This document shows positions 1 through 27,581 of a stretch of DNA of 27,581 nt, piece after piece. Under the pieces are notes generated by a model. That model was not told the origin of the DNA. It made no database searches and was given only the letters and a program-made list of their open reading frames with translations. Origin of the DNA: a virus; the IMG/VR virus record IMGVR_UViG_3300003321_000079, positions 1 through 27,581 of that record, one strand, 5' to 3'. Positions within the stretch are counted from its first letter, which is position 1. Every line of letters starts with the position of its first letter. A program made the translations under genes and the position numbers.

Positions 1-1164
1 ACCACCACCACCGCCACCACCGCCAGTGGAGTCTTTACCTCCACCACCCCCACCGTAAGCAGTGAGCAGAGAACCAAAGGTTGAGTTACCACCGGCGTTA
101 CCAACCGAGTTGGCAGCGGTTTGCCCTACTCCACCGGCTCCGATGGTTACGGTTTCAGTAGAGCCTAACGCGCTAAGAGCAAGCCACCTTTCGGCATAAG
201 CACCACCACCACCGCCGCCTCCACCACCACCGCTGTTAGGCACCCCCCCACTACCACCACCGCCCCACAATTGAACAAGCACTCTCGCCGTCGATCCATA
301 ACCAGCTGGCTTATTCCAGGTGTTCGAAGACGTAAACGTTTGAACGTTGGGCGCTTTGGAGACAATCGGAGAGCCATCGACTTTGATGTAACTGAGAACC
401 TTCCAGTTACCTGAACCTAACGACTCACATATCGCTACGTCACCATTAGCCGTGGTGATGTTTGCCGATCCTGGAAGTTGGAGAGATGTGGAGTTGTGGG
501 TAAGAGTTAAGGCCCCCGTGAATCTAACGAATCGAATCGTTCCGGCTTGTACGGTGCCGAAACCGGTGATCGTCGTGGTTCCGGTTACGTCTACACAGTT
601 ACCCGTCGCCGCACCGATATCCGTGGTTGTCGCCGAAGCAATGTCATTGCCTTTGGCGAAATTGATTACCGCTCCACTTAACGACTTGTTGCCGGTGATC
701 GTTTCGTTACCAGCAAGGTGAAGGAGTAGAGAATCGAGGGAGGAATTACCGCTTCTAATTGCTTCTACAGGGATGGGGTAATTCGAAGGTCGGGGGCCTA
801 ATGCGACAGCGGAGAGTGATGCTGATAGGTTTCCGCTATCTAGAGAAACGGTGACTGTGGTTACTGATCCGTAAACACTCGAAACCACATATCCGTACAG
901 CGTTCCTGAGTCGGTACATCGGATTGCGGTTTTGGCGACGTAGAAGGCGGTTTGGTCACCTGGGACGGTAAAAGTGGTGTTTCCAGTGCGAGTGGGAGTG
1001 TGTCCTAGGTCTCTAAATTCAACGTTTTCGTACCAAGACCTCACATCGGCCATTAAGGCCCGGGCACTATCGTTTACCGTTGCTGGAGATTGGTTTTCTG
1101 CGAAGTTTATTGATCCCACGGACGCGTTATTAGCGGCCGTAGTGGACCAGCTTTTTAATGCCAT
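1..1164 (-). CDS. Tail fibre protein with glycine-rich adhesin domain (C-terminus beyond window)
   Basis: The reading frame is open from an ATG at 1164 to the window edge (388 codons), so the C-terminus is missing. Residues 19-45 carry the signature seen at the N-terminus of many phage tail fibres (INFAENQSPATVNDSARALM), which usually attaches the fibre to the virion. A beta-rich middle with repeated TITG-type turns follows. From about residue 275 there is a glycine-rich module beginning TFTSSNTWNKPAGYGS and continuing VLVQLWGGGGSGG, then long glycine runs; this matches the Gly-rich receptor-binding domains of phage adhesins. GGGAG lies a few bases before the ATG and decides the start, although the frame stays open upstream. 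Inferred role: host receptor recognition. It is the last gene of the visible late operon. Confidence 0.85.
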   Translation of the reverse strand, partial: MALKSWSTTAANNASVGSINFAENQSPATVNDSARALMADVRSWYENVEFRDLGHTPTRTGNTTFTVPGDQTAFYVAKTAIRCTDSGTLYGYVVSSVYGSVTTVTVSLDSGNLSASLSAVALGPRPSNYPIPVEAIRSGNSSLDSLLLHLAGNETITGNKSLSGAVINFAKGNDIASATTTDIGAATGNCVDVTGTTTITGFGTVQAGTIRFVRFTGALTLTHNSTSLQLPGSANITTANGDVAICESLGSGNWKVLSYIKVDGSPIVSKAPNVQTFTSSNTWNKPAGYGSTARVLVQLWGGGGSGGVPNSGGGGGGGGGGAYAERWLALSALGSTETVTIGAGGVGQTAANSVGNAGGNSTFGSLLTAYGGGGGGKDSTGGGGGGGG

Positions 1165-1199
1165 AGCTGTCTCCCGACAGTGTTTGCTAAAATGAAGGC

Positions 1200-1349
1200 A
1201 TGGAAATAGCCCTGACCGCATTTCTGCGACCATTCGTACTCGTCGTGCTTTTCTTGGTGATCGGTTATCCGACCAGACGAGCCTGCGAGAAGTGGTTCCC
1301 GCCGGGTAAAGTCAAAAACTTACTGCTGCGAAAAGTAGGTAGGCGCTAG
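1200..1349 (+). CDS. Possible small single-pass membrane protein on the opposite strand (49 aa)
   Basis: A 50-codon ATG-to-TAG frame lies in the gap between the 411-aa ejection gene and the tail fibre gene, on the opposite strand to everything else. The product starts MEIALTAFLRP, has a hydrophobic segment at about residues 11-23 (FVLVVLFLVIGY), then a basic tail with KWFPPGKVKNLLLRK and ends RR. This resembles small phage membrane proteins with one membrane span and a positive cytoplasmic tail. The last 30 bases overlap the end of the 411-aa gene antisense. No convincing ribosome binding site is seen (an AAGG is too close to the ATG) and no obvious promoter, so expression is uncertain. Confidence 0.4.
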   Translation: MEIALTAFLRPFVLVVLFLVIGYPTRRACEKWFPPGKVKNLLLRKVGRR

Positions 1350-2555
1350 AAGTCCAAGCGTCGGAGGGAGTGCTTCGTTTTTGAGAAGCCCCATGTTTGC
1401 TACTTTCGAAAGTACCGCACGCTGTACCGCTGGGTTCTTGGAAAGATTAATCATCGATCGGAGTGCTGGACGCAGAACGAGACCGGTCGCAGCGCCACCA
1501 ATAGTTCCAAGACCAGGGAATAATGCGCTTCCTATTGCTCCACCGACCGCAGCGGGACCGTATCGAAGCAATCTCGCCTTGATCTGATTTTTTATTTCCT
1601 GACCGCTTAGTTTCTGTGCGGCTAATTCCGACGCTCGTTGTGCCTCAGTATCAATCGCTTCTCTATACGCTTGAGCGGTTGAATTCTTTAGTGCAGCGGC
1701 GGGAAGGAGTTTTTCAGCGGCTTTAGAAGCAAGTTCTTTTTCCAATTCCGCAGCAACTTGTGCTTCTTCTGGAGTGAGATTTCTAAACGCTTTCAGCTCT
1801 CTCAAATGTTCAAGCTGTTTATAGGCATTTTGAGCGGCATTACCTGCGGCGCTTCTTGCACTAGCAGTATCAGCCGCCGCTTGCTGTGCGGCTTTTTCCG
1901 CAACGCTGCTTTCAATGTTGAGTACTCTTTTAGCAGCACCCGTTACAGCCTTACCCGCAACCTGTCCGGCTCCCTGGCCTAATAGACCGGTAGCAACACC
2001 GACACCCGTATTTTTAAGTCGGCTATCACCAGTGCCTACCGGTTCAAGCGCACCAATCAAACCGCCTGCGACGCCTGCGCCGACATATCCATTCAGTCCT
2101 GGAATCAACAAAGCCGGAGCGGTAAGCCCAGCCATACCTATTCCTTTACCAGCCGCACCCCAACCTCCAAGTCCTGATTGGATTTGCTTCATCTCATCAG
2201 CTCTGGCCGTCAATTCTTTTTGATTATCTTCACTGCCAAAGATTTGTTGAGCGGAGAGGGCAATACTCGGAAGCGTCGAACCAAACCCCGTCCAGAGTTT
2301 TTGAGCAGCGTTCATATCGCTCGCTGCCATCTTCGCCGCTTCTGCTGTCGTTGCGGCGTTTACTTTGGGAGCTTGTCCTGATTTACGATATTGAACAAGC
2401 GCGCGTTTTTCTTCAGGTGTGAGAGACGTCCAGTCTGTCCGTTCTTTTTGAAGTAACGTATCGAGGTCAGTAACCGGTCCGTCTGAATCCCAATTGACTG
2501 CATTCGGATCAATATCAGTTGAATCCCACTTAACTTGAGATGGATCAATCGGCAT
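1320..2555 (-). CDS. Probable internal virion / DNA ejection protein (411 aa)
   Basis: This Ala/Gly-rich protein begins with a repeated aspartate-rich motif (VKWDSTDIDPNAVNWDSDG). It then has a hydrophobic Gly/Ala/Pro segment at about 135-175 (GLTAPALLIPGLNGYVGAG), a long alanine-rich helical stretch at 200-320, and a second glycine-zipper hydrophobic segment near 333-365 (FPGLGTIGGAATG). Alanine-rich helices with glycine-zipper membrane segments, placed between tail-hub and fibre genes, are typical of proteins ejected into the host envelope by short-tailed phages. Family identity is not recognised; the role is inferred from composition and position. It overlaps the upstream gene by 11 bases. 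Confidence 0.6.
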   Translation of the reverse strand: MPIDPSQVKWDSTDIDPNAVNWDSDGPVTDLDTLLQKERTDWTSLTPEEKRALVQYRKSGQAPKVNAATTAEAAKMAASDMNAAQKLWTGFGSTLPSIALSAQQIFGSEDNQKELTARADEMKQIQSGLGGWGAAGKGIGMAGLTAPALLIPGLNGYVGAGVAGGLIGALEPVGTGDSRLKNTGVGVATGLLGQGAGQVAGKAVTGAAKRVLNIESSVAEKAAQQAAADTASARSAAGNAAQNAYKQLEHLRELKAFRNLTPEEAQVAAELEKELASKAAEKLLPAAALKNSTAQAYREAIDTEAQRASELAAQKLSGQEIKNQIKARLLRYGPAAVGGAIGSALFPGLGTIGGAATGLVLRPALRSMINLSKNPAVQRAVLSKVANMGLLKNEALPPTLGLLAPTYFSQQ

Positions 2556-3738
2556 ATTCCACTGTCCCGTCGCTATATTTATTTACCCTACGTCCATTGA
2601 ATGTCCCGCTGTTAACAATCGTTTTTCCTGAATTGTCACCAGCCGCCTGTTGTCTGGCTCTCTTTTCTGCAAGGTCGAGATAGCTAAGAACTTCACCCCA
2701 TGCTTTTCTAGCATCATCTGCTGAGATTCTAGGATTGTTGGCTCTGGTGTAAGCGGCAGTGACTTTCTTTCCTTCTGCATCCGATAGGCTACCCATTCCT
2801 CGCATGCTCTTAATTGATACACCGAACGACTCGGCATCTAATTGTTCTCGACGAGCAGCGGCGTTTGCCGCATCCGTACCACGGATATAATTTGATGGAT
2901 CAATAACGCTATTCAATCCATAAATAGAATTAAATCCCTTATCTTTTAACAAACCCTGAACGTTCGTTCTGAGTTTGTTTATCTCGTCTAACTTCGTGCC
3001 AAGATTTACTTGTGCATCTGCCTGAGCGCCTCCGGCGACCTCTCCGGCTTTTTGTGCGCCTGCAAGTGTTGATTTACCAGTCGCTTCGTCTTTAAGAGTT
3101 GAAATTGGCGTCTTAGTTGGAAACGCACCTCGGCGAACGACATTAGGGACACCGGCAATACTTGAGATGTCGTAATTCTGACGCTTCATATCCAGGTAGC
3201 GAGCCTGATCGGCGGGAGGGAGGCTGTTGTAGTACTGCCATTCTCTTACCGACATAGGAGCCTCAGCGCCGACCCCTTTGATTTTCTCTAGTCCTCCGAG
3301 ACCCATTTTTGTGTAGTCACCACCAAGCCCAGCCATGTTTGCGTAGAAATCCTGGTAGGCATTGGGATCGCCACGATCAATGGCACCGACTAAACCAGTT
3401 CCAGGAGAAGGAGACGCGCCCATCGAAGGACCAGTGGCTTTGGAACCTACCAGTTCTGCGAGTTTCGCTTCTCTGGCCTTGGCAGCACTCGCATCGTCAA
3501 ACTGCTGTTTGACCATCTTGTTTTTAAGCAGCTCTTGGACGGATTGGTTTCGTCCATTCAAGGCATTCATTCCGGCATGACCAAATGCTTGGCCAAATGT
3601 CGTTCTAGTCGGTGATGGACCGCTGTTAGCAAGAAGTCCTAAACCAAGATTCAACAATGTCTGCTGGTTTAAGTTATTTTGTTCTTCGTCACTCAGAAGA
3701 CCGGCGGGGATTTGTCCGTTGAATAGGTTTTGGAACAT
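2545..3738 (-). CDS. Probable internal virion / ejection protein (397 aa)
   Basis: A soluble-looking protein whose N-terminal 60 residues read LSDEEQNNLNQQTLLNLGLGLLANSGPS then TTFGQAFGHAGMNAL, a pattern frequent in phage internal virion proteins encoded beside the tail hub. The rest is polar and helical, with a C-terminal basic part (KRARQQAAGDNSG) and a short beta end (GTFNGRRVNKYSDGTVEYAD). It starts one base from the stop of the 264-aa gene and ends inside the next gene, so the three genes form a tightly coupled set, as expected for proteins packaged together. No enzyme motif, such as a lysozyme or transglycosylase active site, was recognised. Confidence 0.6.
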   Translation of the reverse strand: MFQNLFNGQIPAGLLSDEEQNNLNQQTLLNLGLGLLANSGPSPTRTTFGQAFGHAGMNALNGRNQSVQELLKNKMVKQQFDDASAAKAREAKLAELVGSKATGPSMGASPSPGTGLVGAIDRGDPNAYQDFYANMAGLGGDYTKMGLGGLEKIKGVGAEAPMSVREWQYYNSLPPADQARYLDMKRQNYDISSIAGVPNVVRRGAFPTKTPISTLKDEATGKSTLAGAQKAGEVAGGAQADAQVNLGTKLDEINKLRTNVQGLLKDKGFNSIYGLNSVIDPSNYIRGTDAANAAARREQLDAESFGVSIKSMRGMGSLSDAEGKKVTAAYTRANNPRISADDARKAWGEVLSYLDLAEKRARQQAAGDNSGKTIVNSGTFNGRRVNKYSDGTVEYAD

Positions 3739-4532
3739 TAGAGTATCCCCAGGAGACCACCACCGATGGCTCCGATTCCAGTTCCGAGACCAGGGATAAC
3801 ACTACCCAGCTTCGCTCCCGCCAAAGCGCCTCCCAGCGCGCCCGCGGCGCGGTTCTGGTACATGGGTTGAGTAGAAGTGGAAGTCGAACCCGGATAAGCG
3901 CCCTGCAACATCTGGATATACTGATTCAGCCTATCGGACGGCTGGTTCTGATAGAAATTGAACCGATTTATATTCTCGTCAATACCTTTTTGGTTCTGGC
4001 CTTCGTATGCTCCACCGACGTTCGCTAGCTGCTGGTAGTCGTAGTAATCCTGATTAGCCAAACCAGGAGCCAATTGAGCGGCTTGCATCTGGTTGTTTCT
4101 TTCTTGGCCATACTGCGAGGCGAACGCGTCTGAAAGTGCTTGAGTCTTAGCTACATCAGCCAAACCACTACCACTCCTTCCAGCCCTGGCGAAATTAGAG
4201 TCCACCATCGGATTGATCTTTCTCGCCGCAGCGTCGAAGGCCGCGTTAAACCCTGGGCCTCCATAGAGATAGTCACCGTTCAACGTAGATTGGATGTTAT
4301 TTTGAGCAGCACGGTTTACATCTGAACCACCTAATGCTCGCTGCTGCTGGAGATTTAACGCTTGGATAGTCTGGGGAGAAAAGTCTGCGTACGTCTGGCC
4401 TGAATAATATTGAGGCGCGGCACCGTGGTATATATCACTTGCATCTCTGGCCGCGTCTTTTAGATACGGCTGTAGAAATTTCGGTGGCGCTACGGTTTGC
4501 GTAGTGGATTGCGCTGATTCGCCTTTTGCCAT
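3738..4532 (-). CDS. Probable ejection / internal virion protein with C-terminal glycine zipper (264 aa)
   Basis: The N-terminus is low-complexity and polar (AKGESAQSTTQTVAPPKFLQPYL). The body is rich in Gln, Asn, Ala and Tyr, including YYSGQTYADFSPQTIQALNLQ and ARAGRSGSGLADVAK. The last about 35 residues are a glycine-zipper hydrophobic segment (AAGALGGALAGAKLGSVIPG continuing GLGTGIGAIGGGLLGIL). Comparable proteins in short-tailed phages lie between tail and fibre genes and are thought to enter the host envelope with the DNA; here that is inferred from context and composition. It starts 8 bases after the GNAT-like gene, with AGGT before the ATG. Confidence 0.6.
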   Translation of the reverse strand: MAKGESAQSTTQTVAPPKFLQPYLKDAARDASDIYHGAAPQYYSGQTYADFSPQTIQALNLQQQRALGGSDVNRAAQNNIQSTLNGDYLYGGPGFNAAFDAAARKINPMVDSNFARAGRSGSGLADVAKTQALSDAFASQYGQERNNQMQAAQLAPGLANQDYYDYQQLANVGGAYEGQNQKGIDENINRFNFYQNQPSDRLNQYIQMLQGAYPGSTSTSTQPMYQNRAAGALGGALAGAKLGSVIPGLGTGIGAIGGGLLGIL

Positions 4533-4539
4533 AATTACC

Positions 4540-4974
4540 TCATAAAAGATTCTTCACTAAGACGTGATACATCACGTCATAGTCAGGGAGTTGTTTTCGA
4601 GCTAACCGACTCATGCCGGGGACAGCGTGAGTTTCAATCGACTGGCAATTCAACTGTCTTGCGTAGTCTTCGATGTCTTTTTCAAAATGCGACCAACTGG
4701 CGAATTGTTCACCAGCCAAAATTCGTACAAAGAGGGAGCGTTTGTTTTCCTGAGAGGAAACGAAAACGGTCAACGCACCTTTAATCTTTCCGTTTTCAGA
4801 GATAACGATGAGGATTTCCTGATTTCTCATCAGTCGCCCCCAGATAGTGTCCAGGGTGAACTCACCGTTACTTTTTTCGATTGCCTTTGAAATGATGGGA
4901 GCGACTTGGCTCCAAACCCTAGGCACGTCCCAAGGCTGCACCCAAAATATTTCGGGTGTTGATTCTTCCGTCAT
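4540..4974 (-). CDS. GNAT-like (acyl-CoA N-acyltransferase fold) phage protein (144 aa)
   Basis: A 144-residue protein with the alternating helix/strand pattern of the GNAT fold. A first part (IFWVQPWDVPRVWSQVAPII) is followed by a strand pair around EILIVISENGKIKGALTVFV, then a helix and strand ending RLARKQLPDYDVMYHVLVKNL. Small degenerate GNAT-like proteins of this length are common beside tail-hub and ejection genes in short-tailed phages, where their role is unknown and may be structural. A clear acetyl-CoA pyrophosphate loop (Q/RxxGxG/A) was not found, so catalysis is doubtful. It lies between the 113-aa virion-like gene and the ejection genes. Confidence 0.55.
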   Translation of the reverse strand: MTEESTPEIFWVQPWDVPRVWSQVAPIISKAIEKSNGEFTLDTIWGRLMRNQEILIVISENGKIKGALTVFVSSQENKRSLFVRILAGEQFASWSHFEKDIEDYARQLNCQSIETHAVPGMSRLARKQLPDYDVMYHVLVKNLL

Positions 4975-4977
4975 GAG

Positions 4978-5319
4978 TTAACCAATAACGATGTACTTGA
5001 AGGTTCTGTCGGTCTGGGCGTTGTTCGCGTGATTGATCGTCACGGTTTGATCGCCAGGAGTGCCGAAATAGACATTGGTAATCGCCGCCGCAGCATTAGC
5101 GGTCGTCGGCTGTAAAAGGATTACGCTGTCTTTACCGATACGAGAGTCGGTTAACGTCGTGGTGGTTGAATTCGCGGTTAGCGTCACTGAACCGGTATTA
5201 TTTAGTTTCCCGAGAAGTGCCCGATTCAAGGCGTCAGCGATTTTCCCTCTATGCTCTTTCTCGTTAACCCATGTTCTGGGGACATTTAACGTCCCTGGAC
5301 TGGTTGAATCCTGAGCCAC
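4978..5319 (-). CDS. Small beta-rich virion-associated protein, function unknown (113 aa)
   Basis: The N-terminal third is helical (NVPRTWVNEKEHRGKIADAL). The rest is Thr/Ala/Asn-rich and beta-like, with GSVTLTANSTTTTLTDSRIG, then SVILLQPTTANAAAAITNVY and a final strand TFKYIVIG. This resembles small phage proteins, encoded next to tail-hub genes, that repeat 'thr-rich strand, turn, strand' and probably form a trimeric beta structure. No specific family could be named. Its start shares one base with the stop of the tail-hub gene, so translation is likely coupled. It could be a fibre-tip or decoration component. Confidence 0.6.
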   Translation of the reverse strand: MAQDSTSPGTLNVPRTWVNEKEHRGKIADALNRALLGKLNNTGSVTLTANSTTTTLTDSRIGKDSVILLQPTTANAAAAITNVYFGTPGDQTVTINHANNAQTDRTFKYIVIG

Positions 5320-6779
5320 TACCTAGCCCCTACGCTTCGTACCTTTTCGTCTGGGATTTCAATTCCAATGGCATCTGTAAAATCACCCGTGACATCGACT
5401 CGATATCGGTGATAGCGAGAATTCACACGGACAGGACAAATACCGGAAGAATTTTCAGAAGCTACCGAACCCCATGAGACGGTAGAGGCTTGTGTTTCTC
5501 GCGTTCCAGGTGTAACGGTATGTGTTCCACCATCCACCAAAGGCAAGACTTCAGTGATTTCGGTTCGCCTAGACGGAACCGGCTGAAATTCACCTGTTTC
5601 GAACTCAGCGTCTAAAGCCGTTCCCGTGAAGTAACCTAATTTATGCGACGTATCGAAAGCGGCGAGGTTTAAAACACCACCCATCCACACTTTTGAATCG
5701 AGTGAAAACGGAATGGTGTCGAGATTCGTATAACCAATCGTGTCCAGGTCTTCGAGCGTGATACCTACCGATTGAGCTCTGACGATTAATTCATGATCAA
5801 ACTCGGCATAACTCCATTTCTGAGTCGCCCAGTTGTACATAATGACTTTATTAGGCGTTCCATCAGAACTTCCCGATCCTGGGTAAGACCAGATAACGAC
5901 TTTATCTTTTGGAAACGCAGCTCCGGTGATTCGATATAGGTAGTCGTCGTTTAAATCGGCGAGGAAGGTTTTGTCGACTTTATTTGCACCAATGGGCACA
6001 GATTGACCACCGGTGAACATGTAAAAACCGTCATCGGCGATGTAGAAAATCATATTGCCAACCGGAATTACTCCACCGGGAGCCAAGGCCCCTCGCGCTT
6101 CTTCGACTTGATCGAACTGAAAAACTATGGGAGAGCCGATATAGGTAATCAACCAAATCGCTCTTTCCTGGAAAACCACTCCTCGTTCACCACCGACGAT
6201 CTTTTGTACCCAACCGCCGTTGCCTTGGAGGTCTTGATAATCGGCTTGGGTAGAGGGGTCGACCGTCCAACTGGTTTCATCGTTAAACGCCGACCATCTG
6301 ACCCGATTAGGCATCGGCCCGTCAGTCGTGTCGTTGGTGTTTCCAACTACGACAAAATCACGGACTGAAGTGATATGCCTTGCCTTGGGAGCCGTCGCAG
6401 ACAGATCGGCGAATGTCGTTCCACCGATGTCGATAGTCTGAATATTGTTGTCGTAGTTGGTGGCGATACATTTATTGCCCCACTTTATGAACTCCCAATA
6501 CGAGTCCGTTGCACAGGCATAAGTCGAACCCGAAGCGTCTGTCATGGTCGTCCCAGACAACCGATAAAGCTTTGTCGCGTCTCCTGCGTATTGGGAAACA
6601 CTTCCTGCTGTGTCTACAGCTGTGAAAGCTCCGCGACAGTACGCACTTAATGCAGAACTGTAAGACGACAAACTTGGGAAAGGCTTGTAACTTTTTTCAT
6701 GAGGGATGGCGTTTTTCGCTGAACCGCTACTCCCAAAAGCCGGACTATCAGGCTCCCAGCTCCCGAACGGGATGATCAT
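5319..6779 (-). CDS. Tail hub / DNA stabilisation-like structural protein (486 aa)
   Basis: A long beta-rich protein without a signal peptide. It starts MIIPFGSWEPDSPAFGSSGS and contains repeated blade-like units, such as KWGNKCIATNYDNNIQTID and ERAIWLITYIGSPIVFQFDQ, with GMIFYIADDGFYMF-type strands in the middle. The length and beta-propeller-like repeats match the large tail-accessory or stabilisation proteins found next to head-tail adaptors in short-tailed phages (the role of P22 gp10); the family assignment is inferred. Its ATG overlaps the adaptor stop by 4 bases. It probably caps the portal-adaptor channel and anchors the fibres. Confidence 0.7.
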   Translation of the reverse strand: MIIPFGSWEPDSPAFGSSGSAKNAIPHEKSYKPFPSLSSYSSALSAYCRGAFTAVDTAGSVSQYAGDATKLYRLSGTTMTDASGSTYACATDSYWEFIKWGNKCIATNYDNNIQTIDIGGTTFADLSATAPKARHITSVRDFVVVGNTNDTTDGPMPNRVRWSAFNDETSWTVDPSTQADYQDLQGNGGWVQKIVGGERGVVFQERAIWLITYIGSPIVFQFDQVEEARGALAPGGVIPVGNMIFYIADDGFYMFTGGQSVPIGANKVDKTFLADLNDDYLYRITGAAFPKDKVVIWSYPGSGSSDGTPNKVIMYNWATQKWSYAEFDHELIVRAQSVGITLEDLDTIGYTNLDTIPFSLDSKVWMGGVLNLAAFDTSHKLGYFTGTALDAEFETGEFQPVPSRRTEITEVLPLVDGGTHTVTPGTRETQASTVSWGSVASENSSGICPVRVNSRYHRYRVDVTGDFTDAIGIEIPDEKVRSVGAR

Positions 6780-7393
6780 GAATAACTCGCCTTCGCCGTC
6801 AAAGGACTTCCTGAACGTTGTTCCTTCTTGTCTTCGTCTTCAATAGCAGACTTAGCTGCCTGATACTTAGCCTCCCATACAACCGTCCTCTCATCATTCT
6901 TCAGGAACGGTTCGGCTTCGCAAAGAGAAGCCCACAAGAGAATGTCAGGAGCGTTAGCGGTAAACCAATTGGTCGTATTCGAAGCAGATAACGAAGTCAA
7001 ACGAGCGTAGTAAATGCCCTTCACCGTGTAGTCAGAACTTGGGAAAGGCCCGAAGATAAAATTCGAACCTTCTCTCGCGATGAAAGTAGGTTTCCCCGTA
7101 GACGACCTAATGGGGTATTTTTCGTAGATATAATCTACGGTCTGACGTTGTAGTCTCACTACTGGTGAACCGTCGATATAAACAGATTTAATCTCTACGT
7201 AGTCACTTGGTACGGCTAACACACCACCCGACATCGCGCTGTTTAAAGCCGTCTCCATCGCTCGAATACGAAGTTCTCGATAAATACGTCTTTCACCGAG
7301 CATGATGAAATCGGGAACGTAAGAAGTTAGGTCGTCTCGGTTAAGCCAATTCGCTACGGCTGTTTGTAATTCACTGTACGACGTTATGCTCAT
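6776..7393 (-). CDS. Head-tail adaptor protein (205 aa)
   Basis: The sequence pattern is that of phage adaptor proteins: an N-terminal helical part (SYSELQTAVANWLNRDDL, then PDFIMLGERRIYRELRIR), a beta domain with the characteristic VPSDYVEIKSVYIDGSP and FIFGPFPSSDYTVKGIYYAR, and a C-terminal helix (WEAKYQAAKSAIEDEDK). Such proteins form the ring joining portal to tail hub. The start lies 23 bases inside the end of the aminotransferase gene, so this structural gene is translationally tied to the sugar cassette upstream. Its function is well supported by pattern and by position before the hub gene. Confidence 0.8.
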   Translation of the reverse strand: MSITSYSELQTAVANWLNRDDLTSYVPDFIMLGERRIYRELRIRAMETALNSAMSGGVLAVPSDYVEIKSVYIDGSPVVRLQRQTVDYIYEKYPIRSSTGKPTFIAREGSNFIFGPFPSSDYTVKGIYYARLTSLSASNTTNWFTANAPDILLWASLCEAEPFLKNDERTVVWEAKYQAAKSAIEDEDKKEQRSGSPLTAKASYS

Positions 7394-8363
7394 TGACTAT
7401 CTCTGATATTTTCTTTACGTCGTCCATGGATACATGCCTTCCCGTGGGGAGGCATAGACCGGTTTGATAGAGTCTTTCCGCCATCGGAAACTTTCCATCA
7501 GCTCTAAACGCTTGCTGGTAGGGAAGGATGGGAAAGACTCGTCGGGATTCGATTTTGTATTTAGCTAACTTGTCTTTAACCGCTTGTGGGTTGTCGACAT
7601 TGGCAACAAACACCCACTTGCCAAAACCAATCAGGTATTTCGAATATTCTTCAATGACCTTTTGTTTCAGGTCCTTGGTTTCATCAACGACATCCAACTG
7701 TGCCAACCCTAATGCCGCTTGCATGGCGGTCATTCGGTAGTTGAGTCCAGGTACTGAGAATTGATAGTTCTTGTCGAACCCACCGTTTCTAAAGGCTTCT
7801 GCTTGGGATAAATCCTTACCACACAACATTCCACCTTCGCCTGTCGTCATGTCCTTATTTGCAAAGAACGAGAAACAGGTGAAATCAGCGTGATGGTTTA
7901 ATACCCCCAACGCTTCACAAGAATCTTCAATAACAGGGATACCTAAGATCGTGACGTCTTCGGCCACTTCTCCGTAGAGATGGACAGAGATAATCGCCTT
8001 GGTGTTGTCTGTGACTGCGTTTAAGACATTGGCGACGGTTAGCAGTCCTTTTTCATCAGTGTCTACGTAAACCGGCTTTGCACCGACGGCTAGGACGACT
8101 GATGCACACGTGCCAAAAGAGATAGCCGGTAAAATGACTTCATCGCCTGGACCGACTTTCAAAGACAAGAGAGCTAGATGTAACGCCGCTGTACCACTTG
8201 AAACCGATAAAGAATCTTCCCCGACCCAGTGACTAAATTCTTTCTCGAACCTACCGACTATGGGAGACCGATAGGTCAACCATTCGTTGTCGATACACTC
8301 GATGAGATATTCTTTCTCTTTTCCTGAAAAATAAGGTTTGAAGAGCGGAATAGATGATTCCAA
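7371..8363 (-). CDS. DegT/DnrJ/EryC1-family PLP sugar aminotransferase (about 330 aa)
   Basis: This is the PLP-dependent family that aminates NDP-keto-sugars using glutamate or glutamine. Numbering from a TTG at 8363: the N-terminus has the family motif IPLFKPYFSG, then VSSGTAALHLAL (substrate/PLP phosphate region, about 54-65), VIEDSCEALG with the PLP-ring aspartate at about 147, and FFANKDMTTGEGGML with the Schiff-base lysine at about 170. The length is slightly short of the usual 360-390. The start is uncertain: TTG at 8363 has GGAG just upstream, while an ATG at 8423 has AAAGGGAG upstream but adds 20 residues unlike the family. Either way it overlaps the preceding gene by about 90 bases or more. 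It is the last cassette gene and probably makes an amino sugar donor. Confidence 0.88.
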   Translation of the reverse strand: MESSIPLFKPYFSGKEKEYLIECIDNEWLTYRSPIVGRFEKEFSHWVGEDSLSVSSGTAALHLALLSLKVGPGDEVILPAISFGTCASVVLAVGAKPVYVDTDEKGLLTVANVLNAVTDNTKAIISVHLYGEVAEDVTILGIPVIEDSCEALGVLNHHADFTCFSFFANKDMTTGEGGMLCGKDLSQAEAFRNGGFDKNYQFSVPGLNYRMTAMQAALGLAQLDVVDETKDLKQKVIEEYSKYLIGFGKWVFVANVDNPQAVKDKLAKYKIESRRVFPILPYQQAFRADGKFPMAERLYQTGLCLPTGRHVSMDDVKKISEIVNEHNVVQ

Positions 8364-9184
8364 GCTTCTCCGCTTCTCATCTCGTCTAACGTCCACTGCG
8401 TGTATGCGAGGTTGTGCGCCCATTGCTCCCTTTCAGGTTTCTTGGGGTTGTCTATGTATAAGAGATTTCTGTTGGCGACGGGGAAGGCCATTGATCCGGC
8501 GTCGTCTACGAAAACTGGAATACCTTCAATCGCGGCTTCCACTCCTGAATTGGAGTTGAAAGTGACGACTGCCCAGGCGTCTTGAAGATCTTCCAAAATC
8601 GGTCTGAACGAGTGCTCGCAGACTTTGGCAACATCTACGGCAGATATAAGTTCAGGGTTTCGAAATTTCGGATGCGGACGGAATACTATTTCTCGTTCCG
8701 TTCTTTCATGGATGGAAAGGATGGTTTCTCTCAACCATTTAACATGGTCTGTATGATCTACAGCGGCATCCCAAGGAATCTGTCCACAGACAACGATCTT
8801 GGAGCCCTGCTTCCAAGGCTTCAGTTTTACGCCTAACTTCTCCCATCTGTCTGAAGGAGAGTCGTAGTTATTGAAATCCGCTCGACCGTTTAAGCCGTCA
8901 AATCCAACCGCATAGTGATTGTTTTCCTCGTCACCACGGTTGATATATCCAGTCTCTAAAACAATGGTGCGTTTACCGTTGGCCTTTTGCCTATCGATTA
9001 CATCTCCTCGATAGTTGCTATAGGGAACGGCTTTCTTTCTGACACCGAATACAACTGCTATGTCACTCGGTGAATGATCCTGGACGGGCCTTAATTCTTT
9101 CTCTACCGGACAACCTTCGTATAAAGCCTTTATCGTTCTGTCATGTACCGGATCGACTCCGGTTAGATAGAAATTAGCTTTCAC
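8276..9184 (-). CDS. Capsule-type (KpsS / GT-B-like) glycosyltransferase-like protein (302 aa)
   Basis: The fold and motifs resemble bacterial capsule polysaccharide transferases of the KpsS/CDP-glycerol-transferase type. A conserved VFRPHPKF (residues 168-174) is the RPHP element of that group, and VVTFNSNSGVEAAIEGIPVF (206-225) matches their donor-binding loop, followed by DDAGSMAFP. The start ATG at 9184 overlaps the methyltransferase stop by 11 bases. The end, beyond the conserved SGEAWNHLF (271-279), runs about 90 bases into the aminotransferase gene in another frame, so the final 20-odd residues are probably unconstrained. Inferred activity: sugar or phosphoglycerol transfer. Substrate unknown. 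Confidence 0.7.
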   Translation of the reverse strand: MKANFYLTGVDPVHDRTIKALYEGCPVEKELRPVQDHSPSDIAVVFGVRKKAVPYSNYRGDVIDRQKANGKRTIVLETGYINRGDEENNHYAVGFDGLNGRADFNNYDSPSDRWEKLGVKLKPWKQGSKIVVCGQIPWDAAVDHTDHVKWLRETILSIHERTEREIVFRPHPKFRNPELISAVDVAKVCEHSFRPILEDLQDAWAVVTFNSNSGVEAAIEGIPVFVDDAGSMAFPVANRNLLYIDNPKKPEREQWAHNLAYTQWTLDEMRSGEAWNHLFRSSNLIFQEKRKNISSSVSTTNG

Positions 9185-9719
9185 GTCTCACCAACACACC
9201 GTGACTGCCCATTTTGTAGAATTCAGTCGCCCCAGGAAGTGAATGATTGGCCTGGGGAGATATAAGGATCGTCAATCGATTGGAGAGAGACTTTAATTTC
9301 TCCCACGCTTCCTCAACTCCCGTATCGCCTTTGTCCTTCCTGAATAAAATCTGAGAACACCACACAATGTCGTGCTTCTTTTGATACTTCATGAAGTCGG
9401 CGACCTCGAATAGAGAATCTCCAAACATCATTTGTCCGGCTTTTACCGCGTCTTCCCAGATATCAATCCCGTGGTATTCAACTTGGTTCTTAACGTGACG
9501 ATATAACCAACCCCCATAACACCCGACGTCTAAAAGCGTACCGTCTTTTAATTCGTGGAGATGTTTCTCCAAAATCCCTCTAACTTGGTAGGTGAGCTGG
9601 TCGTCGTCAGGACAACAAAGTTGCAACGCCGTTCTAAGTCCGATAAACGGGACAACTCCTGATTGTGGAGTTTTAAGACGAGCTTTTAAAAACTCTACTA
9701 CGGACTGAAGGTTATCCAT
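9174..9719 (-). CDS. Class I SAM-dependent methyltransferase-like protein (181 aa)
   Basis: Residues 62-70 read LLDVGCYGG, the glycine-rich SAM-binding motif I, and are followed by YHGIDIWEDAVKAGQ (82-96), where the acidic residue binding the SAM ribose is expected. HDIVWCSQILF (about 114-124) is the motif IV-like strand. The protein is short with no separate target-recognition domain, as in small-molecule or glycan methyltransferases rather than DNA methyltransferases. It overlaps both neighbours by a few bases, which ties it to the glycosyltransferases. It probably methylates a sugar intermediate or the finished glycan; this is inferred. Confidence 0.75.
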   Translation of the reverse strand: MDNLQSVVEFLKARLKTPQSGVVPFIGLRTALQLCCPDDDQLTYQVRGILEKHLHELKDGTLLDVGCYGGWLYRHVKNQVEYHGIDIWEDAVKAGQMMFGDSLFEVADFMKYQKKHDIVWCSQILFRKDKGDTGVEEAWEKLKSLSNRLTILISPQANHSLPGATEFYKMGSHGVLVRRES

Positions 9720-10497
9720 TGGGAAGAATAATCGGATTCCAATACAGTCCTTCTTGCTTGACGACTAATTCGCTTACGTCAGTCCGTTTCCCCTTTCGAT
9801 TCCCCTTTCGGTGGTCCATGTACTTACCCAAAACAGAATTAACAAATGGGTGATTCGTTGACTCAGGGGTTAGATGAGCCGAAAGGTTTACGAAATCTGA
9901 AGCATATTTCTTATAAAACCTTCTCGCCGTGTCGAACCCATAGCAGTCGTGCCAGCCTTCTAAAGTGAAGATCATTCCACTTTTGAAAATAGCTAAATAC
10001 GCACCGAAGAAGGGTTCGCATAGAGGATGATTGGCGTTAAACCCTAGAAATCCTGATTCGGTATAGGGAATCGAGGTCCAACCTTCTCGACCAAGAAAAC
10101 AATTGAACTTGTCATCCGGGAGAACGCTGTCTAGAAAATCATGAGTGACGTCACTGTGAGTAAAGACATCCCCATCAACCCAAAATACTTTCCCACCGTA
10201 GGTTTTAACGGCGTGGGCCTGCATAAAAGACTTTCTCGCCATGCCGGCGTCGAGCTGTATGTTATAACTCCCATCCCCCATGTCCCCTTTCATCATAGGG
10301 AACTTGGAGATTGAGTCCATCCAATCCTGATACCCTTCCACTTCCTCTATAAAGTGCCAATCGTCTCGAAGGTTATTCCCTTCGTAATAAACCACTAGCC
10401 TTACGTCTTTGGGCCAGTGCTTTTTAAAGCTCTCAATAAAATCCTTACCGTACTTCTCATACCCTGACTCGGTAAAACTCGTAATTACGGTTTTCAT
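9712..10497 (-). CDS. Glycosyltransferase-like protein with DxD motif (261 aa)
   Basis: The protein begins MKTVITSFTESGYEKYGKDF, a Rossmann-like opening of GT-A transferases. VFWVDGDVFTH (residues 104-114) holds a DGD triplet (D108, D110) after hydrophobic residues, the DxD metal and nucleotide-sugar site of GT-A enzymes. GFLGFNANHPLCEPFFGAYL (149-168) resembles the acceptor-side segment of GT8/GT32-like families. The ATG overlaps the TPR-glycosyltransferase stop by 4 bases. The reaction and sugar are unknown. It acts, by inference, in the cytoplasm during late infection. Confidence 0.7.
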   Translation of the reverse strand: MKTVITSFTESGYEKYGKDFIESFKKHWPKDVRLVVYYEGNNLRDDWHFIEEVEGYQDWMDSISKFPMMKGDMGDGSYNIQLDAGMARKSFMQAHAVKTYGGKVFWVDGDVFTHSDVTHDFLDSVLPDDKFNCFLGREGWTSIPYTESGFLGFNANHPLCEPFFGAYLAIFKSGMIFTLEGWHDCYGFDTARRFYKKYASDFVNLSAHLTPESTNHPFVNSVLGKYMDHRKGNRKGKRTDVSELVVKQEGLYWNPIILPNG

Positions 10498-11852
10498 TTA
10501 CCCTTTATTTCGTTGGCTACTCTGGAAATGACGGATTCCCACGAACCTTTTTGACGGAAAATCTTCAGGTCTTTCGACCAAGGGACTGAATCACCCTTGC
10601 ATCCCCAAACCCATATCGGCCATTCGGGGATCATGGCCAAAGTCTTAACTCCTAACGAGCTCGAAAGGTGAAGTGCTGAGGTATTCACCCCAATCACCAT
10701 GTCGAGTTCCGCAACTAATCCAGCGGTATCGTCGTAGTCGTAGGTGTCTAACGCTCTTTGCCAGTGATGAATCTTGATTCCATGCTTTTTATGGAATTCT
10801 TCGATTTCCTCATCACGGTTTCGGTATTCAAGCGAAACAAACGTGAAGTCTTGAGACAGAATGGGTAAAAGTTCCTCAAGAGTAAGCCTACGTCGATTAC
10901 TCCCCGTGGCTTTCGTCCCGCCTGTCCATGCTATTCCGACCTTCTTTTTGTCGCTAATCGACGCTAACAGCGTTTTCCATTGAAGGCGTCGTTCAGGATC
11001 GGCTACGAGAAATGGTTTACCTGGAAAATCTTCTGTTTTCTTCCGGTAATACTTAGGCAGCGAGCTAAAAGCCGCTCTGCCATCAATTTGATAGTTCTGA
11101 ATCCAATTCAATTCGGGACTGTCTGTAACAAACCTCGTCCCGTAAACGTCTGCTTCGGGAAAACTACGTTTGAAAAGTCCTTTCAAACGTCTATCACACT
11201 CGATAATGACTTTTTTGGAGTCTTTAATCAGATCTGGGATGCAGGAGGAAAACTTAATCTCATCTCCTATCCCCTGCTCCCCATAAGTTACTATGGTCTT
11301 ACCTTTCTCCCCATTCCAACGGGGTTCATTGCCGTAAACTCTTTCCTTCCGATCAGGACTTCTACCGACAAACGCTTCGTAGTCTTCCCATCCCGTCCAA
11401 TCGCCGTTCATTAACTTGGCAATACCGCGATTGAATAACGCCTCTGGTAGACCAGGAGAAAGACTTAACGCCTTTTCCAACCACGGAAAGGCTTTTTCTG
11501 GCTTTCCTTGAACCACGTAATTCAGGCCAATGTTCAAATATGGGTCTACATACTTAGGATCGAGAGCAATGGCTTTCTTGAACACTGCCTCGGCTTCAGC
11601 AAGGTCATGTCCTTCCTGAAACGTCCTGCCGTATAACGCAAGAATCTTGGCGTTCACGTTACCAAGGTCCATACAACGCTTTAAGAGATTACGAGCTACG
11701 CCTAGCCGATCTTCCTCATAGGCGATAAACCCAAGGATGTATAACGCATGTCCATTGTTGGGATCATCGTCTAGAACATCGTTTACTAATTTTGCAGCTT
11801 GTTGGTAATTCTTCTCTTGTACTAACTGCGTTGCCTCGATAAGACGCTTCAT
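10494..11852 (-). CDS. TPR-repeat glycosyltransferase (GT9/GT-B-like), 452 aa
   Basis: Two modules are visible. Residues 1-150 are tetratricopeptide repeats (for example GHALYILGFIAYEEDRLGVA and DPYLNIGLNYVVQGKPEKAF). From about 185 there is a GT-B transferase domain starting TIVTYGEQGIGDEIKFSSC, the family hallmark of TPR-glycosyltransferases. Its donor-binding end is ELDMVIGVNTSALHLSSSLG (about 384-403), the nucleotide-sugar loop seen in heptosyltransferase-like (GT9) enzymes. TPRs commonly bind protein acceptors, so protein glycosylation is a reasonable inference. The ATG overlaps the stop of the 112-aa gene by 4 bases. It is the first gene of the sugar cassette. Confidence 0.8.
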   Translation of the reverse strand: MKRLIEATQLVQEKNYQQAAKLVNDVLDDDPNNGHALYILGFIAYEEDRLGVARNLLKRCMDLGNVNAKILALYGRTFQEGHDLAEAEAVFKKAIALDPKYVDPYLNIGLNYVVQGKPEKAFPWLEKALSLSPGLPEALFNRGIAKLMNGDWTGWEDYEAFVGRSPDRKERVYGNEPRWNGEKGKTIVTYGEQGIGDEIKFSSCIPDLIKDSKKVIIECDRRLKGLFKRSFPEADVYGTRFVTDSPELNWIQNYQIDGRAAFSSLPKYYRKKTEDFPGKPFLVADPERRLQWKTLLASISDKKKVGIAWTGGTKATGSNRRRLTLEELLPILSQDFTFVSLEYRNRDEEIEEFHKKHGIKIHHWQRALDTYDYDDTAGLVAELDMVIGVNTSALHLSSSLGVKTLAMIPEWPIWVWGCKGDSVPWSKDLKIFRQKGSWESVISRVANEIKGK

Positions 11853-12187
11853 CCGCGAGGGTTATGCCTCATGTTGGTAACTTTGAAATTGGGATAAAGC
11901 TCGTTGATCTTTCTAAATACTGCTTTGGCATGGGCAGGGTCGAATACGTTTAACCCGTGTTCCATTTTGAGCTTCACGATAATCGAGTCGGGTATGTGGG
12001 CGTAATGCAACCAACCCTCTTTCATCCCATCTCTTGTGTACTGAGTGTCATTGGCCAGTTTTTTGGTATGGTCCATGACGTGTTCAACGTCTTGCACGGT
12101 TTCAATGACGGTCGTATCCGTCATTTCATCGTGATGGAAAATCTCAGTAAGGCCGGTTTGTTTATCGTGAGAGAGAATTCGTTTCAT
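11849..12187 (-). CDS. Hypothetical protein between capsid gene and sugar cassette (112 aa)
   Basis: Starts MKRILSHDKQTGLTEIFHHD at 12187 and ends NMRHNPRG. The frame stays open upstream as far as 12469, but that part lies inside the capsid gene and is unlikely to be used. Histidine- and acid-rich, without membrane segments; the middle (LHYAHIPDSIIVKLKMEHGL) reads like a small globular domain. Similar small proteins, which relate residues to host or capsid assembly in ways not known, occur after capsid genes in related phages. The start lies 6 bases after the terminator stem, with no Shine-Dalgarno sequence, so expression is presumably low or by readthrough. Confidence 0.6.
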   Translation of the reverse strand: MKRILSHDKQTGLTEIFHHDEMTDTTVIETVQDVEHVMDHTKKLANDTQYTRDGMKEGWLHYAHIPDSIIVKLKMEHGLNVFDPAHAKAVFRKINELYPNFKVTNMRHNPRG

Positions 12188-12192
12188 TAAAA

Positions 12193-12218
12193 GAAAGGGG
12201 GCCTTTCGGCCCCCTTTC
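12193..12218 (-). terminator. Strong hairpin terminator after the major capsid gene
   Basis: An 11-bp perfect inverted repeat (12193-12203 and 12208-12218) encloses a GAAA tetraloop on the minus strand and is followed by TTTT at 12192-12189. It sits 7 bases after the capsid stop and directly before the ATG of the next gene. It looks like an attenuating terminator that keeps capsid transcripts abundant relative to the downstream sugar cassette. Confidence 0.85.
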
Positions 12219-12224
12219 CTAGTG

Positions 12225-13187
12225 TTACGTCGCTGAGGTGACCTTACCGCTGGCCGCTTCGTTCTTGGAGATAAGCGTGCATTCCACCAAGAGCTGACGA
12301 CGGACGGCGTCACCGGTAATCGCGAGTTCCTTCTGCTGGAAGGGGCGAAGATATGCAACACCCCAATATTCCATATCGAGAACCAAGGCGACCGAGCTTC
12401 GCATAAAGCGGTTAGGAACAATGGCATGTTCACCGAAGTTCGAGATGTAAAGATCAGCACCACCAACAATCGTGCCCTGATCTTTACCCTTCACTTCACG
12501 ATACAAGGTAGCGATACCCGTGAACCCCGACACACGGACCTTCTGCGTAGCACTGACCATGACGATTTTCGGATCACCACCGGCCGTCCAACAGGCTTGG
12601 ATAACCGAATCCAAATGAGCCTTGGTCATCGAAGCGGTCGTGGAGTTATCGGTCGGAGCCGCAACACGACCGGAGATAAACCCCGGAGTCGTCGGGTTAC
12701 CACCACTACCCACGTCCGTACGGTTGGTGAAAATCCACGATTCCACAGAGGCCAACGTGGCGGCAGTAGATGCCGCGCCAGAGGTCGAGGCTTGGTTACG
12801 TACCAGGGCGTATTCCTGATCGCGTTTCAGTTCCTTGCCCTGTTTGGCGATCTGATAAGCGAGGTCAGACTTACGACCGGCTTTATCAACGGCTTCCTGC
12901 GTACCAGACACACCAAAGGTCTTCTGCAAAATCTGCGTATAGTTACCCAGGCGAACCGTCGGGACAACGCTGACGTTGGTCGCGTCATCACCCTGAACGG
13001 CCTGGTTGGTGGCAGCCGCCGCCAAAGAGTCGGTCTGCCATTCCGTATACGTCGAATTCGCTTTCATCTTCTGCGCGTTCGACAGGAACGGGGTTTCGGT
13101 AGGACTAATGTTGTAAATCACATCAGACAAATCTTCACGGTTACCGATGGCCGTGAAGGTCTGAAAAGTTCCGGCTGCGACAGTCAT
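12225..13187 (-). CDS. Major capsid protein, SU10-like (DUF5309-type), 320 aa
   Basis: The N-terminus carries the family pattern: NREDLSDVIYNISPTETPFL, then TYTEWQTDSLAAA. The middle has the segments VRLGNYTQILQKTFGVSGT and AYQIAKQGKELKRDQEYALV, and the C-terminus MEYWGVAYLRPFQQKELAIT. These match the SU10-like capsid family (HK97 fold, no separate protease expected here). The ATG has AAGGAG 5 bases upstream, the strongest-looking ribosome site in the morphogenesis region, consistent with high expression. It lies 20 bases after the scaffold gene and is followed at once by a terminator. It self-assembles with the scaffold into the procapsid. Confidence 0.85.
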   Translation of the reverse strand: MTVAAGTFQTFTAIGNREDLSDVIYNISPTETPFLSNAQKMKANSTYTEWQTDSLAAAATNQAVQGDDATNVSVVPTVRLGNYTQILQKTFGVSGTQEAVDKAGRKSDLAYQIAKQGKELKRDQEYALVRNQASTSGAASTAATLASVESWIFTNRTDVGSGGNPTTPGFISGRVAAPTDNSTTASMTKAHLDSVIQACWTAGGDPKIVMVSATQKVRVSGFTGIATLYREVKGKDQGTIVGGADLYISNFGEHAIVPNRFMRSSVALVLDMEYWGVAYLRPFQQKELAITGDAVRRQLLVECTLISKNEAASGKVTSAT

Positions 13188-13207
13188 GTTAACTCCTTGA
13201 ATTCAGT

Positions 13208-14239
13208 TCAAAGCATTTTTTCGATGAGCTTGGCCGCATCTTCTACCCGTCCGGTTTTACGAAGACTGGCCAGACCTTCTTTGCGCTGCTCTTGTGCTTT
13301 GTCAGATTTCGAGGGAGTCGTACCGCTTTTAAGAACTTTGGGGAGATTCAGAACTTTCTTCTGCTGGAGAGAGGCGGTTTTATTCGCTTTCTCAAACAGC
13401 ATGGCATTTCGGATGATCTTGACGTGACGATGATCGTAAATGTTTCCGATTTCCTGCTCCGAGTAACCCAAACCTTTGAGATAGGAATTAATCTCCATCT
13501 TGTCGGCACTTGCCCGTTTGGCGTCTTTCCATTCGGGGATGGCCTCGACAAGAAGGTTTTGCTCCTTCTTCAAAGTCTCTCGGAGATGATCCTGAAACTT
13601 ACCTTTCTGTTCTTCTTCAAGCTGCTGGGCTTTGTTCACGATATTCTGTTTCAAAGCCTGCAACTGATTGTAGCGATCGTTGTACTCTTGCTTACGCGCG
13701 GCGAATTCCGCTGGATCAGTGTTTCTCAACTGCTGCCAGTTAACCGATTGGTACTCAGCGAGTAAGTTCTGTTCGAAAATCTGACTGTAAGTAGCGGCTT
13801 CACGCAAATGGTTCTGGATTTCCTGGGTGGCCCGTTCCCGCTCAGCGTCGAAGGCTTTGCGGTGTTCGGACAACTCCATAGATTTCTGCGTGTAGACTTT
13901 TTCCTGCTGGTAGCTCTTAACGATGTCGCTCAGAGAAACCGTGGATTCCTCGCCATTGACCTTGGTTCTGGCCTTGAGACTCAACAACTGCTCTAAGGGG
14001 AGTCCGGTCGCTTCGGCAAGTTCTTCTAGGGTTTCGAGCTTACTTTCGTTTGCCTCACCTTCTGCTTCAGTCTCGACTTCAGGAGCTTCCTTTTCAGGAC
14101 TGGCTTCTTCTGTTTGGACTGTTTCTTCAACTTCTGCTTTGGGATCGGGTTCGCTTTGACTCGGGGGAGTGAGCAGACTTTCGATCTTTCCAGCGGCAAC
14201 GTCTAAATCATCAGCGCCCATGGGGTTGGCTGTTTCCAT
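13208..14239 (-). CDS. Capsid scaffold protein (343 aa)
   Basis: Position directly before the capsid gene and composition identify it. Residues 1-90 are acidic and disordered-looking (EVEETVQTEEASPEKEAPEV), a segment near 95-140 has LEELAEATGLPLEQLLSLK and VNGEESTVSLSDIVKSYQQ, followed by a long predicted coiled coil rich in Gln, Glu and Lys (140-240), and a basic C-terminus (KTGRVEDAAKLIEKML) likely to bind the capsid shell. No protease active site is visible. AAGGAG lies 6 bases before the ATG. It would direct procapsid assembly and be released during packaging. Confidence 0.8.
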   Translation of the reverse strand: METANPMGADDLDVAAGKIESLLTPPSQSEPDPKAEVEETVQTEEASPEKEAPEVETEAEGEANESKLETLEELAEATGLPLEQLLSLKARTKVNGEESTVSLSDIVKSYQQEKVYTQKSMELSEHRKAFDAERERATQEIQNHLREAATYSQIFEQNLLAEYQSVNWQQLRNTDPAEFAARKQEYNDRYNQLQALKQNIVNKAQQLEEEQKGKFQDHLRETLKKEQNLLVEAIPEWKDAKRASADKMEINSYLKGLGYSEQEIGNIYDHRHVKIIRNAMLFEKANKTASLQQKKVLNLPKVLKSGTTPSKSDKAQEQRKEGLASLRKTGRVEDAAKLIEKML

Positions 14240-14330
14240 GTAAATCTCCTTCTGTGATCGGAATGCCCTCCGACCTGGGATGTCCCTAAGCGGGCATGCC
14301 TAGGGGTTGCGCGTCTCACGACGGGCAAAA

Positions 14331-14639
14331 TCAATATCTGGGCAAACTGAAATTCGGCTTGATCTTATTAACCAATCCTTGAAGACGAGTAAGTTCTGCC
14401 TCGGCCATCTTTCCTGTGCCCATGACGGAACGTAGATGACGTTCGAACTCGTTTACTACCTTCATCATCTTCCAGGCGTCTTCACGGCCGTCCTTGTCGT
14501 TCGCCTTGGACGTTTCCCATGAGTCGCGGATGTTTCCTCGAATGACAGACAGCGCTTCTTTGAGAAGATCGTCTTCCATCAGACGTTGAGCTCTGACACC
14601 ACGCACCCGTTCTAACTCAAGCTTTCCCGTCTCGCTCAT
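14331..14639 (-). CDS. Small helical protein between portal and scaffold (102 aa)
   Basis: An all-helical, charged protein (RVRGVRAQRLMEDDLLKEAL, then WKMMKVVNEFERHLRSVMGT) with no membrane segments. It overlaps the portal stop by 4 bases (ATGA), so it is translated as part of the head operon. Proteins of this size occupy the same position in related short-tailed phages with no firm function; a packaging or portal-accessory role is possible. The 91 bases after it carry only short inverted repeats (for example around 14284-14306), no ORF of note. Confidence 0.65.
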   Translation of the reverse strand: MSETGKLELERVRGVRAQRLMEDDLLKEALSVIRGNIRDSWETSKANDKDGREDAWKMMKVVNEFERHLRSVMGTGKMAEAELTRLQGLVNKIKPNFSLPRY

Positions 14640-16906
14640 TGCGCAGGCATCATGGGTTTATTCGAGGGATGGTCTAATTCGACTTTCCGCATCATGTGGT
14701 CACGGGTTTTCATCTGGTGTTCGTGGTGATGAATGATGCTGGTCTTCAATGAGTCGTAGACGTTATTCGTGTGATTGATCATCTGGACGGTATTGGAATC
14801 CAGGTCGGCTTTGTATTTCTCAAGTACTGCGTCACGGACAGATATTTCGTTCTTGAGCAAGGAGTCGAGCTTTTGCAGTTGTCCCTGAATCTGGCTGGTG
14901 ACGATTTCAACCATCCGGTCCTTATTCTCAGAATCGGAGGCGAGCTTAATCTTGAGGACTTCGATTTCTTGACCAATCTGCTCAATCTGAGCTTGACGGA
15001 TGGAGTCTTGCTGTTTGAACTGCAATTCCATGGCTTTAGCTTGATTGGCCATATCAGTCTTGTATTTCTCCGACTGCCTCTTCCCTTGCTCAATCTGCAT
15101 CTGAGCTTGTAAGGCCATTTCTTCAGGAGACGGCCCTTGAGGCGGTGCCGGCGGTGCTCGGGACGGATCAGAAAAGAATTCGTCCGCGTTCTTAAAGCCA
15201 TTGATATGGGCTTTCTTCTTTAACGCGTTGTAGATGTTTTCAGGCTTGACCAATACGCCTAAGCCGCCGTTCTGAGCGAGATTGGTTTGATCGGTGATGA
15301 TCGAGTTAATCGCAATCAACTGTTGGTCCTTCGAAGCTGATCCCAGACCAACCGATACCGTCATGTTGGTACGTTGTCTCCATTCCCTCGGATCAACCTC
15401 GACCCAATTGTTCTTGAGCTTCACGACTTCGGGAATGTTCTGATACTTCGAGGCGAGTTCATGAATGTCCATGAACAACTGCTTAACTCCCGTCTCGGCG
15501 AAGATTCTCGCAATCATCTCTACACGCTGTTGGGCGGCACTCAAAAGCCCTTGGACAGCGGGAATGTTGGCTTCCTTCAGAATATCGGCGTTAAGACCTT
15601 GGAATTGCTTGCCGACGCCTGTACGCGTTTCTTTAACCTCATCCAAGTACGAAATCATGTTGAACGCTTCCGTGGGTAACGGAGGCGGAACGATGGGCAT
15701 TAGATTTTGCCCGGGTGAATCCATGGTTCTCACCACACCACCCGGACGACGGGTTAGCAGATCGTCGAGATTCACTCGGCCATCCTGCGCTCCGATCATG
15801 GAATTATTGTTGAGATATAGATTGTCTAGAATCTGCCGCCAGATCGTAGATTTGATCAGCTGTAGATCACGGACAAGATCGGCAATCGAGAGACCAAAGA
15901 ACTTGTGCGTTAAGATGATTGGAGTGAGAGAGCAGAACGGAATCCTATCCGTTTCCTCGTTATCCAAAATCTCATTACCCGCCATCGTAACTTTACGCAG
16001 TTCCGCCTTCCCATCGCCGTCATAGTCGACTTTGATGTAACACTCATAGACCCATACTTCACGCATGGACTTGTCTTGAGTTGAACTGACGTTATTACTC
16101 AACTCATCGGTGATATTTCGACGAGCAATGTATTCGGCTTCGGTATTGATGTGATCGTCAGACGGGAGACTTTTGACGGTCGCCTCGTCATATCCCATCT
16201 CAAGCAAGTCTGAAATCGTCTTCTTACTGCGGTGAGCCGTGAAGAACGCTTTCTTCGGATCGGGAGACTTGGCTTTACTGGTAATCAAGAACTCTTCAGG
16301 TGGAACGTTATCAATCACGATGTCGTGAGAGACACGGTTACGCCTAAAGACCGCATCATGGACCTTGACCGGAAGTTGCTGGCCCATTACTTCTACGGTG
16401 ATCATTCGCTCGGAATGAGCAGTCGCTTCTAGTTCAGGGTCGCTCAGGAGAATCGTCCATTCCCCGTCTGTTAACCCTTGGTATTCCTCCCGGCTACTTT
16501 CTTCCTTCTTTTCACAGTAGGGCTTGATAATCCCGTTCTTCTGAAGCAGAGCATCTTTAAACCACGTGTAGAGGATTAAGAAACCTTCGTTCTTCTTGTA
16601 GAAGATGTAATTGCAATAATCGGTCTCTTGCTCAGCCTGCGGTTCGTCTTCCACACCTACCGGATCGAACTCAACGGCTTTGTCGCCAGACGAGAAGATG
16701 CGCATAAGAGACGGCATGATCCATTCGATTGTCTCCGCGACTTCTCTAGAGACAACAGACGACCGACCTTCCATCTCGTTACCAAACGGCTCGCCTAAGT
16801 AGTAATCCATCGCCTGGGCGCGCTGATTGGATAAGTCGCCACCCATGTAGCCCATCGCAGAACGTATCTCTGCGTTAACGATGGCTTTTAATTCTGTATC
16901 TTCCAT
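14636..16906 (-). CDS. Portal protein (756 aa)
   Basis: A large portal of the short-tailed-phage type. The N-terminus reads AIVNAEIRSAMGYMGGDLSN, followed by MDYYLGEPFGNEMEGRSSVV and VAETIEWIMPSLMRIFSSGD, the canonical opening of this family. The middle contains CSLTPIILTHKFFGLSIADL and ETRTGVGKQFQGLNADIL (portal clip and stem regions). The last 180 residues are Gln/Lys-rich coiled coil (MALQAQMQIEQGKRQSEKY) ending HPSNKPMMPAQ, resembling the barrel extension of long portals. It forms the dodecameric DNA channel at one capsid vertex. The start shares a base with the stop of a tiny upstream gene. Confidence 0.88.
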   Translation of the reverse strand: MEDTELKAIVNAEIRSAMGYMGGDLSNQRAQAMDYYLGEPFGNEMEGRSSVVSREVAETIEWIMPSLMRIFSSGDKAVEFDPVGVEDEPQAEQETDYCNYIFYKKNEGFLILYTWFKDALLQKNGIIKPYCEKKEESSREEYQGLTDGEWTILLSDPELEATAHSERMITVEVMGQQLPVKVHDAVFRRNRVSHDIVIDNVPPEEFLITSKAKSPDPKKAFFTAHRSKKTISDLLEMGYDEATVKSLPSDDHINTEAEYIARRNITDELSNNVSSTQDKSMREVWVYECYIKVDYDGDGKAELRKVTMAGNEILDNEETDRIPFCSLTPIILTHKFFGLSIADLVRDLQLIKSTIWRQILDNLYLNNNSMIGAQDGRVNLDDLLTRRPGGVVRTMDSPGQNLMPIVPPPLPTEAFNMISYLDEVKETRTGVGKQFQGLNADILKEANIPAVQGLLSAAQQRVEMIARIFAETGVKQLFMDIHELASKYQNIPEVVKLKNNWVEVDPREWRQRTNMTVSVGLGSASKDQQLIAINSIITDQTNLAQNGGLGVLVKPENIYNALKKKAHINGFKNADEFFSDPSRAPPAPPQGPSPEEMALQAQMQIEQGKRQSEKYKTDMANQAKAMELQFKQQDSIRQAQIEQIGQEIEVLKIKLASDSENKDRMVEIVTSQIQGQLQKLDSLLKNEISVRDAVLEKYKADLDSNTVQMINHTNNVYDSLKTSIIHHHEHQMKTRDHMMRKVELDHPSNKPMMPAQ

Positions 16907-17019
16907 TATTTGGGCTTAGGTCCGGGTTTTTTGCGCTGTTCCAATACTTCGACTCTGGCGAGGAGGTCTTTTACTAATTGCTCTAGTTCTTTCACCTTCT
17001 GCTGTAAAACTATGCTCAT
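16906..17019 (-). CDS. Tiny coiled-coil protein between terminase and portal (37 aa)
   Basis: A 38-codon frame linked to both neighbours: its ATG overlaps the terminase stop as ATGA, and its TAA overlaps the portal ATG. The product is one heptad-patterned helix (LQQKVKELEQLVKDLLARVE) with a basic, proline-rich tail ending KKPGPKPK. The perfect two-sided coupling and clear coiled-coil pattern make it a likely real gene. It could be a packaging accessory; its function is unknown. Confidence 0.65.
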   Translation of the reverse strand: MSIVLQQKVKELEQLVKDLLARVEVLEQRKKPGPKPK

Positions 17020-18398
17020 ACGACCCACTGAGTGTTAATTTTCAACTTTGACTTGCTCCAGGTCGGTGCGGTCATGTTGTTGGCGAAAAGTCTTGTGCCT
17101 ACGTATTGGAGCGCATCATGGACATGGGAATATTGATTCTTGTCTGGCTTATCAACGTAACGTTCTTTGGACGTCTGCAAGCGCCTGAACTGATAGCCGC
17201 CTTGAAAGCCTTTTCTGAGCATCTTGCAGTCAGGATGCAGCATGAACGCCGATTTACCCTCCCTGAGTAGACCGAGCTGCTTCTTGACCGATTCAATGCG
17301 AATCGTTGGCGTCTGTTCACCAGAGCTAATGTTTATCCCCTTGGCTTGGAGTATTTGAAAGCAGGTTTTCTCATCAGTCTGGGATTTCTGACTACCTGCA
17401 GGATCGCCGTAGTCGGTAAATTGAAAGCCAGGGAATTTCTGATTAGAGAAAACAATTACTTCGTCGGAGAATCGATCAGCGCCCATCTGATCTGACGTTA
17501 GCTCTGATCGAACTAACCATCTTCCCGATGTCGTTAACTGTGTGAACACACAGGACGGGGTTAAGCCAAAATCCCACCCACGTAGAATGGGAAGATTTTT
17601 ATCAAACTCGAATTCACCACAATGGATATTGTCGTTATATTCTGGATAGACCGGCTTCCCGTCTACGACGAACCCATACTCTCCCTTGACGTAAACTTTC
17701 GTAGCTTCTGCGTCCATACCATTGGCTAAATTTTCATAGTAGCCAACAGGCAGATTTGATTTGTTCTCAGCCTCATGGCTTAAGCCAGAGGGCTGCTTGA
17801 AAATCTTGGCATTGTCTGGACGCTTTTCCTCGAAAAGCTTGTACCACCATGAATCGTTATCAGGTGGATTTGTATCCATGAAAATGCCGAACCAAGTAGG
17901 TCCGCCATTTAATTTACTTGGGTATCTACCGACTCTACCCTGCAAGGCCTGGATGATTGTCCAGGGTATTTCTCTGGCTTCGTTTACCCAGGCACCCGTT
18001 AATTCAAGACTTAGGAGGTTGTCTACCTGATCTGGTCTATCGAGTGCCCTGAATAGGACTTCTATTTCAGTGTTCTCAAACTTGCTAATCACATAGGTGT
18101 GATCGGTAGATTTCCAATCTCCGAAATGCGCCGGAGGAAGCCATTGGAAAAACGTCTTTATGCTAGTGTCTTTAAGCTGCTGATAGGTATTTCGTATAAC
18201 CGCCCAACGAGTACGTCTTACCCCATCAGGTCCAGGAATTTGCCTCATGGACCTGCTTAGGAGTTCTGCAACACATCCAGATGATTTCCCTGATCCAAAT
18301 GGACCCATCAGCCCACGGATAAAATCATCCGATAAGCTGAATTGCTTGATAGTAGGAACATCTCGATAGCTGTACTTAATTATTAATTCTTGGCTCAT
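17016..18398 (-). CDS. terL: Terminase large subunit (460 aa)
   Basis: DNA-packaging motor and nuclease. Walker A is GPFGSGKS at residues 32-39. The Walker B/catalytic segment is SLELTGAWVNEARE (130-143). The motif TNPPD is at 176-180. The RNase H-like nuclease domain has acidic residues in GWDFG (D276) and TDYGDPAG (D329, D332), with a third in HVHDALQYVGTRLF near the C-terminus. Length is normal for the family. Its start overlaps the small-subunit stop by 4 bases. It docks on the portal and cuts and pumps the genome. Confidence 0.93.
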   Translation of the reverse strand: MSQELIIKYSYRDVPTIKQFSLSDDFIRGLMGPFGSGKSSGCVAELLSRSMRQIPGPDGVRRTRWAVIRNTYQQLKDTSIKTFFQWLPPAHFGDWKSTDHTYVISKFENTEIEVLFRALDRPDQVDNLLSLELTGAWVNEAREIPWTIIQALQGRVGRYPSKLNGGPTWFGIFMDTNPPDNDSWWYKLFEEKRPDNAKIFKQPSGLSHEAENKSNLPVGYYENLANGMDAEATKVYVKGEYGFVVDGKPVYPEYNDNIHCGEFEFDKNLPILRGWDFGLTPSCVFTQLTTSGRWLVRSELTSDQMGADRFSDEVIVFSNQKFPGFQFTDYGDPAGSQKSQTDEKTCFQILQAKGINISSGEQTPTIRIESVKKQLGLLREGKSAFMLHPDCKMLRKGFQGGYQFRRLQTSKERYVDKPDKNQYSHVHDALQYVGTRLFANNMTAPTWSKSKLKINTQWVV

Positions 18399-18646
18399 CC
18401 CTCAATCACAAACTTAACGGGGATTGCCCCACCGGCTGGTCCAGATATTTCCTGTACTGGTTTACCGTATCCACGGTCTAACAGGGCTTGCGCTGCGCTT
18501 ACAGATGCTTTCGCATTGTCTGAATGCATCCAAAACGCAAGTCTCTCTATGGCTTCTTTTGAATGCTCTCTTGCAAGGCGCTTTAATTCTTCGTTCTCTT
18601 TAGGTCTGCCGCCGGGGTTACCTGATTCCCCCTTCTTGAAGGCCAC
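18395..18646 (-). CDS. Small terminase-like protein with FKKGESGNPGGRPK N-terminus (83 aa)
   Basis: Residues 3-16 (FKKGESGNPGGRPK) match the N-terminus of DUF5681-type proteins, usually found immediately before terminase large subunits. The rest is helical (ELKRLAREHSKEAIERLAFW, then ALLDRGYGKPVQEI), as in DNA-recognition subunits. It overlaps the large subunit by 4 bases. AGGAAG precedes the ATG by 6 bases. Likely role: recognising phage DNA for packaging. At 83 residues it is shorter than most small subunits. Confidence 0.7.
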   Translation of the reverse strand: MAFKKGESGNPGGRPKENEELKRLAREHSKEAIERLAFWMHSDNAKASVSAAQALLDRGYGKPVQEISGPAGGAIPVKFVIEG

Positions 18647-18676
18647 TGTTATCTTCCTGTTCTCAATTAGCGATTG

Positions 18677-18862
18677 TTAATAAAACTTCATGTTTGAAGT
18701 CTGCGATTCTCTGACCTGGGCGGCGACGTTCTGTTGATACCATTCGTCGTAGCTCATGGCTTGATTACCGCTGCTTTGCGTTTCGATGACGTAATCCTGG
18801 TATGCCTTATTCAGATTGGCATTTACCGGATTACCCTGTTGAGTTCTGCTGTCGTAAGCCAT
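18677..18862 (-). CDS. Hypothetical protein upstream of terminase (61 aa)
   Basis: A polar, Gln/Asn/Tyr-rich protein beginning MAYDSRTQQGNPVNANLNKA, with SYDEWYQQNVAAQVRESQ in the middle. No membrane segment or known motif. Its ATG directly follows the TAA of the preceding gene, and 30 bases separate its end from the terminase small gene. Sits in the set of small late genes that precede packaging genes; role unknown. Confidence 0.6.
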   Translation of the reverse strand: MAYDSRTQQGNPVNANLNKAYQDYVIETQSSGNQAMSYDEWYQQNVAAQVRESQTSNMKFY

Positions 18863-19078
18863 TTAGCAACCCTTCTTACCTTTTCCCTTGCCTTTCTTCT
18901 TCATGTCATCTCCAATGATTTGTAACCACTCGTCGAAAAACAATCTCGTTCGGAACTCTCTATAGAGATCGAGCCAATACAGATATAACTGCTCTGCCTT
19001 TTCTACTTCTAAGTCGGTCACGCTAAAATTTAAGTCGGTAACCGAGTTTATATTCCGGGCTTTGGTCCGTACTGCCAT
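18863..19078 (-). CDS. Hypothetical protein with lysine/glycine-rich tail ending in Cys (71 aa)
   Basis: Begins MAVRTKARNINSVTDLNFSV and continues with an aromatic helical segment (AEQLYLYWLDLYREFRTRL). The C-terminus is MKKKGKGKGKKGC. ATG at 19078 has AGGTG upstream; a GTG at 19084 is the alternative. The tail contains its own ATG (18904) preceded by GGAG, so a 13-aa basic peptide may also be made. It overlaps the 104-aa gene by 56 bases in another frame. Function not recognised. Confidence 0.55.
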   Translation of the reverse strand: MAVRTKARNINSVTDLNFSVTDLEVEKAEQLYLYWLDLYREFRTRLFFDEWLQIIGDDMKKKGKGKGKKGC

Positions 19079-19337
19079 TGACACCTAGACTCAATAATCC
19101 GCCCATTAAGGGGTATTGGGCGTTTAGGTTGTAATTACCGTTGAAGCCTACGTTGCCGTTGAACATTCCAGTCCCCATGGGATGATGGAAGTTGAGACCT
19201 CTTAATCCAATGTGAAAATCTGACTGAGGATTGTTTACTGAATTCAAAATGTCGTCTAAACGCTTACGGTGTTGATTCAGACCGAATGGGTCTAAGCTGT
19301 CTTCACCGAGTGGAAGCGAGTTAGGATCGAAGTCCAT
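19023..19337 (-). CDS. Small beta-rich protein with outer-membrane-like C-terminal signature (104 aa)
   Basis: The N-terminal half is polar (PNSLPLGEDSLDPFGLNQHR). The C-terminal half consists of short alternating strands, NGNVGFNGNYNLNAQYP, GGLLSLGVNGSTDQSP and EYKLGYRLKF. The final ten residues end in Phe with Leu, Tyr, Leu and Tyr at positions -3, -5, -7 and -9, the pattern of the C-terminal signal of outer membrane beta-barrels. There is no signal peptide, so membrane insertion is not shown; a small virion beta-domain is the alternative. The ATG follows the 13-aa peptide stop by one base. Confidence 0.6.
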   Translation of the reverse strand: MDFDPNSLPLGEDSLDPFGLNQHRKRLDDILNSVNNPQSDFHIGLRGLNFHHPMGTGMFNGNVGFNGNYNLNAQYPLMGGLLSLGVNGSTDQSPEYKLGYRLKF

Positions 19338-19338
19338 C

Positions 19339-19380
19339 TCAGCACTTCTTAGGCGGTTTCTTGCCTTTGGATTTCTTCAC
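19339..19380 (-). CDS. Possible 13-aa basic peptide ending in Cys
   Basis: A GTG-start frame (GTG read as Met, then KKSKGKKPPKKC) whose start overlaps the stop of the glycine-rich gene as GTGA and whose stop lies one base before the next ATG. AAGG is 8 bases upstream of the GTG. It closely resembles the 13-residue end of the 71-aa gene nearby. Very short, so coding status is uncertain. Confidence 0.35.
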   Translation of the reverse strand: MKKSKGKKPPKKC

Positions 19381-19583
19381 GGATTTGCCTTCTTTGGTTT
19401 ATCAAAACTACCGCCGCCTCCACCACCGCCGCCATAACCAATGGTTGTAACTTGAACGAAACCGCTAAATCCTTCGGACTTATTCCAAGTACCGTTTGAA
19501 CTGAAGGACGCAGTGTGTTTTGGGGCGATGCAATAACCAAGGCGGATAAGAAAATTCCCTACAATCGCCTGAAGCTTTTGCAT
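19377..19583 (-). CDS. Stand-alone glycine-rich module (68 aa)
   Basis: Starts MQKLQAIVGNFLIRLGYCIA, then TASFSSNGTWNKSEGFSG, FVQVTTIGYGGGGGGGGSF and a basic end KPKKANP. The SFSSNGTWNK and following V-strand plus poly-Gly are the opening of the same Gly-rich adhesin domain found in the tail fibre at the left end, here without a fibre. GAGGA lies 3-4 bases before the ATG, directly after a terminator. It may be a small virion component or a fragment of an adhesin; function unknown. Confidence 0.65.
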   Translation of the reverse strand: MQKLQAIVGNFLIRLGYCIAPKHTASFSSNGTWNKSEGFSGFVQVTTIGYGGGGGGGGSFDKPKKANP

Positions 19584-19597
19584 ATTTCCTCGTAAAT

Positions 19598-19622
19598 AAA
19601 AAAGCCCCCTTACTTCGGGGGC
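19598..19622 (-). terminator. Intrinsic terminator after the 101-aa gene
   Basis: On the minus strand a 6-bp GC stem (19617-19622 with 19604-19609) with a 7-base loop is followed by six T (19603-19598). It lies between the 101-aa gene and the glycine-rich gene. Part of the transcript must pass it to reach the head genes, which fits antitermination by the Q-like protein. Confidence 0.85.
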
Positions 19623-19677
19623 GTTAAGCTCATGTTGAGGGAGGGCCGATCTTTACCCATCGGCGGGGTGAAAATCC

Positions 19678-19983
19678 TTAAACCAGACGCTCAAGCTGAG
19701 AGACAAGATCGCTAATCTCTCCAATGTTTGCCTGCTTAGCGTCTTCAAGTCGCTGGAGTTCAGACACTAGACCAGCGCTTCCGATCTGGGCCACTTTGTT
19801 TACGTTTTCCGGAGATTCCCCATAAAGCTGTGCGCGAATTCTCTGAAGACGAGCTTTAATCGCAGCCAAGCTCTCGTTGGTGAGATTGCTTCGGCTCAAA
19901 AGACTCTGGATATCCGTTTGCTGTTTATCAGCAGCAATGATATTTGTGGAAGAGGCGTAACCGACAGACTGACCAACGTTCAT
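19678..19983 (-). CDS. Helical coiled-coil protein, first after the leader terminator (101 aa)
   Basis: Starts MNVGQSVGYASSTNIIAADK and is then almost all helical and Gln/Leu-rich (SLAAIKARLQRIRAQLYG, then LVSELQRLEDAKQANIGEI, ending LERLV). It has a strong ribosome site (AGGAG 5 bases before the ATG), just after the leader terminator, so it is probably a well-expressed late protein. No family recognised. Possible small head or assembly protein. Confidence 0.65.
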   Translation of the reverse strand: MNVGQSVGYASSTNIIAADKQQTDIQSLLSRSNLTNESLAAIKARLQRIRAQLYGESPENVNKVAQIGSAGLVSELQRLEDAKQANIGEISDLVSQLERLV

Positions 19984-20001
19984 GAAATCTCCTATGGAAA
20001 T

Positions 20002-20026
20002 AAAAAGGGCCTCACGATGGAGGCCC
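20002..20026 (-). terminator. Intrinsic terminator in the late leader
   Basis: Minus strand: a 7-bp stem (20020-20026 with 20007-20013), 6-base loop and TTTTT at 20006-20002. It lies between the promoter/tRNA-like leader and the first strong-RBS late gene, where a Q-controlled tR'-type terminator is expected. Confidence 0.85.
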
Positions 20027-20101
20027 CTTGGAATTGTAGGTGAATCGGCGCGCTCACCTGGGCGTTTCTAAATCGCGTATAGCGACCCACCGACTAAATA
20101 G

Positions 20102-20187
20102 GGGTGCTGGCCGGATTCGATACCGGCGTCGCCGCCGCATGGGTCGCGCCCAGACGCTCGGCCATGTTACGCCTACACCACAGCACC
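20102..20187 (-). tRNA. tRNA-like sequence in the late leader (atypical, no CCA encoded)
   Basis: Minus strand: a 7-bp acceptor-like helix (20181-20187 with 20103-20109), a D-arm-like GTGTAGGCGTAACAT, and a 5-bp T-arm-like helix (GCCGG/CCGGC) around TATCGAAT. Length of about 86 fits a class II tRNA. The T-loop has 8 instead of 7 bases, and no canonical 5-bp anticodon stem with a 7-base loop could be found, so no anticodon is assigned. The 3' end is C then CTA, not CCA. It may be a degenerate tRNA or another structured RNA. Confidence 0.45.
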
Positions 20188-20208
20188 TTGTGAACTATAA
20201 CCTAGCTG

Positions 20209-20433
20209 TTACTCCACTACCTCAAACGTCCAACTCGGAAAGGCTCTTACCTCTCCCGTATCGACTTTCACCATATATTCGCTGTAATCAGTTCGGTTCA
20301 TCAAACGAGATTCTGTATTAACAGAAGTATCATCTTGACGGAGAGCCCAGTCTTTTGAATGACAAAGGATGACTCCGGTTAAGCCGTTGTTGGCTCCCAT
20401 GATGAAGCGGATTTTGGTGCCTGGTTGGAGCAT
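20209..20433 (-). CDS. Small SH3-like barrel protein downstream of the late promoter (74 aa)
   Basis: Begins MLQPGTKIRFIMGANNGLTG, continues with VILCHSKDWALRQD and ends YMVKVDTGEVRAFPSWTFEV then VE. The strand-rich pattern with 'G.KIRF..G...G..G.V' and 'Y.VK.D.G....P...' is that of small SH3-like barrels found in phage and bacterial regulatory proteins. It is the first gene after the promoter at 20482-20509. The ribosome site is weak. Function unknown. Confidence 0.6.
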   Translation of the reverse strand: MLQPGTKIRFIMGANNGLTGVILCHSKDWALRQDDTSVNTESRLMNRTDYSEYMVKVDTGEVRAFPSWTFEVVE

Positions 20434-20481
20434 GGCTGGATAAACGCAGGGCGCAGTGACCCCTTCTTGAGTAGCAAATAT

Positions 20482-20509
20482 ATAATATTTCCCGAGTTGC
20501 GCAAGTCAA
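20482..20509 (-). promoter_or_regulatory. Candidate late promoter (sigma70-type)
   Basis: Minus strand: TTGACT (20509-20504), 16-base spacer, TATTAT (20487-20482), five of six matches at each box. It lies just after the Q-like antiterminator gene and reads into the late operon, like lambda pR'. Transcription would start near 20475. Confidence 0.7.
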
Positions 20510-20512
20510 AAA

Positions 20513-20544
20513 GTTCAGCTAAGCAGACTTTGGGTTCAGCTAAG
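20513..20544 (-). repeat. Two 11-bp direct repeats upstream of the late promoter
   Basis: CTTAGCTGAAC occurs twice on the minus strand (20544-20534 and 20523-20513), with starts exactly 21 bp apart, about two helical turns, ending 4 bases before the -35 box. The spacing and position suggest a binding site for a regulator, perhaps the Q-like protein or a repressor; this is inferred. Confidence 0.75.
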
Positions 20545-20557
20545 ACCGATTTATTTT

Positions 20558-21109
20558 TCAACTCGCCAATCTTTTCTTCAAAGCGTTAACCAAGATGTCT
20601 TCCCATTTATCGACAGTCTCGATTTGAAAGTCTCTGTATCGATCCGCCCACGTATCTGACCAGCTCGATTCAGAAACGCCTACGAGCCTCGCACGGTCAA
20701 CGCCTCTGATCTTTCGCTTGCCAGTACCATTACAACCATCACAAGTGATTACAGGGCCTGTCTCGGGCCTTACCTCGCCTCTTCCGTGGCACCATGTACA
20801 CGTGTGTGGATCGACTGCTTCGGTGAGAATGAGATAAGCCATGTTCAAGACAAAATCCGGCCGTGGATTTCTCCAATGAGAATTTGCTTTCTTGTACATG
20901 ATCGAGCGACGAATAGCTTTGGCACAATCCTCTGCAAGCTCTACCTGACCGCAATACTTAACCCGACCATAAAGGGCTACATCATGGACCCGGATAAGTC
21001 CTAGGGCTTGGCTGATGTCATTACACGTGAGAACCGGTATCCCACCAGGAGCCATATGAAATCTCTGCACTCGTGCGGTCAACATTCCTAACAGTTCTTG
21101 TGCTTGCAT
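20558..21109 (-). CDS. Q-like late antiterminator with DnaJ-type zinc finger (183 aa)
   Basis: CTWCHGRG (104-111) and CDGCNGTG (123-130) form two CxxCxGxG halves of a zinc finger, followed by RARLVGVSESSWSDTWADRY, a helix-rich end typical of phage Q antitermination proteins. Residues 24-50 (IPVLTCNDISQALGLIRVHD) form the N-terminal helical part. The ATG at 21109 is preferred (AAGGA 8 bases upstream); a GTG at 21136 would add nine residues. It ends 50-odd bases before the repeats and promoter, the classic Q/pR' arrangement. Inferred role: letting RNA polymerase read through the leader and late terminators. Confidence 0.8.
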   Translation of the reverse strand: MQAQELLGMLTARVQRFHMAPGGIPVLTCNDISQALGLIRVHDVALYGRVKYCGQVELAEDCAKAIRRSIMYKKANSHWRNPRPDFVLNMAYLILTEAVDPHTCTWCHGRGEVRPETGPVITCDGCNGTGKRKIRGVDRARLVGVSESSWSDTWADRYRDFQIETVDKWEDILVNALKKRLAS

Positions 21110-21154
21110 TGTCTGTTTCCTTGTTCCACGTTTCACAACTTTTAATGTGATGGA

Positions 21155-21376
21155 TTAACTTCTAAATTTCTTTATCGATTTGATGCATGATTTTGGAATG
21201 CAAAGCTGATCCATTACGTTTCCGTTCTGGGAAAAGCTCGTAGTGATAACCACGAAGTCCTTAGTCTCTTTTGCCAAATACCCACACGATTGAATTATGG
21301 CTGGCCCGTCATTCTCAACAGGACCCCAGCCCCTGGTAGATTTGGAATCTTCCCAAACAATTTTTACAGTCTTCAT
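21155..21376 (-). CDS. Small hypothetical protein (73 aa)
   Basis: Starts MKTVKIVWEDSKSTRGWGPV and ends MDQLCIPKSCIKSIKKFRS. The pattern is that of small beta-rich phage proteins: VKIVWEDS, then IIQSCGYLAKETKDFVVIT and IPKSCI. It overlaps the previous gene by 4 bases and leaves about 45 bases before the antiterminator start. No function recognised. Confidence 0.65.
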   Translation of the reverse strand: MKTVKIVWEDSKSTRGWGPVENDGPAIIQSCGYLAKETKDFVVITTSFSQNGNVMDQLCIPKSCIKSIKKFRS

Positions 21377-21576
21377 TTACTCGCCTCCAACGAACACTTA
21401 GCCCCGCAATAAACCTCCCGCTTAAGCGCGTTCCAATAGCTTGAGGAGGGATAGAAGACTCTCCTGTGTTCGTCGTAGCTGGAGAAGACAGGAGATTTGC
21501 ACACTGAGCATATCCATGATGGGTAGTCTCCTTGGTCGGGTAGTTGGTCTGTGTATGGCCAGGGTGGGTGGTTCAT
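21373..21576 (-). CDS. Small zinc-binding-like protein (67 aa)
   Basis: Four cysteines in two pairs are visible: ICSVCKSP (22-29) and EVYCGAKC (54-61), spaced like a small zinc ribbon. The N-terminus is proline-rich (MNHPPWPYTDQLPDQGDYPS). It overlaps both neighbours by 4 bases in the coupled chain of small genes. Function unknown. Confidence 0.65.
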   Translation of the reverse strand: MNHPPWPYTDQLPDQGDYPSWICSVCKSPVFSSYDEHRRVFYPSSSYWNALKREVYCGAKCSLEASK

Positions 21577-21785
21577 GCTTTGACTTTCAATTTCTCAATG
21601 TCGTCAATGAATCCGCCTTCATATTCGTACGGGTAAGCAAGCTCGGCTTCCTCGACTTTCTGATATTGCTTAACACATTCATCCAAAGCCGCATTCCAAA
21701 CCCGCTTCATATGCTCTTTGCGGGATTTGATGCTTCCAAATTCTGGGTCTTGGAGGATTTGGTTGTAGATGTCGTCGAAGGTCAT
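21573..21785 (-). CDS. Small hypothetical protein (70 aa)
   Basis: An acidic, mostly helical protein (MTFDDIYNQILQDPEFGSIK, then HMKRVWNAALDECVKQYQKV). No motif is recognised. It is coupled to both neighbours by ATGA overlaps between NinG and the antiterminator. Confidence 0.65.
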   Translation of the reverse strand: MTFDDIYNQILQDPEFGSIKSRKEHMKRVWNAALDECVKQYQKVEEAELAYPYEYEGGFIDDIEKLKVKA

Positions 21786-21985
21786 TTGATGGCCTGCAAC
21801 ATTGCTATCTCGTTCTTAAGAGAATTAACTTCCTCGGTTAGATCAAGAATCTCATCCAGCATCCAACCGGGAATTTGCCCCTTAATTAACGGAGCCCACA
21901 TATTGAGTTGAGCCAAACGAGCTTCTTTGCCAGCTAATTTATGTGCGAGCTTGTTACATTTCCGAACTCTCAGAAATTTCATCAC
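21782..21985 (-). CDS. Small hypothetical protein with coiled-coil end (67 aa)
   Basis: Starts MMKFLRVRKCNKLAHKLAGK, a basic helix, and ends in a heptad-like helix (LDLTEEVNSLKNEIAMLQ). Immediately follows the NinG gene with a 4-base overlap. No known family assigned. Confidence 0.6.
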   Translation of the reverse strand: MMKFLRVRKCNKLAHKLAGKEARLAQLNMWAPLIKGQIPGWMLDEILDLTEEVNSLKNEIAMLQAIK

Positions 21986-22410
21986 GACGCCTTACTCCAT
22001 TTCTGCGCACGCTCGATAACACTGAGCCTGCTTTTGTAGGATTCGATCATCTCTAGTAATTCTGATCGGGTGTACTTTCTGATCTTTCTGGATTCCTCTA
22101 GCTTTTCTTCCCACCATTCCAAGCTGTGTTCGCGGATGAGTTTGGCTACGTAGATGGGATAGTTACCGCGTTTGTAAATATTGCATGCCACACACTGCGG
22201 CCTTAACAAATCCTCATCGAACAACACCGCGCCTGTTCTCCCCCCGATTGCATGACCTGCTTGGAGCTCAACGACAGGCGAAGCCTTCCCGCACGTAAAA
22301 CAATTCGCCCACCCTCTGTGGTCGGCTGCGCCGTGACGAATCACCAAGCTAAGAAGCTTCCAGGCTTCTTTCTTCAAGGCTCCTAGGGATTTTTCTTTCT
22401 TCTTTTTCAT
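21982..22410 (-). CDS. ninG: NinG / Rap recombination protein (142 aa)
   Basis: NinG (lambda Rap) is a Holliday-junction-type endonuclease that helps phage recombination. Here the N-terminus is basic (MKKKKEKSLGALKKEAWKLL). CFTCG (37-41) and ELQAGHAIGGRT (48-59), then LLRPQCVACNIYKRGNYP (68-85), form the zinc-stabilised HNH-like core, with C37/C40 and C73/C76 pairs and H53. The helical tail (EWWEEKLEESRKIRKYTRSE) is typical of the family. Together with NinB it marks a lambda-like nin region. Confidence 0.85.
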   Translation of the reverse strand: MKKKKEKSLGALKKEAWKLLSLVIRHGAADHRGWANCFTCGKASPVVELQAGHAIGGRTGAVLFDEDLLRPQCVACNIYKRGNYPIYVAKLIREHSLEWWEEKLEESRKIRKYTRSELLEMIESYKSRLSVIERAQKWSKAS

Positions 22411-22631
22411 TTAATTCGCTTGAGTCCAATAGGTTTGCCATTGAAAAACTCAGAAGTGCCTAATCCAATCTCTTTAATAAATTCAACCTCGACGTAAGCC
22501 AAATCGACCAACTTACCAGCTACATCGCATATGGCCTTAGCGCGATCGATCTCCATGGGCTTGTCGTTATCGGACAAAGCTTCGATGGTCGCGAACAAAT
22601 GGTTTCGTAAATCTTCAATCTTGTTTTTCAT
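22407..22631 (-). CDS. Small conserved phage helical protein (74 aa)
   Basis: Reads MKNKIEDLRNHLFATIEALS, then PMEIDRAKAICDVAGKLVDL and a helical end (VEFIKEIG). Proteins with this 'DLRNHLF.TIEAL.D...P..I.RAK.I' pattern are widespread in phages near NinB/NinG and replication genes; their function is unknown. It overlaps both neighbours by 4 bases. Confidence 0.7.
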   Translation of the reverse strand: MKNKIEDLRNHLFATIEALSDNDKPMEIDRAKAICDVAGKLVDLAYVEVEFIKEIGLGTSEFFNGKPIGLKRIK

Positions 22632-23026
22632 GAACGATCCTGAATCGCTTTAATGAGTCGTTTGCGTGCCCGTACGATTTCCCTCATCTGTGGCGGCAAG
22701 CGCATCCACTGCATTCTTTTACCCATGCGCTGGCGGTAAACAGGGTCTTTCCATCTTTCCCTAAGAGATGCGGCCTGCTTTCTACGCCTCTCGGATAAGT
22801 TGGAAGCGCGAGCCTTTGCTAAATGCTCCTTTACCCTGTCGCTATCCTTCATGCCATTTGAAATCTTCAGACTCAGCTCCGCGCGTACCTCTGGATCGCT
22901 AAAATACTTAGCCATCTTGGCGTTATGAGCCTTTACCTTTTCGCTCTTAGCGCGAGACGCCATCATTCGAGCGCGCCACTCTGGATCGGCCCATAGACGT
23001 TTGAGGTTGGGTCTAGTTTGTTTCAC
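22628..23026 (-). CDS. Basic repeat protein with W/Y-x-DP repeats (132 aa)
   Basis: A highly basic, helical protein. The unit LWADPEWRARM (11-21), then YFSDPEVRAEL (about 41-51) and RWKDPVYRQRM (about 91-101) recurs, each with an aromatic residue before -DP- and a following R-R pattern. This resembles the helical DNA-binding repeats attached to homing endonucleases (NUMOD3-like). No nuclease domain follows, so it may only bind DNA. It sits between NinB and NinG, coupled to both by 4-base overlaps. Confidence 0.6.
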   Translation of the reverse strand: MKQTRPNLKRLWADPEWRARMMASRAKSEKVKAHNAKMAKYFSDPEVRAELSLKISNGMKDSDRVKEHLAKARASNLSERRRKQAASLRERWKDPVYRQRMGKRMQWMRLPPQMREIVRARKRLIKAIQDRS

Positions 23027-23430
23027 GCCGCGCTATCCATTTCAAATTGGACGCCGTTATTGACGGCCCATACTTCGACTTTGGTCATAAATATTCCAAA
23101 ATCCTCTACGTTCAACTTGGTAGAGCTTTTTGGAACTAACACGACATCACCGTTTACCTCGACAGTATCTTTACCGATGAACTTTGATTTGAAGTACTCA
23201 TGCCAAACCTCTGGCGAATACTCTCTCCCATCTGGTTTAAGCTGGTCTGCGATATCGTTCAAAATCGCCCAATAGCGTGCGTTCTGCTCAATGCTGCGCT
23301 TGTGCTTATAGGGGCGAAATACGACTTCGTGCGCTACACCGGAGGCACGGTCGTTGTAGAGGCTCACCAGGACAGATTTCGCAGCCGTGAACTGGCGGTC
23401 GGAGGTCAGAATGAAGCGCTGGTCGCTCAT
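23023..23430 (-). CDS. ninB: NinB / Orf recombination mediator (135 aa)
   Basis: The lambda Orf (NinB) family helps load recombinase on SSB-coated DNA. The family pattern is seen in VVFRPYKHKRSIEQNARYWA (36-55), then ILNDIADQLKPDGREYSP and YFKSKFIGKDTVEVNGDVV, with a C-terminal STKLNVEDFGIFMTKVEVWA. The length is normal. It overlaps its neighbours by 4 bases at each end. It forms a recombination pair with NinG downstream. Confidence 0.9.
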   Translation of the reverse strand: MSDQRFILTSDRQFTAAKSVLVSLYNDRASGVAHEVVFRPYKHKRSIEQNARYWAILNDIADQLKPDGREYSPEVWHEYFKSKFIGKDTVEVNGDVVLVPKSSTKLNVEDFGIFMTKVEVWAVNNGVQFEMDSAA

Positions 23431-23615
23431 GACTCATTTATTTCCGTTACTTCACTTATTTTCTTTACGGTATTGAGCCATTCTTGGAGAATCTCTTCGT
23501 ATTTTTTCTTCAAAGCCTCGTAATCCTCATACGTCACGAACAACCCATTCGGGTCTTCGGATAACGTGTGTCCGTGAATCTCTGCACACCAGGGTTGATA
23601 GCGTTTGACGGTCAT
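23427..23615 (-). CDS. Small phage protein with coiled-coil tail (62 aa)
   Basis: Reads MTVKRYQPWCAEIHGHTLSE, then PNGLFVTYEDYEALKKKYEE. The 'G.FV.YEDYEALK' element followed by a coiled coil is common in small phage proteins. No function known. It is coupled at both ends by 4-base overlaps. Confidence 0.65.
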   Translation of the reverse strand: MTVKRYQPWCAEIHGHTLSEDPNGLFVTYEDYEALKKKYEEILQEWLNTVKKISEVTEINES

Positions 23616-23800
23616 ACCTTCTCCACGATGGGAACATCACGCCATTCGTGTTCAATTTCTTCTGCGATTCGAAGCCATTTCTGCTGGAGAACCATGCAAG
23701 ACCTATTGTCATGCCAGCCAATACCAGTAGGAGCTGGCGAACCTAGTGGATATGGACGTCTTTCCCATCTCAGTTCAGCCGTAGGAATCCATTCGCTCAT
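23612..23800 (-). CDS. Small hypothetical protein (62 aa)
   Basis: Tryptophan-rich small protein (MSEWIPTAELRWERRPYPLG, later RIAEEIEHEWRDVPIVEKV). It resembles small phage proteins of the type 'EWIP...LRW...' but no family can be named. Coupled by ATGA overlaps. Confidence 0.6.
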   Translation of the reverse strand: MSEWIPTAELRWERRPYPLGSPAPTGIGWHDNRSCMVLQQKWLRIAEEIEHEWRDVPIVEKV

Positions 23801-24024
23801 CTCTGCACCGTCAGTCCAAAAACCCTATCGAGGATCGGATTTACAAATTTCTTATCCTGGTCAAGTCTCGGTGAAGGAATGGTTCCTGCTTTCATCACTG
23901 ATCTAGGACGACATTTAGTTGAGCAATATTTGCCATTACTAAATCTCTTACCCTGCCAAACAGGCTGGATCAGCGTTCCGCAGGTCTTACACGGATAAGG
24001 TTTCGCGGCTTCTTTCTTGCTCAT
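23797..24024 (-). CDS. Small zinc-ribbon-like protein (75 aa)
   Basis: With the ATG at 24024 (ATGA overlap with the previous stop), the protein starts MSKKEAAKPYPCKTCGTLIQ. CKTC and GKYCSTKC form two cysteine pairs about 20 residues apart, a zinc ribbon. The C-terminus ends GLTVQR. A longer frame from 24063 is open but lacks a reason for use. Possible nucleic-acid-binding protein. Confidence 0.65.
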   Translation of the reverse strand: MSKKEAAKPYPCKTCGTLIQPVWQGKRFSNGKYCSTKCRPRSVMKAGTIPSPRLDQDKKFVNPILDRVFGLTVQR

Positions 24025-24206
24025 GATGACTTCTCTATTTCGTGAGTAACTTTTGTTACCCATGCCGATAACGACGCGGCTGTTTCAAAAACGAACGTAT
24101 CCTGAGAGTCATAGAATCCACTCATATCCATTCGTCTGAAGGCAACAAATCCGTTAGCAACACGACGAATTTGAAAATAATCGCTCATAGATTTCTTGTC
24201 AGTCAT
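24021..24206 (-). CDS. Small hypothetical protein (61 aa)
   Basis: ATG at 24206 (ATGA overlap) is preferred over 24257. Product MTDKKSMSDYFQIRRVANGF, then VAFRRMDMSG and a helical end with AASLSAWVTKVTHEIEKSS. No family recognised; it looks like a small one-domain phage protein. Confidence 0.55.
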   Translation of the reverse strand: MTDKKSMSDYFQIRRVANGFVAFRRMDMSGFYDSQDTFVFETAASLSAWVTKVTHEIEKSS

Positions 24207-24502
24207 ACACCCTCCTTCGGATACCAAGTGAACGCATCGATACCGGAGACTTGACACTTTCGGTATCCACCCTTCACGGCTACCTCAGAGATTCGTTTGT
24301 GTATTTGCTCGTGGGTCAGCCTCATGTCTTGAGGCTGGTGCTTACAGACATCAGCTAACTCTCTTGCCGTGTAGCCGATGTACTGAGACACCAGCTTTGC
24401 TAATTTATGGTTCTGCGTCTGACGACGACCTTTGTTTATCTCGATTTCGGCGAGATGGGAGGTGATCGGGTCGGAGGCTCGGGAGGCTGGGGTTAGGGTC
24501 AT
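24203..24502 (-). CDS. Small winged-helix-like protein (99 aa)
   Basis: The N-terminus MTLTPASRASDPITSHLAEI is the common 'R.SDP.TSH.A' opening of small phage HTH proteins. The middle (KLVSQYIGYTARELADVCKH) is helix-turn-helix-like, and the end has a wing-like GGYRKCQVSGIDAFTWYP. Likely DNA-binding; a regulatory or nuclease-accessory role is possible. Confidence 0.65.
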   Translation of the reverse strand: MTLTPASRASDPITSHLAEIEINKGRRQTQNHKLAKLVSQYIGYTARELADVCKHQPQDMRLTHEQIHKRISEVAVKGGYRKCQVSGIDAFTWYPKEGV

Positions 24503-24723
24503 GACTTCTCCTTCGGCTCGAAACTACCGGCGAAATATCCGCACGGTCCGAATAAGAACTCGCGTGCGCTATCGCAAAATTGATTACCGACTAACTTTTT
24601 CGAAACTGTGCGCCCGGGAATCCCTTTATTGAGAAATTTCCCACATGTTGCGTAACGAAGTTGTGCGTATTCATCATTGCTTTGAAAAAGAATTATGTGC
24701 TTACAGTCTTCGCAGAATTTCAT
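24499..24723 (-). CDS. Small cysteine-rich protein (74 aa)
   Basis: Starts MKFCEDCKHIILFQSNDEYA; a CxxC pair at 4 and 7 is followed by later cysteines at YATCGKF, QFCDS and GPCGYF, a layout that could bind one zinc ion. A known small phage type ('MKFC.DCKH') with unknown function. Coupled at both ends. Confidence 0.65.
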   Translation of the reverse strand: MKFCEDCKHIILFQSNDEYAQLRYATCGKFLNKGIPGRTVSKKLVGNQFCDSAREFLFGPCGYFAGSFEPKEKS

Positions 24724-24926
24724 AAAAAATTACTCCACCACTTAGCAACGGCTGCTTTAAACGAGTAGTAGTTAAAGCCAATGACCATGACGGTTAACAT
24801 GACGCTGATTACCGCTGTCATGAGATGCTCAACGATGGTCACGACTTTCTTGTGGTCGTCGCGCTCGTTTAGTTTCTTGATGATGAATTCGGCGGCGGCG
24901 ATGTTCAGGAGGTCTTTTTCGCTCAT
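24720..24926 (-). CDS. Small single-span membrane protein (68 aa)
   Basis: Starts MSEKDLLNIAAAEFIIKKLN, then a charged stretch and a hydrophobic segment at about 35-52 (LMTAVISVMLTVMVIGF). The C-terminus is YYSFKAAVAKWWSNFL. One membrane helix with a cytoplasmic helical N-terminus fits small phage membrane proteins (entry exclusion or lysis accessory types). It is not near lysis genes, so holin is unlikely. ATG at 24926 (ATGA overlap) is preferred over 24941. Confidence 0.6.
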   Translation of the reverse strand: MSEKDLLNIAAAEFIIKKLNERDDHKKVVTIVEHLMTAVISVMLTVMVIGFNYYSFKAAVAKWWSNFL

Positions 24927-25135
24927 TTCGTCCTCCAGCACCGTTTTCCGTCAGGAGTTTTCAGAACAGAGAATTTCTTTCCCGTCTTTTTTGAGAAATG
25001 GAAAATCTTCTGTCGAAGTGACAATTCGCATCCTTCCTCAACAAGAAACGAATCTCCGACATTCATTTCCGATAGAGGATATTTATTCAATCTACGTGGC
25101 ATACGAACATTTTTTTCAATCTTGATATTGCTCAT
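24923..25135 (-). CDS. Paralogous small protein 3 of 3 (70 aa)
   Basis: ATG at 25135 (ATGA overlap). Starts MSNIKIEKNVRMPRRLNKYP; core KYPLSEMNVGDSFLVEEG, then KKTGKKFSVLKTPDGKRCWR. It shares 'IEKN..P..', 'YP...M.VGDSF' and 'KKF.V...DG.R.WR' with the other two proteins immediately upstream. Common small phage family of unknown function. Confidence 0.7.
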   Translation of the reverse strand: MSNIKIEKNVRMPRRLNKYPLSEMNVGDSFLVEEGCELSLRQKIFHFSKKTGKKFSVLKTPDGKRCWRTK

Positions 25136-25335
25136 TTCACCCTCCACACTCTCACGCCCTCTATACCATCGACTTTGGTTTTCACCGTCGAGAACTTCCA
25201 ATCAAGACTGTGGTATTTGCAGAAGTGATAGGAAGCGCTTTGGATGGTGAAACGGTTGGCTTTGGGGAAGAATCTTCCCAGGTCTTCACCTACCTGAAAT
25301 TTGCTCCAGTCGTACTTTGACTTTCTGGTCTTCAT
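25132..25335 (-). CDS. Paralogous small protein 2 of 3 (67 aa)
   Basis: Reads MKTRKSKYDWSKFQVGEDLG, then IQSASYHFCKYHSLDWKFST and ends GVRVWRVK. The conserved core 'KYDWSKFQVGED', helix, 'WKFST' and 'GVRVWRV' align with its neighbours; the N-terminal IEKN segment is missing. Function unknown. Confidence 0.7.
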   Translation of the reverse strand: MKTRKSKYDWSKFQVGEDLGRFFPKANRFTIQSASYHFCKYHSLDWKFSTVKTKVDGIEGVRVWRVK

Positions 25336-25568
25336 GAAACCCTCCAGACGCGTACGCCTTTAACGCCGTTCTCGGTCACGATCCGCGTGGTAAATTTCTT
25401 GCTCAGATTATTTCTTCGCGTCCATTCTTTCGCCGCGTGAGAAATCGTTTGCTGAGACTTACCTGTGATAAAAACGGAATCGTTCACTTCCATCTTGTCC
25501 CATGGGTATCTGAGATTTCTGTTGCCACCCTTCTTGCCGGGAATCGGAATGTTCTTTTCAATTTCCAT
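25332..25568 (-). CDS. Paralogous small protein 1 of 3 (78 aa)
   Basis: The ATG at 25568 gives MEIEKNIPIPGKKGGNRNLR, then YPWDKMEVNDSVFITGKSQQ and KKFTTRIVTENGVKGVRVWR. This is the full form of the family: IEKN..P..., YPW..M.V.DS.F, helix, KKFT, GVRVWRV. A longer frame from 25664 adds residues unlike the family and overlaps a better gene in another frame. Weak GGAA upstream. Function unknown. Confidence 0.7.
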   Translation of the reverse strand: MEIEKNIPIPGKKGGNRNLRYPWDKMEVNDSVFITGKSQQTISHAAKEWTRRNNLSKKFTTRIVTENGVKGVRVWRVS

Positions 25569-25722
25569 TTTTCCATTCCAGTTTCTTGATGGTTCCACCA
25601 CCGAAACGCTGTCGGATTTCCATGAGGAAGGCATAGAGTTCCTTTGACTTATCCTGGATTTCATCGAGCCTAGAAGGGTATGTCTTCTGACTGGATTGCG
25701 TATCGTTCGAGGTCTCGCTCAT
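25558..25722 (-). CDS. Small hypothetical protein in an overlapping frame (54 aa)
   Basis: A 55-codon frame starting at 25722, with GGAG 7-8 bases upstream. Product MSETSNDTQSSQKTYPSRLD, then EIQDKSKELYAFLMEIRQRF and GGGTIKKLEWKNGN. The helical core and the matched ribosome site make it more likely than the competing longer frame of the next gene. It overlaps the preceding gene by 53 bases and the following gene by 11. Confidence 0.5.
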   Translation of the reverse strand: MSETSNDTQSSQKTYPSRLDEIQDKSKELYAFLMEIRQRFGGGTIKKLEWKNGN

Positions 25723-25888
25723 CGGCTAACTCCGGTAGCGTTTGTTTGAAAAGACCGATCAAATTTTTCTCTCGCATGTACTGCAAACAGATTTCGCGCT
25801 TGGTCGCGTGTGGATGCTTCACGCGATAGAGATCGATGTATTTTTTGATTTCGGCCAAGCGTTCGCCGTATTTGCTGTGGACGCTCAT
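25670..25888 (-). CDS. Small helical protein after the replication gene (72 aa)
   Basis: ATG at 25888 (ATGA overlap) is preferred over 25948. Starts MSVHSKYGERLAEIKKYIDL, then HATKREICLQYMREKNLIGL and an acidic end RYAIQSEDIPF. Helical, charged; HATKREICLQYM may be HTH-like. Position after the replication protein suggests a replication accessory, but no family is recognised. Confidence 0.6.
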   Translation of the reverse strand: MSVHSKYGERLAEIKKYIDLYRVKHPHATKREICLQYMREKNLIGLFKQTLPELADERDLERYAIQSEDIPF

Positions 25889-26757
25889 ACCTGCTTCCTC
25901 GATTGTGCGTAGCGAAAGTCTTCGGCTTCCTTGGCGTGTTCGCGGCACATGCCGTCGACGGCCCAGACACGGGTGCAGCCTTCGACTTTGCAGTGTTTGT
26001 CACGCAGCACGGTGGTTGTTGGTTCAGGCCGGCGAAACCCGTTAACAACCGGCTGTTTCGCGGGAGCGTCTTGGTTTCTCGTCAGCCAGGACGTCACGAA
26101 CGACAGCACGCCACGGCGTGTCTTGCGTCGTGTGGGCTTGGCATCCAACCAAGCCCGCATGTTTCGCAGCTCTTGCGGTACGTTTACCGCAGGGAACAGG
26201 GTTCCCCACTCTGCGATCTGGTCTACGAAAATCGGGAAAAATTCACCAGAATTCAGCGGGAGCGTTATAGCGACCGCTCTTTGTGGTTCTGGAGAGGGAT
26301 TGGGAGAAGGAATAGGAGCAGGAGACGGGGCAATGCCTTGGGCATCCTCTTCGCATTCTTCCGGCATGCTAGTCGCATCCTCTAAGGATGCTTTGGGCAT
26401 GCGGTTAGCATATCTAGCAGCGGCAGCATTCTTGGCCCGCTGCTTTCTGTCTTTTGCGTGAAAGGCGTACGGGTTATGTTCCTCCCAATCGTGAACCGAG
26501 TATGTCCCGTCGTTGAGTGTAAGAAGACCAAGTTCTTGGAGATTTGAAACGAATGCAGAAGACTCGCCATTCCAGGATGCGGCGATTTCAATGTCCTCTA
26601 AATCCATCCCCGTTAGTTCGCCTAACGGCTTGTGCTTAGCCGAGTAACACCACAGGCGAATAAGACACAAAACCGCACCATCGCCTAAACGACGTTGCAG
26701 CTTGATCGTTTTCGGATGATCCAGGAAAGATACTGATATGCGTATATCCTGGTTCAT
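25885..26757 (-). CDS. Phage replication protein, O/DnaD-like with C-terminal zinc finger (290 aa)
   Basis: Replisome-organiser type. ATG at 26757 (ATGA overlap) gives MNQDIRISVSFLDHPKTIKL; the frame open to 26814 is not needed. Residues 1-100 form the N-terminal winged-helix part (LCLIRLWCYSAKHKPLG, then GMDLEDIEIAASWNGES, YSVHDWEEHNPYAFHAKDR). A Pro/Ser-rich linker (SPAPIPSPNPSPEPQ) leads to the conserved C-terminal segment VPQELRNMRAWLDAKPTRRK then GVLSFVTSWLTRNQD, seen in phage O-like proteins. The last about 30 residues add a zinc finger CKVEGCTRVWAVDGMCREH. It probably starts replication and loads host helicase. Confidence 0.78.
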   Translation of the reverse strand: MNQDIRISVSFLDHPKTIKLQRRLGDGAVLCLIRLWCYSAKHKPLGELTGMDLEDIEIAASWNGESSAFVSNLQELGLLTLNDGTYSVHDWEEHNPYAFHAKDRKQRAKNAAAARYANRMPKASLEDATSMPEECEEDAQGIAPSPAPIPSPNPSPEPQRAVAITLPLNSGEFFPIFVDQIAEWGTLFPAVNVPQELRNMRAWLDAKPTRRKTRRGVLSFVTSWLTRNQDAPAKQPVVNGFRRPEPTTTVLRDKHCKVEGCTRVWAVDGMCREHAKEAEDFRYAQSRKQV

Positions 26758-27350
26758 TTGGACACCACACTGGCTAAACGAGCATTTCGCCGACGCTGGT
26801 ATAACGCAGCGCACTTTCTACAAACACGGAAACGCCCGCGATTGGGGTTTACATAAGTATTCTTCTCGTCAAAAGGATGACCATTCTTGCAATGCGCCCT
26901 AGCCAATACCCGTCTATACATATTTTCATCGTTGTCGACTGGGTCTAGGTGAGCTGGATTTACGCAGAATCTATTTCTGCATAGATGGTCAATCTGCATA
27001 CCGGTAGGAATTGGCCCAACATTCAATTCGTAACTGAATCGATGAGCCAAGTAACAATTCTTTCGTAAACTAAATCGACCGTAACCGTCCCAACCAATGC
27101 TGGATTCCCAATGCCAGCAGGAATTGGTTTTTTTGATCTTTCCATAAAAGTTGTCGATTTCAGCTTGCGTTAGGCCGAAATCTTTACCGCGAAGTTTTAT
27201 AGTTTTTACTACAGGGCCATCAGATAGAGGTTTTGGAGTGAGAACGGCATGAACGTCACCGTTTTTCCAAAGGCGGAAGTAGTGCTTGAAGCATAACTTA
27301 TGCTTCTTGATATGAACTTCCCTATCGCATCCTTCAACACGACAAGTCAT
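26754..27350 (-). CDS. HNH endonuclease with zinc-finger ends (198 aa)
   Basis: The HNH_3-type core is CWHWESSIGWDGYGRF (78-93), LAHRFSYELNVGPIPTG (101-117) and MQIDHLCRNRFCVNPAHLDP (118-137), with catalytic H122, N131 and H134 and zinc cysteines C124 and C129. Zinc sites flank it: C-x4-C-x11-C-x2-H at residues 3-23, and CKNGH plus CRKC near 154-180. Such free-standing HNH enzymes in phages act as homing or site-specific nucleases. Its stop overlaps the replication gene start by 4 bases, so it is part of the operon. Confidence 0.88.
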   Translation of the reverse strand: MTCRVEGCDREVHIKKHKLCFKHYFRLWKNGDVHAVLTPKPLSDGPVVKTIKLRGKDFGLTQAEIDNFYGKIKKTNSCWHWESSIGWDGYGRFSLRKNCYLAHRFSYELNVGPIPTGMQIDHLCRNRFCVNPAHLDPVDNDENMYRRVLARAHCKNGHPFDEKNTYVNPNRGRFRVCRKCAALYQRRRNARLASVVSK

Positions 27351-27380
27351 TAGAAACCCCGAAACTTAGCCGATGGCTTG

Positions 27381-27400
27381 GGGACTACTGACAGAGTCCC
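27381..27400 (+). terminator. Hairpin with T-rich tail on the plus strand (weak terminator candidate)
   Basis: A 6-bp inverted repeat (GGGACT/AGTCCC, 8-base loop) is followed on the plus strand by TTTTCTTCTT. It lies between the HNH gene and the tRNA-like element. Read on the minus strand it has no T run, so it might instead be a processing hairpin downstream of the tRNA-like RNA. Confidence 0.4.
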
Positions 27401-27403
27401 TTT

Positions 27404-27567
27404 TCTTCTTCACTGCTTACTGGTGGGAGCGGCCGAGATTTGAACCTCGGTAGGCTAGTAAACGCGGTGGCCTTGTTCCCATCCTCTCCGCATCACCGCT
27501 AGCAGATTAGATTTGGCCGTTCCTAACGGCTCGCGCTCCCATAATCTTCTTCACTGCTTACTGGTGG
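27404..27567. repeat. 23-bp direct repeat spanning tRNA-like spacer and 3' end
   Basis: An identical 23-base sequence occurs at 27404-27426 and 27545-27567; its core is CTTCTTCACTGCTTACTGG. Each copy covers a spacer plus the CCA-encoding 3' end of a minus-strand tRNA-like element. The copies are 141 bases apart, so the spacer and 3' end repeat as a unit. Confidence 0.85.
27421..27540 (-). tRNA. tRNA-like element of 120 bases with encoded CCA (anticodon not assignable)
   Basis: Minus strand: a 7-bp acceptor (GGGAGCG with CGCTCCC), discriminator A and encoded CCA, a D-arm-like GCCG-TTAGGAA-CGGC, and a T-arm-like CCGAG-GTTCAAAT-CTCGG with an 8-base loop. Between them is a long interrupted helix (GCTAG+CGGTG with CACCG+CTAGC, 24-base loop, CGTTTA bulge) in place of an anticodon arm. 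At 120 bases it is longer than any standard tRNA, so it may carry an insertion, be degenerate, or be a tRNA mimic. Confidence 0.55.
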
Positions 27568-27581
27568 ATCGGGCCGGGCTT
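27562..27581 (-). tRNA. 3' end of a second tRNA-like element (partial)
   Basis: After the repeated spacer the minus strand reads CCGATCC, A and CCA at its 3' end, preceded by CCCGGC (T-arm-like). Only 20 bases are in the window, so identity cannot be given; it suggests a tRNA-like cluster continuing to the right. Confidence 0.45.

Follow-up and report, generated by a model that had tools for sequence, protein, structure and literature searches.

Organization of the locus

The window, i.e. the whole 27,581-nucleotide stretch analysed here (IMGVR_UViG_3300003321_000079, positions 1 to 27,581), contains an SU10-type (Kuravirus-type) morphogenesis module, in which matches to PF17236, PF23899 and PF24175 lie above cut-off and in order. 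Embedded in this module, on the minus strand at 7371-11852, are five overlapping sugar-enzyme ORFs, all of them present where the initial annotation had placed them: a TPR-GT9-like glycosyltransferase (TPR-GT), a GT-A glycosyltransferase, a methyltransferase, a KpsC-fold transferase and a DegT aminotransferase, in this order. The features, from portal to adaptor, are:

14636..16906, minus strand, SU10-type portal (PF23899, 3e-215)
13208..14239, minus strand, head scaffolding protein (phrog_3927, 2.8e-58)
12225..13187, minus strand, SU10-type major capsid protein (MCP), the candidate acceptor (SU10_MCP PF17236, 4.6e-94)
12191..12220, minus strand, intrinsic-terminator hairpin (13-bp stem, GAAA loop, T tail; -26.7 kcal/mol, z -5.8)
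11849..12187, minus strand, small head gene, upstream border of the slot (phrog_3982)
10494..11852, minus strand, TPR-GT, 452 aa
9712..10497, minus strand, GT-A glycosyltransferase, 261 aa
9174..9719, minus strand, class I SAM methyltransferase, 181 aa
8276..9184, minus strand, KpsC-like GT-B transferase, 302 aa, GTG start
7371..8423, minus strand, DegT-family sugar aminotransferase, 350 aa, start uncertain
6776..7393, minus strand, SU10-type adaptor, downstream border of the slot (SU10_adaptor PF24175, 5.4e-36)

The cassette thus lies between the capsid and adaptor genes as previously proposed, but the MCP is not its direct neighbor, for the small head gene and a strong terminator hairpin intervene. 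The hairpin stands between the MCP and the small head gene, ahead of the cassette transcript, a position that fits a low dose of enzyme relative to an abundant substrate, and comparable hairpins occur 3' of the MCP in 18 of 30 TPR-GT relatives. The small head gene overlaps the TPR-GT gene by 4 bp, and the following junctions overlap by 4 bp (TPR-GT/GT-A), 8 bp (GT-A/methyltransferase) and 11 bp (methyltransferase/KpsC-like). The DegT gene has three candidate starts (ATG 8423, GTG 8396 and TTG 8363), giving an overlap with the KpsC-like gene of 148 bp from the ATG and 88 bp from the TTG; because the starts of homologues point to the short form, the largest overlap of about 90 bases given in the initial annotation is plausible. 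The adaptor indeed starts inside the aminotransferase gene, with an overlap of 23 bp. The cassette genes are not chance ORFs, because counterparts are encoded in the same order in other phages: the relative L002 has four of the five with 76-82% identity, while in the podovirus MW202713 and in L033 the last four positions are all represented, along with a TPR-less homolog of the first gene.

Predicted activities of the five enzymes

Profile searches and structure prediction upheld the family assignments made earlier from the bare sequence, namely TPR plus GT9-like, GT-A with a DxD motif, SAM methyltransferase, capsule-type transferase and DegT. The TPR-GT possesses N-terminal TPR repeats (about residues 10-150; Pfam TPR_2 5e-15, with several Pfam TPR families above cut-off) and a C-terminal GT9-like domain with an EQGIGDEI motif at residue 192. 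Sequence searches of the latter domain against the PDB recovered no clear match, and 15 of 45 homologous C-terminal domains showed weak matches to PF01075 (Glyco_transf_9), the best being 2e-4. Human OGT, SPINDLY and the like were disregarded as evidence, given that whole-protein profile matches to them covered the TPRs only. The combination of TPRs with a putative GT-B domain resembles the architecture of the flagellin glycosyltransferase FlmG, and was counted in favor of a protein-glycosylation reading. A flagellin gene occurs close to 5 of 75 loci of bacterial homologs, and of 25 bacterial genomes with homologs 13 lack flagellin, so that the family must have other acceptors; a prophage origin of these bacterial loci was also considered, and none carried SU10 genes.

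The GT-A gene recovered no Pfam or PHROG match, and hence none to GT8 (PF01501). As its profile likewise had no match among PDB sequences, the predicted fold was used, which resembles glycogenin, LARGE1, GT6 enzymes and the PBCV-1 capsid glycosyltransferase (Z 12.5-13.8). Together with an invariant D108xD110, this predicted fold is compatible with a GT6/GT8-like enzyme. The methyltransferase matches Methyltransf_11/25 (about 5e-4) and phrog_3382 (8.5e-8). In the case of the KpsC-like transferase, the top 15 VIA matches of the AlphaFold model (pLDDT 83.5) are all KpsC/WbbB/KrkA structures (Z 13.7-11.2, the best spanning 237 residues at 3.8 A), with other GT-B entries at Z <=11.0, and its sequence profile recovers KpsC 6mgd with E 0.004. 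It displays an RPHP motif at 169 and a candidate nucleophile, D139, which sits in the profile match GQIPWDAAV / GQVESDASI (the catalytic Asp of KpsC being D160) and is present in the five closest members and absent from divergent ones. The aminotransferase is a clear DegT member (PF01041, 4e-68; 230.6 bits against a cut-off of 19.8), with a PLP lysine, K190, in an NKxxTTGEGG motif aligned to 3bn1. Its nearest solved structures are the GDP-perosamine synthases 3bn1, 3dr7 and 3dr4 (about 2e-49), followed by 7b0m (6e-40), and in NCBIfam no equivalog scored above cut-off.

Enzymes of the DegT/perosamine and KpsC/WbbB types normally serve in O-antigen or capsule synthesis, and near relatives of the DegT protein of the window are rare among phages. 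These points favor an alternative in which LPS or capsule sugars are synthesized or remodeled by the cassette at a late stage of infection, to prevent superinfection or the re-adsorption of progeny. Searches for transmembrane segments in the three transferases and the methyltransferase recovered none, a feature shared by O-antigen glycosyltransferases of the cytoplasm, which require no membrane segment. However, membrane proteins such as a flippase or a polyprenyl-phosphate transferase are absent from the cassette, and TPR domains are typically protein-binding; in light of these and the positional evidence below, we regard modification of the host surface as unlikely.

Modification of phage DNA, with sugars on modified bases conferring resistance to restriction, has a precedent in the diverse glycans added by virus-encoded glycosyltransferases (Pyle et al. 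2024, as cited in PMC12619734). Against this, no base hydroxymethylase or similar enzyme occurs among the scanned genes of the window (a partial genome with sparse annotation) or among the annotated genes of MW202713 and MW202512, complete phages with related cassettes. With the late head position and the TPR domain also speaking against it, this explanation appears highly improbable.

A glycosyltransferase slot in SU10-type phages

Scans seeded with the capsid sequence alone recovered 87 complete MCP-to-adaptor intervals, of which 44 lack a glycosyltransferase, 34 contain a single Anp1-type enzyme (matching Anp1, best 1.5e-7, and viral A197/2c0n), 9 contain the TPR type and none contains both. 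The MCP-adaptor slot is thus a dedicated glycosyltransferase site. That the slot glycosyltransferases (43/87 intervals) are of two unrelated kinds that never co-occur was counted in favor of a protein-glycosylation reading, and that half of the sampled SU10-type intervals have none was counted against it. Relatives with the same morphogenesis genes and no cassette, which the initial annotation had taken as potentially damaging to its proposal, do occur (the 44 intervals), yet in other MCP lineages. In a reciprocal scan seeded with TPR-GT, SU10-type head or adaptor/tail genes adjoin it in 68 of 79 contigs, on both sides in 36; the remaining 11 are short stretches, several of which stop right at the TPR-GT.

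Inheritance of the TPR-GT and variability of its neighbors

On the MCP tree the presence of TPR-GT is explained by one change, with 45/45 members of one clade (SH-aLRT 91) possessing it, 10 of which were retrieved by capsid alone. As the raw Mantel correlation between MCP and TPR-GT (0.865) was inflated by near-identical loci, we quote rank correlations of distances over 31 non-redundant loci: TPR-GT sequence tracks the MCP (rho 0.50) and portal (0.70), whereas its correlation is weak with the adaptor (0.21) and absent with the next tail gene (-0.01). Given the single origin, shared lineage could account for this co-inheritance without any link to the capsid. Similarly, MCP residues 134, 144, 163 and 166 of the window fall in columns enriched in Ser/Thr among TPR-GT phages; as glycosylation sites these are inseparable from shared ancestry, and we claim no MCP site because the columns lack independent phylogenetic contrasts.

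Unlike the fixed TPR-GT, the four genes downstream of it differ between phages. L002, L031, L033, L034 and L115 carry at the corresponding position methyltransferases that are not orthologous to that of the window. The window's set recurs in order in MW202713, a different podovirus, where it lies beside the terminase and not the capsid gene, an adjacency that was counted against protein glycosylation. In a phage with a P22-type coat, related tailoring genes and a GDP-mannose 4,6-dehydratase gene lie 3' of the capsid gene, which was counted for it; this dehydratase makes the substrate of perosamine synthase. The initial annotation knew of no system with this exact set in this place: the set proved to be one variant of a variable module. 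In the open literature searched we found no description of the slot, of this architecture or of its lineage-wide placement.

Such mobility raises the possibility of neutral accessory cargo, i.e. a moron at a tolerated head/tail junction with the TPR-GT merely riding along in one lineage. Consistent with this, the four downstream genes, including the methyltransferase that differs even from that of L002, are swapped between unrelated phages at different junctions, the cassette has a lower G+C (0.46) than the head genes (0.50), and other cargo occurs at nearby junctions. But the presence of TPR-GT throughout its MCP clade, following the divergence of MCP and portal, is unlike a moron, and the filling of the same slot by two unrelated glycosyltransferases also argues against mere cargo, which we accordingly rate somewhat below even the host-surface alternative.

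A potential virion-glycosylation system

The initial annotation had suggested decoration of either virion proteins or host surface glycans. Since the TPR-GT is lineage-wide in the head module and the cassette is devoid of membrane proteins, we favor a virion protein, with the host-glycan alternative retained for the downstream genes; further arguments against a host-surface role are that TPR-GT and head module are inherited together and that other phages fill the same slot with a single unrelated glycosyltransferase. The cassette probably glycosylates a head protein in the cytoplasm, much as FlmG does with flagellin, and is equipped with exchangeable sugar-tailoring genes. In such a system the DegT enzyme would convert a host NDP-4-keto-6-deoxy-hexose, most likely GDP-4-keto-6-deoxymannose, to a 4-amino-4,6-dideoxy sugar, and a sugar would also be the target of the methyltransferase. 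Through its TPR domain the TPR-GT would bind a newly made head protein, most likely the MCP, to which its GT9-like domain would attach the first sugar; the GT-A and KpsC-fold transferases would extend the glycan. The effect might be an altered virion surface, influencing for example stability, adsorption or shielding.

These observations suggest that phages of the TPR-GT lineage coat their own heads with sugars during assembly. The wider proposition, that an entire lineage within the SU10-type podoviruses possesses a dedicated protein glycosylation inherited with head morphogenesis, wherein a FlmG-like TPR-GT recognizes a capsid or head protein, exchangeable neighbors set an amino, methylated or ulosonic sugar, and other SU10-type phages use the unrelated Anp1-type enzyme in that slot, has in our estimate about an even chance of being correct. 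To our knowledge, glycosylated phage virions have been proven in only a few cases. The fixed slot, its two unrelated glycosyltransferases and the strict inheritance of TPR-GT with the head module offer a sequence-based marker of virion glycosylation that applies to many podoviruses not yet in culture. If the proposal is true, it would also yield a set of viral enzymes that glycosylate proteins, with TPR domains for acceptor binding that can be separated and sugar-tailoring genes that can be swapped; capsid glycosylation would be a common trait of environmental podoviruses, in which the type of glycan would evolve through the exchange of genes.

Comparison with known systems

The chlorella virus PBCV-1 decorates its major capsid protein by means of glycosyltransferases that it encodes itself. 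The GT-A model of the window resembles the PBCV-1 enzyme structures 2p6w, 2p72 and 2p73 (Z 12.6-13.1), but PBCV-1 is a eukaryotic virus with an unrelated capsid and another gene set. Distant homologs of the TPR-GT, KpsC-fold or GT-A enzyme occur in glycan islands of Synechococcus, Caulobacter and Pelagibacter phages (BUCT-ZZ01, CcrSC and Mosig); these are large myo- or jumbo phages, in which the genes lie near tail-fiber/lysozyme or nucleotide-metabolism genes rather than between capsid and adaptor. In the mycobacteriophages Che8, Corndog and Myrna, phage glycosyltransferases modify capsid and tail proteins (Freeman et al. 2023, as cited in PMC12619734 and PMC12363180). Those are other glycosyltransferases, the texts consulted mentioning no TPR-GT, whereas in the window the TPR-GT is accompanied by genes for an aminotransferase, a methyltransferase and a KpsC-fold enzyme within the head module of a podovirus.

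Among the closest parallels is the flagellin O-glycosyltransferase FlmG of Caulobacter crescentus, which binds flagellin through its TPR part and modifies it in the cytoplasm with its GT domain (PMC7591256). Compared by architecture, FlmG is a soluble protein that unites N-terminal TPRs with a C-terminal domain of GT-B type, an arrangement that the TPR-GT, with its TPRs and putative GT-B domain, would share. The acceptor of FlmG is a self-assembling surface protein that is modified in the cytoplasm before assembly. FlmG is, however, a cellular protein of 596 aa acting with pseudaminic acid, whereas the TPR-GT of the window is viral and resides in a head module.

Layout of the late region and identity of the cassette proteins

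The window record (27,581 bases) is not circular and is therefore probably a fragment of a virus genome. Its minus strand encodes an SU10-type podovirus late region in the order terminase large subunit, portal, scaffold, major capsid protein (MCP), small head gene (phrog_3982), five-gene cassette, adaptor, a structural phrog_3287 gene, and ejection-type genes. Overlaps between the cassette ORFs range from 4 to 148 bases. The DegT gene has three candidate starts:

8423, minus strand, ATG
8396, minus strand, GTG
8363, minus strand, TTG

Since DegT homologues begin just ahead of a conserved IPLxKP, the sequence makes the TTG a plausible start, with an overlap of 88 bases.

The first cassette enzyme (TPR-GT) combines N-terminal TPR repeats with a C-terminal domain remotely similar to GT9 (match in 15 of 45 homologues). 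No family match was recovered for the second and fourth proteins. The predicted model of the second (pLDDT 75) resembles GT-A enzymes of the glycogenin/LARGE1/GT6 type, with the PBCV-1 capsid glycosyltransferase also among its fold matches (Z 12.5-13.8 for these matches), and its DxD is invariant. The third is, by a weak match, a class I methyltransferase. For the fourth (pLDDT 83.5) the top 15 fold rows are KpsC, WbbB and KrkA (Z 13.7 to 11.2), and KpsC is the first match of its sequence profile (E 0.004). The fifth belongs to the DegT aminotransferases; its nearest solved relatives are perosamine synthases.

Related cassettes in other phages

The related contig L002 shares the order and place of the cassette, with a non-orthologous methyltransferase. 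In MW202713 and L033, podoviruses with a different head module, a TPR-less glycosyltransferase, GT-A, methyltransferase, KpsC-fold and DegT genes directly precede, and overlap, the terminase gene. In L034 GT-A, methyltransferase, KpsC-fold and DegT genes are immediately followed by an SU10 adaptor. L031, with a P22-type coat protein (phrog_283), has GT-A, GDP-mannose 4,6-dehydratase, methyltransferase, KpsC-fold, a further methyltransferase and GT8 genes between the coat gene and a DnaT_2-family gene, beyond which lie further morphogenesis-like ORFs. The dehydratase fits the DegT assignment, because its product is the established substrate of perosamine synthase. In Caulobacter phage CcrSC (L117:7908-9589) a pair of neighboring KpsC-fold homologues, together with an FkbM methyltransferase, is flanked by tail and lysozyme genes.

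Contents of the MCP-to-adaptor slot

Scanning viral contigs with the TPR-GT alignment recovered 79 further contigs, with SU10-type genes adjoining TPR-GT in 68 (on both sides in 36). After it, 52 contigs carry a GT8-like gene and 55 carry a related methyltransferase; less common neighbors are FkbM-type methyltransferases, KpsC-fold homologues and, on reading the sequence, radical-SAM-like and deacetylase-like ORFs. Five radical-SAM-like ORFs with a CxxxCxxC-type motif lie inside or beside the TPR-GT module, hinting at unusual sugar or protein chemistry; they are listed here with the deacetylase-like ORF:

L050:9011-9937, radical-SAM-like ORF
L061:4866-5834, radical-SAM-like ORF
L112:8880-9836, radical-SAM-like ORF
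L114:9590-10642, radical-SAM-like ORF
L051:9820-10860, radical-SAM-like ORF
L056:9456-9980, PIG-L-type deacetylase-like ORF in the slot, AHPDDE motif

MCP-only seeded scans yielded 87 complete MCP-to-adaptor intervals; 44 of these have no glycosyltransferase, 34 a single Anp1-type enzyme and nine TPR-GT, and none of the 87 has both enzymes. The samples from these scans consist of best-scoring matches rather than a random draw and include some near-duplicates. The Anp1-type enzyme (L198-L272, e.g. L199:8344-8988) is phrog_1574, which has no listed function; viral A197 (2c0n) is a further match of its profile. Two small genes, possibly head decoration proteins, separate MCP from the small head gene in two loci:

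L016:6095-6760, two small genes
L017:3831-4478, two small genes

Among phages lacking a slot glycosyltransferase, 18 of 44 carry homologues of the first of these genes; among those that have such an enzyme, 0 of 79 do.

Inheritance and expression

In an MCP phylogeny built from 124 loci, a single change explains the TPR-GT state (SH-aLRT 91 on that branch); the window falls near the base of the TPR-GT clade, and L009-like phages without TPR-GT are about equally distant. For the 31 loci that remain after deduplication at 80% MCP identity, pairwise distances give rank correlations of 0.50 for MCP/TPR-GT and 0.70 for both MCP/portal and TPR-GT/portal; with the adaptor they are 0.18 (MCP) and 0.21 (TPR-GT), and for TPR-GT versus the next tail gene -0.01. 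TPR-GT behaves as a head-module gene.

The window also carries the following features:

12191-12220, strong intrinsic-terminator hairpin separating MCP from the small head gene and everything after it (13-bp stem, T-rich tail; -26.7 kcal/mol, z -5.8)
20558-21136, Q-like antiterminator gene
21982-22410, NinG gene
23023-23430, NinB gene

A comparable hairpin lies 3' of MCP in 18 of 30 TPR-GT relatives tested. Its presence in many relatives, with differing stems, suggests that genes downstream of MCP are attenuated. The Q-like antiterminator, NinG and NinB genes represent lambdoid-style late control, here in a podovirus fragment, and bear on read-through of this terminator.

Proposed function and comparison with known systems

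The closest characterized working model for the phage TPR-GT is FlmG, the flagellin O-glycosyltransferase of Caulobacter crescentus, whose TPR domain binds the acceptor and whose GT-B domain glycosylates it in the cytoplasm prior to assembly (PMC7591256). Bacterial homologues of TPR-GT are frequently in tandem clusters; flagellin adjoins them in 5 of 75 loci and is absent from half of the checked genomes. Drawing on this model and these homologues, we propose that TPR-GT glycosylates a head protein and that the remaining four genes make available and lengthen the sugar. Here the identity of acceptor and sugar, as well as any gain for the phage, is inferred. A search of the open-access literature returned no description of the SU10 slot, a phage TPR-GT or this gene set. 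Glycoproteins are reported in XacN1 (PMC5852040), and in mycobacteriophages it is established that phage enzymes glycosylate the virion (cited in PMC12619734 and PMC12363180).
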